DNA from: Streptomyces anulatus
GTDB lineage: Bacteria; Actinomycetota; Actinomycetes; Streptomycetales; Streptomycetaceae
NCBI RefSeq assembly: GCF_000721175.1
Contig: NZ_JOEZ01000008.1
Span: forward strand, 163,019 to 227,018
Direction: 5' to 3'
Length of the DNA: 64,000 nucleotides
Shown: piece by piece, positions 1 to 64,000 of the stretch
Position numbering within the stretch: position 1 is the first letter of the stretch
Layout: each line of letters starts with the position of its first letter
Notes under the pieces: generated by a model
Databases searched by the model: none
Told to the model about the DNA's origin: nothing
What the model saw: only the letters and a program-made list of their open reading frames with translations
Translations under genes and position numbers: made by a program

Positions 1-256
1 CCGCGACCCGGCCCCGCGAGCGTCCGCCGGAGGGCTGGTGCTGGGGCCCCGGGTAGCCGTACGGCACGGTGGGCGGCTGCGGCTGCGGCTGCGGCTGCGG
101 CTGCGGGTAGCCGTACGGCGCCGTGGACGGCTGACCGTACGGGCCGGGCTGCGGCTGGGGTTGCACGGGGGCTCCGTACGCACCGGGCTGCGGTTCGTAC
201 GGAGCGCCGAAGCCCTCCTGCTCCCCCGGCCTGCCCTGCGGCGGCGGCTGCGACAT
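1..256 (-). CDS. Pro/Gln/Tyr-rich N-terminal region of an unidentified protein (partial)
   Basis: The gene starts with ATG at 256 and runs off the left edge, so only about 85 N-terminal residues are visible. They are rich in proline, glutamine, tyrosine and glycine, with repeated PYG/PYGYP units and a run of five Gln-Pro pairs, ending in a basic stretch at the window edge. In Streptomyces such low-complexity heads usually precede a membrane span or an extracytoplasmic domain, but that part is outside the window, so I give no function. It lies downstream of the ABC-F gene on the same strand, 68 bases after its stop. Confidence 0.7.
   Translation of the reverse strand, partial: MSQPPPQGRPGEQEGFGAPYEPQPGAYGAPVQPQPQPGPYGQPSTAPYGYPQPQPQPQPQPPTVPYGYPGPQHQPSGGRSRGRVA
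75..104. repeat. GGCTGC hexanucleotide repeat, five units
   Basis: Five perfect tandem copies of GGCTGC. On the minus strand they encode five Gln-Pro pairs inside the partial Pro/Gln-rich gene. The unit is a whole number of codons, so changes in copy number would lengthen or shorten the linker without a frameshift. Confidence 0.9.
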
Positions 257-323
257 CGGTGTACTCCCCCTCGAACGTACGGTCCCTGCCGCCCCGTTCT
301 ACCACCTGCCGCACCGGTCTCCG

Positions 324-2141
<1,818 letters not shown>

Positions 2142-2289
2142 TTCACTCCTGTCCCGGGGGTCCCTGCGGCGAGGACCGCTCGACGTACCAGAGTAGTCGC
2201 CGCGCGGGGTGCGATAACGTGCCGCGATCGATCATGGGGAGTAGCCCCAGGTCGGAGCGGTGCGGAAGACATCCGGGGTGGGGGACTTC

Positions 2290-3003
2290 ATGACGATGGC
2301 GCGTGGCACGGTACGGGGCCTGATACCGGCGGTCCTGGCGGCGGTGACGCTGGCCGGCTGTTCGTCGTCGGCCGGGGCGGGCGACGAGAGGCCGGGCGGA
2401 CCGGCGGTCGGCAGCGCACCCGCGAAGGCGGCGGACGAGGCCGGGGCGGAGAAGACCGGGGCGGACGAGGCCGAGGCCGACGCCCCGAAGGTGGCGGAGA
2501 AGGGCGGGCGGGTCGGAGGCGCGGGTTCGGCGTGCGACCTGCCGGTGACCTTCGATACCGCCGCGCACTGGAAGCCTCGGGGGGCCTCGACGGAGCTGGA
2601 CTCCGAGCTGGCCGAGGAGCTGGCCGACCTGACCGAGCAGGGCACCGTGAAGGTGGTCTGCGAGATCGACGCCAAGCCGGCGGGGAGCATCGGCTTCCTC
2701 CGGGTGTGGCAGGGCGAGGCGTCCGATGACGACCCGCGCGCGGTTCTGAAGGCCTTCGTGGCGGACGACCCGAACGCGAGCAAGGCCACCTACACGCAGG
2801 TGACGGCAGGTGCGCTCGAGGCCGCCGAGGTCGGCTACACCGTGTACAGCGAGCTGATGGACGAGTCGAAGAAGGAACGCGCCTTCGCCGTCACGACGCC
2901 CGACGGCCCGGTCGTGGTGCACCTGGGCGGGCTGGACTCCGAGGAGCACGCGCAGATGCTGCCGGCGTTCGAGCTGGCGAAGAAATCCCTGAAGCTCGGC
3001 TGA
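2290..3003 (+). CDS. Putative lipoprotein, function unknown
   Basis: A protein of about 237 residues with a type II signal peptide: a short basic start, a hydrophobic stretch and the lipobox LAGC near residue 24. Then comes an Ala/Glu/Asp/Gly-rich low-complexity linker of about 50 residues and a compact domain with two cysteines (SACDLP and VVCEID). It should be exported and lipid-anchored on the outer face of the membrane. ATG at 2290 was chosen because it is preceded by a G-rich site (GGGGTGGGGG) and gives a standard signal peptide; ATG at 2296 is also possible. It is divergent from the ABC-F gene. I do not recognise the C-terminal domain. Confidence 0.85.
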   Translation: MTMARGTVRGLIPAVLAAVTLAGCSSSAGAGDERPGGPAVGSAPAKAADEAGAEKTGADEAEADAPKVAEKGGRVGGAGSACDLPVTFDTAAHWKPRGASTELDSELAEELADLTEQGTVKVVCEIDAKPAGSIGFLRVWQGEASDDDPRAVLKAFVADDPNASKATYTQVTAGALEAAEVGYTVYSELMDESKKERAFAVTTPDGPVVVHLGGLDSEEHAQMLPAFELAKKSLKLG

Positions 3004-3081
3004 CGGGTGTCGGTGCCGCTGGTGTCGCCCCGGGCGGTGCGGGGGCGGGGAGGGCTGCGGCGGCCCGGCACCCCGCCGGAA

Positions 3082-3198
3082 CCTCGGAAGCACGGCTTCC
3101 ACGGCTACCGGTCCCGCCGCATCACCGACGAGCACCGGCTCATCCCCGAGGTGGTCGACGACGAGGTCCGCATCGCCGCCTGCCGCTACCACCACGGC
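3082..3198 (+). pseudogene. Remnant of a YoeB/Txe-type toxin (C-terminus only)
   Basis: The frame reads FHGYRSRRITDEHRL, then VRIAACRYHH. This matches the well-known C-terminal signature of YoeB-family mRNA interferases (SRRI-EHRLVY and ACRYHY), including the catalytic His region. There is no start codon or N-terminal half, no stop directly after the RYHH end, and no adjacent YefM-like antitoxin. I call it a decayed toxin fragment. The assignment rests on motif recall. Confidence 0.6.
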
Positions 3199-3770
3199 CG
3201 CCGACTTCCGGCCGCCCGCCCGCCCGGCCCCCGCCCCGCGCGCTCCACCAGCAGCCAGCCGCACAGGGTCATCGCGACGGCGGCCGGGGCGCTGACCGGA
3301 ACCGCGATCAGCAGGGCCGTCCGGCCGTCCAGGAGGCCGCCGAAGCCGACCATGGACAGGCCCAGGACGCCGAGCAGGCAGAGCGTCGCACCGAGGGCCG
3401 CGAGCGGGCCGGCGCCGCCGGCTCCGGGGGTCGCCGGGGCCGGGCGTTCGAAGGGGCGGAAGGCCGCGACGAGCCCGGCGGTGAGGGCCGCCGCCAGCGC
3501 GATCCGCAGGGGGACCTGGGCCCACCAGGCGGCCGACGCGGGCTCGGGGAGCGGGACGTCGAGGGCGAGCATGGCCCCGTACACCCCGAACATCGCCGTG
3601 AGGTGCCAGAGGAACGCGGTCATCGCCACCCCGTTGGCCGCCACCACCGTGCGCCAGACCCGGGGGCGCTCCAGCAGGCGGGCGGCCGGGGCGCGGAGCA
3701 GTTCGACCGCGCCGACGAGCCAGAGGCCGTGGCAGAGCAGGGCGAAGCCGGCCGGCGGCTCGATGACCGC
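3186..3770 (-). pseudogene. C-terminal fragment of an acyltransferase-3-like membrane protein
   Basis: The open frame encodes about 195 residues of membrane-spanning sequence with the stretch RVWRTVVAANGVAMTAFLWHLTA. This is typical of the last transmembrane helices of actinobacterial acyltransferase family 3 proteins. The family is normally about 350-400 residues and begins with a catalytic His in the first helices; that part is missing. The frame abuts an unrelated remnant on the other strand near 3770. The frame is still open, so loss of the 5' part seems recent. Confidence 0.55.
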
Positions 3771-3774
3771 CTGC

Positions 3775-3936
3775 CCCGACGGCAAGCAGGGCTACGCCTG
3801 CACGTCCAACGGGCACCCCGTCGTCGACGGACAGTTCTGCGCGAAGGCCGACCGGGGCCGCACCCTCATGGCCACCAACCGGACGATGGTCACCTGCTCC
3901 TACGACCCCAGCATCACGCCGTACCGCTGGCAGTGA
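3775..3936 (+). pseudogene. C-terminal remnant of a secreted Cys-containing protein
   Basis: The frame reads CPDGKQGYACTSNGHPVV and ends YRWQ then TGA at 3936, with four cysteines in about 50 residues. It looks like the end of an extracytoplasmic domain, but no upstream coding sequence continues in this frame; it joins the acyltransferase fragment on the opposite strand instead. A very short intact gene from ATG 3772 is possible but has no ribosome site. Confidence 0.4.
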
Positions 3937-3937
3937 C

Positions 3938-4855
3938 TCACGGACGCACCGAGGCACCCGGCGCCGGCGACGCCGCCGGGCGTGCGTTGCGGCAGGTCCC
4001 GGACGCCAGCAGCGCGTCGGCGACCTTCCGGCCCGTCTCCTCGTCCGGGACCAGGAACGCCGTCGTCGGCCCGGATCCGGAGACCAGCGCGGCCAGGGCC
4101 CCCGCCTCCGTGCCCGCGGCCAGGGTGTCGGCAAGGGAGGGGCGCAGGGAGAGCGCGGCGGGCTGAAGGCCGTTGCTCAGGGCTCCCGCCAGTGCGCCGG
4201 AGTCGCCGGAGCGCAGGGCGGCGAGCAGCGCGGGGGACGCGGTCGGTTCGGGGACCTCGACGCCGGCCGTGAGGCGGTCGAACTCGCCGTACACGGCAGG
4301 CGTGGAGAGGCCGCCGTCCGCCACGGCGAAGACCCAGTGGAAGGTCCCGCCGACCTCGATCGGGGTGAGCTTCTCGCCGCGCCCGGTGCCGAGCGCGGCC
4401 CCGCCGACCAGGCTGAACGGCACGTCACTGCCGAGCTCGGCGCAGATCGCGAGGAGTTCGTCGCGGCTCGCGCCGGTCCCCCACAGCGCGTCGCAGGCGA
4501 CCAGGGCGGCGGCACCGTCGGCGCTGCCGCCGGCCATGCCGCCCGCGACCGGGATGTCCTTGGCGATGTGGAGGTGGACGGCGGGTGTGACGCCGTACCG
4601 CTCGGCCAGCGCGAGGGCGGCGCGGGCGGCGAGGTTGGTGGTGTCCAGCGGGACCTGGGCGGCGTCCGGGCCCGAGCAGGTGATGCGCAGCTCGTCGGCG
4701 GGGGTGGCGGTGACCTCGTCGTACAGGCCGACGGCGAGGAAGACGTTGGCCAGGTCGTGGAAGCCGTCCGGGCGGGCGGCGCCCACGGCGAGCTGGACGT
4801 TGACCTTCGCGGGGACACGGACAGTGACAGCCGCAGCCTTGCTCACGAGACTCAC
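3938..4855 (-). CDS. ispE: 4-diphosphocytidyl-2-C-methyl-D-erythritol kinase
   Basis: GHMP-family kinase of 305 residues that phosphorylates CDP-ME in the MEP isoprenoid pathway in the cytoplasm. The N-terminus carries [11 protein letters not shown], the IspE substrate-binding start. The ATP-binding glycine loop is [17 protein letters not shown] near residue 100, and the C-terminal GHMP motif is SGSGPTTAF. The GTG start at 4855 overlaps the ksgA stop as GTGA, so it is translationally coupled to ksgA. The order ksgA-ispE is conserved in actinobacteria. A second GTG at 4846 is a weaker alternative start. Confidence 0.97.
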
Positions 4856-5754
4856 AGGGCCGCCTCCGGCTTGTCCTCGGCCGGTACGGGCGCCTCCGGC
4901 TTGTTCTCCGCGATCGCCGCGAACTCCTCCACCGTCAGCGCCTCCCCGCGCGCCTGCGGTGAGATCCCGGCGGCGACGAGCGCGGCCTCGGCGCCGGGTG
5001 CGGAGCCGGCCCAGCCGGACAGTGCGGCGCGCAGCGTCTTGCGGCGCTGGGCGAAGGCCGCGTCCACGACCGCGAAGACCTCGGCGCGGCTCGCGGTGGT
5101 GGCGATGGGCTCGGTGCGCCGGACGAGCGAGACGAGGCCGGAGTCGACGTTCGGGGCGGGCCAGAAGACGGTGCGGCCGATGGACCCGGCGCGCTTGACG
5201 TCCGCGTACCAGTTGGCCTTCACCGACGGCACGCCGTAGACCTTGTTGCCGGGGCGGGCGGCGAGCCGGTCGGCGACCTCGGCCTGGACCATGACGAGGG
5301 TCCGCTCGATGCTGGGGAAGCGCTCCAGCATGGTGAGCAGGACGGGGACGGCCACGTTGTACGGGAGGTTCGCGACGAGCGCGGTCGGGGCCGGGCCCGG
5401 CAGTTCCCTGACCTGCATGGCGTCGGAGTGCACCAGGGCGAAGCGGTCGGCGCGCTCCGGCATCCGGGCCTGGACAGTGGCGGGCAGGGCGGCCGCGAGC
5501 ACGTCGTCGATCTCGACCGCGACCACCCGGTCCGCCGCCTCCAGCAGCGCCAGGGTCAGCGAGCCGAGCCCGGGGCCGACCTCGACGACGGTGTCGTCCG
5601 GGCGGACCTCGGCCGTGCGCACGATGCGGCGGACGGTGTTGGCGTCGATGACGAAGTTCTGACCGCGCTGCTTGGTGGGGCGGACCCCCAGCTTGGCGGC
5701 CAGGTCGCGGATGTCTGCGGGGCCCAGGAGGGCGTCGGGCTCTGTGCTGCTCAC
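4852..5754 (-). CDS. rsmA: 16S rRNA (adenine1518-N6/adenine1519-N6)-dimethyltransferase
   Basis: KsgA/RsmA, 300 residues, which dimethylates two adjacent adenines in the 3' hairpin of 16S rRNA late in 30S maturation. SAM-binding motif I is [12 protein letters not shown] near residue 57 and the catalytic motif IV is NLPYN near 130. The Lys/Arg-rich region (QRRKTLR) and C-terminal helical domain are present. It starts with GTG at 5754. It overlaps ispE by four bases, so the two form an operon. In M. tuberculosis rpfB precedes it; here only 425 bases without a convincing gene separate it from tatD. Confidence 0.97.
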
Positions 5755-6179
5755 CCGGTAAGCCTACGGCCGCAGTGGGGCCACGGACTCGCCCCCCGGA
5801 GCACGTACAGCTTCTTCGCCCGGTACGTCTGCTCGGCGGCCGGTGCGTCCTGGGGCGCGGCGCTCGGCGGCCCGCCCGGCGCCGGCGCGGGTGGGCCCCT
5901 GCCGGGGCACCTCGGGCGGCGGGCCGGCGAGCGGGGTGTCCACGACGGTCGGGGCGTGGGCGCCGGGGCCCGCCGCCCACGCCCCGTCGGCCAGGGTCAG
6001 CTGGTCGTGGAACGCGCCGAGGCGCCTGTCCTGCGAAATGCTCACGCCGCTCCTGAAGATCCGCCGGTGCCGAAGATCCGCCCACGCCACCCCGTCGTGC
6101 GCGGGGACGATAGCGGAGCTTCGGTCACTCTCCAAAGCGACCCGGCTGCACGGAGTGTCCGTGAAGGTCCGGCCGGCGG
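5755..6179. other. Gap between tatD and ksgA with no convincing gene
   Basis: A minus-strand frame of 123 codons (5764-6135) exists. Its product is Arg/Ala/Gly/Pro-rich after the first 50 residues, has no recognisable domain and no clear ribosome site. A short stretch near its start (around 5950-6040, ISQDRRLGAFHDQLTLADG) looks more protein-like than the rest. It could be a degraded gene. No terminator or strong repeat is visible. Confidence 0.4.
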
Positions 6180-7046
6180 TCAGAAGTCGAACGCCCGCGC
6201 GGTGTTGTCGTAGATCGCGGCGGCCAGCACGTCCTCGTCCAGGCCCTTCACCTCGGCCATGGCACGGAGGGTGACCGGAACGAGGTACGGCGCGTTGGGC
6301 CGTCCCCGATACGGGGCGGGGGTGAGGAAGGGGGCGTCCGTCTCGACGAGTACCAGCTCGGCGGGGGCGACGGCCAGGGCGTCCCGCAACGGCTGGGCGT
6401 TCTTGAAGGTCACGTTCCCCGCGAAGGACATGAAGTACCCGGCCCGCGCGCAGATCCGGGCCATGTCGGCGTCGCCGGAGTAGCAGTGGAACACGGTCCG
6501 CTCGGGTGCGCCCGCGTCCGCCAGGACCCGCAGCACGTCCGCGTGCGCGTCCCGGTCGTGGATGACCAGGGCCTTGCCGTGCCGCTTGGCGATCTCGATG
6601 TGGGCCCGGAAGGACTCCTCCTGGGCGGCGACGCCCTCGGGGCCGGTGCGGAAGAAGTCCAGGCCCGTCTCGCCGACCCCGCGCACGTGGTCGAGGGCGG
6701 CCAGCGCGTCGATCTCCGCCAGCGCGTCGTCCAGCGCCGCCTTGCCGCCGGGCTCCCGCGCACCCTGCCTCGCGGTGCCGTCCGGGTCGCCGTGGACGAT
6801 GCGCGGGGCCTCGTTGGGGTGCAGGGCGACCGAGGCGTGGACGGCGGGGTGGGTGGCCGCGGTGTCGGCGGCCCAGCGGGAGCCGGCCACGTCGCAGCCC
6901 ACCTGGACGACGGCCGTCACGTTCACCGCGGCGGCCCGCGCGAGGGCCTCCTCGACGGTGGCGTCCTGCATGTCCAGGTGGGTGTGGGAGTCGGCGACCG
7001 GAACCCGCAGGGGTTCGGGCAGCGGCGGGGCTTCGGTACGGCTCAT
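6180..7046 (-). CDS. tatD: TatD family metal-dependent hydrolase (DNase)
   Basis: A 288-residue TIM-barrel hydrolase of the TatD family, which are 3'-5' DNases active in repair and DNA turnover. Metal ligands are visible: DSHTHLD near the N-terminus, a central GETGLDF with Glu, FHCYSGD, and ETDAPFL near the C-terminus. ATG at 7046 is chosen over the upstream frame extension because it sits just before the conserved start of the family. In actinobacteria tatD sits beside ksgA/ispE, as here. Confidence 0.95.
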   Translation of the reverse strand: MSRTEAPPLPEPLRVPVADSHTHLDMQDATVEEALARAAAVNVTAVVQVGCDVAGSRWAADTAATHPAVHASVALHPNEAPRIVHGDPDGTARQGAREPGGKAALDDALAEIDALAALDHVRGVGETGLDFFRTGPEGVAAQEESFRAHIEIAKRHGKALVIHDRDAHADVLRVLADAGAPERTVFHCYSGDADMARICARAGYFMSFAGNVTFKNAQPLRDALAVAPAELVLVETDAPFLTPAPYRGRPNAPYLVPVTLRAMAEVKGLDEDVLAAAIYDNTARAFDF

Positions 7047-7145
7047 GCCGACGATCGTACGAGGGTCCCGGGCGACCGTACGGGCGCCCCGCACCGTCGC
7101 CTCACCCGCGGAGGAACGCGTGCGTCACCTGCGGCGGCAGACGCG

Positions 7146-7517
7146 TCACCTGCGGTGGAAGGGGTGGAGCAGGTCGGCCGGCCGCCAGTGACGGGCCGGG
7201 GCGGCGGCGGCCGGCACCGCCCGGTCCTTCGCGGCGGACTCCGCGCCGCGCGGCGCCTGCTGCTTCCGCAGCAGCTCCTGGACGCCGGCGACCCGCCCCG
7301 CCCGCATGATGCGCACCACTTTTCCGTCGCAGTTCGTGCAGGTGGGCGTGGAGAGCGGGGACGGCACGCGCTCACCGTCCGCCGTGTAGACGACGAACCT
7401 GTGCCCGTGGACGTCGACGTGGTGCTCTATCTCGTAGGACTGCTCCCAGCCGTACCCGCACTTCATGCAGGCGAAGGCATACGCCTCATGGACCGTGGAC
7501 GCTGCGATCTCGCTCAT
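7146..7517 (-). CDS. Conserved hypothetical zinc-ribbon-like protein
   Basis: A 123-residue protein with two Cys pairs, CMKCGYGW near residue 17 and CTNCDGK near residue 60, arranged like a small zinc ribbon. A low-complexity Ala/Pro/Arg tail follows. No enzymatic motif is seen. It lies 100 bases upstream of tatD on the same strand, so it may be co-transcribed. A role in nucleic acid or protein binding is only inferred from the ribbon. Confidence 0.75.
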   Translation of the reverse strand: MSEIAASTVHEAYAFACMKCGYGWEQSYEIEHHVDVHGHRFVVYTADGERVPSPLSTPTCTNCDGKVVRIMRAGRVAGVQELLRKQQAPRGAESAAKDRAVPAAAAPARHWRPADLLHPFHRR

Positions 7518-7981
7518 GCCCGCTCCTTCCGGCCGCCGCGGTCACCCGCTCCGGGGACGACCCGCCCGCCCGAGGGGTTCGAACAGCTGGCCCGCCCCTT
7601 CCAGTGGACACCTGCACCCGGACGGACGCACCAGCTCAGCGCCGATGTTGGTGCGTTCTTGGCCTCCTTTTGCCGCCCTTTGCCGATGCATGGCGCAAGG
7701 CAGGGCCACGGCAGGACAGTGCGTGACCGCCGGGCCACCAAGCGCCCCGACGCGCGCGACGCGCCCCCTCGCCGATCGTGAACGCGCCCGCGCGCCACCC
7801 CCGCACGCTCCTCGGCTTTCCCTGCGTTCCCGGGCTTTCACCCCGCCCACCCCTCCACGATTTCACCATTCAATTGAATGCGCGATTTCCCCGGATGTCG
7901 CACGCCGATTTGCGACACCCGCATTTCTCCTTTTCACTCGTCACGTCCACCTCATTTACCGCAGGACGGGGAACAACCCCC

Positions 7982-8143
7982 ATGTTCACCACGGACACCA
8001 CTGCGGTCGGCGGGATGCCGGATGGGGACGAGGAGTCGGTGTTCGACCTCGTCCACCACCCGACGCCGGTCGCCGCGTTCGCCTCGGCGCTGGCGATGTC
8101 CCGCGCCCTGTCCGGCCTCAGCGCGACGCCGGCCCCGGCATGA
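7982..8143 (+). CDS. Small 53-residue ORF coupled to a serine hydrolase
   Basis: ATG at 7982, with GGACGGGG about ten bases upstream, opens a 53-residue frame that is acidic in the first half and Ala/Ser-rich in the second. Its TGA overlaps the ATG of the hydrolase gene (ATGA at 8140-8143), so translation of the hydrolase is probably coupled to it. The upstream 120 bases are unusually AT-rich for this window, as expected of a promoter. It might be a leader peptide or a peptide substrate. I do not recognise it. Confidence 0.5.
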   Translation: MFTTDTTAVGGMPDGDEESVFDLVHHPTPVAAFASALAMSRALSGLSATPAPA

Positions 8144-9198
8144 CGGACGCGCAAGCGGTGCCGGTGACCGCCCCCGGCGAGGACGAGTCCACCGCACGCC
8201 TCCTCGCCGCGGCGGCCCGGGCGGTCGACGCACCGGACCTGGTGCTCGCGGTCAGCCGGAACGGGGTGCGCACGGTCCACACCGGCGGCGGCGCGGAGCC
8301 GGGCCCGGTGGAACGGGAGCGGCTGGGTTACGAGCTGGGCTCGGCGTCGAAGCCGTTCGCGGGGCTGCTGCTGGCCCGGCTGGTGGCGCAGGGCCGGGTG
8401 CGGTACGCGGACCGGGCGGCGGACCTGCTGGCCCCTGGCCTCCCGGTGCACCCGGCGGTGCGCCGGATCACGCTGCGCCATCTGCTCACCCACACCTCGG
8501 GGCTGCCGGGCCTGCCCGCCGACTTCTACCCGCAGGCGGTGCCCCGCTGGTCGACCGACCCGTACGGCGGCTACCCGGCCGACCGGGTGGTCCGGGCCTT
8601 CCTGCGGGCCCGTCCGCGCCACCTGCCCGGGACCCGCTGGCACTACTCGGACTTCGCCGTCTCGGTCCTCGGCCACTCCCTGGCGGCGGCCACCGGGACC
8701 CCGTGGGAGGTCCTGCTGCACCAGCAGGTGCTGGCCCCGCTGCACCTGGACGCGACCCGGGTGCGCCCGGGGCCGGAGGGCACGGACGCGGTGGGCCACC
8801 GCCGCGACGGGGCGCCGGTGCCCGCGCTGGACACCGGGGGCTTCGCGGCGGCGGGTGCGGTGCGGGCGACCCCGCTGGACCTGCTGACGTTCCTGGAGGC
8901 GCACCTGGGCGGGCCCGAACCCTTGGACCCGACGCTGAGCGCGGCGCTCACCGACGTGTGCCGCCCGCTGCTCCGGCGCGGCTGGCGGCACGCGCACACC
9001 CACACCCTCACGTGGTTCCAGCACCCGTCCCCGTACGGTCCGGTCCTCTTCCACGCCGGAGCGACGCTCGGTCAGCAGGCGTTCCTGGGCCTCCGCCCGG
9101 ACACGGGTCTGGCGGTGGCGGCGACGGCGACGCGGCGGGTGCACCGGGGGGACACGTTCGTCGCGACGGCCTACGGGCTGCTGACGGAAACGCCGTAG
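8140..9198 (+). CDS. Serine hydrolase, beta-lactamase / class C (DD-peptidase fold)
   Basis: A 352-residue protein of the serine beta-lactamase-like family. The nucleophile motif SxxK is S68-A-S-K71 (ELGSASK). The second motif is Tyr-Ser-Asp (WHYSDF), a YxN variant with Asp in place of Asn, and the third is H-A-G near the C-terminus. The conserved LLTHTSGLPG segment follows the active site. No signal peptide is visible, so it is likely cytoplasmic. Members include esterases, DD-peptidases and peptide-tailoring enzymes; substrate unknown. ATG 8140 is fixed by the overlap with the small ORF. Confidence 0.88.
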   Translation: MTDAQAVPVTAPGEDESTARLLAAAARAVDAPDLVLAVSRNGVRTVHTGGGAEPGPVERERLGYELGSASKPFAGLLLARLVAQGRVRYADRAADLLAPGLPVHPAVRRITLRHLLTHTSGLPGLPADFYPQAVPRWSTDPYGGYPADRVVRAFLRARPRHLPGTRWHYSDFAVSVLGHSLAAATGTPWEVLLHQQVLAPLHLDATRVRPGPEGTDAVGHRRDGAPVPALDTGGFAAAGAVRATPLDLLTFLEAHLGGPEPLDPTLSAALTDVCRPLLRRGWRHAHTHTLTWFQHPSPYGPVLFHAGATLGQQAFLGLRPDTGLAVAATATRRVHRGDTFVATAYGLLTETP

Positions 9199-9203
9199 GA
9201 GCC

Positions 9204-10085
9204 TTACGGCCTGGGCGGGGCCTTCTCCGCGTTCTTGGCGGCCACCACCGCGTCGAACACGTCCCGCTTCGGCAGCCCGGCGGCGGCGGCGACAGCGGCG
9301 ATGGCCTCCTTGCGCCGCTCCCCCGCCTCCTCGCGCACCCGCACGCGCCGCACGAGCTCCTCGGCGTCCAGTCCCTCGTCGCCGGAGTCGCAGGCGCCTT
9401 CCACGACGACGGTGATCTCGCCCCGCACCCCGTCGGCGGCCCACACGGCAAGCTCGCCGAGCGGACCGCGCTTGACCTCCTCGTACGTCTTGGTCAGCTC
9501 GCGGCAGACGGCGGCGCGGCGCTCGGCGCCGAAGACCTCGGCCATGGCGGCGAGGGTGTCGTCGAGCCGGTGCGGGGCTTCGAAGAAGACCATCGTGCGC
9601 CGCTCGTCCCCGACCTCGCGGAGCTTGGAGAGCCGTTCACCGGCTTTGCGCGGCAGGAACCCCTCGAAGCAGAAGCGGTCGACGGGCAGACCGGACAGGG
9701 CAAGGGCGGTCAGTACGGCGCTGGGCCCCGGGACGGCGGTGACGCGGATGTCCCGCTCCACGGCGGCGGCGACGAGCCGGTACCCGGGGTCGGAGACGGA
9801 CGGCATCCCGGCATCCGTGACGAGGAGCACCCGAGCGCCCCCGGCCAGTGCCTCCACCAGCTCCGGCGTACGGGCGGACTCGTTCCCCTCGAAGTAGGAG
9901 ACGACACGCCCCGAGGTGTGGATGCCGAGCGCCTGGGTGAGCCGGCGCAACCGCCGGGTGTCCTCGGCGGCGACGACGTCGGCCCGCTCCAGTTCGGCGG
10001 CGAGGCGTGGCGGGGCGTCCGCCACGTCACCGATGGGGGTTCCTGCGAGCACGAGCGTTCCAGTCGTTCCAGTCACATCGGCCAT
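9204..10085 (-). CDS. rsmI: 16S rRNA (cytidine1402-2'-O)-methyltransferase
   Basis: RsmI, about 293 residues, a tetrapyrrole-methylase-fold SAM enzyme that 2'-O-methylates C1402 of 16S rRNA. Characteristic motifs are LVLAGTPIGDVADAP at the N-terminus, AAEDTRR, LVTDAGMPSVSDPGYR and VPGPSA. ATG 10085 puts the family start right after the initiator. It is divergent from pmt with 53 bases between starts, so the two promoters must overlap. It is convergent with the serine hydrolase, five bases separating the two stops. Confidence 0.96.
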   Translation of the reverse strand: MADVTGTTGTLVLAGTPIGDVADAPPRLAAELERADVVAAEDTRRLRRLTQALGIHTSGRVVSYFEGNESARTPELVEALAGGARVLLVTDAGMPSVSDPGYRLVAAAVERDIRVTAVPGPSAVLTALALSGLPVDRFCFEGFLPRKAGERLSKLREVGDERRTMVFFEAPHRLDDTLAAMAEVFGAERRAAVCRELTKTYEEVKRGPLGELAVWAADGVRGEITVVVEGACDSGDEGLDAEELVRRVRVREEAGERRKEAIAAVAAAAGLPKRDVFDAVVAAKNAEKAPPRP

Positions 10086-10138
10086 CCTCGCAGCACGGGC
10101 AGCGCCCTTCGCACAGATGCGTTCCCTACGATGGCGCG

Positions 10139-11905
10139 GTGACGAGTACCGCACCCGAGACCCAGCGGGGCCAGGACGCCGGGGACCCGCTCGGCGAGCA
10201 GCCGACCTCCTGGCAACGGCGGCTGCGCCGCTTCGGCCATGTTCCCCGCCCGGAGCCTTCGCTCCGCGACCGGCTGGACCCGCCGTACACGCGGCCGGGG
10301 CGCCAGCTGTGGTCGGTGCTCGCGATCCCTCCGCCCGTGGCCGACCGGCTGGTGCGGTGGTCCGGCTGGGGCGGCCCGCTGCTGGTGACGCTGGTCGCCG
10401 GGCTGCTGCGCTTCTGGAAGCTGGACCAGCCGCACGCGGTGATATTCGACGAGACGTATTACGCGAAGGACGCGTGGGCGCTGGTCAACCAGGGGTACGA
10501 GGGGTCCTGGCCCAAGGACGTCGACAAGCTGATCCTGAAGGACCCGTCCTCCGTCCCGGTCCCGACCGACCCGGGCTATGTGGTGCACCCGCCGGTGGGC
10601 AAGTGGATCATCGGGTTGGGCGAGCAGATGTTCGGCTTCACGCCGTTCGGCTGGCGCTTCATGGTGGCGGTGCTCGGCACGGTCTCGGTACTCCTCCTCT
10701 GCCGGATCGGCCGCCGGCTGTTCCGCTCCACGTTCCTGGGCTGTCTGGCGGGCCTGCTGCTCGCGGTGGACGGGCTGCACTTCGTGATGAGCCGGACCGC
10801 GCTGCTCGACCTGATCGTCATGTTCTTCGTGCTGGCCGCGTTCGGCTGCCTGGTGGTGGACCGGGACCGCGCCCGGCGCAGGCTCTCCGACGGGCTGCCG
10901 GTGGACGAGGAGGGGGTGCTGCGCCCGGACGCCGAGGTCGCGGAGACCCTGCGCCTGGGGTGGCGGCCATGGCGGCTCGCGGCGGGCGTGCTGCTGGGCC
11001 TGGCCTTCGCCACGAAGTGGAACGGCCTGTACGTCCTGGCCGCGTTCGGCCTGATGACGGTGTTGTGGGACGTCGGGGCGCGGCGCACGGCGGGCGCGGT
11101 GCACCCGTACCAGGCGGTGCTGCGCCGCGATCTGATCCCCGCCTTCGTCTCCACGGTGCCGGTCGCGATTCTCACGTACGTCGTGTCCTGGACCGGCTGG
11201 ATCGTCACGGACAAGGGCTACTACCGCGACTGGGCGGCCACCGAGGGCAAGGACTCCTCCTGGAGCTGGCTGCCGGACTGGCTGCGCAGCCTGTGGCACT
11301 ACGAGAACCAGGTGTACGACTTCCACGTCGGCCTGACCTCGGGCCACACGTACGAGTCCAACCCGTGGAGCTGGCTCGTGCTGGGCCGGCCGGTCTCGTA
11401 CTTCTACGAGGAGCAGGCCGGCTGCAAGGAGTCGGCGACCGGCAAGTGCGCCGCCGAGGTCCTCGCCATCGGCACCCCGCTGCTGTGGTGGCTGGCGTGC
11501 CTGGCCCTCGCGTACGTGCTCTGGCGCTGGTTCTTCCGCCGCGACTGGCGGGCCGGCGCGATCGCCTGCGGTGTGGTGGCGGGCTGGCTGCCCTGGTTCT
11601 TCTACCAGGAGCGCACGATCTTCCTCTTCTACGCGGTGGTGTTCGTCCCGTTCCTCTGCCTGGCCGTGACGATGATGCTGGGCGCGATCCTGGGCCCGGC
11701 GGCGAACGCGGGCACCCGGGCCGAACTGGGCCTCGCCCCCCAGGACCCCACCGGCGAACGCCGCCGGACGCTGGGGGCGATCGCGGTGGGCGTGCTGGTG
11801 CTCCTGATCATCTGGAACTTCATCTATTTTTGGCCGCTGTTCACGGGGACCTCGATCCCGGAGGACCTGTGGCGGGCCCGGATGTGGCTGGACACGTGGG
11901 TGTAG
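10139..11905 (+). CDS. pmt: Polyprenol-phosphate-mannose-dependent protein O-mannosyltransferase
   Basis: A 588-residue polytopic GT39 enzyme that transfers mannose from polyprenyl phosphate mannose to secreted proteins; in Streptomyces it is needed for glycoprotein phage receptors such as that of phiC31. The catalytic acidic pair is in IFDETYYAKDAW in the first extracytoplasmic loop, after the first membrane span. About 10-11 hydrophobic helices follow. GTG at 10139 is chosen because upstream codons run into the rsmI promoter region and lack family features. The presence of a Pgl/BREX system in the same window is a coincidence of phage biology, not an operon. Confidence 0.95.
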   Translation: MTSTAPETQRGQDAGDPLGEQPTSWQRRLRRFGHVPRPEPSLRDRLDPPYTRPGRQLWSVLAIPPPVADRLVRWSGWGGPLLVTLVAGLLRFWKLDQPHAVIFDETYYAKDAWALVNQGYEGSWPKDVDKLILKDPSSVPVPTDPGYVVHPPVGKWIIGLGEQMFGFTPFGWRFMVAVLGTVSVLLLCRIGRRLFRSTFLGCLAGLLLAVDGLHFVMSRTALLDLIVMFFVLAAFGCLVVDRDRARRRLSDGLPVDEEGVLRPDAEVAETLRLGWRPWRLAAGVLLGLAFATKWNGLYVLAAFGLMTVLWDVGARRTAGAVHPYQAVLRRDLIPAFVSTVPVAILTYVVSWTGWIVTDKGYYRDWAATEGKDSSWSWLPDWLRSLWHYENQVYDFHVGLTSGHTYESNPWSWLVLGRPVSYFYEEQAGCKESATGKCAAEVLAIGTPLLWWLACLALAYVLWRWFFRRDWRAGAIACGVVAGWLPWFFYQERTIFLFYAVVFVPFLCLAVTMMLGAILGPAANAGTRAELGLAPQDPTGERRRTLGAIAVGVLVLLIIWNFIYFWPLFTGTSIPEDLWRARMWLDTWV

Positions 11906-12012
11906 GCGCCGCGGTGTGACGGGAGCCAGAGGCCGAAATGCGGGCGGGCCATCCCCACAAGCAGGCCGATAATCAGCAGAATAAGTCCAAGGACAATCAT
12001 TTTCTTTCCCAT
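11824..12012 (-). pseudogene. Truncated small membrane protein (DUF6131-like)
   Basis: The first 20 residues, MGKKMIVLGLILLIIGLLVG, are a clear hydrophobic helix of the kind that opens the short two-helix DUF6131 proteins of Streptomyces. After about residue 21 the frame enters sequence unlike a second helix and then runs antisense into the 3' end of pmt. I infer loss of the second half by deletion. A single-span peptide with a read-through tail is the alternative. Confidence 0.5.
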
Positions 12013-12149
12013 CGTCAAGTCGGTTCAGACGCGTATGCGCCTGCACTTCACAACGGCCTCAGTGCACCCACCGGAACGTCCCGGCTCCGAATGCCGCCAG
12101 GACCTCGTCGCGAAGGTCCTAGTGCCCGGCAATTCGGCACTCACACATT

Positions 12150-12662
12150 TCATCGAAACCATGTTCGTCGCTGTCGTGCCAGAAAGATCGCGGCCACCCC
12201 CGACAGGGTCAGGAACAACAGGGCGGCCCCTCCCGACATCCACGCCAGCAGGGCCGCACCGCCGCCCCCGACATCGGCGTCACGGGCCACCACCCGCGGA
12301 TCGTCCGCCTGGTACCGGACGGTCATGGCGGCACCGACGGACTGCCTGCCGCCTCCGCTGCCCACCGGGAGATCCGCCACCAGGATGCGCCCGCCGGCCT
12401 CGAACTTCACCTCGCACTGGCCCGCCATGCAGGATCCGGCGGTGTGCAAGGTCGCCTGGGCCCGCTCGCCGCCCTGGAGGGAGCGCAGGTGCTCGGCCGC
12501 CGGAAACATCACCAGCGCCGACAGTGCGCCCAGCAGCAGGGCGAGGGACAGCGACATCAGCAGGGACGCGCGAGGCCCCAGGCTGTTCGCGCCGTCGCCG
12601 GCCGCGCCGCCGTTCGCCGGAAGCTGCGCTCCGGGCGCGCCCCCGTCCGCTTCGCCGTCCAT
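12150..12662 (-). CDS. Membrane protein with two spans, DUF3592-like
   Basis: A 170-residue protein with a Gly/Ala-rich N-terminal tail, a membrane helix at about 34-54, a central soluble part containing two cysteines (GSCMAGQCEV) and VRYQADDPRVV, and a second helix near 137-160. The topology and the TVRYQ-DP-V string resemble DUF3592 proteins. No function is known. The ATG at 12662 opens the frame; no strong ribosome site was identified. Confidence 0.75.
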   Translation of the reverse strand: MDGEADGGAPGAQLPANGGAAGDGANSLGPRASLLMSLSLALLLGALSALVMFPAAEHLRSLQGGERAQATLHTAGSCMAGQCEVKFEAGGRILVADLPVGSGGGRQSVGAAMTVRYQADDPRVVARDADVGGGGAALLAWMSGGAALLFLTLSGVAAIFLARQRRTWFR

Positions 12663-12866
12663 CCGGCTCGCCCCCCTGTCCGTCGTGCCGAGCCGGCGTT
12701 ACGCCTCCTCGGGTCCGTGCAGGGTAGGCGGGGCGCCGGGGTGATTTCAGGGGGTGATGTCGGCACAGCGGACCGGTCCCGGCTGCCTGGTGTCGGCAGC
12801 CACGGCCGGGGGTGTCGATGCCCTCGCGTAGGTTGAGCGCCGTCGCAGTCGAACGGGAGGCACACG

Positions 12867-13712
12867 GTGAAGGCATACGACCTGGGGTTCGGGGAATCCG
12901 CGGACGAGCTGACGGTCCGGCCGGGCAAGACCGTCGGGATCGATCTGCCCGATGCCCGCGTCGCCGGGTGGTGCGGCGGGCGTGCGCCCGGTATCGGGGC
13001 GGCCTCGTGGCCCCGGAGTCCTGTCACCGGCCTGCCGATGACCCATGTCATCACCCTCGGACTGCCGGAGGACTACCGGCGCAAGGGCGCGGACCTGGTG
13101 GCCATCGCCTTCTTCCACGCCGACGACCATGTCGCCGACGGCGTCGAAGGCGTCGCCGAGCTGCTGGCGGGCATCCCGCCCACCGCGGAGCAGGCCGCCG
13201 ACCCGTTCCTCGCCGAGGTGGCCGCGACGGCGGCGGCACGCCATCCCCAGCAGCGGGACCTGGAGGACCTGATCGGCGGCGCGCACGCGCTCATCTTGCT
13301 CACCGCCGAGGAGTTCGCCGCGCCACGCATCGGCCCCCCGGCCGACATCCGGCCCGCCGGGCTCGGCGACCGGTACCGCCGGGGCCAGAACGCCTGGGAC
13401 GACAGCGCCCCCGAGATCACGGTGTGGATCGGCGACCGCCCCGGCGACCCGAACACCGGCATCGCCCCGGCGGCGGGCGGCGCGGGCGGCTATGTGGAGG
13501 CCTGGTCCTCGGACGACGAAGAACTCTCCGCGTTCTGGTCGTCCGAGGAGGGCGTCTCGCACCTCGGCGGAACGGTGATGCCCTGCCAGAGGCTGCCGGA
13601 GGGGCTGACCCCGTACGTGTTCGAGCTGGAGGACGGCGTCGGCGGGCTCAACCTCGGCGGCGGCAACGCGCAGATCGACCTGGAGTCGGGCGTCTTCGAC
13701 TGGGCGCAGTAG
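12867..13712 (+). CDS. Hypothetical protein
   Basis: An acidic soluble protein of 281 residues with no signal peptide or membrane helix. ATG at 12867 follows GAACGGGAGG with good spacing. The C-terminal part has a repeated Gly-rich pattern (GGLNLGGGNAQ) and ends SGVFDWAQ; an N-terminal segment reads THVITLGLPEDYRRKG. Codon usage is fully Streptomyces-like, so the gene is real, but I do not recognise the family. It might bind rather than catalyse, as no catalytic motif stands out. Confidence 0.8.
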   Translation: MKAYDLGFGESADELTVRPGKTVGIDLPDARVAGWCGGRAPGIGAASWPRSPVTGLPMTHVITLGLPEDYRRKGADLVAIAFFHADDHVADGVEGVAELLAGIPPTAEQAADPFLAEVAATAAARHPQQRDLEDLIGGAHALILLTAEEFAAPRIGPPADIRPAGLGDRYRRGQNAWDDSAPEITVWIGDRPGDPNTGIAPAAGGAGGYVEAWSSDDEELSAFWSSEEGVSHLGGTVMPCQRLPEGLTPYVFELEDGVGGLNLGGGNAQIDLESGVFDWAQ

Positions 13713-13932
13713 CCGGCGCGACGGGGCGGCCCGCCGCTGTTGAGGGCCGGCGACCGGCGGTGGACCGGGATCACAGCCTGTCGGGTGGTCTTCGACCGGA
13801 CGGCGGACGCGGTCCGGTGCGCGCGGTTCCCAGGCACCGAGAGGTCCTCGTAGCGGAGCTGCCAGGGCATCAACGCCGGAAGCGTGCGTGCCAGGGCGTG
13901 GCCCGCCCGGTCAGAGGTCACCCGACAGGCTC

Positions 13933-15333
13933 TCAGTCGCCCCCGCAGCCGCCGCCGCAGCTCGATCCGCAACTGGAGCCGCAGCCGACCCCGTTGTGCC
14001 GGTTGTCGTCGCGCCGCCCGTTGTTGCCCGGTGGCCGGGGCCGCGGGGGCGGGTTCCTGCGGCGCTCCGCCGCCTCGCGCTGCGCCCTCCGGTAGCGCTC
14101 CGCGCCCTCCTCGGCCTCGCGGAGCCGCTCGCGCTGCCGGGCGGCGCCGTCCGCCGGCTCCCAGGGGCCCAGCCCGTGGCGGCGGTCCGGGCGGAGCGGG
14201 GCGGTGGTCACGGTCGCGTACATCCGCCCCATCCCCTGGTGGCGGTGGTACTCGGCGCAGGCGTATTCGAGGACGACCTCGTCGCCCTCCGCGAGGGTGC
14301 CGTACAGCACCGCTTCGAACGGCTCGTGCTTCGGGTCGATGTCGTGGTGCCCGTTCCCCTCCCCGAACGCCGACCCGCTGCCCAGCAGTCGCGTCATGGC
14401 GCGGGTGTCGCGCTTGCGGGGGAGGTACGCGACCAGGGGCCTCGCCGTGCGGGTGCGGGCGTCCGCGCACACCCAGTGGCGCCCGTCCGACCCGGCGCGC
14501 ACGCCCACGATCAGGGCCGGCTGCTCCTCCTCGTACAGCCGTCGCGCCGCCCGGTAGGCGAACTGGCCCCAGCCGCCGAAGGTCGTACCGGCCACGAGGA
14601 GCACCAGGCCGATGCGCTGCTGCCCGACCGCGTCGTACGCGACGCCGCCCGAGGTCAGGTCTGCGACCAGGCCGTCGGTCAGGATGCCCGCGGCGACAAG
14701 GCAGAGCGCCAGCCCGAGGTACACCTGCGCGTGGCCGCGGTGGCCGTCCGACTCCGGGACGCGGTCGGGCAGCGGGAAGCGACGCTTTCCGGCCGATGCG
14801 AGGGCCAGGGCCCGCTGCCGGCGGCGGGCCCACAGCCGCAGGCAGCCTCCCGTGAACGCCACGGCGCAGGCTGCGAGGACGACGAGGTGGCCGGCTGTCG
14901 CAGGGTGGTCGGTGTCGCCGGACCGGGCGAGGGACAGTCCTGCCTCCACGGCGACGTAGAGCGCCGCCGCAGCGGCCGCGACCGGAACGTACCGGTACCA
15001 GAACGGAAGGGCGGTCAGCAGGACCACGCCCGGGTACCTCAGCCAGTCCGTCCCGTCCCCGGTCCCGCCGCCCCAGGCTCCGGACGCGGACGAGAGCCCG
15101 AACAGGAGGACGTACGCCGCCACCACCAGGGCGGCGAGGATCCAGCCGCCCACGACCGGGGCGAGCACGGCCGGGACTCCCGCCTTCCGCCACCGCTCGG
15201 CATCGGCCACGGGCCACGTGGCGACGCCGCCGGACAGGCGGGTGGCGAGACCACTTCCGGTCACGGACCAGGTGACGGATTCGCCGTCGGGCAGGATCTC
15301 GGGCGGCAGACGCTTGATGTGATACGCCGTCAC
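13933..15333 (-). CDS. Polytopic membrane protein with Cys/Gly/Ser-rich C-terminal tail
   Basis: GTG 15333 to TGA 13933 gives about 466 residues. There are hydrophobic segments at about 53-77, 94-125, 145-163, 205-230 and 240-260. A cytosolic-looking domain with an HHDID string and EYACAEYHRHQGMGR follows, then a charged Arg/Glu coiled region and a tail reading CGSSCGSSCGGGCGGD. The four spaced cysteines at the very end are the oddest feature and could bind metal or carry a modification. The start is chosen because upstream codons are Arg-rich shadow sequence. Function unknown. Confidence 0.75.
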   Translation of the reverse strand: MTAYHIKRLPPEILPDGESVTWSVTGSGLATRLSGGVATWPVADAERWRKAGVPAVLAPVVGGWILAALVVAAYVLLFGLSSASGAWGGGTGDGTDWLRYPGVVLLTALPFWYRYVPVAAAAAALYVAVEAGLSLARSGDTDHPATAGHLVVLAACAVAFTGGCLRLWARRRQRALALASAGKRRFPLPDRVPESDGHRGHAQVYLGLALCLVAAGILTDGLVADLTSGGVAYDAVGQQRIGLVLLVAGTTFGGWGQFAYRAARRLYEEEQPALIVGVRAGSDGRHWVCADARTRTARPLVAYLPRKRDTRAMTRLLGSGSAFGEGNGHHDIDPKHEPFEAVLYGTLAEGDEVVLEYACAEYHRHQGMGRMYATVTTAPLRPDRRHGLGPWEPADGAARQRERLREAEEGAERYRRAQREAAERRRNPPPRPRPPGNNGRRDDNRHNGVGCGSSCGSSCGGGCGGD

Positions 15334-15536
15334 CGGTCCACCGCCGCGCACGCCCGTATCCCCATGCCGCCGCCCATGCCGCACGCCCCCCGACGCTCGC
15401 TCCCCCGTGCGTTCCCCGCCAGTCTGCCCACGACGGTCCTCCATCACACGGCAGAGAGCGCTTTCCAGCCAAGCATTCCGGTCCGGTAACAACGCCGACA
15501 CCATCCGCCACAGCCCTTTAGGGTTCCTCACAGTTG

Positions 15537-15558
15537 CCCCTTGAACATGTTCAAGGGG
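15537..15558. promoter_or_regulatory. Perfect 22-base inverted repeat upstream of the PBP gene
   Basis: Two 11-base arms (CCCCTTGAACA and its complement) meet with no spacer and end 24 bases before the PBP start codon. The core GAACATGTTC is fully symmetric. It may be a dimeric repressor operator or, in RNA, a hairpin just upstream of the ribosome site at 15567-15575. Confidence 0.7.
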
Positions 15559-15582
15559 CTCTCCTGGGGAGGGGACTGCGAG

Positions 15583-17220
15583 ATGAACAGTGGAGCGAAG
15601 GTCGCCGTCATCGGCGGAGCGTTCGTCCTGGTGGCCGGTGGGATCGGCTATGGGGCGTACAGCATGCTCGGGGACGCGGGCGGCGGGGGCGGCGGTATGC
15701 GGAGCGCGTCCGAGTCGTCGAAGGTGAAGACAGGACCGCCGAGCGCGGAGGAGATAGCCGAGACGTCGAAGAGCTTCTTCGACGCGTGGACGGCCGGGGA
15801 CGCGACGGCGGCGGCCCTCCTCACGAACAACGAGGCGGGCGCGGAGCCGGTGCTCGCCTCGTACGGCGAGGACGCCAGCATAGGCAAGGTGAAGATCACC
15901 CCGGGCCCGGCCGTCGGCACGAAGGTGCCCTACACGGTCAAGGCCACCGTCTCGTACGACGGGAAGTCCAAGCCCTTGTCGTACGCCTCGGAGCTGACGG
16001 TCGTACGCGGCCTGACGACGGGCAAGGCGCTGGTCGACTGGGCGCCGACGGTCGTGCACCCGCAGTTGACGGAGGGCGCGACGCTGAGGACCGGCGAGTC
16101 CTCGACGCCGACGATCGAGGCCGTCGACCACGACGGGACGGTACTGACCAAGGAGAAGTACCCCTCGCTCGGGCCGATCCTGGACACGCTGCGCGAGAAG
16201 TACGGAAAGAGCGCGGGCGGTTCGGCCGGCATCGAGACGTGGATCGAGCCCGCCGACGAGGCTCAGCCGGACATCACCTTGGTGACCCTCGCCAAGGGCA
16301 GGCCCGGCAAGGTGCAGACGACGCTGGACGCGGGAGCGCAGGCGGCGGCGGAGCAGACGGTGAAGAAGTACGCGCAGGCCTCCGTGGTCGCGGTGAAGCC
16401 GTCCACCGGGGCGATCCGCGCGGTGGCCAACAACCCGGCGACGGGGTTCAACGCGGCGCTGCAGGGAAAGCAGGCGCCCGGCTCCACGCTGAAGATCATG
16501 ACGGCGGCGATGCTGCTGGAGAAGGGGCTCGTCACGGCGAACAAGGCGGTGGAGTGCCCCGAGGAAGCGATATGGCAAGGCCGCAGGTTCCACAACCTGA
16601 AGAATTTCTCGCTGCCGGACGGCTCCACCTTCACCCAGAGCTTCGCCCGTTCCTGCAACACCGCCTTCATCAAGCTGATCGACGACACGAAGGACGACGC
16701 CGCCCTGCCCAAGATCGCCCGGGACGTCTTCGGGATCGGCCTGGACTGGCAGACCGGTGTGGTCACCACGGACGGCAGCGTGCCGGAGGAGGTGGGCGGC
16801 GAGGCGGCCGCCCAGTACATCGGCCAGGGCACCGTCCAGATGAACGTCCTCAACATGGCGTCCATCACCGCCACCGCCCGCACCGGCACCTTCCGGCAGC
16901 CGGTCATCGTCCCGCAGTCCCTGGACAACCGGGAGTTGGCGACGGCTTCGCGCTCGTTGCCCACGTCGGTCACGCAGCAGCTGAACACGATGATGCGCGC
17001 CACGGCGGCCTGGGGCACCGGTGCGAAGGCCATGGCCTCGGTCGGCGGCGACAAGGGAGCGAAGACGGGCTCGGCGGAGGTCGACGGGCAGGAGACCTCC
17101 AACAGCTGGTTCACCGGCTTCAGCGACGACCTCGCGGCCGCGGCGGTCGTCCAGACCGGAGGCCACGGCGGCGACGCGGCGGGCCCGGTCGTGGCGGAGG
17201 TGCTGAAGGCGGGCCGCTGA
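15583..17220 (+). CDS. Penicillin-binding protein (class B-like transpeptidase)
   Basis: A 545-residue peptidoglycan transpeptidase anchored by one N-terminal helix (about 6-28). Next comes an NTF2-like MecA_N domain (about 50-170), a dimerisation region, and the transpeptidase domain with the three active-site motifs: S301-T-L-K304, S357-C-N359 and K494-T-G496. ATG 15583 is preceded by GGGGAGGGG. The upstream in-frame TTG at 15541 lies inside the inverted repeat and lacks a ribosome site. Related pairs of PBPs occur near pmt in other Streptomyces. Not an elongation PBP2, given its size and MecA_N head. Confidence 0.93.
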   Translation: MNSGAKVAVIGGAFVLVAGGIGYGAYSMLGDAGGGGGGMRSASESSKVKTGPPSAEEIAETSKSFFDAWTAGDATAAALLTNNEAGAEPVLASYGEDASIGKVKITPGPAVGTKVPYTVKATVSYDGKSKPLSYASELTVVRGLTTGKALVDWAPTVVHPQLTEGATLRTGESSTPTIEAVDHDGTVLTKEKYPSLGPILDTLREKYGKSAGGSAGIETWIEPADEAQPDITLVTLAKGRPGKVQTTLDAGAQAAAEQTVKKYAQASVVAVKPSTGAIRAVANNPATGFNAALQGKQAPGSTLKIMTAAMLLEKGLVTANKAVECPEEAIWQGRRFHNLKNFSLPDGSTFTQSFARSCNTAFIKLIDDTKDDAALPKIARDVFGIGLDWQTGVVTTDGSVPEEVGGEAAAQYIGQGTVQMNVLNMASITATARTGTFRQPVIVPQSLDNRELATASRSLPTSVTQQLNTMMRATAAWGTGAKAMASVGGDKGAKTGSAEVDGQETSNSWFTGFSDDLAAAAVVQTGGHGGDAAGPVVAEVLKAGR

Positions 17221-17252
17221 GGCCCCGGGGTCCGACGTGACGGGCGGCGGGC

Positions 17253-17861
17253 CTACCCCGCCGCCCAGTCCCCCCGCCCCGCCAGGTCCAGCACCAGCGC
17301 GGCGATGTTCCACGCGTCGTCGTCGCCCCGGTGGTGGCGGCCCTCCAGCGGGAGGCCGGCCACCTCCAGCGCCTGCGCCATGCCGGGCCGGCGGCGCAGC
17401 CCGTAGGAATCGGTGAAGGCGACCTTGGCGTTCGTATGCCGCCGCCCGAACGGGTACTCCACGCCCGTCGCCCGGCACTGGCGGGTGAACTGGCCGCGGT
17501 CGTAGTCGCCCCAACTGGCCCACGGCAGAAGGCCCGTACGGTGCTCGGCGGCCAGCTTCCGGCAGGCCTCGGCGAAGGACAGGCCGCCGTCCACCTCCGT
17601 CTGCGTCAGCCCGGTCAGCTCCGTGCAGAAGGGGCTGACCGTCGAGCGCGCGGGCCGGACCAGCAACCGGTGCTTGGCCAGCCGCTCGCCCGCGCGCAGG
17701 TCGACGACGGTGAGACCGATCTCGATGATCTCGCTCACCTGGCCGGCCGGCGGCCGCCCTTCCCAGCAGGTCGCCTCGACGTCGACCACGTTCAGCACAT
17801 GCTCGCTCTGCTCCCCCATGTCCATGAGGGCGAGCGTAGAAGGACCCCCGCCCCCGGTCAT
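17253..17861 (-). CDS. 3'-5' exonuclease, KapD/ERI-1-like (DnaQ fold)
   Basis: A protein of about 188-202 residues with the DEDDh exonuclease motifs: NVVDVEATCWE (first Asp-Glu), SWGDYDRGQF (middle Asp) and HHRGDDDAWNIA (His and last Asp). It should cleave RNA or DNA 3' ends in a metal-dependent way. The ATG at 17861 overlaps the stop of the MFS gene (ATGA), suggesting coupling. ATG 17825 or 17819 would give the usual short N-terminus of the family and cannot be excluded. Confidence 0.88.
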   Translation of the reverse strand: MTGGGGPSTLALMDMGEQSEHVLNVVDVEATCWEGRPPAGQVSEIIEIGLTVVDLRAGERLAKHRLLVRPARSTVSPFCTELTGLTQTEVDGGLSFAEACRKLAAEHRTGLLPWASWGDYDRGQFTRQCRATGVEYPFGRRHTNAKVAFTDSYGLRRRPGMAQALEVAGLPLEGRHHRGDDDAWNIAALVLDLAGRGDWAAG

Positions 17862-19057
17862 CCGGGTTTCGCGGCCCCGCTCCCGGAGTGCGCGGCGGCG
17901 GACCCGGGCGACTCAGCACGCGGTACGCCCGGTTCGGGCAGGGTGCGGAAGAACAGCCAGCTCAGCACCGGCATCAGCACGAGCGGTGCCAGGGCGGTCC
18001 GCAGGGACGTGGCGTCGGCGAGGCTGCCGATGGCGGGGCTCGCCAGGCCGCCGATGCTGACGGTCAGGCCGAGGGTGATCCCGCTGGCGGTGCCGACCCG
18101 GGAGGGCAGGTAGTCCTGGCCGAGTGTGACCTGCAACGAGAAGGGCACGAACAGGCCGGCCGAGGTCAGTGCCACGAACAGGTAGATCGCCGGGCCGGGC
18201 ACCCACACCACACCCGCTACGGCCGCGGCCGTGATCAGGTACGACCAGCGCGAGATCGCCACCCGGTCCCACCGGGCCGCCAGGGACCCGCCGAGCACCG
18301 AGCCGACCGTGCTGCCGAGGTAGAGCACGGTCAGGGCCGCGGTGCCCGTGGCCGTGCCGCCGCCCAGACGCTGGCGGACGTACAGCGAGATGAAGGTGCT
18401 CAGGCCGATGAAGGCGATCGACCGGAAGACCACGGCCAGGGACAGCTTCACGAAGGAGGGGACGTCGTCGCTCCCGGCCGCCGGCGGCGTACGGGGTCCG
18501 GCGGCCTGCCGCCGCTGCAGGACACGCACCACGGGCAGGCACAGCGCGGCGCCGGCGAGGGCCGGCAGCACGAGCAGGGGCGTCCAGCGCAGTCCTCCCG
18601 TGGCCACCACGGCGGCGACCATGAGCGGGGCCAGGGCGAAGCCGATCGTGCCGCCCATGGAGAACCAGCCCATGGCCCGGTGGCTGCCCCGGCCGGCGAT
18701 GCGGGCGACGCGGGCGGATTCGGGGTGGTAGGCGGCGACCCCGATCCCCGACAGCGCGACGAACGCCAGGGTGAGCGGGTAGGAGCCGCTCAGGCCGCTC
18801 AGCGCGATGCCGGCACCGCCGAGGAGCGTGCTGACCGGCAGCAGCCACGGCATGGCCCAGCGGTCGGTGAGGGCGCCGAACACCGGCTGCGCCACGGAGG
18901 ACAGCAGCGAGGCGGCCAGCACGATGCCCGAGGCGACCGCGAGGGAGTAGGAACGCTCGGCGATGAAGAACGGCACCAGGGCCGCCACGGAGCCTTGGTA
19001 GATGTCGACACAGGCATGGCCCACGGACAGCAGAACGATCGGCGTGTTCCTTCGCAT
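17858..19057 (-). CDS. MFS transporter, fosmidomycin-resistance (Fsr) type
   Basis: A 399-residue, 12-helix major facilitator. The opening PIVLLSVGHACVDIYQGSV and the internal ALTDRWAMPW and AAYHPESARVAR segments are typical of the Fsr subgroup of drug/H+ antiporters. It sits divergently from an AraC regulator with only 54 bases between starts, so that regulator probably controls it. Its stop overlaps the exonuclease start. Substrate cannot be told from sequence. Confidence 0.92.
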   Translation of the reverse strand: MRRNTPIVLLSVGHACVDIYQGSVAALVPFFIAERSYSLAVASGIVLAASLLSSVAQPVFGALTDRWAMPWLLPVSTLLGGAGIALSGLSGSYPLTLAFVALSGIGVAAYHPESARVARIAGRGSHRAMGWFSMGGTIGFALAPLMVAAVVATGGLRWTPLLVLPALAGAALCLPVVRVLQRRQAAGPRTPPAAGSDDVPSFVKLSLAVVFRSIAFIGLSTFISLYVRQRLGGGTATGTAALTVLYLGSTVGSVLGGSLAARWDRVAISRWSYLITAAAVAGVVWVPGPAIYLFVALTSAGLFVPFSLQVTLGQDYLPSRVGTASGITLGLTVSIGGLASPAIGSLADATSLRTALAPLVLMPVLSWLFFRTLPEPGVPRAESPGSAAAHSGSGAAKPG

Positions 19058-19111
19058 CACGCCATGCTCCGGCCCGGAAGCCCTGTCGCGCTTTCGATAA
19101 ACTGCCAGGTG

Positions 19112-19870
19112 ATGACGAACATCCGCCACGCTGCCGTCCGCCACGATCCCGTGGCCCCGACCCGCACGCGGCGGCTGGCTCCCGGCGGCTCGATCGACGC
19201 CCACCGGCACGACGACCACCAGATCGTCTACGCCGGGCGCGGGGTACTGACCGTCACGACCGGCGAGGGATCCTGGGTGGCCCCGGGCACCCGCGCGATC
19301 TGGGTCCCCGCCGGCGTCGTGCACGCGCACCGGGCCTACGGCGAACTCGATCTGCACCTGGTCGGGCTGCCCGTCACCGAGAATCCGCTCGGCCTCGACG
19401 CACCGACCGTGCTCACCGTCAGCCCCCTGCTGCGCGAGCTGCTCATCGCCTACACCCGCGCCGATGGCGACGACCGCCCCGAACGGGCCCGCCTTCGCGC
19501 GGTGCTCCTCGACCAGCTGCGGGCCTCCGCGCAGCAGCCGCTGCACCTGCCCACCCCCACCGCACCCCTGCTGCGCGCCCTGTGCGGCATCCTGCAGGCC
19601 GACCCGGGCGACGGCCGTACGCTCGCCGAACTCGGCCGCCAGGTCGGGGCGAGCGACCGCACCCTGTCCCGGCTGTTCCGCAGTGACCTCGGCATGACGT
19701 TCCCGCAGTGGCGCACCCAGCTCCGCCTCCACCACGCCCTGATCCTCCTGACCGAGCGGACGCCGGTGACCGCCGTGGCGCATCGGTGCGGCTGGTCGTC
19801 CACCAGCGCCTTCATCGAGGTCTTCCGCCGCACCTTCGGCCACACCCCGGGCTCCCACCCGACGGGTTGA
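19112..19870 (+). CDS. AraC family transcriptional regulator
   Basis: A 252-residue regulator with an N-terminal cupin (DAHRHDDHQIVYAGRGVLTV, metal- or ligand-binding His residues) and a C-terminal double helix-turn-helix (LAELGRQVGASDRTLSRLF, then VAHRCGWSSTSAFIEVFRR). The conserved FRRTFGHTPG ending is present. It is divergent from the Fsr-type MFS gene and very likely regulates it and itself from the 54-base gap. Confidence 0.93.
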   Translation: MTNIRHAAVRHDPVAPTRTRRLAPGGSIDAHRHDDHQIVYAGRGVLTVTTGEGSWVAPGTRAIWVPAGVVHAHRAYGELDLHLVGLPVTENPLGLDAPTVLTVSPLLRELLIAYTRADGDDRPERARLRAVLLDQLRASAQQPLHLPTPTAPLLRALCGILQADPGDGRTLAELGRQVGASDRTLSRLFRSDLGMTFPQWRTQLRLHHALILLTERTPVTAVAHRCGWSSTSAFIEVFRRTFGHTPGSHPTG

Positions 19871-19930
19871 GAGCCCGCACACGTCCGGCCGGGGGCTCGC
19901 GCCCATCACAGCCCTGCCCGCACACGACGT

Positions 19931-19972
19931 GATGCCCCCCGCCCCTGCGGACTGGCAGGGGCGGGGGGCATC
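19931..19972. terminator. Strong hairpin between convergent genes
   Basis: An 18-bp perfect stem (arms 19931-19948 and 19955-19972) with a six-base loop, very GC-rich. It lies between the converging AraC and symporter genes and can serve both strands. No T run follows, as is common in Streptomyces. Confidence 0.85.
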
Positions 19973-19987
19973 AGCGGGGGGTCATGC

Positions 19988-21547
19988 TCAGACGTTCGCC
20001 TTCTCCGGCTCTCCGCCCTTGTCCCCGTCGGCTCCTTCGGTTCCGTCGGCTCCGCCGGTTCCACCGAGCTTCCGGACCCGGACGTATTCGAGGAAGGTGT
20101 TGAGCTCGCGCTTGACGACGGGCGCGAGGAGGTAGAGGCCGATGATGTTGATGACGGCGAGAGTGAAGAGCACCGCGTCGGCCAGGTCGATGAGGGTCTG
20201 CAGGGTGAGCAGCGACCCGGCGACCGCGAACAGGGTGTAGAGGACCTTGTAGACGGTCTCGCTGGTGCGGCTGCGGCCGAAGAGGTACGTCCAGGACTTG
20301 AGGCCGTAGTAGCCCCAGGTGAGGACCGTGGAGAACGCGAAGAGAATCACCGCGACGGTCAGGACGTACGGGAACCAGGGCAGCACGGTCTCGAACGCGT
20401 CCGAGGTGATCGTCACGCCGCCGATGGACTCACCGTCGCGGGCCTCGCCCCAGCTGGCGGGGTTGGCGATGACGATGGTCAGCGCGGTCATGGTGCAGAC
20501 GACGACCGTGTCGATGAACGGCTCCAGCAGGGCGACCAGGCCCTCGCTCGCCGGGTGCTTGGTCTTGACCGCGGAGTGCGCGATCGGCGCGGAGCCGAGA
20601 CCGGCCTCGTTGGAGAAAGCGGCCCGCTTGAACCCGATGATCAGTGCACCGAGCACACCGCCCGCGACACCCTCGGGGTTGAACGCGCCCTCGATGATCG
20701 TGCCGATCGCGGCGGGCACCGCGGTGACGTTGACCAGGATGACCACGAGACACGCGACGATGTAGAGGCCGGCCATCGCGGGGATGAGCCTGCTGGTGAC
20801 CGAGGCGATGGAGCGGATGCCGCCGAGCAGCACGATGCCGACGAGCGCGGCCACGAGGATGCCGAAGAAGAGCGCCCCGGCGGAGGAGCCCATCGCACCG
20901 TCCTCGCCGCCGGTGACGGAGACGAGCTGCGCGTAGGACTGGTTGACCTGGAAGAGGTTGCCGCCGAAGAGCCCGAAGAACAGGATCATGATCGAGGCGA
21001 GGACGGCGAGTACCTTGCCGAGGCTCTTGCCGTTCTTGCCGAAGCGTTCGGCCAGGCCCTTGGGCAGGTAGTGCATCGGCCCGCCGGAGACGGTGCCGTC
21101 GGCGTGGACCTCGCGGTACTTCACGCCGAGGGTGACCTCGACGAACTTGGTGGCCATGCCGAGGAGACCACAGAGGATCATCCAGAACGTGGCTCCGGCG
21201 CCGCCGATGGAGACGGCGACGGCCACACCGGCGATGTTGCCGAGTCCGACCGTGCCGGAGACGGCGGCGGTCAGCGCCTGGAAGTGGTTGACCTCGCCCG
21301 CCGAGTCCTTGTCGTCGTACTTGCCGCGCACCACGTCGAGGGCGAGACGGAACTTGCGCACCTGGACGAATCCGAACCAGCCGGTGAAGACGAGGCCGGC
21401 CACCACGAGCCAGGTGACGATGAGCGGCACCTCCGCCCCGGCGATTTTGACGGAGTAGAAGACGATCCCGCCCAGCCATTCGGCTATGGGCTCGAAGAAT
21501 CCGCTGACGGATTCGTCGATGTTCTCGGTGATGGAGTCGAGTGTCAC
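19988..21547 (-). CDS. Alanine/glycine:cation symporter (AGCS family)
   Basis: A polytopic protein of 519 residues that imports small neutral amino acids with Na+ or H+. The family signature region GTVGLGNIAGVAVAVSIGG lies near residue 100, and KRAAFSNEAGLGSAPIAHS, a hallmark of AGCS carriers, near residue 320. A charged Gly/Asp tail ends the protein. GTG 21547 is chosen since GAGGTAG lies a few bases upstream; the longer frame begins in Arg-rich non-family sequence. The 500 bases upstream hold no gene. A PucR regulator is next upstream on the same strand. Confidence 0.94.
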   Translation of the reverse strand: MTLDSITENIDESVSGFFEPIAEWLGGIVFYSVKIAGAEVPLIVTWLVVAGLVFTGWFGFVQVRKFRLALDVVRGKYDDKDSAGEVNHFQALTAAVSGTVGLGNIAGVAVAVSIGGAGATFWMILCGLLGMATKFVEVTLGVKYREVHADGTVSGGPMHYLPKGLAERFGKNGKSLGKVLAVLASIMILFFGLFGGNLFQVNQSYAQLVSVTGGEDGAMGSSAGALFFGILVAALVGIVLLGGIRSIASVTSRLIPAMAGLYIVACLVVILVNVTAVPAAIGTIIEGAFNPEGVAGGVLGALIIGFKRAAFSNEAGLGSAPIAHSAVKTKHPASEGLVALLEPFIDTVVVCTMTALTIVIANPASWGEARDGESIGGVTITSDAFETVLPWFPYVLTVAVILFAFSTVLTWGYYGLKSWTYLFGRSRTSETVYKVLYTLFAVAGSLLTLQTLIDLADAVLFTLAVINIIGLYLLAPVVKRELNTFLEYVRVRKLGGTGGADGTEGADGDKGGEPEKANV

Positions 21548-22043
21548 GTTGGCTACCTCGATGACGCGGGAACGGCGGACTTGGGGGTGCCCTCGCCGGT
21601 CGGTGTGCGATGGGGGGATGAGCGAACGACGCTGTCCGGACGGCGATCCGGCGCGCCGCACGGGCGGGCTACGACGGTGATCGCTCTGACGTGCTGCCGG
21701 TTGAACCCCGGCACTCCGCTGCGACGGTGGTTCCGCCCGCGAAGTTGGGCATTTGTACCACGCCGTTTACCGATCCCTTAGTGGCGTGGGTCACATTCCG
21801 GAATATTGCGGGTGAAGATGCTGGGCAGGTGACGTCATCGTTATGCGGAACCCCGGATACGTTTATCGGACACCTATTTGAGGGACGGAGCGGCCTCGAA
21901 CGGCCCATGGCGACGTCGGTCTCCGGGTGCACGCCCCGGCGAGGCGCATCAGCCCACCAGCCCCGCGCGGAACTCCTCCACCGCGGCGGAGACCTCGACC
22001 GGCATGAGGGCGTCGGCGATGAGGGGAACGCTCCTCCCGTCGT
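21548..22043. other. Non-coding stretch upstream of the symporter, with a possible gene remnant
   Basis: About 500 bases. The segment 21740-21890 is AT-rich for this genome and contains the palindrome TGACGTCA, so it probably holds the symporter promoter. Directly after the PucR stop, the minus strand has GGGAGGAG and an 18-codon frame reading MPVEVSAAVEEFRAGLVG to a stop at 21949. This looks like the tail of a lost gene rather than a functional peptide. I see no riboswitch. Confidence 0.4.
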
Positions 22044-23309
22044 CTACGTCTTGTGCGCGGGCCAGCCGAGAATCCGGGCCCCGATGACAGCGGTCTGCAG
22101 GGCGTAGCGGTGCCGGGGGTCGGCGGGGTCGGACCCGGTGAGCTGGTGGATGCGTTCGAGGCGGTACGTGAGTGCACGGACGCTCAAGGAGAGGTGCCGG
22201 GCGGCCTGGGTGGTGACGCAGCCGGCGTCGAAGTACGCCGCGAGGGTCTCCAGATGCGGTTCCGGGCCACCGCGGGCCTTGAGAAGCGGCCCCAGGGTGG
22301 TCCGGACGAGGTCCGCCATGGCCTGCCGGTCCCGTGTCAGCACCGGGTAGACGAGAAGGTCCGCGGCGTAGAGCACCGGGTCATCCAGATCGAGACGGCC
22401 CGCCAGGTCCAGGGCCCGGAGTGCTTCCTCGTACGAGTGGACGACGCCACCGGCACCGGGGTGCGGCCGTCCGATCGCAGCCCGTCCGCCGTCGGTCGCG
22501 GCGTGGGCCTGCTTGGCGAAGTACGTGAGGACCCGGCGCTGGTCCCCGGGGGCGATGCAGATCAGCCGGCCGTCCTTGGTGGTGAGGAGGATGCTGCGCT
22601 CCCCGAAGCGACCGGTCACGGCCCGCTCCACGAGACGGGGCACGGAGTCTCCCTCCGCGTACGGGGTGGGGCCCTCGGCGACGGCGACGGCATGCGCGTG
22701 GGAGAACCGCAGTCCGAGCCGCTCGGCGCGTTCGGCCAGGATCCCCGGTTCGCCGCTCCCGTACAGAAGATCGTCGATGAACTCCCGGCGGGCGGCCTCC
22801 TGCTGCCGGACGGCGAGTTGCTCGGCACGTTCGTAGCCCTCGCAGAGCGCTTGGACGGCCAGTTGTACGGCGGCGAGCACGGGGTCGGACCCCGCGGGCC
22901 CGGTGGGCCAGGCAGCCCGGGTCCGGGACAGGTGGTTCACGACCAGGGCCCGCAGAGTGGTGCCGTTGACCGCGGCCCCTTCCCCGAAGGACCGGAGCTC
23001 TTCCAACTCGGCCTCGGCGAGCCCCTCTCCCGTTGCCGCGACCGCGTCCAGCAGAGCTTCGAATCCGGGATACGTCGGTGCACCGGTCGACGGGGAACTA
23101 CCGGGCTCACTCGGCGCGGGTGCGGCAGCCTGCCGCCCACCCTCGGGCGGCCTCACCGGCGACCGCGGGACCGGGGTCTTCCGGACGGCGGTGGGCTTGG
23201 GCGTTTGGCTCGCTGGCGCAGGCTTTCGTCCACGACGGACTACCTTCCGAAGTCTCGGCAAGCAGAGGGGCGGCTGCCCCTCCGACGCCGACCAGACTTC
23301 CCGGCACAC
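22044..23309 (-). CDS. PucR/CdaR-type transcriptional regulator
   Basis: A protein of about 421 residues. The C-terminus carries the PucR helix-turn-helix (LETLAAYFDAGCVTTQAARH, then RALTYRLERIHQLTG), and the middle is a GGDEF-like PucR sensor region (about 170-330). The first 75 residues are Arg/Pro/Ala-rich and atypical, so the true start may be further in; no internal ATG with a clear ribosome site was found. Such regulators often control amino acid or purine uptake; the neighbouring symporter is a plausible target. Confidence 0.88.
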   Translation of the reverse strand: MCREVWSASEGQPPLCLPRLRKVVRRGRKPAPASQTPKPTAVRKTPVPRSPVRPPEGGRQAAAPAPSEPGSSPSTGAPTYPGFEALLDAVAATGEGLAEAELEELRSFGEGAAVNGTTLRALVVNHLSRTRAAWPTGPAGSDPVLAAVQLAVQALCEGYERAEQLAVRQQEAARREFIDDLLYGSGEPGILAERAERLGLRFSHAHAVAVAEGPTPYAEGDSVPRLVERAVTGRFGERSILLTTKDGRLICIAPGDQRRVLTYFAKQAHAATDGGRAAIGRPHPGAGGVVHSYEEALRALDLAGRLDLDDPVLYAADLLVYPVLTRDRQAMADLVRTTLGPLLKARGGPEPHLETLAAYFDAGCVTTQAARHLSLSVRALTYRLERIHQLTGSDPADPRHRYALQTAVIGARILGWPAHKT

Positions 23310-23357
23310 CAGCGCGCATAGCGACGCGTTGCCCGCATCATAGTGGCGGGCGGGAGA

Positions 23358-23567
23358 TCAGCGCCCTGCGGCGTACGCGACGAAGCCCGCCCACGCGCCG
23401 GGGGTGACGGCGAGGCGAGGCCCTTGGACGCACTTGGAGTCGCGTACGTGGACGGCGTCCGTGGCGGTCGCGACCTCGACGCACTCGTTGCTGTTGCTGC
23501 TGTCGCTGTAACTGCTCCTGACCCACGCCGGCGTGGAAGCGTCCCCGGCAGAGGTATCGCTGATCAT
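23358..23567 (-). CDS. DUF397 domain protein
   Basis: A 69-residue protein with the DUF397 pattern: WVRSSYSDSSNSNECVEVA, then VHVRDSK and a C-terminal W-FV segment. These small proteins partner WhiJ/AbaA-like XRE regulators in Streptomyces development loci. Its ATG overlaps the XRE stop as ATGA, so the two are made together. First of two such modules in the window; the other is at 61797. Confidence 0.93.
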   Translation of the reverse strand: MISDTSAGDASTPAWVRSSYSDSSNSNECVEVATATDAVHVRDSKCVQGPRLAVTPGAWAGFVAYAAGR

Positions 23568-24442
23568 GTCTCTCCCAGTACTTGCTCGATGAAGGCCCGC
23601 GACTCCCTCGGGTTGAGAGCCTGCGCCCGCAGGATGCCACACCGCAGCTCGATGATCCGGAGGTGCTTCGGGTCTGAGACCGGTCGGCTGCCGAAGTCAC
23701 CCTCCGAGCGTCCCACCGCCGAGCCGTCCTTGAACTTCAGCACCTGCATCTCACCGCCCATTCCGGCATGCTCGTCGCGGCTGGTCGGCATCACCTGAAC
23801 TTCAACATGCCGCAATTCGCCTACTTCAAGAAGCCGTTCGAGCTGCCGACGCCACACCATTCTGCCTCCGAGGTGGCGCCGTAGCGTCACCTCTTCCTGG
23901 ACAAAACTGAGCTCCGGTGCGGGCGAGCGGCCGAAGACGGACTGCCGGGCCACGCGAGCGGCCACCAGCCTCTCCACCTCGTCCTGCGAGAACGCGGGCC
24001 TCCGCATCCCGAACAACGCCCGCGCGTACTCCTCGGTCTGCAAGAGGCCATGGATGTTGTGGCTGCCGTAGGCCGAGAGTTCCACCGCTGCGGCCTCAAG
24101 CTTTGCCAGCTCACGGATCTTCTTCGGGTACCGCACCTCTGCCAGGTCGGACTTCATCGCCGCGAGCTTGCCGCCCGCCCCCAGTGCCACGTCCACGCCG
24201 TCCATGAACTCCGGGCGCAGGATGCGCCGCCCGCCCTCGACCTTGTAGACGAGGTCCTCGCCGTACCCCATCGCAGCCCCGAGCTCACAGGCCCGCATTC
24301 CCGCCGCCTCGCGCCATGCCTTGATCTGACGGCCCACGGCGGCCACCACGGCCACCCCGGACTCGTCCTCCGGATCGACCTCCCAGCCGGGCTCGTCCAC
24401 CCCGCCGTCCCCGAGCTCCGTGCCGTCGCCAACCACGCTCAT
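23564..24442 (-). CDS. XRE family regulator with DUF5753 (WhiJ-like)
   Basis: About 292 residues. The N-terminal helix-turn-helix (IKAWREAAGMRACELGAAMGY) is followed by the DUF5753 domain with its LLQTEEYARALF, VQVMPTSRDEHAGM and final ESRAFIEQVLGE segments. ATG 24442 is chosen since the domain begins about 40 residues later, and an Arg/Ala-rich upstream extension is unlikely. Overlaps the DUF397 gene and is divergent from an HATPase gene 165 bases away, the classic abaA/whiJ-type triad. Confidence 0.92.
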   Translation of the reverse strand: MSVVGDGTELGDGGVDEPGWEVDPEDESGVAVVAAVGRQIKAWREAAGMRACELGAAMGYGEDLVYKVEGGRRILRPEFMDGVDVALGAGGKLAAMKSDLAEVRYPKKIRELAKLEAAAVELSAYGSHNIHGLLQTEEYARALFGMRRPAFSQDEVERLVAARVARQSVFGRSPAPELSFVQEEVTLRRHLGGRMVWRRQLERLLEVGELRHVEVQVMPTSRDEHAGMGGEMQVLKFKDGSAVGRSEGDFGSRPVSDPKHLRIIELRCGILRAQALNPRESRAFIEQVLGET

Positions 24443-24607
24443 GCGAGCCCTCGCTTCCGAAGCAACTGCCGTTCTTCCATCAACCGCGCCCCTTCCCCGC
24501 GCGTCACCGGGGACGGCCAGGACAACGCCGGACAAGCCCAGGACAGTGACCGTACGCAAGGGCTTCGTCACTGTTCACGGTAGGCAGGCGCGACCACGCT
24601 GGGTGAC

Positions 24608-25042
24608 ATGAACCAAGAAATCGCCCGCACCCAACACGCGCCCGCCGAACGGGCGTTCACCGTGCTGCTCTCGCCCACCCGCCGAGGGGCCAGGCTCGCC
24701 CGACTGCTGACCGCAGCCCATCTCGGGGCATGGGGGCTGCCCTCGGAATCGGCGGCGCACATCGTCGCCGAGCTGGCGGCGAACGCGACGGTGCACGGGC
24801 GCGTGAAGGGCCGGGACTTCCAACTCAGCCTGACCGTCGGCGGCGGCACGCTGCGGATCGAGGTGACCGACACGCGCGGCGACAGCGTTCCGCCGGGCCC
24901 GGGGGCCGTCAAGCCGCCCGAGGACGACGCGGATGCGGGGCGCGGCCTGCTCATCGTCGAGGCGCTGGCGGACCACTGGGGCATCGCCCCGGGGCCCGTT
25001 CCCCGCAAGACCGTATGGGCGGAGATCGACCTCGTACGGTGA
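24608..25042 (+). CDS. ATP-binding protein, RsbW-like HATPase_c
   Basis: A 144-residue GHKL ATPase fold like anti-sigma kinases. The N box is IVAELAANATVHG, with DTRGD and GRGLLIVEALADHWG forming the G boxes. Such proteins accompany WhiJ-type XRE/DUF397 pairs. It may bind a sigma or anti-sigma partner, but none is encoded nearby. It is divergent from the XRE gene. Confidence 0.92.
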   Translation: MNQEIARTQHAPAERAFTVLLSPTRRGARLARLLTAAHLGAWGLPSESAAHIVAELAANATVHGRVKGRDFQLSLTVGGGTLRIEVTDTRGDSVPPGPGAVKPPEDDADAGRGLLIVEALADHWGIAPGPVPRKTVWAEIDLVR

Positions 25043-25220
25043 CGACTCCCGCCGGGTCGTGCGCAGGCGCGACCCGGTGCGCCACCGGGACTCCCGCGAC
25101 ACGCGCTTCACCGGATCGCTCCCGGCCGCGACCCGGTGAAGCGCGACATCAACTACTCAAAGAAACAAGAGAAACAACCCAACCCGACCCACCCCCGGCA
25201 ACCACCTGACGCACCCCAGG

Positions 25221-25236
25221 GGCGCCTTCGGGCGCC
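25221..25236 (+). terminator. GGCGCC-TTCG-GGCGCC hairpin
   Basis: A six-bp stem capped by a stable TTCG tetraloop, about 180 bases after the HATPase stop. A likely terminator, but stem length is modest. Confidence 0.5.
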
Positions 25237-25328
25237 GTCACCCACACGGGTGAGGTTTGCCAACTCGGCTCGCTTTTCGACCGGTTGCCCGGCATATGCT
25301 CACGCCAACAGCACACCGGACATACGTC

Positions 25329-25364
25329 GGCCCCCGACCGGGACTGCAATCCCAACCGAGGGCC
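25329..25364 (+). promoter_or_regulatory. Stem-loop in the 5' leader of the winged-helix gene
   Basis: An outer stem GGCCC/GGGCC (25329-25333 with 25360-25364) encloses an internal loop and an inner GGGA/TCCC stem (25340-25343 with 25350-25353) around CTGCAA. It ends 28 bases before the start codon. I believe similar leaders precede related genes in other actinomycetes, but this is from memory and not checked. Confidence 0.45.
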
Positions 25365-25392
25365 TGACCACCAAGGAAGAGACAGCTTCCCG

Positions 25393-26427
25393 ATGGATAC
25401 CCAGCAGAATACTGCGCTCACCCGCGCCCTGGCAGAGATTCCCGGGCCTCTCCCGGCCCGAGGCGTGATCCACATCGAGATCCCGCACACCGCCCGCTTC
25501 ACCGTGGTCGGCAACCACCTCGCCCAGCACCCCGACCTCAGCTGCACCGCCGTCGGCATCGCCGTACGCATCCAGTCCCTGCCCCCGGGAACCAAGGTCG
25601 GCGTCAAGGCACTCGCCGCCCACTGCCGGGAAGGCGAGAAGCGCATCGCCACCGCCCTGCGCGAACTGGAAACCCACGGCTACCTGCAACGGGCCCGCTT
25701 CCGTCAGCCCAACGGCCGGATCATCACCCGCACAGTCTTCTGCAACCAGCCGGCCGCACTGCTACGCCCCCTCCCGGCGGCCGCGCACCAACCCGCCGCA
25801 CCGCCCGAGGTGCCCGCACCGGCCCCGGCCCCCGCGCCGGAGACGCCCGCAGCCCTGACGGGACCGCCCCCGGCCCCCGCGCCGCCGATGCCCGCAGCAC
25901 CCCCGGCACCCCCGGCCCCACCCGTCGTACCGCTACCGCTCGTGCCGCCCCCGACCGCACCCAAGCCGCCGCGCAAGCCCCTCCCCCGGCCCAGCGAACT
26001 CACGCCTGAACTCGACCGTGCGGCCACCGCGTTCCTCAGCGACCTGCCCCGCCACGCACCCCAGTTCGTCCTCGCCGAGGACGCCGTCCGACGTCTGGTT
26101 CCCGGAGTCGCCGCCTGGCTGGAGCGCGCGGCCCACCCCGACGCCATCCGCCACGCCCTCACCGACGACCTGCCCGTCCCCCTCAAGCACCCCGCCAACT
26201 TCCTCAGACACCGACTCGTCGAACTGCTCCCGCCCCCACCCCCAGGCATCCACGACCTCGCCGCACTCGACGCGCTCGCCCGCCCCCGCGTCGCCGTCAC
26301 GCCCTTCCAGACCTGCGACGACTGCGACCGGGCCTTCCGCTCCCCCACCCCCGGACACTGCCGCGACTGCCGCGAAGACCGCGCGTACCGGGGAGACCGA
26401 ACCGCAGACGTGCGGACCGCCGCCTGA
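25393..26427 (+). CDS. Helix-turn-helix protein with Pro/Ala-rich linker and Cys-rich tail
   Basis: About 344 residues. The N-terminal 115 residues form a winged helix-turn-helix (GTKVGVKALAAHCREGEKR, then ALRELETHGYLQRAR) as in replication-initiator-like or MarR-like proteins. A linker of about 85 residues is made of Pro and Ala. A C-terminal helical domain then leads to a CxxC-type cluster (CDDCDRAF and CRDCREDR) that may bind zinc. Such proteins are common in actinomycetes in several copies; their role is unknown to me. ATG 25393 follows GGAAGAG at some distance. Confidence 0.8.
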   Translation: MDTQQNTALTRALAEIPGPLPARGVIHIEIPHTARFTVVGNHLAQHPDLSCTAVGIAVRIQSLPPGTKVGVKALAAHCREGEKRIATALRELETHGYLQRARFRQPNGRIITRTVFCNQPAALLRPLPAAAHQPAAPPEVPAPAPAPAPETPAALTGPPPAPAPPMPAAPPAPPAPPVVPLPLVPPPTAPKPPRKPLPRPSELTPELDRAATAFLSDLPRHAPQFVLAEDAVRRLVPGVAAWLERAAHPDAIRHALTDDLPVPLKHPANFLRHRLVELLPPPPPGIHDLAALDALARPRVAVTPFQTCDDCDRAFRSPTPGHCRDCREDRAYRGDRTADVRTAA

Positions 26428-26460
26428 GGAACTCGCTCCGCGGCCCCGTGGCCCCGCAGC

Positions 26461-28032
26461 TCACGCACCCAGGGAGTTGAGTGCTCCGTTGTCACTGAAC
26501 GGCCGCATGGTCAGCCTGTCGGACCCCTTCTTGGATCCGGCCATCTTGATGAACGTCTTGACGGTGATCTTGAATTCCGCGTTGCCGCGGTTGGGGTCCT
26601 TGTAGGTGACGTGCCCGGTGGACTTGTCGTAGTTGGTCAGAAGGACCGCGTGGACGGTGCTGTCCAGCGATTCCCCCTCCCTTCCGGTCCAGTCGAACGT
26701 CTTCCTGTACTCGCCCTTCAAGATCTCCTGCCTGGCCGCCCGCATCTCCTCCCTCTCCTCGTCGGTGGGCCTCATGACGGCACGCACGCTGAGGAACATG
26801 GGGAACTTCTCCTGGTTCTCCAGGGACATCCTGACGTCGTCGACGTCGTCGGTGAAGTCGACCCAGGACACGCCCATCTTCAGGAACTCCGCGACTTCGT
26901 CGCCTTCTCCGCCGACATGCCGGGTCAGGATCCCCGCCCGGGCGTGGGCCTTCTCGAAGTTCTCCACGATGTCCCGGAGGTCAGCGTTTCCGTCCTGGTC
27001 GAACTCCAGGATCTGCACCCATGCCGTGCCCATCTGGATCTGACGGCCGAAGTCCCTGAGCTGGGTTTCCGAGATGCTGTCTCCGGAGAGGCCCCGCAGG
27101 AGGCCCAGCAGCGTTTCCAGGCGCTCCACCATCATGGTCATCGACGTCTTGCGGCGGCTCTGCTCCCGGCCGGCGGACTTGTCATCGGCCACCCTGGCCG
27201 CGAGGGCCGGGCCCGTCGGGTGGGTTCCCATGGCCAGGCGCAGGTACTTGGTGTCGATGCCGTAGGCCTGGGCGATGGCCTCGAGGACGAAGAGCCAGCA
27301 CGAAGGCCCTTGCTGGGGGAACAGCCGGTTCGGCTTGGCCTCCGCCACCCGCTGGACGGCGTGGCCCACGTCGTGGGCGTACGGCCCGGGAGCTTCCGTC
27401 GCCTGTCGCTGAACAGCCGCCTCCCGTACCGCGGGGGCACGCATCACCCGCGTCGCGTTCGCTTCCGCCGCGCGTTCGAACCGGTCGGACGGATCGGAGA
27501 CCTTCAGCCCGTCACCGGTGTCCGTGCCCGCGACCTGCCCCTGCCGTTGCTGGATGACGTGGGTGAGTTCGTGGGCGAGGGTGTGCTTGTCCGCGCCGCC
27601 GTCGCCGATGACGACATGGCTTCCGGAGGTGTAGGCGCGGGCGCCGACCTCGGCGGCGGAGGCCTTGGCGGCGGCGTCGTCGTGGATACGGACGTCGGAG
27701 AAGTCGGCGCCGAGCCGGGACTCCATGTCGGTGCGGGTGGCGCTGTCCAGCGGCCGGCCGGCGCCGCGCAGCACGTCGTGGACGGTGGAACGCTGCACGG
27801 GGGCCTGGTCTGCCCGGCCGTGACCGCAGCCGTCGCCGTGCTGGTGCTGGTCCTTGAGGCGCGAGTGGCCGGAGCTCCGGAGCATCTGGACGACGGCCGC
27901 GTTCCCGATCGTGCTCTGGAGGGCGAGAGGGCCGTCGAGTGATGGTCCGCCCGCCTCGACGGGCTTGCGGGCCCGCGCCTGAGCCTGGCTGTTCTTCGCA
28001 CCGGCCTCTCGGGCACCGTCCTGGCTGTACAT
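26461..28032 (-). CDS. DUF4157 protein with C-terminal papain-like (C39-type) peptidase domain
   Basis: A 523-residue protein. A disordered N-terminal 85 residues holds a His-rich HQHGDGCGHG stretch. The DUF4157 domain (about 93-166) has LGADFSDVRIHDD and the metallopeptidase-like HELTH at 154-158. After a linker with VQR strings, a second domain has CysW at 245 (QQGPSCWLFVLEA), His461 (TVHAVLLTNYD) and Asp479 (YKDPNRG), a papain-like triad as in C39-like peptidases. DUF4157 proteins are known companions of extracellular contractile injection systems. No sheath, tube or baseplate gene is near, so it may be an orphan effector. Convergent with the winged-helix gene. Confidence 0.85.
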   Translation of the reverse strand: MYSQDGAREAGAKNSQAQARARKPVEAGGPSLDGPLALQSTIGNAAVVQMLRSSGHSRLKDQHQHGDGCGHGRADQAPVQRSTVHDVLRGAGRPLDSATRTDMESRLGADFSDVRIHDDAAAKASAAEVGARAYTSGSHVVIGDGGADKHTLAHELTHVIQQRQGQVAGTDTGDGLKVSDPSDRFERAAEANATRVMRAPAVREAAVQRQATEAPGPYAHDVGHAVQRVAEAKPNRLFPQQGPSCWLFVLEAIAQAYGIDTKYLRLAMGTHPTGPALAARVADDKSAGREQSRRKTSMTMMVERLETLLGLLRGLSGDSISETQLRDFGRQIQMGTAWVQILEFDQDGNADLRDIVENFEKAHARAGILTRHVGGEGDEVAEFLKMGVSWVDFTDDVDDVRMSLENQEKFPMFLSVRAVMRPTDEEREEMRAARQEILKGEYRKTFDWTGREGESLDSTVHAVLLTNYDKSTGHVTYKDPNRGNAEFKITVKTFIKMAGSKKGSDRLTMRPFSDNGALNSLGA

Positions 28033-28295
28033 GGAGACCTCTTCACTGCTGAGGGAATGGCTCTTCCTTCATACGCGGGGGCACCGCCCGGTTCCAGGTC
28101 CCCAAGGGCACAGTTGACTGGCCCGGGGATCACCTGCCGGTCGGCCCTCCGCCCCGTCCCACCCCGCCAGGCAGCCGAAGCCGCGCCGAAGACCGTCCCC
28201 ATGGCCCGTCCCCCACAGATGGCCGTCCCCCACAGGCGGAGAGCGCGGACGAGGCCCGCGGTGAGGCCTCACTCAGCCTCCGCCGCCACCATCCG

Positions 28296-29093
28296 TCACG
28301 GCTGCTCCATCGCCTGCCGGAAGCCCGTGTTCACCGCGAGGATCCCGCCGTCCACCCGCAGCGTCGTCCCGGTGATCCAGGCCGCGTCGGTGGAGGCGAG
28401 GAAGGCGACGGCGGACGCGATGTCCTCGGGGGTGCCGACGCGGCCGAGCGGGTAGAGGGCGGCGGCCCGGGCCAGTTCGGCGTCGCGGCCAGCCCAGGCG
28501 TCGGTGCGGATCGTGCCGGGGGCGACCAGGTTGACGCGTACACCGCGCGGTCCCGCGTGGCCCGCGAGCGTACGGGTCAGGCTGGCCAGGCCCGCCTTCG
28601 CCGCGCTGTACGCGTGGCCGCCGAAGGACTGTTCGCCGTTGACCGAGCCGATGGTGACGATCGCGCCCCGGCCCGAGGCGGCCAGGTGCGGCAGGGCGGC
28701 GCGGGCGCAGCGGAACGGGCCGGAGAGGGTGATGTCCAGGTCGCGTTCCCAGACCTCGTCCGTCTCGTCCTCGAAGAGCGGCTCGTCCTCGCCCGCCGCG
28801 TAGGCGTTGTTGACCAGGACGTCGAGCCGGCCGAAGGCGGCGACCGCGTGGGCGACGGCCGCCTCGACCGCCGCCCGGTCGGCCACGTCGCAGGCCAGGG
28901 ACTCGGCGGTGCCGCCCGCCTCGCGTATCGCCGCCGCGGTCTCGGACGCGCGCTTCGCGTCCAGGTCGGTGACGAGGACGAAGGCCCCTTCCGCCGCCAG
29001 GCGGCGGGCCGTTGCCGCGCCGATGCCCTGGCCGGCGGCGGTGATCAGGACGCTGTAGCCGGCAAAGCGGGCCGGTGTCCGGGCTGGTGTCAT
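28296..29093 (-). CDS. Short-chain dehydrogenase/reductase
   Basis: A 265-residue classical SDR. The Rossmann cofactor motif is TAAGQGIGAATARR near residue 20, NNAYA follows at about 91, and the catalytic Ser and YSAAK sit near 150-165. The substrate-binding end has GGILAVNTGF. Asp at the end of the second strand (VTDLD) suggests NAD(H). Its ATG overlaps the esterase stop (ATGA), so they form a two-gene operon; the substrate is unknown. Confidence 0.93.
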   Translation of the reverse strand: MTPARTPARFAGYSVLITAAGQGIGAATARRLAAEGAFVLVTDLDAKRASETAAAIREAGGTAESLACDVADRAAVEAAVAHAVAAFGRLDVLVNNAYAAGEDEPLFEDETDEVWERDLDITLSGPFRCARAALPHLAASGRGAIVTIGSVNGEQSFGGHAYSAAKAGLASLTRTLAGHAGPRGVRVNLVAPGTIRTDAWAGRDAELARAAALYPLGRVGTPEDIASAVAFLASTDAAWITGTTLRVDGGILAVNTGFRQAMEQP

Positions 29094-30355
29094 AGCGCCG
29101 ACCGTACTGCCCTGACCAGGGCTTGGGCACGGGGGTCGGCGGTGACTCCCTTCTGAAGGCCGTTGGTCACGTAGCCCAGCGCGATGCCCGACTCCGGGTC
29201 CGCGAAGCCGAGGGATCCGCCGCGTCCGGGGTGGCCGAACGAGCCGGGGCCGAGGAGCGGTGCGGCCGGGCCGTGCAGCATGTAGCCCAGGCCGAAGCGG
29301 GTGTTGACGACCAGGACCCGGTCCGGCCCCGCCGACTCCTCCGTGCGGGCCAGGGTGAGCGTGGCGGGGGCGAACAGGCGGCGGTGGCCGTCGACGGGGC
29401 CGATCATCGCGGCGTAGCAGCGGGCCAGGCCCCGGGCGGTCGCGATGCCGCCCGACGCGGGGAGTTGGGCCGCGCGGTAGGCGGGGTCGTTCTCGTCGGG
29501 GAACGGGTCGATCGCGCCGAACGCCCTGCGGGTCAGCGAGTCCGGGTCGCGGTAGGCCTCGACGACGGAGCGTTTGGGGCGTACGCGCAGGGCGCCCGAC
29601 GCTGCGGCGGACGCCGGGGGTTCCACGGGTCCGATGCGGCCGATGCGGTGGGCCTCGTCGGCGGGGAGCCCGAACCAGAAGTCGAGGCCGAGCGGGCGGG
29701 CGATCTCCTCGGCGATCCAGCGGCCGATGGTGCGGCCGGTGGCACGGCGGACCAGTTCGCCGATCAGCCAGCTGTAGGTCTGGGCGTGGTAGCCGTGGTC
29801 GGTGCCGGGCTCCCACTGCGGGCGCTGGGCGGCGACGGCGGCGGGCCCGGTGACCCCGTCGGCGGCCTCGGCGGGGGTGAGGGCGGTGTCCAGGGCGGGG
29901 ACGCCGGCCCGGTGGGCGAGGAGGTCGCGGACGAGGACGCGTTCCTTGCCGTTCTGCTTGAACTCCGGCCAGTAGGTGGAGACGGGGGCGTCCAGGTCGA
30001 CCTGCCCGCGCTGGTGGAGGAGGAGCGGGACGGCGGCGGCGATGCCCTTGCCGGCCGAGCGGACGATCTGGACGGTGTCGACGGCCCACGGTTCGGTGCC
30101 GTCGACGTCTCGCGTACCGGCCCACAGGTCGACGACCTTGCGTCCGTGGCGGTAGACGGCGACGGCCGCGCCGCGTTCCCCGCGCTGCTCGAAGTTTCGG
30201 ACGAACGCGTCCGCGACCGCTTCGAATCCGGGCGCCACCGTGCCCCGTACGTCCACGTCCACAGCCGCGTTCACGGCCACGGCCGACTCCCCGCCCGCTC
30301 CCGCATCCGGTTCCGCTTCCGCCCCCGCCGTGCTCACTCCCGCGCTCCCGCTCAT
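29090..30355 (-). CDS. Beta-lactamase-fold esterase (EstB-like serine hydrolase)
   Basis: A 421-residue cytoplasmic serine hydrolase of the class C beta-lactamase fold. The nucleophile motif is SAGK (VRSAGKG, about 97-100), followed by LLAHRAGVPALD. The Tyr motif is in YHAQTYSWL, and FGHPGRGGSLGFADP near the end matches the carboxylesterase subgroup. The first 35 residues are Ala/Val/Glu-rich and probably disordered. ATG at 30355 was preferred to upstream Arg-rich frame. Coupled to the SDR downstream. Confidence 0.9.
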   Translation of the reverse strand: MSGSAGVSTAGAEAEPDAGAGGESAVAVNAAVDVDVRGTVAPGFEAVADAFVRNFEQRGERGAAVAVYRHGRKVVDLWAGTRDVDGTEPWAVDTVQIVRSAGKGIAAAVPLLLHQRGQVDLDAPVSTYWPEFKQNGKERVLVRDLLAHRAGVPALDTALTPAEAADGVTGPAAVAAQRPQWEPGTDHGYHAQTYSWLIGELVRRATGRTIGRWIAEEIARPLGLDFWFGLPADEAHRIGRIGPVEPPASAAASGALRVRPKRSVVEAYRDPDSLTRRAFGAIDPFPDENDPAYRAAQLPASGGIATARGLARCYAAMIGPVDGHRRLFAPATLTLARTEESAGPDRVLVVNTRFGLGYMLHGPAAPLLGPGSFGHPGRGGSLGFADPESGIALGYVTNGLQKGVTADPRAQALVRAVRSAL

Positions 30356-30993
30356 CCCCCCATGGTGCACGTCCCGGCGGGGTGTTGGGGGAGCGGGTCG
30401 CCGTGACCACCGCACGGTCACGATCTGTTTACGGCGCTGGAACGGTGACGAACGCGGATCGAAGCCGAACGGCGACTCCAGCCGGTGCGAGCGCATCGGC
30501 TTCTCGTCGCATGAGGAGGTCTCAGGGCCGCGCAACCCGGCGGAGGCCGGCCCGGGGGCGACGTCCTCGCGGACGGTGGGCACTCGTCCAGCTCGCGGCG
30601 CGCGCCGCGCAGACCGACGGCTACGGCGCCGCAGCGCCGGCGGCGCCGCAGAGACGACCACGGAGACAGGTGCATCGATGAAACCACCGGGTACACGCAG
30701 GGGGAGGCTCCGCCTTCTGCGGGTCCGCGCGGTCTCCGCGCCCGTGCGGACGCGACCCTGCGGGCGGGGTCCCGAACCCATCAATAGCAGTGCCCTCCCG
30801 CGGACCACGCGCAAGGGCAGAGGCTCGGCCCCCGTGTCCCGCGAGCCCAGGCCCGCCCCTGGGGCTCACCCGCCGCCACGCGGGACCCCCCGGGGGGTCA
30901 CCCACCGTGACGGTGGGCGGGCGCTCACCGCGCCACTTCCGCGAAATGTGGGACATTAGAGGGCAAAGCTACACATATAGGAGGAGCCGGCCT
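30356..30993. other. 638-base gap with dense palindromes
   Basis: No credible gene; open frames here are Arg/Pro-rich and lack ribosome sites. Two strong inverted repeats occur close together: a 16-base perfect palindrome GACCCCCCGGGGGGTC at 30884-30899 and CCCACCGT-G-ACGGTGGG at 30901-30917. The ssg-like promoter should follow in the AT-richer stretch 30945-30985. Confidence 0.6.
30884..30917. promoter_or_regulatory. Paired palindromes upstream of the SsgA-like gene
   Basis: Two adjacent perfect inverted repeats (30884-30899 and 30901-30917), about 80 bases before the start codon. They may act as operators, or as a terminator for transcripts coming from the left. Sequence alone does not decide. 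Confidence 0.4.
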
Positions 30994-31413
30994 ATGTCCC
31001 CCGTCGTTGAAGTGCACGCGCGCGCCCGGCTCATCACCGATGGCCCTCTGACCCGTCCCGTCCCCGTCGACCTGCGCTACGACCCGGCCGACGAGCGGCG
31101 GACCGTCCACATCAGGCTGCCCGACGGCACCGACTGGGCGTTCGGCCGCGACCTCCTGGAGCGCGGTCTGCGCACCCCGATCGAGCGCGGCGCCGTCCGC
31201 GTCTGGCCGTGCGGCCGTACGCAGCTGATCGTGGAGCTGCACTCGACGGACGGGGTCGAGGTGTTCCAGTTCGAGATCCGGACGCTGATCCGCTTCCTCG
31301 CCCGGACCCACGCGCAGACACCGGCCACGTCACCGGACGCCGACCGGGAGCCACAGCCGCCGGCCCGCACCACCGCCCGCCCGGAGCGGGGTGCCCAGCC
31401 AGCACGTGGCTGA
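30994..31413 (+). CDS. SsgA-like sporulation/cell division regulator (SALP)
   Basis: A 139-residue protein of the SsgA-like family found in sporulating actinomycetes, whose members steer septum placement and spore wall assembly. The family core reads VPVDLRYDPADE, then DWAFGRDLLERGL and a C-terminal IRTLIRFLARTHA. The tail after residue 108 is low complexity. The start is fixed by the strong site GGAGGAG at about 30980. Seven paralogues exist in S. coelicolor; I cannot say which one this is. Confidence 0.9.
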   Translation: MSPVVEVHARARLITDGPLTRPVPVDLRYDPADERRTVHIRLPDGTDWAFGRDLLERGLRTPIERGAVRVWPCGRTQLIVELHSTDGVEVFQFEIRTLIRFLARTHAQTPATSPDADREPQPPARTTARPERGAQPARG

Positions 31414-31453
31414 GAGAACGCACCCGGAGAACACCAAGCACGCAGAGAACGAG

Positions 31454-31488
31454 GAAGGCCCCCGTGCTGTTGTTCGCACGAGGGCCTT
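31454..31488 (+). terminator. Hairpin terminator after the SsgA-like gene
   Basis: Arms at about 31454-31466 and 31475-31488 pair over 13 bases with one mismatch and an eight-base loop, 40 bases after the stop codon. It lies between converging genes. Confidence 0.75.
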
Positions 31489-31596
31489 CACTGCGCCCCG
31501 GCCCCCGTCCCCACAGGTGACCGGCGCTTCCGGGGCCGCGCTCCGCTCAGACGCGGACCCGGAGCTGGGAGGACACCGTCAGGAAGGAAGGACGGG

Positions 31597-33831
31597 TCAG
31601 ACGCGGACGAGCCGGCGCTCACCTTCGCCGCCGCCGTCGCCGGGCCCCTGCTCGGAGCCGGGCTCGACGGTCAGCTGCTTCTGCAGCTTCTCGCCCTCCA
31701 CGTCCACGTCGGGCAGCGCCCGGTCCAGCCAGCGCGGCAGCCACCAGGCCTTCTTGCCGAGCAGGGCGAGGACCGCGGGCACGATCGCCATCCGGACCAC
31801 GAAGGCATCGAAGAGAACCGCGACCGCCAGCGAGAATCCGATCATCTTGACCATCTGCTCGCTGGAGCCGATGAAGCCGGAGAAGACCGCCATCATGATC
31901 ACCGCCGCGGCCGTGACCACCCGTGCACCGTGCTGGAAGCCGGTCACGATGGCCTGGCCCGGGCTCTCACCGTGGACGTACGCCTCGCGCATCCGGGTGA
32001 CGAGGAAGACCTCGTAGTCCATCGCGAGTCCGAAGACCACGCCGACCATGAAGATCGGCATCATGCTCATGATCGGACCGGTCTGCTCGACGCCGAAGAG
32101 CGAGCCGAGCCAGCCCCACTGGAAGACCGCGACGACCGCACCGAGGGCCGCGACCACCGACAGCAGGAAGCCCAGGGCCGCCTTCAGCGGGACCAGGATC
32201 GAGCGGAAGACCAGCATCAGCAGCAGGAACGCGAGGCCGACGACGAGCGCCAGGTAGGGCAGCAGCGCGTCGTTCATCTTCTGCGAGAAGTCGATGTTCA
32301 TCGCGGTGGCGCCGGTGACCAGCACCTCGGCACCGGTGTCGGACTTGATGTCCGCACCCGCGTCGCGGATGGAGTGGACGACGTTCTCCGTGGCGGCCGA
32401 GGAGGGCCGGTCCTTCGGGATGACCACGATCGTCGCGGTGTCGCCGGCCTTGTTGAACTCGGCCGGGACGACGGCGGCGACGCCGATGGCCTCGATCTCC
32501 TCGGAGACCCGCGCGGCGGCGGCCTTGCCGTCGGAGCTGTTCTTCGTGTCGACGACGACCATCAGCGGACCGTTGAACCCGGGGCCGAAGCCGTCCGAGA
32601 GCATGTCGTACGCCTGACGCTGCGTGGTCGACTTCGGCTGGGCGCCGTCGTCGGGCAGACCCATCTCCAGCGAGGCGGCCGGTACGGCGATGACGCCGAG
32701 GCCGAGGACACCGACGAGCATGACCCAGACCGGCTTGCGCAGCACGAACCGCGCCCAGCGGGTGCCCATGTTCGGCTTGGGCTCAGGGCTCTTCTCCGCC
32801 TCGGCGGCCTTGCGCGCCTTGCGGCCCATGACCCGCTTGCCCGCGAAGCCCAGCAGGGCCGGGACGAGGGTCAGGGCTATGACGACGGCGATGGCGACCG
32901 TACCGGCGGCGGCGAAGCCCATCTTCGTCAGCATGGGGATGTTGACGACGGCGAGGCCGACCAGGGCGATGACAACGGTCAGGCCCGCGAAGACGACCGC
33001 GGATCCGGCCGTGCCGACGGCCCGTCCGGCGGCCTCCTCGCGCTCCCGGCCCTCGGCCAGCTCGGCGCGGTAGCGGGAGACGATGAACAGGGCGTAGTCG
33101 ATGCCGACCGCGAGGCCGATCATCATGGCGAGGGTCGAGGTGGTCGAGCCGAGATCCAGGACGTTGGCCAGCGCGGTGATCGACGAGACCCCGATGCCGA
33201 CCCCGATGAGGGCGGTCAGCAGCGGCAGCCCGGCGGCTATCAGCGAGCCGAAGGTGATGACCAGGACGACGGCGGCGATGGCGACACCGATGATCTCGGC
33301 GGCCCCGGTGTGCGGCATGACCTGGAGGGCGTCACCGCCGATCTCCACCTTCATGCCGCTGTTCCGCGCGTCCTTGCCCGCGTCCTTCAGGGCGTCCGTG
33401 GTCTTGTCGGTCAGCTCCATGGAGTTGACCTTGTAGGAGACCGAGATGTACGCCGTCGAACCGTTCTGGCTCACGGCCTGCCGCTCGAACGGATCGGCGA
33501 CCTCGGCGATCTGGTCCGAGCCGGACCGCAGCTCCTTGACGATGCCGGTGATCTCGCGCTTGTTCGCGGGGTCGGTCACCTTCTCGTCCCCGGGCGCCTT
33601 GAAGACGACGCGGGCGGTGGCACCGTCGGCGCTGGAGCCGGGATTGCGCTGTTCCAGCAGGTCGAAGGCTCGCTGCGCCTCCGTACCGGGGATCGAGAAG
33701 GAGCTGGAGGTGGCGGTGGACGCGGTGGCCGCACCTATTCCGGCTGCCGCCAGCAACGCCACCCAGATCAGGGCGACGAAGCGGCGGCGGCGGAAGGTGA
33801 GCCGTCCGAGCTTGTAGAGGAAAGTGGCCAC
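31597..33831 (-). CDS. MMPL/RND family exporter
   Basis: A 744-residue permease of the MMPL type: one N-terminal helix, an extracytoplasmic loop (about 45-170), six helices, a second loop (about 385-500) and five or six more helices. The strings AMMIGLAVGIDYALFIVSRYR and VFGLAMDYEVFLVTRMRE are the proton-relay regions of the two halves. Such proteins export lipids, polyketides or drugs. It is followed upstream by the TetR gene on the same strand, which probably represses it. Confidence 0.94.
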   Translation of the reverse strand: MATFLYKLGRLTFRRRRFVALIWVALLAAAGIGAATASTATSSSFSIPGTEAQRAFDLLEQRNPGSSADGATARVVFKAPGDEKVTDPANKREITGIVKELRSGSDQIAEVADPFERQAVSQNGSTAYISVSYKVNSMELTDKTTDALKDAGKDARNSGMKVEIGGDALQVMPHTGAAEIIGVAIAAVVLVITFGSLIAAGLPLLTALIGVGIGVSSITALANVLDLGSTTSTLAMMIGLAVGIDYALFIVSRYRAELAEGREREEAAGRAVGTAGSAVVFAGLTVVIALVGLAVVNIPMLTKMGFAAAGTVAIAVVIALTLVPALLGFAGKRVMGRKARKAAEAEKSPEPKPNMGTRWARFVLRKPVWVMLVGVLGLGVIAVPAASLEMGLPDDGAQPKSTTQRQAYDMLSDGFGPGFNGPLMVVVDTKNSSDGKAAAARVSEEIEAIGVAAVVPAEFNKAGDTATIVVIPKDRPSSAATENVVHSIRDAGADIKSDTGAEVLVTGATAMNIDFSQKMNDALLPYLALVVGLAFLLLMLVFRSILVPLKAALGFLLSVVAALGAVVAVFQWGWLGSLFGVEQTGPIMSMMPIFMVGVVFGLAMDYEVFLVTRMREAYVHGESPGQAIVTGFQHGARVVTAAAVIMMAVFSGFIGSSEQMVKMIGFSLAVAVLFDAFVVRMAIVPAVLALLGKKAWWLPRWLDRALPDVDVEGEKLQKQLTVEPGSEQGPGDGGGEGERRLVRV

Positions 33832-33950
33832 GGGGGCGTACTCCCGGTCAGGTCGTATGAGTGGAACTGGGCGTGAGGAACCAGCCCGACGACGAGAGCG
33901 GCGTGTCAGGTGGGCGTCGGGGAGAGGGCCGTACGGGTGGGACGGGGACG

Positions 33951-34523
33951 TCAGACACCGAGGGCGGGGAGAACCACGGAGTCCACGTAGTCGACGAGGA
34001 ACGCCTGGTCGAGCGGGCGGTCCTCGATCAGGTGCCGGGCGGCCAGCGCGCCGACCAGCATGTGCGGGATGTACTTCAGCGCCGGGTTGTCCGCGCGCAG
34101 CTCACCCCGGTCCACCGCCCGTTGCAGCAGCTGGTCGAGACCGGTCATCTCCGGTTCGATCAGCAGCTCGCGCAAGGCCTGGAGCAGCTCGGGGTACTCA
34201 TGGACGGCATGGCTCAGAGCCCGCATCAGCGCGGCGTCCTTCTCCATCTGGCAGTCGTCGGTCCGGCTCAGCGCGGCATGGAAGTCCCCGCGCAGCGAAC
34301 CGGTGTCGATGTCCGAGAGGCTCCCCGGCTTGTTGTGCCGCAGCGCCTTCGCGACCAGCTCGGGCTTCGAGCCCCACTGCCGGTAGAGGGTGGCCTTGCT
34401 CGACCGGGTGCGGGCGGCGATGGCGTCCATGGTCAGGGCGTCGTAGCCGACCTCGCGGAGCAGGTCGAGGACGGCCTCGTACAGCTCGCCCTCACGCTCG
34501 GGGGTCAGCCTGGTGCGTGCCAC
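33951..34523 (-). CDS. TetR family transcriptional regulator
   Basis: A 190-residue repressor. The N-terminal helix-turn-helix is TMDAIAARTRSSKATLYRQW at about 31-50, and the C-terminal ligand domain is helical. GTG at 34523 has GAAGGGG shortly upstream. It precedes the MMPL gene with 119 bases between and lies just inside a region with two palindromic operators. The usual model is autorepression plus control of the pump, released by the exported compound. Confidence 0.92.
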   Translation of the reverse strand: MARTRLTPEREGELYEAVLDLLREVGYDALTMDAIAARTRSSKATLYRQWGSKPELVAKALRHNKPGSLSDIDTGSLRGDFHAALSRTDDCQMEKDAALMRALSHAVHEYPELLQALRELLIEPEMTGLDQLLQRAVDRGELRADNPALKYIPHMLVGALAARHLIEDRPLDQAFLVDYVDSVVLPALGV

Positions 34524-34602
34524 GTGCCGGCCCCCTTCGCTTCCGCCTCCGCTTTCCGGTCGGGGACCCCGGCCGGTCTCGCTCAGTCCCGCCCGACATC
34601 GA

Positions 34603-34617
34603 ACGAAACTGTTTCGT
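34603..34617. promoter_or_regulatory. TetR-type operator 1
   Basis: A perfect 15-base palindrome ACGAAAC-T-GTTTCGT, 80 bases upstream of the tetR start. It shares the CGAAAC/GTTTCG half-site with the second palindrome 27 bases on, as expected for one regulator. Confidence 0.7.
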
Positions 34618-34643
34618 ACACCTGAACCGTACCCCCACCCGCC

Positions 34644-34665
34644 AGCGAAACGAAATCGTTTCGCT
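34644..34665. promoter_or_regulatory. TetR-type operator 2
   Basis: Ten-base perfect arms (AGCGAAACGA and TCGTTTCGCT) around AA, ending 53 bases before the tricorn start. With operator 1 it covers both divergent promoters, so the tricorn gene may be co-regulated with the pump. Confidence 0.7.
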
Positions 34666-34718
34666 TGTGTCCTGCACCACAAGTTGCCCCGGGCCCCGAG
34701 CACCGAAAACATTGGGGT

Positions 34719-37700
34719 GTGAGTGACGACGTCGCGTATCTCCGTTTCCCGCACCTCCACCAGGACTTGCTGTGCTTCGCGGCCGAGGACGATCTCTGGG
34801 TCGCCCCCCTCGCCCCCGCGGGGCACCGCCCCGGACGGGCCTGGCGGGTGACCGTCGACCGGACCCGGGTCAGCCATCCACGCTTCTCGCCCGACGGCAC
34901 CTCCATCGCCTACACGAGCTGGCGCACCCTGGACCCCGAGATCCACCTCGCCCCGGTGGCCGGCGGCCCGGCCCGCCGGCTCACCCACTGGGGCTCGACG
35001 GACGCCCGGGTCTGCGGCTGGAGCCCCGATCCGGGCGAGGCCAGTCAGATCCTCGCCGTGTCCTCGCACAACCAGCCGTTCTCGTACTTCTCCTGGGCCT
35101 ACAGCGTCCCCACCGACGGCGGCCCCGGCGGCAGGCTCCCCTGGGGCCCGGTCTCCGACATCGCGGTCGCCGACATCGACGGCGAGCGCCGCACCCTGCT
35201 GCTCACCGGCACACCCCCGCACGAACCGGCCGCCTGGAAGCGCTACCGGGGCGGGGCCATGGGCCGCCTGTGGCTGCACGGCGAACGCCTGCTCCCCGAC
35301 ATCGACGGCCACCTCGCCAACCCGATGTTCGTCGGCCGCCGCATCGCGTTCCTCTCCGACCACGAGGGCGTCGGCAACCTCTACTCCTGCCGGATGGACG
35401 GCACCGGCCTGCGCCGCCACACCGACCACGACGCCTTCTACGCCCGTAACGCCTCCAGCGACGGCCACCGGGTGATCTACCAGTGCGCCGGGGACCTCTG
35501 GCTGGTCGAGGACCTGGAGTCACCCGACGCCACCCCGCGCAAGCTGGAGGTACACCTCGGGGGCCCGCGCACCGGCCGGCGCGTCCACCAGGTGCCCGCC
35601 GCCAGCAACGTCGACTCGCTCTCCGTCGACGAGACGGGCCGGGCCAGCGCCGTCACCGTACGCGGCAGCCTCTACTGGCTCACCCACCGCGACGGCCCCG
35701 CCCGCACCATCGCCGACACCCCCGGCGTCCGGGTGCGGCTGCCGGAGATGCTCGGCAGCGGCGGGCGGGTCGCGTACGTCACCGACGCGGACGGCCCGGA
35801 CGCGGTCGAGATCGCCTACCTGCCGCGCGCCAGCGGCGACCGGCCCCCGCGCAGGCTGGCCTCCGGGCAGCTGGGCCGGGTGCAGGAGATGATCTCCGAC
35901 CCGGAGGGCGAACGCCTCGCCATCGCGTCGAACGACGGCCGCCTGCTGCTCCTGGACACCGGGGAGCCCGAGGCGGAGCCCATGGAGACCGAGGAGAAGG
36001 CCCCCAGCGGCTCGACCCGCGCCGACCTCCACGCGGCCACGGGCGCGGCGGCCCCGGACAGCGCCGCACCGGTCGACGAGCACCCCGGCCTCACCGAGCT
36101 GATCCGCTCGGTCAACGGCCCGGTCCGCGACCTCGCCTTCTCCCCCGACGGCGACTGGCTGACCTGGTCGCACCCGGGCGTCGGCCGCTCGCTGCGGCAG
36201 ATCAAACTGGCCCGGATCTCCGGCCCCGGCGCCCCGGTGATCGTGGACATCACCAACGGCCGCTTCGAGGACGAGAACCCGGTCTTCACGGAGGACGGCC
36301 GCTATCTGGCGTTCCTGTCCTGGCGGGGCTTCGACCCGGTGTACGACGTCCACACCGGCGACCTGTCCTTCCCGCTCGGCTGCCGTCCCTACCTGGTCCC
36401 GCTCTCCTCGGCGACGCCCTCCCCCTTCGCGCTCTCCCCGGACGGGCGGCCCGCGGCGGGCGGCCTGGACCCGGTGGACGTGCCGGACGGGGGTACGTCG
36501 GAGGGGTCGACGGTGATGGTGGAGTTCGAGGGCCTGGAGAGCCGGGTGACGCCGTTCCCGGTCTCCGCCTCCAAGTACTCGGCGCTGGCCCCGGTGAGCG
36601 GCGGCGGTCTGGTCTGGCTGCGCTGGCCGATCTCGGGGGCGCTGGGCGAGACGTTCGCGAACCCGGCCGACATGTCGGGGCGGCCGACCCTGGAGCACTT
36701 CAACATCGCGAAGGCCCGCAGGACCGAACTGGTCGACCACCTTGACTGGTTCGCGGTCAGCGGCGACGCGTCCCGCCTCGTCGTGATGGACGACGGCGAA
36801 CTGCGCGCCCTGCCGGCGACCGAGCCGGGCGACACGGACTCCACGGTCTACCTGGACCTGCGCCGCATCCTGCACGAGGTCGACCCGGCGGCGGAGTGGC
36901 GGCAGGCGTACGGCGAGGCGGGGCGGATCATCCGCTCCTACTTCTGGGAGCCGGACATGTGCGGCATCGACTGGGACGGGGTGCTGGACCAGTACCGCCC
37001 GCTGGTCGAACGGGTCGCGTCCCCCGACGAGTTCGCGGACCTGCTGCGCGAGGTGCTGGGCGAGCTGGGCACCTCGCACGCCTACGTCACCCCCGCCCGC
37101 CGCAACGAGGGCCCGCCGCACTACCAGCGGGCGATCGGCCTGCTGGGCGCCAACCTGGTCTGCCGGGAAGGCGCTTGGACGATCCAGCGCATCCTGCCCG
37201 GCGACTCCTCCGACTCCAAGGCGCGTTCGCCGCTGGCGGGTACGGGGATCAGGGAGGGCGCGGTCCTCACCCACGTGGACGGCCGCCCGGTGGACCCGGT
37301 CTCGGGCCCGTACCCGCTCCTGACAGCAGCCGGGGGCACGACGGTGGAGCTGACGTTCTCCCCCTGCGGCGGCGGGCCTTCCCGCCGGGTGGCGATCATG
37401 CCCCTGGTCGACGAACGCCCCCTGCGCTACCAGGACTGGGTGGCCAAACGCCGCGGCGTCGTACGGAAGTTGAGCGGCGGCAAGTGCGGCTACCTGCACA
37501 TCCCGGACATGGGCGGCTCGGGCTGGGCCCAGTTCAACCGGGACCTGCGCCTGGAGGTCTCCCGCCCGGCCCTGATCGTGGACGTACGGGGCAACGCGGG
37601 CGGCCACATCAGCGAGTTGGTCGTGGAGAAGCTCACCCGCACGATCCTCGGCTGGGACCTGACCCGCAACGCCCAGGCGGTGAGCTACGCCTCCAACGCG

Positions 37701-38105
37701 CCGCGCGGCCCGGTCGTCGCCCTGGCCGACGAGGCGACGTCCTCCGACGGCGACATGATCACCGCCGCGTTCCGGCTGCTGAAGCTGGGGCCGGTGGTGG
37801 GCCAGCGCACCTGGGGCGGGGTGGTCGGCATGACCGGCCGCCACCGCCTGGGCGACGGGACGGTGATCACGGTGCCGATGAACGCGGCCTGGTTCGACAC
37901 GTACGGCTGGTCGATCGAGAACCACGGCGTGGAACCCGACGTGGAGGCCCTGCGCACCCCGCTGGACTGGGCGGAGGGCCGTTACGCCGTCCTCGACGAC
38001 GCGGTCCGCCTGGCCCTGGACCTCCTGGCCGCCCACCCGGCGTCGACGCCACCGTCGTACGACACGGCCCCGAACCTGCGCAGGCCCCCGCTGCCGCCGC
38101 GGTGA
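34719..38105 (+). CDS. Tricorn protease (S41 family) homologue
   Basis: A protein of about 1128 residues that degrades peptides released by the proteasome or other proteases. Order: an N-terminal six-bladed propeller (SPDGTSIAYTS repeats), a second propeller (to about 690), a helical C1 domain, a PDZ domain (about 830-925) and the S41 core. The catalytic His is in GELGTSHAYV and the nucleophile Ser in ATSSDGDMI near 1010. GTG at 34719 has almost no ribosome site and may be a leaderless start. Tricorn is soluble and assembles as large hexamers. It is divergent from tetR/MMPL. Confidence 0.93.
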   Translation: MSDDVAYLRFPHLHQDLLCFAAEDDLWVAPLAPAGHRPGRAWRVTVDRTRVSHPRFSPDGTSIAYTSWRTLDPEIHLAPVAGGPARRLTHWGSTDARVCGWSPDPGEASQILAVSSHNQPFSYFSWAYSVPTDGGPGGRLPWGPVSDIAVADIDGERRTLLLTGTPPHEPAAWKRYRGGAMGRLWLHGERLLPDIDGHLANPMFVGRRIAFLSDHEGVGNLYSCRMDGTGLRRHTDHDAFYARNASSDGHRVIYQCAGDLWLVEDLESPDATPRKLEVHLGGPRTGRRVHQVPAASNVDSLSVDETGRASAVTVRGSLYWLTHRDGPARTIADTPGVRVRLPEMLGSGGRVAYVTDADGPDAVEIAYLPRASGDRPPRRLASGQLGRVQEMISDPEGERLAIASNDGRLLLLDTGEPEAEPMETEEKAPSGSTRADLHAATGAAAPDSAAPVDEHPGLTELIRSVNGPVRDLAFSPDGDWLTWSHPGVGRSLRQIKLARISGPGAPVIVDITNGRFEDENPVFTEDGRYLAFLSWRGFDPVYDVHTGDLSFPLGCRPYLVPLSSATPSPFALSPDGRPAAGGLDPVDVPDGGTSEGSTVMVEFEGLESRVTPFPVSASKYSALAPVSGGGLVWLRWPISGALGETFANPADMSGRPTLEHFNIAKARRTELVDHLDWFAVSGDASRLVVMDDGELRALPATEPGDTDSTVYLDLRRILHEVDPAAEWRQAYGEAGRIIRSYFWEPDMCGIDWDGVLDQYRPLVERVASPDEFADLLREVLGELGTSHAYVTPARRNEGPPHYQRAIGLLGANLVCREGAWTIQRILPGDSSDSKARSPLAGTGIREGAVLTHVDGRPVDPVSGPYPLLTAAGGTTVELTFSPCGGGPSRRVAIMPLVDERPLRYQDWVAKRRGVVRKLSGGKCGYLHIPDMGGSGWAQFNRDLRLEVSRPALIVDVRGNAGGHISELVVEKLTRTILGWDLTRNAQAVSYASNAPRGPVVALADEATSSDGDMITAAFRLLKLGPVVGQRTWGGVVGMTGRHRLGDGTVITVPMNAAWFDTYGWSIENHGVEPDVEALRTPLDWAEGRYAVLDDAVRLALDLLAAHPASTPPSYDTAPNLRRPPLPPR

Positions 38106-38106
38106 A

Positions 38107-38180
38107 CCGGGGCTCCGCCCCCGGACCCCGCTCCTCGATCGCCGGAGGGGCTTGAGAGCCAGGAACCGGAGGGGCTTGAA
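38107..38180. repeat. Streptomyces-type intergenic GC repeat
   Basis: The sequence GGGGCTCCGCCCCCGGACCCC, then CGCCGGAGGGGCTTGA, is of a kind scattered after genes in Streptomyces genomes, and GGAGGGGCTTGA occurs twice here. It can form hairpins. Origin and function are unknown. Confidence 0.6.
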
Positions 38181-38188
38181 GCCAAGAA

Positions 38189-38220
38189 GGAGGCGCACCC
38201 GGTCACCCGGGTGCGCCTCC
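38189..38220. terminator. Strong bidirectional hairpin
   Basis: A 14-bp perfect stem with a four-base loop (arms 38189-38202 and 38207-38220) between the convergent tricorn and CsbD-like genes. Confidence 0.85.
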
Positions 38221-38279
38221 TGACGCGACGCGTACGCACGCGCGAACCGCAGCGCGCACGCGTCACACCTCAGTGACCG

Positions 38280-38474
38280 TCAACGGTCAAAACGCTCGCG
38301 CGCCTGGTCCTTCGCGTCCTGGGCACGGTCCTTCATGCCCGGGGAGGAGTCCGACCTCTGGTCGCGGGCCCGCGAGGTCCGGTCCTTGGCCTCACCCTTG
38401 CCCTGACCGGCCTTCTGCTTGGCCTGGTCGGCGAGCTCCTGCGCCTTGTCCTTGAACTGGTCCGAAATACCCAT
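38280..38474 (-). CDS. CsbD-like small stress protein
   Basis: A 64-residue hydrophilic protein dominated by Lys, Asp, Gln and Arg with the pattern KDKAQELADQAKQKAG, typical of CsbD/YjbJ-type stress proteins. These rise under general stress and are of unknown mechanism. ATG 38474 follows AGGAG with suitable spacing; a GTG nine bases upstream would overlap that site. Confidence 0.85.
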   Translation of the reverse strand: MGISDQFKDKAQELADQAKQKAGQGKGEAKDRTSRARDQRSDSSPGMKDRAQDAKDQARERFDR

Positions 38475-38585
38475 GCTGTTCACTCCTGTGGGATGCGTGG
38501 GGTACGTGGGGGATGGCCCCCTGCGGGGGCCTCGCTCAGCGTTGCACGACCCGACATTCCACGCATTTCGGACCGCTACGCAGCG

Positions 38586-39479
38586 TCACGCACGGTCCGC
38601 ACGCTCCGCACGCGCGTCCTGGTCCGCCGCTCCCCCGGCCCCCACGAGCCCCTTCGACACGGTGTGGAGGCGCGGCTCGAAGCGCCGCATCTCGCGCTGC
38701 CCGCCGATCGCGATGACGGAGGGCAGACAGCCGCGGACCGACTGCATCCCGCGCAGCCACCACTGGGCGTACACATGCGGGGAGCGCCGCGCGATCCCGT
38801 CGACGATCCGGTCGACGGCCGGGCCCAGCGGATACGTACGGTTCATCGGCCACGGCAGCCGTCGGCGCAGCTCGCGCATCACGTCGTCCTGATCCGCGCC
38901 GCGCACCATGTCGGTGTCGGTCCAGGAGAGATAGCCGACGCCGACCTTGACGCCCTTGTAGCCGACCTCGGCGCGCAGGCTGTGCGCGAAGGCCTCGACG
39001 CCCGACTTGGACGCGCAGTACGCGGTCATCATCGGGGCCGGGGTGATCGCGGCCAGCGACGCTATCTGGAGGAAGTAGCCGCGGCTCTCCATCAGCACCG
39101 GAAGGAAGGCCCGGCCGGTGACCGCGCCGCCGATGAGGTTCACCTCGATGACCCGCCGCCAGGCGTCCGGGTCGGAGTCGACGAACGGGCCGCCCGAGGC
39201 GACGCCCGCGTTGGCGACGACGACGTCGACCTTGCCGAAGCGTTCCTTCACCTCGCGCGCCACCTGCGCCATCGCCGCGTGGTCGGTGACATCGGCGAAC
39301 CAGTGGTCGCTCTCGCCGTGCAGCCGCTCGGAGACCTTCTTCAGCTCGTCCCGCTCCAGGCCGACGAGTGCGAGCGTCGCCCCGCGCGCGGACAGCTTGC
39401 GGGCCAGCAGTTCGCCCACGCCCCGGGCCGCGCCGGTGACGACGACGACCTGGCCCTCCAGATTCCGCCTGCTGCTCAT
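38586..39479 (-). CDS. Short-chain dehydrogenase/reductase
   Basis: A 297-residue SDR with TGAARGVGELLARKL near residue 15, NAG at about 90 and the YCASKSG active-site Tyr/Lys near 155. The C-terminal 50 residues extend beyond the usual fold and are Arg-rich. Third gene of a coupled operon after the FAD monooxygenase and the hydrolase; its ATG overlaps the hydrolase stop. Fits reversible oxidation of alcohols or ketones handled by the monooxygenase. Confidence 0.93.
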   Translation of the reverse strand: MSSRRNLEGQVVVVTGAARGVGELLARKLSARGATLALVGLERDELKKVSERLHGESDHWFADVTDHAAMAQVAREVKERFGKVDVVVANAGVASGGPFVDSDPDAWRRVIEVNLIGGAVTGRAFLPVLMESRGYFLQIASLAAITPAPMMTAYCASKSGVEAFAHSLRAEVGYKGVKVGVGYLSWTDTDMVRGADQDDVMRELRRRLPWPMNRTYPLGPAVDRIVDGIARRSPHVYAQWWLRGMQSVRGCLPSVIAIGGQREMRRFEPRLHTVSKGLVGAGGAADQDARAERADRA

Positions 39480-40429
39480 GCGACATCCTCCTTCTCCGCC
39501 GTGGCGGCCGTCCCCGTGCCGGCCGTCCCCGTGGCGACGTACCGGGTGACCAGCTCCCTGATCTTCGCCGTGACGGCCTCCGGGGCCTCCACCGGCGTCA
39601 TGTGCCCCATGCCCGCCAGCTCGGTCAGGCCGAGACCGACCGGCAGGGCGGCCGCGACGGTCCGCGCGAGGACCGGCGGGGTCAGCCGGTCGTCGCTGCC
39701 GACGATCACCGCGGTCGGCACCCGCAGCTCGCGCACGCCCGCCGCGAGGTCGAGTCCGGCGAGCACACGGCCCCACTCCACCCGGGCTCGGCGCGGGCAG
39801 GCGTGCACGACGCGGGCGCAGGCGTCGACCCGGTCCGGAGCCGAACCGGCCCCCATCGTCGCGTACTTGAGGATCTTCTTCGAGACGGGGTTGACCGGCC
39901 CGAGCGGTGCCTTCGCGCGCAGTGCGGCGGTGGTGAGCCGGGTCCGCAGCGCACCCGCGCGCAGCGGCAGGACACGGGCCTCGGCGGCCAGCCGCGTACT
40001 GCCGGTGGAACAGAGCAGCACGGCGGCGGCGTGCTCGCGCAGTCCGGGGCGCGAGGCGGCGGCCATCACCGTCATCCCGCCCATGGAGTGCCCGGCGAGC
40101 ACCGCCTTGCGGCCCGGGGCGAGCGTCGCGGCGAGGACCGCTTCGAGGTCGTCGGCCAGCGCGTTCGTGCTGTAGCCGCCGGGGCCGGGTTCGGGGGTGA
40201 GCCCGTGGCCGCGCTGGTCGTAGGCGATGACCCGGTGGTCGGCGGCGAGATCACGGATCTGGGCGTCCCAGAAGCGGGTGTTGCAGGTCCAGCCGTGGGC
40301 CAGGACGACGGCCGGGGCGTCCTCGGGGCCGTGCAGTTCGACGTGGATCCGCGAACCGTCGGCGGACCGCGCGGTCAGTTCGGCCGCGGGCACCGGGGCG
40401 GCGGCGTCGCGGGGCAGCAGGCGGCTCAT
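39476..40429 (-). CDS. Alpha/beta hydrolase
   Basis: A 317-residue hydrolase. The nucleophile elbow is GHSMGG near residue 115, the oxyanion HGW is near 45, and the Asp (GSDDRLTPP) and His (GMGHMTPVEAP) complete the triad. It could cleave the ester or lactone made by the neighbouring Baeyer-Villiger-type enzyme. It overlaps both operon neighbours by four bases. Confidence 0.93.
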   Translation of the reverse strand: MSRLLPRDAAAPVPAAELTARSADGSRIHVELHGPEDAPAVVLAHGWTCNTRFWDAQIRDLAADHRVIAYDQRGHGLTPEPGPGGYSTNALADDLEAVLAATLAPGRKAVLAGHSMGGMTVMAAASRPGLREHAAAVLLCSTGSTRLAAEARVLPLRAGALRTRLTTAALRAKAPLGPVNPVSKKILKYATMGAGSAPDRVDACARVVHACPRRARVEWGRVLAGLDLAAGVRELRVPTAVIVGSDDRLTPPVLARTVAAALPVGLGLTELAGMGHMTPVEAPEAVTAKIRELVTRYVATGTAGTGTAATAEKEDVA

Positions 40430-42024
40430 CGTGCGGCCTCCTCGGCGACGGATGCGGTGTCCGAAGCTGCGGTCACGCTCTCGCGATCGGTGCGGCCGGG
40501 CTGTTCGGGGATCCGCCCGGCCCCGGCGGCCCGTTGCGCACCGCCCGCCACGCCGGCGCGGATGACGTCGTACTCCGCGAGGTCCACCGAACGCGTCTGC
40601 CGCCGGAACTCCCCCGTCGTACCCGGCCAGACCGTCGTGTTGCGGCCCTCGGCGTCCAGGTACCAGCTGGTGCAGCCGCCGGTGTTCCACACCGTGCGCT
40701 TCATCCGCTGCTGGACCCGGTCGTTCCACGCGGTGACGGCGGTGGAGCGGGCGCCGAGCGCGGCGCGTCCGCCCAGCACGTTCAACTGCCGCAGGTAGTC
40801 GGCCATGTAGTTCAGCTGGGACTCGATCATCAGGATCATCGAGGAGTTGCCGAGCCCGGTGTTGGGGCCGATGATCGTCATCCAGTTGGGGTACCCGGCG
40901 GCGGTCGCGCCGCGCAGGGAGTTCATCCCGTCCTTCCAGGACTCGGCGAGCGTGATGCCCTCCTCGCCGACGACCCGCTCCGCGATCGGCATGTCCGTGA
41001 CATGGAAGCCGGTGCCGAAGATGATCGCGTCGACCTCCGCCTCGCTGCCGTCGGCGGCGACCACCGTGCTGCCGCGTACCTCACTGAGCCCGGAGGCGAC
41101 CACATCCACGTTGGGCTGGGCGAGGGCCGGGTAGTAGGTGCTGGAGAGCAGGATCCGCTTGCAGCCGATGCGGTAGTCGGGGGTCAGCTTGGCCCGCAGG
41201 GCCGGGTCCTTGATCGCGCGCGCCATGTTGGACTTGGCGATCTTCTCCACCAGACCGAGCTGGTCGGGGTGCTTGGTGAAGGCGCTGACCTGCAACTCCC
41301 TTATGCCCCAGAGCAGTCCGCGGCGTGCCGTGCCGGTGACGGGGACGGCCCGGTGCAGAGCGCGCTCGGCCTTGCTGATGGTGCGGTCCATGCGCGGCAT
41401 GACCCACGGCGGGGTGCGCTGGAAGAGCGTCAGCTTCGCGGCCTTCGACTGTATCGCCGGGACGATCTGGATCGCGGACGCGCCCGTTCCGACCATGGCG
41501 ACGCGCTTGCCGGCCAGGTCGTAGTCGTGGTCCCAGCGCGCGGAGTGGAAGACCTTGCCGGGGAACGTGCCGAGCCCGGGTATGTCCGGCATCTTGGGGT
41601 CGGAGAGCGGCCCGGTGGCGGAGACGACGACATCCGCGTGGAGGGTCGTGCCGTTGGCGGACTCGATCACCCAGTACAGGTTCTCCCTGTCCCAGCTCAT
41701 CAGCTTCACCTCGTGGTTCAGCCTGATGTGCGGGCGGAGCCCGAAGGCGTCGGCGACGCGCTCCAGGTAGGCCCGGATGTGCTCCTGGCCGGAGAAGGTG
41801 CGCGGCCAGTCGGGGTTGGGCGCGAACGAGAACGAGTAGAGGTGGGACGGTACGTCGCAGGCGCAGCCGGGATAGCTGTTGTCGCGCCAGGTGCCGCCCA
41901 CCGAGTCTGCCCGCTCCAGGACGACGAAATCGGTGATGCCTTCGCGGCGCAGCCGGACGGCGGCCCCCAGGCCCCCGAATCCGGTTCCGATCACCGCCAC
42001 ACGTACGTGCTCCTGCTGGGCCAT
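40426..42024 (-). CDS. Flavin-containing Baeyer-Villiger-type monooxygenase
   Basis: A 532-residue FAD/NADPH enzyme. The FAD site is GTGFGGLGAAVRLRREG near residue 12, NADPH binding is GTGASAIQIVPAIQ near 175, and the BVMO-type fingerprint (GKVFHSARWDHDYDL) lies between. An ATG start at 42024 leads straight into the first motif. First gene of the operon, divergent from a MerR regulator. The monooxygenase-hydrolase-SDR arrangement recalls the mymA operon of M. tuberculosis, which acts on envelope lipids, but that link is an inference. Confidence 0.93.
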   Translation of the reverse strand: MAQQEHVRVAVIGTGFGGLGAAVRLRREGITDFVVLERADSVGGTWRDNSYPGCACDVPSHLYSFSFAPNPDWPRTFSGQEHIRAYLERVADAFGLRPHIRLNHEVKLMSWDRENLYWVIESANGTTLHADVVVSATGPLSDPKMPDIPGLGTFPGKVFHSARWDHDYDLAGKRVAMVGTGASAIQIVPAIQSKAAKLTLFQRTPPWVMPRMDRTISKAERALHRAVPVTGTARRGLLWGIRELQVSAFTKHPDQLGLVEKIAKSNMARAIKDPALRAKLTPDYRIGCKRILLSSTYYPALAQPNVDVVASGLSEVRGSTVVAADGSEAEVDAIIFGTGFHVTDMPIAERVVGEEGITLAESWKDGMNSLRGATAAGYPNWMTIIGPNTGLGNSSMILMIESQLNYMADYLRQLNVLGGRAALGARSTAVTAWNDRVQQRMKRTVWNTGGCTSWYLDAEGRNTTVWPGTTGEFRRQTRSVDLAEYDVIRAGVAGGAQRAAGAGRIPEQPGRTDRESVTAASDTASVAEEAAR

Positions 42025-42131
42025 GCTGCCGCCTCCCGCGGTACGTCACACGACTCTGCCAGCAATCACTGGCATTGTTCGGAGACTAGAGCAGGACCGT
42101 ACTGATGGGTAGGGGGCGGAGCGAGGAAAGT

Positions 42132-42142
42132 TACCGGCGGTA
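42132..42142. promoter_or_regulatory. Small palindrome between monooxygenase and merR
   Basis: TACCG-G-CGGTA, 17 bases upstream of the merR start, within the divergent promoter region. A possible MerR binding site, though short and not typical in length. Confidence 0.3.
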
Positions 42143-42159
42143 CAACATAGGGTGCCTCT

Positions 42160-42834
42160 GTGGCTGAAGGACGCGAGCACCGCGAATACCGCATGGAGGA
42201 GCTGGCCAAGGAGGCCGGCATCACCGTGCGGACCCTGCGCTTCTACCGGGAGCGCGGACTGATCCCACCGCCTCGCCGCGAGGGCCGCATCGCCTGGTAC
42301 GACGACCACCACCTGGCCCGGCTGCGGACCATCGCGGGCCTGCTGGAGCGCGGTCACACCCTCAACGGCATCGCCGACCTGGCCGCCACCTTCGAGAGCG
42401 GCCGCGATGTCGCCGAGGTGCTGGGCCTGGGCGAACCGACCGAGGAGACTCCGGTCCGGCTCACCCCGGAGCAGCTCGCGGACTACTTCGAGGGCGAGGT
42501 CACGCCGGAGAACCTCGCCACCGCGCTGGACCTCGGCTATCTCGCCACCGACGGGGACGAGATCGTGCACATCAGCCGCCGCCTCCTGGAGGTGTCGGCC
42601 GAGCTCGTACGGGAAGGGGTGCCGCTGTCCACGGTGCTCTCCTCGGGCCGCCGCGTCCGCGAGCACGCGGACGCGCTCGCCGAGATCTTCGTACGCGTAC
42701 TCCATGCCCACACCAAGGAGACCGAGCCGACCCAACTCCGCCCACTGGCCCGCGCGGTGGTGGACGCCGAGCTGTCCATGGCCCTGGACCGCAGGCTGCG
42801 CCGCGAGGACGGCACCCAGCCCCCGAAGGCGTAG
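42160..42834 (+). CDS. MerR family transcriptional regulator
   Basis: A 224-residue regulator that begins with the MerR helix-turn-helix (YRMEELAKEAGITVRTLRFY), followed by RERGLIPPPRREGRIAWYDD. No Cys-based metal site is seen, so it probably senses an organic molecule through its C-terminal helical domain. GTG 42160 is preceded only weakly by a ribosome site. Divergent from the monooxygenase operon, its likely target. Confidence 0.92.
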   Translation: MAEGREHREYRMEELAKEAGITVRTLRFYRERGLIPPPRREGRIAWYDDHHLARLRTIAGLLERGHTLNGIADLAATFESGRDVAEVLGLGEPTEETPVRLTPEQLADYFEGEVTPENLATALDLGYLATDGDEIVHISRRLLEVSAELVREGVPLSTVLSSGRRVREHADALAEIFVRVLHAHTKETEPTQLRPLARAVVDAELSMALDRRLRREDGTQPPKA

Positions 42835-42905
42835 CGGCCCGCGCCACCGCTCGTGGACGCCCGCTCGTGGACGCCCGGACGCCACGGCCCGTGGACGCCC
42901 GGACG

Positions 42906-43721
42906 CTACCGCTCGTAGACGACCGTCACCGGCGCATGGTCGCTCCAGCGCTCGCCGTGCGTGGCGGCCCGCTCGACCCAGCCCTTCACCGCACGCCCGG
43001 CCAGCCCCGGGGTCGCCATCTGGTAGTCGATACGCCAACCGCTGTCGTTATCGAAGGCCCGCCCCCGGTACGACCACCAGCTGTACGGCCCCTCGACGTC
43101 CGGGTGCAGTTGCCGCACGACGTCGACGTACGCGGCCTCCTCCAGGACCCGGGTCAGCCAGGCGCGCTCCTCGGGGAGGAAGCCGGAGCTCTTGCGGTTG
43201 GCCTTCCAGTTCTTCAGGTCCGCCTCCTGGTGGGCGATGTTCCAGTCGCCGCAGACCACGACCTCACGACCGTCCGCCGCCGCCCGCACTTTCAGACCCT
43301 GGAGGTAGGGCAGGAAGGCGGCCATGAAGCGCTCCTTCTCGTCCTGGCGCTCGGTGCCGACCTCGCCGGAGGGCAGGTACAGGCTCGCGACGGTGACACC
43401 GGGGAGGTCGATCTCCACATACCGGCCGCTCCCGTCGAACTCCTCCGCCCCGGGGATGCCGAAGCCTCCGAAGCCGATCTGGACCCGCTCGGGGGCCTGC
43501 CGCGAGTAGAGCGAGACGCCGGCGCGACCCTTGGCGGCGGCGGGCGCGTGGACGGTGTGCCACCCTTCGGGGGTGCCGACCCCTTCGGGCAGCTGGGCGA
43601 GCTCGGCCCGCACTTCCTGGAGACAGACCACATCGGCGTCGGTCCCCGCCAGCCACTCGACGAAGCCCTTCCTGGCGGCGGCGCGGAGCCCATTAACATT
43701 CACGGAGGTCACTGTGAGCAT
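42906..43721 (-). CDS. xth: Exodeoxyribonuclease III (AP endonuclease family)
   Basis: A 271-residue Xth enzyme for base-excision repair. Motifs: VNVNGLRAA at the N-terminus, CLQEVR (metal Glu), GDWNIAHQEADLKN (Asp-Asn) and the C-terminal WSDHAPV (catalytic His). It cuts 5' to abasic sites and has 3' exonuclease activity. Divergent from a GNAT gene 50 bases away. Confidence 0.95.
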   Translation of the reverse strand: MLTVTSVNVNGLRAAARKGFVEWLAGTDADVVCLQEVRAELAQLPEGVGTPEGWHTVHAPAAAKGRAGVSLYSRQAPERVQIGFGGFGIPGAEEFDGSGRYVEIDLPGVTVASLYLPSGEVGTERQDEKERFMAAFLPYLQGLKVRAAADGREVVVCGDWNIAHQEADLKNWKANRKSSGFLPEERAWLTRVLEEAAYVDVVRQLHPDVEGPYSWWSYRGRAFDNDSGWRIDYQMATPGLAGRAVKGWVERAATHGERWSDHAPVTVVYER

Positions 43722-43771
43722 CCCGGAACAGTACCCACTCCACCCCTACGCATAGATGTACGATACTTAGC

Positions 43772-44263
43772 ATGCTTATTCAGCCTCGTCCTTTCGATCA
43801 CCCCGACGCCGTCAAACTCAACGACCAGGTGCAGCTCGAATACGACGAGCGCTACGGCGATGGGGGCGATCTCACACCGCTCGACCCCTCGATGTTCCTC
43901 CCGCCGCGCGGCCTGTACCTGCTCGCCTACGACGAGCTGGAACGCCCGGTGGCGACCGGCGGCTGGCGGACCCAGGACCGCAACGCCGAGGGCTACCGGG
44001 ACGGCGACGCCGAGATCAAGCGGATGTTCGTGATTCCCGAAGGGCGCGGCAAGGGCCTGGCCCGGCGGATACTGGCCGCCTTGGAGGAGGACGCGCGCGC
44101 CGCCGGCCGGATCCGGATGGTCCTGGAGACCGGCGACCAGCAGCCCGAGGCCATCGCGCTGTACGCGTCCAGCGGCTACGCGGTGTGCGAGAAGTTCGGC
44201 CACTACCGGGAGTACGAGAGCAGCATCTGCATGGCCAAGCCGCTCCAGCAGCCCGGAGCGTGA
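43772..44263 (+). CDS. GNAT family N-acetyltransferase
   Basis: A 163-residue acetyltransferase; acetyl-CoA binding is at VIPEGRGKGLARRILAAL, and LETGDQQPEAIALYASSGY is the next conserved region. The start lies in a TTAGCATGCT context that is partly palindromic. No ligand is predicted. Confidence 0.9.
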   Translation: MLIQPRPFDHPDAVKLNDQVQLEYDERYGDGGDLTPLDPSMFLPPRGLYLLAYDELERPVATGGWRTQDRNAEGYRDGDAEIKRMFVIPEGRGKGLARRILAALEEDARAAGRIRMVLETGDQQPEAIALYASSGYAVCEKFGHYREYESSICMAKPLQQPGA

Positions 44264-44396
44264 TCCTTCGCCCCGGGGTACGGCTCCGGGGCGGGGGTCG
44301 GCGCACCCGCGCGACCCCCACGTCGACCGCGTAGTTGTCCTGGCCAAAGCGTGTGCCGCCCTACGCGCACGTGGTCACCTGGGCGCGGCGATGGCC

Positions 44397-44870
44397 TCAC
44401 GCGTCCGCGTCTGCTCCCGCGCCGAGCACCAGGACCACGTGCTCGTCCTCCCCGTGCCGCACCGTGCCGGTCGCCGTGAACCCGCACTTCTCCAGCAGAC
44501 GTATCGAGCCGGTGTTCCCGGCGACGGGGTCCGCGTACAGCGGGCGGACCGTCTCCCGCTCCAGGAACGCGGTCAGCGCCCGGGTGCCGATGCCCCGGCC
44601 CCAGTAGGGACGGCCGAACCAATAGCCGATGTAGCGCCGCTCCCCCTCCCACCAGGCCACGATGTTCCCGGCAGGCTCGTCGTCCACGTCGACCGTCTGG
44701 ACGAGGACCGTGGGGTCCCCCAGCACCCTCGTCGTCCAGTGCGCCATGAACGCCTCCCGCTCCCGGGGAGCGAAGCGCGATCTCCGGACCGCCTCCGGGT
44801 CGTGCTCGTACGCGAGGAAGACCTCCAGGTCCGCCGGTCCGACATCTCTGAGCCGCACACCGTTCTCCAT
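44397..44870 (-). CDS. GNAT family N-acetyltransferase (RimJ-like)
   Basis: A 157-residue acetyltransferase of the RimJ/RimL subgroup: IGYWFGRPYWGRGIGTRALTAF is the acetyl-CoA site and NTGSIRLLEKCGFTATG follows. ATG 44870 leads directly into the family start VRLRDVGPAD. It may modify a protein N-terminus or small amine. Convergent with the preceding GNAT gene. Confidence 0.9.
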   Translation of the reverse strand: MENGVRLRDVGPADLEVFLAYEHDPEAVRRSRFAPREREAFMAHWTTRVLGDPTVLVQTVDVDDEPAGNIVAWWEGERRYIGYWFGRPYWGRGIGTRALTAFLERETVRPLYADPVAGNTGSIRLLEKCGFTATGTVRHGEDEHVVLVLGAGADADA

Positions 44871-44914
44871 GCCCACCGAGTCTGGCACCCGCCACTGACA
44901 ACGGGCCCGGCCGC

Positions 44915-46450
44915 TCACCGCGGGGTGGCCAGCACCTGGGTCCAGTAGGGGCCGCGCGGGGAGTCGGCGATGCCCACGCCCACGTGGACGAAGTCGCAGT
45001 TGAAGATGTCGTCGTCGCGGCCGGGGCTGTTGCGCCACTCCTCGACGACCGCGGCCGGATCGCTCATGCCGGTCGCGATGGTCTCCCCGACGGCCGACCA
45101 GTCGTAGCCCGCGGCGTCGACCCGGTCGCCCGCGCCCCGGCCCGAGGAGTCGGTGTGGTCGAAGTAGTTCCGTGCGGCCATGTCATCGGAGTGCCGCTGG
45201 GCGACCTCGGTCAGCCGGGGGTCGGTCTCCAGCTCCGGGCAGCCGTTCGCGGCGCGCAGGGTGTTGACCCGGGTGACCACACGGGCGTCCGGACCGGGGC
45301 GCGGCTCGGCGGGCGCGGGCGATGCGGAGGGCGACGGGGCGACGGCGGGCGGCCGGGAGACGGCAGCCGTACGGCTCGGCGAGGGCGTGGGTGAGGGCGA
45401 GGCCGTGGAGGGCGTGGGGAGCGGCTCGGCGGGGGCGGCCGCGGGCGGCGGGGGCGAGGGGCTGTACGTGACGCCGCCGCCCCGGGATTCGGGTGGGGCG
45501 GGGGCGGAGGGCCAGATCAGTACGGCGAGGGCGGTCGCGGCGGCCGCGCCGGCTATGAGCCCTGCGGCCTTCCCGGCCGAGAACGCGGCAGAGGCGGAAG
45601 GGGCCGACGCGGAGGCGGAAGGGGCCGCTGCGGACGGGACGCCGGCGGACGCGGTGACCGGCGCGGCCGATGAGGCGAAGGCCACCGCCGTCTGCTGCCC
45701 GCTGTCGTAGAGCGGCACCACCAGGGCGAGCCCGGAGAGCAGGCCCTCCGGCGGGACCAGCCCCGCACTGCCGTCGGAGCAGGAGGCGCAGCCCCGTACA
45801 TGGCGGGCGATCCGCTTGCGCCACAGCGGCGTCGGCGTGCCGTCCCAGTCGCCCAGCAGCTCCTCCAGGGCCGGGCAGCGGGGGTCGGAGGCCAGGGCCC
45901 GGACGATCGCGCGGCCGACGTCGAGCTGGTTCTTCACGCGCTGGACGCGTACGGCGGCGTGCTGCGGGGAAAGGCCGAGCGCCTCGGCCAGTTCGGGCCG
46001 GGTGAGGTCGCCGGTCGTCTCCAGCCACCACAGCGACAGCACATCGCGTTCGGCGTCGTCCAGCCAGCGGGTCGCCTCGGCTGTCTCGCGTCGCTGCCCG
46101 GAGAGTTCGAGGCGCAGGATCGTCAGGTCGACGAAGTCGGCGGCGGGGTCGGCGGGGTCCTCGGTCGCCTCCAGCGGGGCGGGGCGGTGGCCGAGACCGG
46201 ACCAGCGGGTGCGGACCTGGTTCATGGCGATGGCGACGAGCCAGGAGCGGAAACGGGAAGGATCGCGCAGGGAGGGCAGCCCGGACAGCGCCCGGAGCAT
46301 GGTCTCCTGCACCACGTCGTCCACGTCCGGATGGCCGTTGAGGGCGCGCCCGACGACGTTGTAGACCAGGGGGAGGTACTGGGCGGCCAGCCGTTCCCCG
46401 GCGGCCCGGTCGCCGTTCCTCGCCGCGATGACCAGAGCGGTGCTGTCCAC
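44915..46450 (-). CDS. ECF-type sigma factor fused to zinc-finger, membrane span and CAP (SCP/PR1) domain
   Basis: About 511 residues. The N-terminus is a sigma-70 r2 domain (LPLVYNVVGRALNGHPDVDD, then FRSWLVAIAMNQVR) and r4 domain (ERDVLSLWWLE, then ELAEALGLSPQHAAVRVQRV). An HxxxCxxC zinc-finger motif (HVRGCASC) as in anti-sigma factors follows at about 222. Then come an Ala-rich linker, one membrane helix at about 305-325, a Pro/Ser-rich extracellular linker and a CAP domain with RHSDDMAARNYFDHTD and GETIATG. One polypeptide thus joins both faces of the membrane. GTG 46450 was chosen by a nearby GAAGGG; GTG 46459 and 46477 are alternatives. Confidence 0.88.
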   Translation of the reverse strand: MDSTALVIAARNGDRAAGERLAAQYLPLVYNVVGRALNGHPDVDDVVQETMLRALSGLPSLRDPSRFRSWLVAIAMNQVRTRWSGLGHRPAPLEATEDPADPAADFVDLTILRLELSGQRRETAEATRWLDDAERDVLSLWWLETTGDLTRPELAEALGLSPQHAAVRVQRVKNQLDVGRAIVRALASDPRCPALEELLGDWDGTPTPLWRKRIARHVRGCASCSDGSAGLVPPEGLLSGLALVVPLYDSGQQTAVAFASSAAPVTASAGVPSAAAPSASASAPSASAAFSAGKAAGLIAGAAAATALAVLIWPSAPAPPESRGGGVTYSPSPPPPAAAPAEPLPTPSTASPSPTPSPSRTAAVSRPPAVAPSPSASPAPAEPRPGPDARVVTRVNTLRAANGCPELETDPRLTEVAQRHSDDMAARNYFDHTDSSGRGAGDRVDAAGYDWSAVGETIATGMSDPAAVVEEWRNSPGRDDDIFNCDFVHVGVGIADSPRGPYWTQVLATPR

Positions 46451-46640
46451 GCCGTTCACGCCCTTCGTTACGTTCACCAGGTGCTCGCGTCCCCGGCCGG
46501 GAACGCGTGACGGCGTCTCCGAGGGGATGTGGGACAGGTCACCCCTGGGGGTTTTGTTATCCGTCCCCCGTCCGGTGGTCAACCAGTATGCGGGGGCCTG
46601 TAGGCCGTACCGCCGAGAGAGTGCCGGGAAGGGGAGGGAC

Positions 46641-47810
46641 ATGTCGAGCAGAACGGACACCGATGTCGTCGCGCTGCCTGAGGCCACGGGCGGCGGAGCG
46701 AGCGACCCCATAGGTCCGGGCCTCACCGGTCCGGGCCCCACCGGTCCGGGCCCCGTCGGTCCGGGCCCCACCGGCCAGGACCCCGCCGGTCCGGGCAGCC
46801 TCACCGGAGCGAAGGTCACCGAGGCGCATGTCACCGCGGCGCGCACGGGCGAGGCCATCACCACCTCGGCCCTGCACGCGGCGGCGACCGGCGCCGACAC
46901 CTTCCCCGGGGTCCTGCGGGAGGCGCTGAACCGCCGCGGGCTGTCCCTGGAGCGGGTGAGCGAACGGCTCAGGGTGCGCGGCATCACCATCAGCCAGGCG
47001 ACCCTCAGCAGTTGGCAGCGCGGCCGAAGCCAGCCCGAACGGGCCCGGTCCCTGCGGGCGGTGGAGGTCCTGGAGGAGATCCTGGAGCTGCCCGCCGGAA
47101 CCCTGCGCTCGCTGCTCGGACCGCGCCGCCCGCGCGGCCGGATCACCCCGCCAGGCGCGGAGGGGGCGGCGCTCCAGATCCTCGGGGAGGACTCGGTGGT
47201 GGAGAAGGCGCTCGGCGCGCGCTTCCGTCACTTCAACCAGGAGTCCGGCTCGCTGGTCGTCCACGACATCGTGAAGGTCGGCGAGAGCGGCACCCTGAGC
47301 GGGATCTCCACGACGAGCGTGCTGCGGGCCAGCCGTGCGGGTGCGGACCGGGCGATCTTCGTGCTCAGCTTCGACGACGAGGCCGCCGAACCCGTCGACA
47401 TCAGGGTCACCTGCGGACGCCTCGTCGAGGCCACGTATCTGAAGGGGCTCAAATCCCTGGTGCTGGAGATCCACTTCGGCCGGCAGCTGGCCAAGCTGGA
47501 CACCACGGTGGTGACTTACGCGGTCGATGTGAGCCCGTCCGAGACGCCGGCCACGCACTACGAGCGGTGGTCGCGGACGAACCTCCACGAGTACCTCCAG
47601 CAGGTCTTCTTCCACCCCGGCGCCCTGCCGTCGGACTGCCACCGCTACGTCCGGGAGAAGGTCGGCGCCCCGCCCCGCTCCCGGCGGCGCATCCCGCTGA
47701 GCGACTCGCACGACGTCCATGTCCTCACCTCCCGGTGCAAGCCCGGTGTGCACGGGGTGGCGTGGGACTACGGGACGGGAACAGATGGAACGGGAGGCCG
47801 CCCAGGATGA
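46641..47810 (+). CDS. XRE-like DNA-binding protein with collagen-like repeat head
   Basis: About 389 residues. Residues 25-55 are Gly-Pro-Thr-rich with repeated GPGPTG-like units. A helix-turn-helix region follows (FPGVLREALNRRGLSLERVS, then TISQATLSSWQRGRSQPER). The C-terminal domain of about 220 residues is a beta-rich region of unknown type. ATG 46641 has GGGGAGGG upstream. It is divergent from the sigma-CAP fusion gene with about 190 bases between starts, so the two may be related in regulation. Confidence 0.85.
   Translation: MSSRTDTDVVALPEATGGGASDPIGPGLTGPGPTGPGPVGPGPTGQDPAGPGSLTGAKVTEAHVTAARTGEAITTSALHAAATGADTFPGVLREALNRRGLSLERVSERLRVRGITISQATLSSWQRGRSQPERARSLRAVEVLEEILELPAGTLRSLLGPRRPRGRITPPGAEGAALQILGEDSVVEKALGARFRHFNQESGSLVVHDIVKVGESGTLSGISTTSVLRASRAGADRAIFVLSFDDEAAEPVDIRVTCGRLVEATYLKGLKSLVLEIHFGRQLAKLDTTVVTYAVDVSPSETPATHYERWSRTNLHEYLQQVFFHPGALPSDCHRYVREKVGAPPRSRRRIPLSDSHDVHVLTSRCKPGVHGVAWDYGTGTDGTGGRPG
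46713..46800 (+). repeat. GGTCCGGGC tandem repeat
   Basis: Imperfect tandem units of roughly 15 bases encoding a Gly-Pro-Gly-x-Thr collagen-like stretch in the XRE-like gene. Unit lengths are multiples of three. Confidence 0.8.
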
Positions 47811-47826
47811 GTGGACGGCCTCCCGT
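47790..47826 (+). terminator. Hairpin overlapping the XRE-like stop codon
   Basis: Eleven-base arms at 47790-47800 and 47816-47826 with a 15-base loop; the stop codon of the XRE-like gene lies in the loop. It separates this gene from the convergent protease. Confidence 0.7.
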
Positions 47827-47870
47827 GTCTGGGGGGGGTGGCCTTGTGCCGGTCTGTTCCTGCGGTGGGA

Positions 47871-49091
47871 CTACTTGGTGTTGAGCGTCAGCCCGTAGTA
47901 CGCGAGGGCGTCGTCGAGCGGCTGGAAGTAGGACGAGCCGCGCGAGTTGACCTGGCCGTTGCAGCGCTGGTTGCTGGGTCCGCCGGACGTCATGCCCTGG
48001 GCCTGGTCACCGGAGATGTACGCGCCTCCGCTGTCCCCTCCCTGGGTGCAGACGCTGGAGCTCGCCAGGCCGGTCACGACGGTGTCCGGGCCGCCGTTCT
48101 GGTCGGTGTAGGTGACGCTGACGTTGTACGAGCCGACCTTGCCGCAGGTCCACTGGGTGGTCTGGCCGGACTTGCAGAGCGCCGCGCCGGAGGGGGCCCG
48201 CTTGCTGCCCTTGACCGGGACGGTGCCGGCCCTGCCGTACGTGGTGACGTCGAGGCCGATCGAGTTGCCGGCGTCGACAGTCGCGATGCCCATGTCGACA
48301 CTGCGGGTGCCCAGCGCGAACCGGGTGTGGGTGCCCTTGGCGAACCGGGTGCCGTTGTACGCCAGTGCGGGCAGGTCCTCGATGCAGTGCCCGGCGGTCA
48401 CGAGCACCTGCTGGCCGTCACGGTCCTTGGCGCCGTAACCGACGGAGCAGAGGTAGCCGTTGAAGGTCATCCGGCTGCCGGGCGGAACGACGGCCTGGGT
48501 CTCCAGCTTCTCCTGCCCCTCGACCACGCGTACGGCGTCGCCGTTGCTCTTCGCTGCCTTGAGGAAGCTGCGGGTCGCGGCGTCCGAGTCGCCGTTGACC
48601 TCGACGGTCACGGTGTCCGACGCCAGGTCGACCGACCAGGCCGACACTCCGGCCGGGGCGCTCTTGAGCGCCTTGGCGTCGAGCTGCGCCTTGATGCGGT
48701 CGAGCTCGCTCTCCCCGCGCTCGGGGACCCGTGCCTTGAGCCCCGCGGCCCGGACCTCCTCGGCCGCATCGGCGTCGGCGGCGTTGACGACCAGCGCTCC
48801 GTCCTTGGTGAAGAAGGCCCCGAGCGTGTCGACCCGGTCCTTCCGCAGCTCCGCGAACCGGTCCTGCTGATCGGCTTCCCGGTCCAGCCGCTCCACGGCG
48901 GCCTTCTCACTGACGCCGAGGGTCGTGGCGAGCGCCTTGACCATCTCCGGCTGGTACGCCGGAGCCGCGGGGGCCGAGGGCTCCCCCGTCGTACCGGCGT
49001 ACGCACCTGTGGCGACTCCGGCCGACAGGAGAGCGCCGATGGAGGTGGCGACGATGTATCTGCGCGCGTTCTTCTTCCTGCTGTGCTTCAC
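47871..49091 (-). CDS. Secreted chymotrypsin-like serine protease with propeptide (S1, SGP/alpha-lytic type)
   Basis: About 406 residues. A signal peptide spans about 1-32, ending in AYA. A propeptide follows (about 33-200) with the alpha-lytic pro motif (VDLASDTVTVEVNG). The mature protease has the triad His235 (TAGHC), Asp266 (VDMGIA) and Ser354 (QGGDSGGAY). Cysteine pairs C215-C236 and C306-C316 are likely disulfides. GTG 49091 has GGAAGGAAA upstream. Secreted and self-processed; specificity is not defined here. Confidence 0.94.
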   Translation of the reverse strand: MKHSRKKNARRYIVATSIGALLSAGVATGAYAGTTGEPSAPAAPAYQPEMVKALATTLGVSEKAAVERLDREADQQDRFAELRKDRVDTLGAFFTKDGALVVNAADADAAEEVRAAGLKARVPERGESELDRIKAQLDAKALKSAPAGVSAWSVDLASDTVTVEVNGDSDAATRSFLKAAKSNGDAVRVVEGQEKLETQAVVPPGSRMTFNGYLCSVGYGAKDRDGQQVLVTAGHCIEDLPALAYNGTRFAKGTHTRFALGTRSVDMGIATVDAGNSIGLDVTTYGRAGTVPVKGSKRAPSGAALCKSGQTTQWTCGKVGSYNVSVTYTDQNGGPDTVVTGLASSSVCTQGGDSGGAYISGDQAQGMTSGGPSNQRCNGQVNSRGSSYFQPLDDALAYYGLTLNTK

Positions 49092-49737
49092 GCGTTTCCT
49101 TCCGCTACGCAGGCGAGCGTCCAGACAATGGGGGGGTGGCCACACCACGCCTGGGGAAGCGCGATGTGTTCCATGGACACTGCCTGGCGGCGATGACATG
49201 TTCCTGTCGCCGCGACTCGAACTCTGGCGCAGCCGGAACTGCCGCGACAAGAAGCGGCGGTGGGGTTCTTTTCTACAGAACTGGCCGAGAACTGTAGAGA
49301 GATCGCCGGAAAGCCCAGGTGCGGACCTTCGCGCCGGGAAAACGCGACCGCACCCGAGTCCGGTCCGAACACCATTTCCCAGCAGTGGAGTTGCCTTCCG
49401 AATGAGGGGGGACGGAGCCGTGAACACGGGCCGAAGAGCCGTACCGATGGGGACGGACCTGGCGGTCGCCGTGCTCGCGGGAGTGCTGTCCTTCCTCAGC
49501 TGGGACCGGGCCGCCGGCGTGGCGGCCGGGCAACTGCCCCTGCTGGCGGCCCTGTCCCGGAACGAGCGGCAGGGCCGCTTGGCGGAACGAGAGGATCCCG
49601 CCCGGTCTTTCGGCGGAACGGGTGGTCATCCGTCTGGCTGGTATCACCGCGCGGATCGGGTCACGCCGTCACGGCCGCTGACAGCGGCCGCGCGCACCCG
49701 GCGGGCCGGCGTCTCCGGCGTCGGGGAGCGTCGGTGA
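49092..49737. other. Gap between protease and BREX locus
   Basis: 646 bases. It contains the protease promoter region and, on the plus strand, one doubtful short gene at 49402. A TTTTCTACAGAA stretch near 49268 is AT-rich and may be a promoter. The BREX brxHI stop lies at 49738, so this is the left edge of the island. Confidence 0.5.
49402..49737 (+). pseudogene. Possible truncated membrane protein gene at the island edge
   Basis: ATG 49402 (or GTG 49420, after a G-rich site) opens 111 codons. The first 60 have high GC at third positions and encode a hydrophobic helix (TDLAVAVLAGVLSFLSW). After about 49590 the third-position bias is lost and the product becomes Arg-rich, as if only a 5' fragment remains. 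It converges on brxHI, meeting it at 49737/49738. No family recognised. Confidence 0.35.
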
Positions 49738-51885
49738 CTACTCACTGGTGAGCGTGACGAAGCGCACGGGCTCGGTGAGGACCTTGTCAGCGCCCTCTTC
49801 GTCCGCGGTGCGGGCTGCGAGGGTTGCTTCGGCCAGTCGGGGTGGGAGAGTTTCACCGAACTTGAGGCCACGGACCGCCCTGCCGTCGATCTCGGGCAGG
49901 CACAAGCCCGTCCCGGTATCGGAGAGGGCGGTCCGCCAGCCTTCCCGAGTGAGGTCGTCGCGTAGCTTGATCCACTGATCGTTGACACGCCGACGCGGGG
50001 CCACGACGGAGGCCATCGAGGCGGCCAAGGTGGCGTTGGCGCGGTGGCCGGCCCAGGTCCACCAACGGATGTCGCCGTCGGTGTGCCGGATGACGACCGT
50101 CCCTCCGGGGTGGACGCTGTGCAGGTACGTTTCCCGCGCCTCGGCGAGCTGGGCCGTGGCCCTCTTGGTCAGGCGTACTGGCGGGTCCTCGCTGAGGAGG
50201 ATGTCCCGAGCGGCCCGGGCGAGAGTGAACGAGCGGATGCGCTCCGCGCCGAAACCGTTCCACCGAGCCCGCCCTCCCTCGTCGGCCGGTTCCACGAAGC
50301 AGCGCTTGCGGCTCCAGTCGATGTACGTCACCAGCCAGTTGCGGCCCGCGAGCAGTAGTCTGCGCGGGCCCTCGATCTCTTCGGTGAGCAGGTCGGGGTC
50401 GGTGCGGCCGATCTCTGTGCGGCCGTTGAGGACGGTGAACTCCGGCGGGGCGGTGAAAACCGCAGTCAGGTTCATGAAGTGGCGATGTCCGTAGCGGCGT
50501 TCGGCCTCCGGCCCGACGAACAGCAGTCCGCCGTCCTGGTCCAGATAGCCCTGGTCCACCAGGTGGCGTACTACGGGGGCCGCTCCCGGCCCGAAGGGCC
50601 CGATGCCGCCCCACCATTCCTGCCACAGGTTCTCGCCCACCCGGTGCTCCTGCAGGCACAGGGCCAGGAGCTGCTGGGCGACCAGGTGGCGTGGCTCGGG
50701 AGGAGCGACGACGGTTTCCACCCAGCCGCGGGACCACTGCAGAAGGAGCGCGGCCGCGGAGAGCAGACCGTCTGCGTCGAGCGCGAGGAAGAGGCAGTTG
50801 CGTGTGGTGCCGGGGCGGCGGCCGGTACGCCCGAGACGCTGGAGGAACGAGGCGACGGTCGACGGCGCGTCGAGCTGGATGACGCGGTCCAGGTCTCCGA
50901 CGTCGATGCCCAGTTCCAGCGTACTGGTGGAGACGATCACGCAGTCCCGGGCTTCGGCGAACGCGGTTTCGGCACGCCGCCGCTCGTCCACGGAGAGCGA
51001 GGCGTGGGACAGGAATGTCGTCACGCCCTTGAGCCGCAGCTGCTCGCCCAGCTCCTCGACGGTGCGGCGGCTCTCGCAGAAGACCAGCCGCTTCTCGCCT
51101 CGGTGCAGGGCCGCGATGACGGTGGCGGCGTTCGCGACGGATCCGACGTAGTCGACTTCGATGTCGCCGGGGGGCGGTACGAGGAGGGCCGCTCCGTCCG
51201 CCGGTTGTTCACGAAGGTGGGGCGCGACGACCCGGGCAGGACGGCGGCCGTGTCCGGAGCCCTGGAGCCACGCCAGCAGTTCGTCGGGGTTGCCGACCGT
51301 CGCGGACAGGCCGACCCGCTGGAGGGGGTGACCGACGACACGGCTGAGGCGCTCCAGTACGGCCAGCAGGTGCCAGCCCCGGTCGTCACCCGCGAAGGCG
51401 TGCACCTCGTCGACCACGACGGCGTTCAGCCCCGAGAAGAAGGCCTGGTGGTCGACATGCGTGCTGACCAGCATCGACTCCAGCGACTCGGGAGTGGTGA
51501 GGAGGATGTCCGGGCGCTGCGCGAGGATGCGGCGCCGTTTGCCGGTGGTGATGTCGCCGTGCCAGAGCGAGGCCGTGCGGCCCAGCCAGCCCGCGTACGT
51601 CTCCAGGCGGGGGTGGAGGTTGTTGAGCAGGGCCTTGAGCGGGCACACGTAGAGCACGCTGGTGCCCTTCCAGCCGCGCCGGTTCATACGGGTGAGCAGC
51701 GGAAAGGCTGCGGCTTCGGTCTTTCCGCCTGCGGTGGGTGCCAGCAGCACCGCGTCCTCGCCGTTGAGGAGCGGTTCGATGGCCTCTTCCTGCAGGGCAC
51801 GCAGGGAGCGCCAGCCGAGGGTGTTGACGATGTGGTGGCCGAGAACGGGGTCGAGGTGATCGAAAGGGTCGACCGGTTCCGTCAT
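49738..51885 (-). CDS. brxHI: BrxHI-like DEAD/DEAH helicase (BREX type 2)
   Basis: A 715-residue superfamily 2 helicase. Walker A is PTAGGKT at about 50-56, DEVH at 159-162 and SATVG at motif III. The helicase C half has VSTSTLELGIDVGDLD and QRLGRTGRRPG. It has the size and Lhr-like style of the helicase that ends BREX type 2 operons. Its ATG overlaps the brxD stop as ATGA. In BREX it supports host protection against phage without itself being a nuclease; the exact job is unclear. Confidence 0.88.
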   Translation of the reverse strand: MTEPVDPFDHLDPVLGHHIVNTLGWRSLRALQEEAIEPLLNGEDAVLLAPTAGGKTEAAAFPLLTRMNRRGWKGTSVLYVCPLKALLNNLHPRLETYAGWLGRTASLWHGDITTGKRRRILAQRPDILLTTPESLESMLVSTHVDHQAFFSGLNAVVVDEVHAFAGDDRGWHLLAVLERLSRVVGHPLQRVGLSATVGNPDELLAWLQGSGHGRRPARVVAPHLREQPADGAALLVPPPGDIEVDYVGSVANAATVIAALHRGEKRLVFCESRRTVEELGEQLRLKGVTTFLSHASLSVDERRRAETAFAEARDCVIVSTSTLELGIDVGDLDRVIQLDAPSTVASFLQRLGRTGRRPGTTRNCLFLALDADGLLSAAALLLQWSRGWVETVVAPPEPRHLVAQQLLALCLQEHRVGENLWQEWWGGIGPFGPGAAPVVRHLVDQGYLDQDGGLLFVGPEAERRYGHRHFMNLTAVFTAPPEFTVLNGRTEIGRTDPDLLTEEIEGPRRLLLAGRNWLVTYIDWSRKRCFVEPADEGGRARWNGFGAERIRSFTLARAARDILLSEDPPVRLTKRATAQLAEARETYLHSVHPGGTVVIRHTDGDIRWWTWAGHRANATLAASMASVVAPRRRVNDQWIKLRDDLTREGWRTALSDTGTGLCLPEIDGRAVRGLKFGETLPPRLAEATLAARTADEEGADKVLTEPVRFVTLTSE

Positions 51886-53213
51886 GGCAGATCCAGTTCG
51901 ATGTCTCCCGCGCCGGTGGCCGCGCTGCGTTCGGTCTCGTTCAGCTCGGAACTGCTCAGCGTGAGGGCGTAGTGGGCGCGTGGATCGAAGTCCGCGAACT
52001 CGTCGACCCTGTCCATCACGTCGGCGACGAGTTTGCGCAGGTACAGGCGAGGGGCGATACCGACCTTCCCGCCGAGCGACCCGGTGACCGCACGAGCCAG
52101 TTCCCTGAGGTAGGCGTCGTCGACACACGCGGCCAGCCGTTCGGGGTGACGAGCCGCCCCTGCGTAGACGTCGCGCACGTTGGCGCCCAGTTCGGCCAGC
52201 GAATCCAGGTCGAAGCCCGCCAGGCGCAGTTGGACGGCACGCGGGGAGTCGAAGCGGGGAGCGGTGGTGAAGTCCGTGGCGAGCCGCTGAGCGAGGGGCG
52301 CGAGGCGCTGGACGCCTTGCTGACCGTCGTAGAAGGCGGGGGTGCCGGTGATGATGAGGAACAGGCCGGGGAAGCGTCCGGCGTCGATCTCGTCGAGGAG
52401 CTGCCGGAGCGCGTTGAGGGATTTCTCGCGTACGTCGCCGCGCACCCGTTGCAGGGTCTCGACTTCGTCGAGTACGAGGAGGAGGCCGGGGTGTCCGCAG
52501 TCACGCAGGACGGTGAGAAGCCCCTGGAGAAAGGCGAGGGCGCCGAAGTGGTCGAGGTCGCCCCGGATACCCGCGGCGCGCTTCGCCGACGCGGCCACGG
52601 ACTTCTGGCCGCCGAGCCAGGCGATGAGTGCCTCGGCCCGGGCGCCGTCGCCCGCGGCGACGGCCTGGCGGTAGCCACGCAGCGCGGCAGAGAAGGCAGG
52701 CGTGGTGCGGGCGACATCGGCGAGGCGGCGCTCCAGAAGTTCGTCGACGGCCTCGGCCAGAGCGTCCTCGTCGTCCTCGGGGATGTCACCTTTGTCGAGG
52801 GCTTCTTCCTCCAGTGCGTAGAACCAGGAGTCGATCACCGGCCGGAGGGCGGAGGGCTGGTGGGTGGCGGTGGTGAGGCGTTCGGTGAGCCTGCGATAGA
52901 CGGTCTCCAGCCGGTGCAGCGGTGTCTCGGTCTCGGAGATCTGCACTTCGCTGACGGCGAGACCGTGCCGCTTGGCGCGTTCGGCGAGCCAACGGGCGAA
53001 GAAGGTCTTGCCCGAGCCGTACTCGCCGCGCAGGGCGTGGAAGGCGGAACCGCCGCGAGCGACGGTGGCCAGGTCGTCGTCGAGAGTGGCTTCGAAGCGG
53101 TTCAGGCCTACGGCGAACAGTCCGAGCCCGGACTGGGGCACCGTCCCGCGCCGCAGGGCGTCGATCACGTCGCGCCGGCGTGCCGTGCTGATCTCCGAGC
53201 CCCCGGTGGTCAT
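51882..53213 (-). CDS. brxD: BrxD-like ATP-binding protein (BREX type 2)
   Basis: A 443-residue P-loop protein. Walker A is GEYGSGKT at 63-70 and Walker B is LLLVLDEVETL at about 240. The opening TARRRDVIDALRRGTVPQ is typical of BrxD. Its ATG overlaps the pglZ stop, and its stop overlaps brxHI, so it is part of a continuous operon. Role in BREX unknown beyond being needed or accessory. Confidence 0.88.
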   Translation of the reverse strand: MTTGGSEISTARRRDVIDALRRGTVPQSGLGLFAVGLNRFEATLDDDLATVARGGSAFHALRGEYGSGKTFFARWLAERAKRHGLAVSEVQISETETPLHRLETVYRRLTERLTTATHQPSALRPVIDSWFYALEEEALDKGDIPEDDEDALAEAVDELLERRLADVARTTPAFSAALRGYRQAVAAGDGARAEALIAWLGGQKSVAASAKRAAGIRGDLDHFGALAFLQGLLTVLRDCGHPGLLLVLDEVETLQRVRGDVREKSLNALRQLLDEIDAGRFPGLFLIITGTPAFYDGQQGVQRLAPLAQRLATDFTTAPRFDSPRAVQLRLAGFDLDSLAELGANVRDVYAGAARHPERLAACVDDAYLRELARAVTGSLGGKVGIAPRLYLRKLVADVMDRVDEFADFDPRAHYALTLSSSELNETERSAATGAGDIELDLP

Positions 53214-55954
53214 GCGGCACCCCCGAGGAACTGCTGCTGGAGCAGGGACTTGTCGAGCTGGACGGTGCGCCCTGATTCGATGAGCTGGAGCACGGGATAG
53301 CCGTCGATGTTGAGAAGGCGTTCCAGGACGGTCGCGAAGCGCTCCGGGTTGCGCTGCGACTTCCCGGTGGCGGCCTGGGCTGCGGCGGCCACCGCGCCCG
53401 GGGACAGCTTTCCGCCCGCTGCGAGCAGGGCGTCGAGGACGGCGGCGACGGCCTTCTCGCTCGGGGCGAGGCGGACAAACTCCCGCTGTGCCTTGTACGG
53501 GGCGGACTGTACGGCTTGTTCGCCGGGGGTGCCCCGGCCGGGCAGCATGAAGATGCCTTCGCTCTGCTGGTCCTGCTCCGGCTTCTTCCTGCGCGGCTTG
53601 GCCACGGGCCCGCCGGTGGTGGCGGGAGCGGGCGCGGTCGCGTCGGCCCCGCCCCTGCCCTGCCACCAGTCCGGTGCGGTGCGTTCCGCGGGCAGCAGGG
53701 TCCAGCCCGGCGGGATCAGTTCGGCGGACGGCACGAGGGTGATCACGGGAACGGTGACCTCGGCGAGGGAGGCACCGCCGTGGTAGCCGGCCTGCCGGCC
53801 GGTGTAGCGCAGGTCCTCCCGCCAGGCAGCGGTGATCCGTCCGCTTCCCGCCAGGACGCGGGGTCCGGCCAGCGCGACCTCTCCGTGCCTGGGTGCGCCG
53901 GTGTGCCAGCGGGCGCCGCCCACTCCTTCGGCTTCGGTCTGCTGGTGGCCGCGCGGGGTGCGGTCCAGGACGTGGCCGTGGTCGGAGACGAGGACGACGG
54001 GTCGGCCGTAGTCACGGGCCGCGTTCATCAGGTCGGACAGCTTGGCGATGTCACCGATGCTCCACCGGCCGCGTGCTCCCTCGCGGCCGTCGGCCAGCGC
54101 GTCGTCGATGGTGTTGACGACGACGGCGACGATGTCGTCGGATGCGAGGGTGTCCAGCAGTTCGGGGGCCAGACGGTGACCGGGTGGTCCTTCGTAGCCG
54201 CCCTTGTGGAAGAGGTGCGCGCCCCGGTGGCGTTTGCGCCAGAAGGCGGCGAACCCGGCGCGTTCCACGCTCTGCCCGCCCTGGGCCGACTGCCCGCAGA
54301 GCAGTGACGCCCTGCTGATCGTGGTGAGGGAGGGCAGCATGGATACGGCGGCCCGGCGTGCGGGCTCCCTGCCGGGCCGGGGTTTGGGCACCACCTCGGT
54401 CCACACGCGCCGGTCCAGCTCGGCGGCGAGCTGGACGGCGACGTCGGCGCTCATGCCGTCGAGGACGAGGATCAGCGGCCTGCCCCCTTCGCGTGCGAGC
54501 GGCGCGGCGGCTTCGGCGAGGACGTCCTCGATGAGCAGGGCACCGCCCGGTGCCTGGGGGGAGGCGGTTTCCGTCCAGAGCGCGAGCTTGCGGGCGAAGT
54601 CCTCGTCGAGCCGCGTCCGACGCGCGCGGACCGCCCCTATCAGCTGGTGGTAGGCCTCGCCGACGGCGGTGTCCCGTGAGGTGTCGCCTTCGGAGAGGAC
54701 TCCGAGGGCCATGTCGGCCCAGCCGGATGAGGAGATGTGTTCCTGTACGGCCTGGGCGACCGAGTCGGCCGCCGGCTTCGGGGCGTTCAGCCACCGCACG
54801 AGGCGTACGGCGGTGCGGGCCGTCTCGGTGGATTCGGCGTTCAGCGCGGACAGTTGGTGTTCGGCCAGTTCGCGCAGGGCGGCTTCGGCGGGTGCGAGGG
54901 GGCCGTCGAGGGTGGCTGTGAGGGTGCGGAGCCGGCTGCGGTAGCCGGAGGGGAGCATCCGGTCGGCGCCGATCAGCGGGCTGAGCCGGGCGTCGGCGGC
55001 GAGCTGGTCGGCCCGGTCGAGTACGGCGAGGACACGTGCGCGGGTCTCGGTGCGCTGCTGGCCGCTGCCTTCTGCCTGGGCGACCCAGCGGGTGACGACA
55101 CCGGTGGCGGCGTCGGCGAAGGGCCGTAGCGCGTCGAAGGAGGCGAGGGCGGAGCCGAAGAGGGTGCCGAGTGCGAAGCCGGCGGCCTCCGCCGACTGTG
55201 CGGAGAGTGCGGCGGACGCGAGTGCGCCCAGGGGCAGCGCGTCGGCGCCCCGGTTGTCCGCGGCCAGGGCGAGCAGGGTGGGTGCGGCGGGGCCGACGGC
55301 CCGTGCCAGCCATTCGCTGAGGCCGGTCCGCTCGGCGGCGGGCAGTGCGGCGAAGAGGGCGGGGCCCGCCGGGGTCCGTGTCCAGGCGAAGAGGGTGTCC
55401 GCGTCGAGGTCGAGGGTGTCGGCGGTGGTGTCACCGAGTCCGAGCCGGGCGGCGAGCAGGGCCCGCACGGCGCGGTCGCGGGTGAGGACGGTCCCGCCGC
55501 GTGGCCAGCCGTCCACGGGTTCGGCTGCCAGCAGTGCGTCCAGGAGCCAGGTCTCCTTGAGCATGCGGGCGTCGAGGTCGGTGGCGCCGAAGAGCTGCTT
55601 GACGATGTCGGCGGGGTCGACGGCGAGGGGGCGCCGTCGCACGGCGTGGGCGCGCAGGTCCCAGCCGAGCTGGTCGGCGGGGACGGCGCCGGTGACGACG
55701 AGGACGCTGTCGCCGCCCGGGTCCTCCTGGGCCCGGTGGCGCTGCCAGGCGTCGGCGATGCCCAGCGGGGAGTGCTGCTCGGTGATGCGGACGCTGCGGT
55801 TCCGGCCGTTGATACGGACGGTGAACGCGGTGTCCTGGTCGCCTCCGTCGTAGGTCGCGTCGACCAGCACCAGCCGCGACCCGTCGGCGTGCGGGAGTTC
55901 GGTCTCCAGGAGTACTTCGATGGCGCGCCGGCCCGCGGCGGGGCGGGCCGCCAT
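53210..55954 (-). CDS. pglZ: PglZ, alkaline-phosphatase-fold BREX core protein
   Basis: A 914-residue protein with the PglZ domain. Residues in the active-site area are visible: LDGMSAD at about 498-504, TTISRAS at about 544-550 and VSDHGHV at about 656-662, the metal-binding Asp/His set of the phosphatase superfamily. The N-terminal half is helical. PglZ is one of the two proteins shared by all BREX types. ATG 55954 overlaps the pglY stop as TGATG. First shown in the phage growth limitation system of S. coelicolor. Confidence 0.93.
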   Translation of the reverse strand: MAARPAAGRRAIEVLLETELPHADGSRLVLVDATYDGGDQDTAFTVRINGRNRSVRITEQHSPLGIADAWQRHRAQEDPGGDSVLVVTGAVPADQLGWDLRAHAVRRRPLAVDPADIVKQLFGATDLDARMLKETWLLDALLAAEPVDGWPRGGTVLTRDRAVRALLAARLGLGDTTADTLDLDADTLFAWTRTPAGPALFAALPAAERTGLSEWLARAVGPAAPTLLALAADNRGADALPLGALASAALSAQSAEAAGFALGTLFGSALASFDALRPFADAATGVVTRWVAQAEGSGQQRTETRARVLAVLDRADQLAADARLSPLIGADRMLPSGYRSRLRTLTATLDGPLAPAEAALRELAEHQLSALNAESTETARTAVRLVRWLNAPKPAADSVAQAVQEHISSSGWADMALGVLSEGDTSRDTAVGEAYHQLIGAVRARRTRLDEDFARKLALWTETASPQAPGGALLIEDVLAEAAAPLAREGGRPLILVLDGMSADVAVQLAAELDRRVWTEVVPKPRPGREPARRAAVSMLPSLTTISRASLLCGQSAQGGQSVERAGFAAFWRKRHRGAHLFHKGGYEGPPGHRLAPELLDTLASDDIVAVVVNTIDDALADGREGARGRWSIGDIAKLSDLMNAARDYGRPVVLVSDHGHVLDRTPRGHQQTEAEGVGGARWHTGAPRHGEVALAGPRVLAGSGRITAAWREDLRYTGRQAGYHGGASLAEVTVPVITLVPSAELIPPGWTLLPAERTAPDWWQGRGGADATAPAPATTGGPVAKPRRKKPEQDQQSEGIFMLPGRGTPGEQAVQSAPYKAQREFVRLAPSEKAVAAVLDALLAAGGKLSPGAVAAAAQAATGKSQRNPERFATVLERLLNIDGYPVLQLIESGRTVQLDKSLLQQQFLGGAA

Positions 55955-58900
55955 CAGCCGGCCCCTTCCGTGCGGTCCTCGTCGTCCCGCACCGCACGCC
56001 AGATGACTTCCACCGGGGTGTGCGGGTGCGCGGCGCGGAAGCGTTCGATCTCCCCGCGTACGGCGTCGAGTTCGTCGCTGAGCCGCGATTCCAGGGGGGA
56101 GGTCCCGGAGGCGATGACCCGCCGGGCGGACTGCGGGCTGCCGTCCGCCGGCCCTCGTGCCGCCTGCGGTTCCTGCTCGGGCCGGCGTACGGGTTCGGAG
56201 GGCACCGGGGGGTTCCCGTGCCGCGACAGGGGGATCTGTTCCGGCCCCGGGGCGGGCGCCGGCGGCTGGACCGGCGGCTGAGGAGCCACCGCGTCCACGT
56301 TGAGGGCCGCCTCCACGATCGCCATCCCGGTCTCCCGGACCCCGCCGAGCACGGGCACCAGCGAGCGTTCGAACTCGGAGGCGCGGGCGGTCTCGGCGAC
56401 CTGTGCGAGCAGCCGGCGGGCCCGGTCGCCCAGGCTGTCGTCACGGTCGCCCAACAGCCTGACGTTCTTCAGCACCCGCCATACGGCGTCGTCGTCCAGG
56501 ATGCGGAGGACGTCGGCGGCTGTGCTCATGGTGGTGGCCAGGTCCCGGTCCGGGCTCTCGTAGGAGGCGCCGGCCAGTTCCCGTACGAGTGCGGTCGCGT
56601 CGCTGCCGTGGCGTCCGATTCGGGCGAGCAGTCCGGCGGCCTCGCGCAGCATCGCCGTGCGGGGTGCGGGGGTCCCGCCGTCGGGACCGTCGAGACCCAG
56701 CAGGGCCGCGTGCCGGTCCAGTGAGGCGCGTACGCCCACCACGCTCTTCTCGTACTCCGCGACCTTGTCCCGGACGTCCTCGGCGAGCTTGTTGATGTTC
56801 CGGGCGAACAGGGCGGGCTTGGCGCGGGCGCCGAAGAGGCGCCCGGCGCGGTCCCGGGCGCGCGCGTACTCCTCTTCGCTGGGCAGCGGCTGCGAGCGCA
56901 GCGCCCAGCCGGGACCGATCGCCGCGAGCTCGGGGGCGGCGGTCTCGGGTCCGGAGTGGTAGACCCAGGCGCGGTCGTCGAGCAGGGCGTACGCGGCGAT
57001 CAGGAGGTTGGTGGTCTGTTTGTCGAGGCCGGCGTAGCCGAGGTCCTTGGTGATCCAGCCGCGGATGTCCTCGGCGGCGAGGTCTCCGCGCTCCTGGTGC
57101 TGGGCGGCGGCCTGGTTGATCCGGGTGCGCCAGTCGGCGCGCAGCACGAGCGGGCCGTCGTGGACGGTGCCGAGCTCCAGGGGTTCCACGACGCGCTTGA
57201 CGGTCTTCAGCTGGTGGCTGTCGACCTCCACCCGGCCGCCCTCGTCCATGGCCCGGGTGATCCACTCCAGGGTGGTCCGCAGTTCGCCGGCGGTGACGGC
57301 CTTGCGCCGGCCGCCGGTGTCGGGCCCGAAGTCGGGGTGTTTCGGGTACAGGGCGCCGAACAGGTGGTCGGCGAGGAACAGCGCGTTGTCGGCGAACGGT
57401 TTGCCGCCCTCCGGCTGGACGCGTGGGAACTCCGGTTGCAGGGAGAGCACATGGCGGCCGTCGACCACCTCCGCCGCCCTGGTGCCGTCCTTGACCTCCG
57501 TGATGCCGTACACCTCGCCGAGCGAGGCGGTGAGCGTGCGGGTGAGGGTCTCGCGGCCGACCTCCAGCTGGCGGCGGGCCTTCGCCCGGTCGTCCGGCGG
57601 GTAGTTGCGCGTGTAGTCGGCGAGCCGGTCGCGTTCCAGCAGGAAGTTGATCCGCATCAGCCGGCCGAGCTGGGCCTTGCGCTGCTCGGAGAAGAAGTCG
57701 GTCAGCCAGACGAGGGTGGCCGCGGTGTGGCCGTTCCTGCTGAGCTCGGTCACGCGCTGGTAGTCGTCGGTGGGGAACTTCCCGGCGTCGTCGAACGGGT
57801 AGTCGATGACGAAACGGATGTTGCCCGGGGTGGCCGGCGTGAACTGCTCGTCCGACAGGTCGCGCGGGTCGCGTACGTTGCCGAACACGAACTCGGCGGT
57901 GCGCCGGGTGCCCCGCCAGATGATCTCCTTCTCCGGGACGAGCTGGCCTTCCTTCACGCCGAGCTCCTCCCACAGCCTGTCCCGCAGCCAGACGCGTCGC
58001 ACGCCCGCCTTGTCCTCCCCGGCGGCGGCGTCGAGCAGGGGCTCGACGTCCAGGTCGGACAGGTGGAGGGAGAAGACGGGGTCGGTGTCGCCCTCGGCGC
58101 GCAGCTCGGTGGGGTATTCGCCCTGGAGGGCCCGCATCCGGTCGATGACCTTCTGCCCGACGGGCACGGTCCGCGACCGTACGGAGCCGTGGTTGAGGGC
58201 CGCGAGCCGGGCCCCGGTGAGCCGGCGCAGCGCGGGCACGTCGGGGGCGAGCGCGGCCAGCAGCAGGGTCTTGACGAAGCGGTCGTCGGCGAGGAAGTCC
58301 GGGTGGTCCTCCCGGCCGTACTTCTCCAGCAGGTGGGCGCGGGCCTTGGCGTGGAAGCGCTGGGCGGCCTCGGACTCGTGTTTCAGCTTGTCGGTGAACG
58401 CGGCCCCGGTCCCGTCGATCAGGACGTCCCACAGGTCGCCGAGCGGGATCAGCTGCCCGAGTTCGGCACCGGCGTTCTTCTCCAGGAGCTGCTGGACGAG
58501 CTTGAGGCCGGTGCGTTCGCGCTGGAGCGCACCGGACAGCGCGACGAGCACGTTCAGCAGGGCGGGCGAGAGCGGGTAGACGGTACGGAAGTCGTCCCAT
58601 CCGGCCTGGGTGGCGCCGCCGTCGTCCAGCAGGACGTCCTTGACCAGCGGGCTGAACCGGTCGACACCCGCGAAGGCGGCGTCCAGCACTCCCTGCTGCC
58701 CGGGCCTGGGTTTGAGCACCCGCTCCTTGATGATCTCCGGGAGGTTGCGGTCCTCCAGGTCGACGACGGTGAAGCGCTCCTGCAGGTATTCCAGCGCGTG
58801 CTCCATGTTCTGCACGTCGGAGCCGAGGATGTCGGAGCCGACGAGCTGGGAGAGGTCACGCTGGCGGGAGATGAAGGAGATGATCGGCACCGGCCGGTCG

Positions 58901-59841
58901 GGGTTGCTGGACTCGATCAGCTTGACCAGTTTCTGGATCTCGTCGTTGACGAAGGTCCGCTGCTGCATGCGGGCCTGCAGCCACAGGATCAGCTCGTCCA
59001 GGAAGAGCACCACGCCGTCGTAGCCGAGCGACCGGGCGTGGACGCTGATGGCGCTGAGCCCGTCGTCCAGGGACAGATAGGCCGCCGCGTCTCCCCGGAT
59101 ACTGTCCGCGTACGCCTTCATGGGGCCGCTGACCAGGGCGGACACCAGCCGCTTACGCCGTTCGTCCCCGTCGGGTGCGGCGAAGGCGGCATCGAGCTCG
59201 GCGCCGGTCCACGGGGTGTCGGCGACGGCGCCGATCACGGCCAGCCCGTCCTCGTCCACCACGGGTTCGGGCGCCGCTCCGGCGGTGGGCAGCAGCCGTA
59301 CGAACGCCTCGTCCCCGAGGGAGGCCCGCAGGTTCCGGGCGTCGGACAGCAGGGAGTCCGCCTTGAAGACCAGGGGTGTGGGTGCGTCGGGATGCCGGTC
59401 GCGCACGGTCTTCGCGTACCCGCCGAGCAGCGCCGATTCCAGGTTGGCGGCGCCGACCAGGTGGTAGGGCACCATGAGGAACTTCTTGCCGCGCAGCCAC
59501 TCGTCGTGCTCGGCGACCACTTCGCGCAGCCGGGGCTTCTGCCGGGTGGCGGGCTCCCCGTTGAGCACGGCGTGCAGCACGGTGAGGAAGTGGCTCTTGC
59601 CCGCGCCGAACGAACCGTGCAGGTAGGCGGCGTGCGAGCTGTTCTTCTTCACGGCGCTGCGGATCAGCTTCAGCGCCGTCTCGAACTGCTCCCGCAGCTG
59701 CGGGGTGACGACGTACTCCTCGACCGAGCCGGCCGAGGAGCCGGTGAAGCCCTGCGACAGCTCGACCTTGAAGTCGCCGGCGTGGACGTCCTCCTTGATG
59801 TCGAGGACGTCCCTCAGCGCGATGTTGCTGCCCCTGGCCAT
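55954..59841 (-). CDS. pglY: PglY / BrxC-like large ATPase
   Basis: A 1295-residue ATPase. The N-terminus has IALRDVLDIKEDVHAGDF, then Walker A GSFGAGKSH at 76-84 and Walker B VVLFLDELILWLQ near 290. The rest is helical with long charged stretches, and the C-terminus has a Pro-rich linker near 1190-1230. The size and the start are those of PglY of BREX type 2. ATG 59841 leads straight into the family start. The 219 bases upstream should hold the promoter of the pglY-pglZ-brxD-brxHI block, since a HATPase gene and the regulatory pair separate it from pglX. Confidence 0.92.
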   Translation of the reverse strand: MARGSNIALRDVLDIKEDVHAGDFKVELSQGFTGSSAGSVEEYVVTPQLREQFETALKLIRSAVKKNSSHAAYLHGSFGAGKSHFLTVLHAVLNGEPATRQKPRLREVVAEHDEWLRGKKFLMVPYHLVGAANLESALLGGYAKTVRDRHPDAPTPLVFKADSLLSDARNLRASLGDEAFVRLLPTAGAAPEPVVDEDGLAVIGAVADTPWTGAELDAAFAAPDGDERRKRLVSALVSGPMKAYADSIRGDAAAYLSLDDGLSAISVHARSLGYDGVVLFLDELILWLQARMQQRTFVNDEIQKLVKLIESSNPDRPVPIISFISRQRDLSQLVGSDILGSDVQNMEHALEYLQERFTVVDLEDRNLPEIIKERVLKPRPGQQGVLDAAFAGVDRFSPLVKDVLLDDGGATQAGWDDFRTVYPLSPALLNVLVALSGALQRERTGLKLVQQLLEKNAGAELGQLIPLGDLWDVLIDGTGAAFTDKLKHESEAAQRFHAKARAHLLEKYGREDHPDFLADDRFVKTLLLAALAPDVPALRRLTGARLAALNHGSVRSRTVPVGQKVIDRMRALQGEYPTELRAEGDTDPVFSLHLSDLDVEPLLDAAAGEDKAGVRRVWLRDRLWEELGVKEGQLVPEKEIIWRGTRRTAEFVFGNVRDPRDLSDEQFTPATPGNIRFVIDYPFDDAGKFPTDDYQRVTELSRNGHTAATLVWLTDFFSEQRKAQLGRLMRINFLLERDRLADYTRNYPPDDRAKARRQLEVGRETLTRTLTASLGEVYGITEVKDGTRAAEVVDGRHVLSLQPEFPRVQPEGGKPFADNALFLADHLFGALYPKHPDFGPDTGGRRKAVTAGELRTTLEWITRAMDEGGRVEVDSHQLKTVKRVVEPLELGTVHDGPLVLRADWRTRINQAAAQHQERGDLAAEDIRGWITKDLGYAGLDKQTTNLLIAAYALLDDRAWVYHSGPETAAPELAAIGPGWALRSQPLPSEEEYARARDRAGRLFGARAKPALFARNINKLAEDVRDKVAEYEKSVVGVRASLDRHAALLGLDGPDGGTPAPRTAMLREAAGLLARIGRHGSDATALVRELAGASYESPDRDLATTMSTAADVLRILDDDAVWRVLKNVRLLGDRDDSLGDRARRLLAQVAETARASEFERSLVPVLGGVRETGMAIVEAALNVDAVAPQPPVQPPAPAPGPEQIPLSRHGNPPVPSEPVRRPEQEPQAARGPADGSPQSARRVIASGTSPLESRLSDELDAVRGEIERFRAAHPHTPVEVIWRAVRDDEDRTEGAG

Positions 59842-60060
59842 CAGCCGCTCCTGGCTCCCCGTACGTCCGGCCCCGGCCACCCCAGCCGGGTACTCGGCGG
59901 AGCCGACCGGTCACCCGTTCCGTACCGCCGCACAACCCCTCCATCCTGCCAGCTCTCGTCCGGGGACGAGGACGGGCTGAGGGGATTGCCGATGGGTGGG
60001 GTGGGGCACTTTCGGTATGCGGGCGACCAGAGCCACTGAGTACGGCACAAGCGTCCGGGG

Positions 60061-60504
60061 TCACCCGGGAGCGGTCTCCAGGACCGCCCACACGGTCTTG
60101 CCGGGCGCTCCCTCGCGCGCCACGACGCCCCACTCCTCGGCGAGCGCCGCGACCAGGACCAGCCCGCGTCCCGTCTCCGCGTCGGCGGGCAGGCCGGTGG
60201 GCGAGGTCGGCAGCCGCTCGCCCCGGGTGTCGCTGACCTCCACCCGCAGCCGCCCTCCTGCTTCCCGGATCAGCCGGAGCAGCACGTCCCGGCCCGGCAC
60301 CAGCCCGTGCGTGACCGCGTTGGCGGCCAGCTCGCCGACGACCAGGCTCACCGTGTCGTTCACCTCGGATTTGTAGCGGTGACCCCACTCGTGCACCCGG
60401 TGCGAGGCCAGTCGCCGGGCGAGGCGGGCTCCGCGCGGGGTGGCGGAGAAGCGGAGTTCGAAGGTGTCGCCGGGGTGCGGCGCGGTGAGGCCGGGGATCG
60501 TCAT
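60061..60504 (-). CDS. ATP-binding protein, RsbW-like HATPase_c (second copy)
   Basis: A 147-residue GHKL ATPase of the anti-sigma type. N box VVGELAANAVTHG and G box GRGLVLVAALAEEWG are intact, and EVSDTRGE is present. It resembles the one at 24608, including its setting beside an XRE/DUF397 pair. Here it sits between pglY and pglX, on the same strand as the BREX genes. Confidence 0.92.
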   Translation of the reverse strand: MTIPGLTAPHPGDTFELRFSATPRGARLARRLASHRVHEWGHRYKSEVNDTVSLVVGELAANAVTHGLVPGRDVLLRLIREAGGRLRVEVSDTRGERLPTSPTGLPADAETGRGLVLVAALAEEWGVVAREGAPGKTVWAVLETAPG

Positions 60505-60960
60505 GCGCCGAGGCTCTCGCGACGCGCACCCCCCTCACCAGGGGTAACGCCCGTACGGCCTGGTCCTGTCGGGGTCGGGGACGCGACTGGCGGGGCTGTA
60601 CGGGCGTGGCGTGCCGGGCGAGCAGCGCAGGGCGGTGGACCGGGACCGCCCTCGCCGGCCCGGTCCACGACGAGCCCGCCGCCCCTACGGCGAGGTCGTG
60701 GCGGACGCCGTCCGCTTTCTTCGGCTGGACCCCGGGCACGCCCGGCGCGAAGTCGGCCCTGGCGGGCGACCTGTACCGCCTGCGCGACCAGGGGCGCATC
60801 ACGGGTCGGCCGGACAGCCTGGTGGGCAAGGCGTCCTCGTAACTCCTGGGCGGCTGCCGTACGTCACTCACATGACGGACATTCATACGGATTCACTTCC
60901 TGCCGCCCCGCCCCGTCCTAACCTGCTGCCACTGCATGCCGACCGAGGGAGCGAGGGAGC
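60505..60960. other. Gap with a doubtful 78-codon frame
   Basis: The divergent control region of the second XRE/HATPase module. A plus-strand frame 60606-60842 ends with DLYRLRDQGRITGRPDSLVG, which looks somewhat protein-like, but it has no ribosome site and a poor first half. It could be the tail of a lost gene. XRE promoter elements are expected in 60860-60950. Confidence 0.4.
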
Positions 60961-61800
60961 ATGGACGTTGCGGTGGCCGGTGCCGTCGAGAATTCCGCAG
61001 ATCCGGGAGGCGGCTTCCTGCGCTGCTTCGGCCGTCAGGTCAAGCTGCTGCGCGAGGCCGCGGGGCTCACGCAGGCGGAGTTGGGGGCGAGCGTCGGGTA
61101 CGGCGAGGCGCACATCGCCTCCGTCGAACAGGGGCGGCGCATCCCCAAGCCCGAGATGGTGGAAGCGGTGGACCGGGTCGTGGGCGGGCGGGGTGTGCTC
61201 GTCGCGATGAAGGGGGAGGTGGAGCGGGCGCGGTATCCGTCGTTCTTCCGGCAGTACGCGCGGTTGGAGGCGGAGGCTACACAGCTGCACGCGTACGACA
61301 GCCACGTGGTCAAGGGTCTGTTGCAGACGGAGGAATACGCGCGAGCAGTCTTCGAGATGTGGCGCCCGCTTCTGGACGCCGACATCGTCGAGCAGCGTGT
61401 GTCAGCGCGCATGGAACGTCAGAAGCTCTTCTCCCGACGGCCTGCACCACTCCTGAGCTTCGTCATCGAGGAGACCGTCCTCCGCAGGCCCCTCGGCGGA
61501 CAAGCCGTCTTACGCGGCCAGTTGGAGCAGCTCCTCTTGTACGGGCACGAGCGGAACATTGAGATTCAGGTCATGCCGACCAGCCGTGAAGAACACGCCG
61601 GGCTGGCGGGGGCGTTCACGTTGCTCCACATCGGAGATCAGCGCAGGATGGCCTACATGGAGGTGCAGGACGAAAGCGCACTGCACTCGGAACCGAAGAA
61701 GGTCGGCGCCTTCGAATCGACCTACGGCGTACTCCGGGCCCAAGCACTCACGCCGAGGGAGTCGCTGGCCTTCATCGAGAGGCTGTTGGGAGAGCAATGA
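60961..61800 (+). CDS. XRE family regulator with DUF5753 (second copy)
   Basis: A 279-residue regulator. The helix-turn-helix region is LLREAAGLTQAELGASVGYG near 30-50. The DUF5753 half has LLQTEEYARAVFEM, IQVMPTSREEHAGLA and RESLAFIERLLGE. Its ATG is preceded by GAGGGAGC. It overlaps the DUF397 gene by four bases and is divergent from the HATPase, the same arrangement as at 23358-25042. Inserted on the opposite strand to the BREX genes. Confidence 0.93.
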   Translation: MDVAVAGAVENSADPGGGFLRCFGRQVKLLREAAGLTQAELGASVGYGEAHIASVEQGRRIPKPEMVEAVDRVVGGRGVLVAMKGEVERARYPSFFRQYARLEAEATQLHAYDSHVVKGLLQTEEYARAVFEMWRPLLDADIVEQRVSARMERQKLFSRRPAPLLSFVIEETVLRRPLGGQAVLRGQLEQLLLYGHERNIEIQVMPTSREEHAGLAGAFTLLHIGDQRRMAYMEVQDESALHSEPKKVGAFESTYGVLRAQALTPRESLAFIERLLGEQ

Positions 61801-62003
61801 GCACACAAGGACCCGCGTCGCGCACAAGCGAGCTGGCTTGGTTCAAGAGCAGCTACAGCGCCGGCAACGGCGGGGATTGCGTGGAGGTGGCGGCCGCAGA
61901 CACGTCCGTCCACATTCGCGACTCGAAGCAGTCCGGTGGACCGATCCTGAGCGTCGGGGCTGTCCAGTGGACGACGTTCGTACGGATGGCTGCGCGCGGC
62001 TGA
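61797..62003 (+). CDS. DUF397 domain protein (second copy)
   Basis: A 68-residue protein with the DUF397 pattern: LAWFKSSYSAGNGGDCVEVA, VHIRDSK and a C-terminal W-TFV segment. Coupled to the XRE gene by ATGA. A strong terminator at 62023 follows, before the convergent pglX. Confidence 0.93.
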   Translation: MSTQGPASRTSELAWFKSSYSAGNGGDCVEVAAADTSVHIRDSKQSGGPILSVGAVQWTTFVRMAARG

Positions 62004-62022
62004 CGTACGGAGGACCGCGCAT

Positions 62023-62063
62023 CGGATGCGGGTGGAGCCGGAATTTGGCTCCACCCGCATCCG
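62023..62063. terminator. Strong hairpin between DUF397 and pglX
   Basis: A 17-bp perfect stem (62023-62039 and 62047-62063) with loop GGAATTT. It lies between convergent genes and should stop pglX transcripts before they reach the embedded regulators. Confidence 0.85.
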
Positions 62064-62072
62064 TACGTACGC

Positions 62073-63902
62073 CTACTCGGCGGCCTTCTTGCGGCCGCCC
62101 CGCTTCTTCTCGGGGCGCCAGGCGCGCAGGTCGGACTCCGACAGGTGGCGCTCGGTGCGGCCGAGGTTGAGCGCGCTCTGGAACTCCTCGGCGGGGTTGC
62201 CGTCCCACTCATCGTCGAACTCGTCGTACCACTGGTGCACCCAGGGCATGGCCTCCTGGAGCCCGGCCAGGAGCGGGACGAAGCGGGCGTCGTCCTTTGG
62301 CCAGCCGTCCCTCTCCGCGCGATCGTGGACGAGGTTGGCCAGGACCTCGGCCTGCTCCCGGTGGTTCCAGCCGGCCCAGCCGAGGAGGAGCGACGAGTCG
62401 TTGTCGGTGGACGCGCCCGGGTAGGAGATGAACCGCTCCTTGGGCACATCGAGCTTGCCGCGGTTCGACCAGTAGGACTGCTTGACGAAGTCGGCACCCG
62501 TGTACTTCGGCGGGACCTTGATGTCGAGCCGCTTCCCGGTGCGGTCTTCTTCGCGCTGCTGCTCCCAGACGTGCTCCCACTGTTCGCGCTTGCGGAGACC
62601 GGTCTCCTTGTAGCGCAGGACACTGAGGTACGGGACGTGCTCGGGCTCGATGATCGCTGCGAGGACGGTCGCCAGGGAGGCGTCCCGCTTGCCGAGGTGG
62701 TCCTCTGCGTAGAGGGTCGCGACGGCCTGGACGTCCTCGTCGTGGCGGAGGGCGTCGGCGAGCTGGTTCACGGTGAGGGGGCGGGGCGCGGTGAACTCGT
62801 TGCGCTCCTCGAACCACAGGTCCTCGCGCTCAGCGGCATCCAGCAACCAGGCGCGCAGAGCTGCGGCCTCCCGCTTCTCCCACGGCTCAATGGACCAGCG
62901 GCGCTTGTACTCGGGGCGCTCGATGAGGCGGATGTCCTTGTTGGACTCGATGAGATCGAGGCGGGTCTGTACGACTTTCTTGTAGGACTCGGGCCACTCC
63001 TCAGGGATATCGCAGACCGGAGTGGACTCGTGCCGTCCGAACCAGACGGTCTCGGCTTCCTCATCACGTACCCTGCGAGCCAGCGCGATTTCGAAGGAGC
63101 GCTGGCCGAGTGCGAGTTGCGGTACGTCGCTGGCACTCAGCTCGGAAGGATCTCCGGAAAGAACGGTCCGCGTGACCTCCGACGGTGTGAGTAGGCCGTA
63201 TGCCCCGTATACGGTCCAGTCCAACTCTTCCTGAAGGGCGAACATGCGGGACCGGATCTTCTCCTGAGCTGCACGGGCTTCATCGAGCGCGCCGCGGGTG
63301 GGCGTAGCCGAGAGCGCGGAGGGCTCATAATCAGCGAGTTTTCGGGCAAGCCTGTCGAGTTCACGACCAAGGGTGAGCGGAAGCGTGACGGGGAGAGGGA
63401 ATTCCTGAAGCTTGGTTCCAGTGAACTCGAAAAAGCGCTCCCATTCGTCGTGCATGAATCCGCCGGTGCCTGACTGGCTTCCTTTGTCATGGCTCACCTG
63501 CTTCAACCAGAAGCAGGCCACCGAAGAGTTCAGCACCCCCAGCAACTCCAGGTGCCGCTCCTCGCTGGCCCCCTCCGGCAACTTGATCACCGGCGCGGAA
63601 CGGTTGAACACCTTCCCACCCCGATCCAGCACGAAGTGGTTATGTGTGGCCACAAAAGCGAACGCAATTCCAAGAGGGATCGTGTACCGCTCGGGGTGCC
63701 ATCGGCTCCACTCGTACCAAGTGAGACCGACTTCCTCATGTGTGCCGCCTGGTTCCCGCCGTTCCCGAAGTTCGGATCGCAACAACCATAGAAGATGGGC
63801 AACCACAGGTTCACTCAGATCCGCGGAAAGCTCACCATTGTAAGGGAAAAGCGCCTCAGTTTCGGGCGTCAAGTCCCAGTCGCGGATGACAGTGCCCTCG
63901 AC
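62073..63902 (-). pseudogene. pglX: PglX C-terminal part, truncated at its 5' end (BREX type 2 methyltransferase)
   Basis: The frame encodes about 609 residues matching the C-terminal region of PglX: EGTVIRDWDLTPE at the start, then WYEWSRWHPERYTIPLGIAF, LGVLNSSVACFW and a helical acidic end. Full PglX is about 1200 residues with a SAM-binding fold and an NPPY motif in the first half; both are missing. Upstream of 63902 the frame meets a TGA at 63927-63929. The only initiation codon near the break is a TTG at 63872 with no good ribosome site. PglX methylates host DNA as the BREX mark, so this fragment alone should be inactive as a methylase. Confidence 0.8.
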
Positions 63903-64000
63903 TAGTACTCCAGCCGTAGATCGTGATCATGTTGGCCCGCCGCCTGCTCGGTTGTAGTGGTTTGCTTGGGAGCGGTCCTGGTGGGAGTGGCTGTGCCGCT
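63902..64000 (-). mobile_element. End of a probable IS transposase gene (partial)
   Basis: A frame open from the right edge for 32 codons ends QHDHDLRLEY and a TAG at 63902-63904. It is out of frame with pglX and low in similarity to any BREX protein. Its Thr/Lys/Gln-rich final linker and its end exactly at the pglX break suggest the 3' end of a transposase. The CTAG at 63902-63905 fits the YTAR target duplication known for IS701-family elements, and the stop codon would then be made partly of that target. The family is an inference. Confidence 0.5.

Follow-up and report, generated by a model that had tools for sequence, protein, structure and literature searches.

The BREX type 2 locus at the end of the window (the whole 64-kb stretch of DNA that was analyzed) very probably carries a pglX gene interrupted by an IS701-like insertion, such that the N-terminal product would lack full target recognition and the system would be off. 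This is an ordinary transposon knockout of a defense gene and no new kind of defense system. The window stops at the end of its contig (C8), and therefore the insertion is not visible from the window alone; a second contig, C2, was required to see it.

Genes of the BREX type 2 locus

Profile matches placed the genes for PglY, PglZ, BrxD, and BrxHI, together with the C-terminal part of PglX, on one strand as the initial annotation had said. The minus strand of the window holds brxHI, brxD, pglZ, and pglY as well as the final 599 codons of pglX, and two further genes stand between pglX and pglY.

49738..51888, minus strand: brxHI, BREX-2 SF2 helicase, 716 aa (PADLOC PDLC02503 BrxHI, 1065 bits; Pfam DEAD and Helicase_C)
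51882..53213, minus strand: brxD, BREX ATPase, 443 aa (NCBIfam NF033438, 673 bits; Pfam BrxC_BrxD)
53210..55954, minus strand: pglZ, BREX-2 PglZ, 914 aa (NCBIfam NF033446, 780 bits, positions 7-889 of 890)
55954..59838, minus strand: pglY (BrxC-type) ATPase, 1294 aa (PADLOC BrxC-PglY, 1335 bits; NF047891, 966 bits)
60061..60504, minus strand: HATPase_c_2 protein, between pglX and pglY (Pfam PF13581)
60961..61800, plus strand: XRE/DUF5753 regulator, between pglX and pglY (Pfam PF19054, HTH_31)

From pglY through pglZ and brxD to brxHI, each gene overlaps or directly adjoins the next. The PglY match to NF047891 covered nearly the whole model, yet its score was below the model cutoff of 1,700 bits. 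PglZ scored 32.3 bits against Pfam PF08665 in a direct scan; a Pfam PglZ search of the same genome listed a weak match on contig C3 (23.1 bits, below the cutoff) and did not list the PglZ of the window. DNA matching the HATPase_c_2 gene is present in some relatives.

The initial annotation had assigned the locus to BREX type 2 and proposed a search for pglW and the pglX N terminus beyond position 64000. The assignment was right, and both were located on C2. pglW occupies C2:10264-14793 as a single open frame of 1509 aa, a 548-aa C-terminal piece of which scored 367 bits against NF033442. Of five relatives aligned with pglW, four matched over approximately 1,450 residues; the remaining one, which has its locus cut at that point, matched over 1,011. 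The set of pglW, pglX, pglY, pglZ, brxD, and brxHI is like that of BREX type 2 as given in the available part of PMC12839542; PglZ, BrxC/PglY, PglW, BrxD, and BrxHI are present here, and an intact PglX methyltransferase is not. The order of the locus would read pglW, accessory genes, pglX, regulator genes, pglY, pglZ, brxD, and brxHI.

Interruption of pglX at the contig ends

The C-terminal part of PglX matched positions 606-1183 of the 1,185 positions of NF033451 (window 62073-63872, 816 bits), and the gene ends at a CTAG followed by the end of an insertion element.

62073..63901, minus strand: pglX 3′ part (remainder of the predicted target-recognition domain plus the C-terminal part; NF033451)
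63902..63905, minus strand: CTAG, target-site 4-mer, with a twin at C2:96-99
63906..64000, minus strand: 95 bases from one end of an IS701-like insertion element, reaching the contig end
C2:100-1800, minus strand, outside the window: pglX 5′ part, found by profile match behind the opposite inverted element end

Four pairings of contig ends were tried, and only the join of C2 to C8 left a long frame on each side, of 594 and 609 codons. When one CTAG was kept of the two in this computed join, a single pglX frame of 1,203 codons resulted. CTAG occurs three times in the window and nowhere else in either pglX half. The 99 bases at 63902-64000, which consist of CTAG and 95 bases of a multicopy element end, recur at C4:1-99, and the opposite element end, at C2:1-99, is also present at the end of C19. 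The 27-base terminus that ends the 99-mer is common to C2 and C19 and occurs on C11 with one mismatch, and the 27-base ends at C2 and C8 are in inverted orientation. That an insertion separates the methylase half of pglX, as had been proposed, is borne out by the opposite inverted IS701-like ends and by the CTAG on either side of the halves.

One alternative is an assembly artifact: the cell would have an unbroken pglX, and the contigs would break nearby for another cause. The break is indeed a contig end, and in five other sampled genomes pglX is interrupted by a contig edge or contains N at the break, with no real lesion demonstrated. However, C2 and C8 each extend by 99 bases into an element end of which the assembly has further copies, CTAG is on both contigs, and the frame closes exactly after collapse to one copy. 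Moreover, intact alleles, if common in the culture, would be expected to give contigs ending in pglX rather than in the element. An assembly error at 63902 had also been considered initially; the break there is exact, and the sequence past it belongs to an element end that the assembly contains in another place as well. We regard an artifact as very unlikely.

The IS701 family duplicates a 4-base YTAR target upon insertion. Among the matches listed from other genomes, 15 of 25 element pairs had identical flanking 4-mers and 10 had unequal ones, and 46 of the 50 element ends were YTAR, a count biased toward YTAR because the search pattern itself contained CTAG, with up to two mismatches allowed. 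IS701-family transposases (NF033540) were found in all three complete elements with such ends that were scanned from other genomes (10 fetched). The copy in pglX is like Streptomyces IS701-family insertion sequences in its 27-base inverted ends and YTAR-like 4-base flanks, and its assignment rests on those ends, the transposase being seen in the related complete elements. A search of the assembly for the element interior, with scoring of 40 among 236 first-look candidates, did not find it and returned just element ends, one incomplete related copy (on C11), and weak fragments, and therefore the length and the transposase of this copy were not seen. The copy may be a single simple insertion sequence, and at the size of its relatives it would be approximately 2 kb long. 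A literature search on IS701 with CTAG and Streptomyces found no paper. An IS701-family-like insertion sequence would sit at a CTAG site within the predicted target-recognition domain of pglX.

A second, unexpected lesion was present in the same gene, as approximately 61 conserved codons are absent near the pglX 5′ end. A short pglX 5′ remnant lies at C2:6495-6605, and the truncated 5′ copy and the main gene are 4.6 kb apart with a divergent operon in between; the repeat structure of this 5′ region occupies C2:1645-8060. The insertion sequence may not be the first inactivating event because pglX also carries this 5′ deletion.

Predicted products of the interrupted gene

Matches to both pglX halves lay on one strand of one record in all six relatives compared (of 45 loci), and pglW and pglY were each also matched in five of these six. 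Both halves retain open frames, with dN/dS values of 0.19 to 0.35 relative to five relatives, which argues for a recent knockout rather than a system that evolved without PglX. The initial annotation had singled out a BREX block retained without PglX as the interesting case, and the constraint on both halves speaks against that view. A BREX-like system functioning in the absence of PglX was likewise rejected, as this genome contains the missing half and the two halves still look constrained. A complete pglX elsewhere had been named as a further possibility; a search of the genome with NF033451 (E ≤ 1e-5) gave no second complete PglX, and the other matches to this model, on C26, C4, C18, and C27, were rejected as partial, weaker methylase matches. 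We conclude that the insertion is probably recent.

A profile search of the PDB with a 14-row alignment (A2) matched four chains, the best of which, 7lni, covered the stretch with the cut, and Salmonella PglX (8c45) was matched over 224-317 only. PDB searches with single sequences gave no matches. The cut seems to lie within the predicted target-recognition domain rather than at a domain boundary. The N-terminal product would retain the methylase motif (NPPY, residue 365 of 594), stop a few codons into the element, and lack full target recognition, and the C-terminal part, in which the first in-frame start is a TTG, would be poorly made or absent.

If both halves were nevertheless made, they could act as a split enzyme with methylase and specificity subunits, in the manner of HsdM and HsdS. 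The open frames and low dN/dS of both halves are consistent with this arrangement, as are the NPPY motif of the N-terminal part and the finding, in the available part of PMC11341690, that the N-terminal part of Salmonella PglX can be purified alone. By the same account, however, the Salmonella C-terminal domain could not be expressed alone, and both the apparent position of the cut within a domain and the TTG start argue against two working subunits. We consider a split enzyme extremely improbable. Under the preferred reading, a knockout by insertion, the host would be unmarked and the system off, equivalent to Pgl-minus, because the N-terminal product would lack full target recognition and the C-terminal part would be poorly made or not made. 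Loss of DNA marking is a likely prediction from these features. The other genes, including pglZ, could persist because they are presumably harmless without PglX.

pglX in other Streptomyces and in known systems

A hand count was made of 87 Streptomyces genomes with matches to both PglZ and PglX. pglX was near full length in 81 of them, where a single frame covered at least approximately 1,110 of the 1,185 positions. Among the remaining six, the present genome alone had an insertion in pglX; in three (G008, G261, and G276) pglX was cut at contig ends, and in two (G106 and G279) the break contained N. Recurrent breakage of pglX in Streptomyces was therefore rejected. A TGA flagged in G280 is its normal stop, and another genome, G057, had a partial PglZ and PglX was absent at the thresholds used.

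Inactivation of pglX has been described before in S. coelicolor, in which, according to the available part of PMC4365076, a G tract in the gene goes from eight to seven G residues in suppressed strains. The present locus is like that of S. coelicolor in that pglX is the gene by which S. coelicolor turns Pgl-minus (PMC4365076, as available in part). Unlike that gene, the present pglX is interrupted by an IS701-like element, is missing approximately 61 5′ codons, and has no homopolymeric G or C run of seven or more in either half, the longest G run being G6. pglX disruptions have been reported across BREX loci; here the gene is disrupted by a transposon, and the system is of type 2.

One way in which the insertion could matter is as a reversible switch, whereby pglX would be restored by precise removal of the element instead of by G-tract slippage. 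The switching of S. coelicolor Pgl through its pglX G tract (described in the available sections of PMC4365076), the lack of a comparable run in either half here, and the clean target 4-mer on both sides, which precise excision would need, are consistent with this idea. Against it, 81 of the 87 genomes have a near-full-length pglX and the insertion is confined to the present genome among the six others, the 5′ deletion would persist after excision, and precise excision of such elements was nowhere observed in the present analysis. We therefore think such a switch very improbable. Also decidedly unlikely is the broader proposal that the mobile element is a reversible BREX-2 off-switch and that the layered changes in pglX (5′ deletion, tandem remnant, and insertion) show repeated switching or shedding of pglX, with pglZ and the other genes retained.

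The locus bears on how defense systems are cataloged. In fragmented genomes, a contig end can hide a transposon in a key gene, so calls of defense-system completeness may mislead. The locus is also a natural pglX-minus, pglZ-plus allele. In the toxin/antitoxin model of Pgl, pglZ of S. coelicolor supplies the antitoxin to PglX, and the model, as set out in the part of PMC4365076 that was available, predicts that pglZ can be freely deleted in such a strain.

BREX type 2 genes and the break in pglX

A BREX type 2 (Pgl) phage defense locus had been proposed from the sequence, with PglY-, PglZ-, BrxD-, and BrxHI-like proteins and the C-terminal part of PglX encoded on one strand, and profile searches with NCBIfam and PADLOC models bore this out. 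The genes are as follows.

49738-59838, minus strand: brxHI, brxD, pglZ, and pglY (NCBIfam and PADLOC)
60061-60504, minus strand: small HATPase gene, between pglX and pglY
60961-61800, plus strand: XRE/DUF5753 regulator gene, between pglX and pglY
62073-63872, minus strand: last 599 codons of pglX (NF033451 positions 606-1183 of 1185, 816 bits)

PglZ and BrxD matched the NCBIfam models NF033446 (780 bits) and NF033438 (673 bits), respectively, and BrxHI and PglY matched the PADLOC models PDLC02503 (1065 bits) and PDLC02488 (1335 bits), respectively; PglY also matched NF047891 at 966 bits, below that model's 1,700-bit cut-off. All of the type 2 genes named in PMC12839542 are present, with pglX broken, and the BREX type 2 locus itself is standard. 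In several relatives, DNA matching the regulator and HATPase genes is likewise found between pglX and pglY, and because the position is shared, both genes may belong to the BREX locus. A weak PglZ-domain match elsewhere in the genome (contig C3, 92681-92890; 23.1 bits) fell below the Pfam cut-off.

The initial annotation placed the break in pglX at 63902 and attributed it to an insertion that separates off the methylase half. The window corresponds to C8:163019-227018, and contig C8 stops at 227018, which puts the break 99 bases short of its end. This terminal stretch (63902-64000), whose last bases are GATCACGATCTACGGCTGGAGTACTAG, is identical to C4:1-99. The same 27-base terminus, allowing for one variable base, also marks where C2 begins and C19 ends, and a copy with a single mismatch lies at C11:109164-109190. 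We infer that 99 bases shared exactly at contig ends are the trace of a short-read assembler at the edge of a multicopy repeat.

The PglX model gave two strong matches in the whole genome, one on C8 (positions 589-1183) and one at the very start of C2 (C2:88-1752, minus strand; positions 64-596), the latter being the N-terminal part that was to be sought to the right of 64000. The element end on C2 is oppositely oriented, so that the pglX halves sit next to inverted ends of a single element. When the element was removed and one CTAG was kept, the two halves joined into one frame of 1,203 codons. As a control, the left flanks of C2 and C19 were joined to the right flanks of C8 and C4 (four pairings, three forward frames), and C2-C8 was the sole pairing with a long frame to the left and to the right of the join (594 and 609 codons). 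Three CTAG sites occur in the 64-kb window; within pglX, neither half has another besides the insertion site, and the homologous site is not CTAG in the five relatives compared there. Synteny was compared in six relatives out of 45 fetched loci: both pglX halves matched on one strand of one record in all six, and pglW and pglY were each matched in five. The inverted element ends and the in-frame join at one CTAG support an insertion within pglX.

A probable IS701-type element

Sequences with at most two mismatches to the 27-base end were found in 127 of the 392 genus genomes, this one included, and a backward control pattern gave none among the matches tabulated. Of ten complete or near-complete elements retrieved, three were scanned, and each encoded an IS701-family transposase (412 to 436 bits). 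Among the matches listed, the flanking 4-mer was the same on both sides in 15 of 25 element pairs, and YTAR was present at 46 of the 50 ends of these pairs, a figure biased by a search pattern that contained CTAG. Because two mismatches were allowed to that pattern, flanks unlike CTAG were undercounted. YTAR targets are typical of IS701.

Of the elements compared, the closest to the C2 end was one of 1,950 bases, L155 (88% over 94 bases). Among the 40 scored of 236 first-look candidates in this genome, L155 matched the element ends, part of a related copy on C11, and weak scraps. Matches to the IS701 transposase model were limited to C21, C3, and the C11 remnant; thus, the interior of the pglX copy was not found in the assembly. 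The partial IS701-like copy (C11:108388-109190) is 89% identical to L155 over about 800 bases and retains a transposase remnant.

Pairwise dN/dS against five relatives was 0.19 to 0.24 for the C-terminal part of pglX, 0.22 to 0.35 for the N-terminal part, and 0.15 to 0.21 for pglW; values were 0.20 to 0.43 for pglY (four relatives) and 0.31 for pglZ (the sole relative reaching it). Constraint on pglX was not clearly lower than on its neighbors, and neither half contains a stop codon, which together indicate that the insertion is probably recent, although pairwise dN/dS gives no date. We conclude that the broken pglX proposed from the sequence is confirmed and that its interpretation is supported: this is a recent-looking IS701-type knockout of pglX in a standard BREX type 2 locus.

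The remaining PglX and a second change at its 5′ end

The N-terminal part keeps the NPPY motif (residue 365 of 594), and its reading frame runs into the element and stops within a few codons (open reading frame C2:82-1878). The C-terminal part has its earliest in-frame start at 63872, a TTG codon. For Salmonella PglX, PMC11341690 gives residues 227-661 as the methylase, with NPPY at 509-512, and residues 662-849 as the recognition domain. Counted from NPPY, the cut would fall some 75 residues past the start of the recognition domain, presuming the same spacing as in this distant protein. An alignment of PglX with 12 relatives (14 rows), used as a profile, aligned at positions 558-756 to residues 314-508 of 7lni, which we take to be the recognition domain of CamA, and the PLVEG motif at the cut is at about position 622 of the printed profile. 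The profile search thus appears to agree with a cut inside the recognition domain.

According to PMC4365076, Streptomyces coelicolor PglX acts as a DNA methyltransferase and is toxic when PglZ is absent, resistance requires the PglW kinase and the PglY ATPase, and Pgl is turned off via pglX. The simplest outcome of a cut in the recognition domain would be that host DNA goes unmarked and the system is inactive, with pglZ and the remaining genes carried along without harm. In a partial literature collection on pglX or BREX with insertion sequences, transposons, or phase variation, no title names this case.

About 60 or more residues of the N-terminal region, present in all 12 aligned relatives (about 61 in locus L072), are missing here, in frame, some 20 codons past a probable GTG start at C2:1800. 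When the genome was searched with a relative's N terminus, the flanking parts were found and the missing stretch was not convincingly found, its only match being on C64 (E of 0.14, 40% identity). A similar truncated pglX 5′ end recurs at C2:6504-6763 (86% over 261 bases, with a 100-base exact repeat within them). In addition, C2:6325-6504 is repeated at 7881-8060 (98%). Both 5′ copies (C2:1645-8060, locus L009) lack the stretch of about 60 codons. The 4.6 kb between them holds a divergent operon encoding TPR, cytidylyltransferase-like, LigT-like (just under the cut-off), HD, and SAM-methyltransferase proteins. Near the start of the TPR frame, at about C2:2244-2252, the minus strand has nine consecutive C (G on the plus strand), a tract that could be prone to slippage. 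The 5′ structure resembles the outcome of an old tandem duplication followed by deletions; the repeat may instead be an assembly artifact, as the exact repeat exceeds the 99-base contig overlap by one base.

pglX and PglZ across the genus

Among the 392 genus genomes, 88 had a PglZ match (E ≤ 1e-40) and 103 a PglX match (E ≤ 1e-60); by hand count, per genome rather than per locus, 87 had both. In 81 of the 87 (hand count from matches), a single pglX frame spanned no fewer than about 1,110 of the 1,185 positions. The remaining six were this genome, three in which a contig end cuts pglX (G008, G261, and G276), and two whose break contains N (G106 and G279). The apparent pglX frameshifts of these last two (loci L058 and L055, respectively) show how N in a break can lead to pglX being falsely called broken.

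Nine genomes (G029, G043, G132, G177, G195, G204, G245, G266, and G295) had the late part of PglX alone listed at E ≤ 1e-60, a threshold outside which weaker early matches fall, and had no PglZ at E ≤ 1e-40. These may represent remnants or orphan C-terminal domains. In some genomes, pglX is present twice at full length, for example, in G079, G150, and G298, where the two starts lie within about 12 kb.
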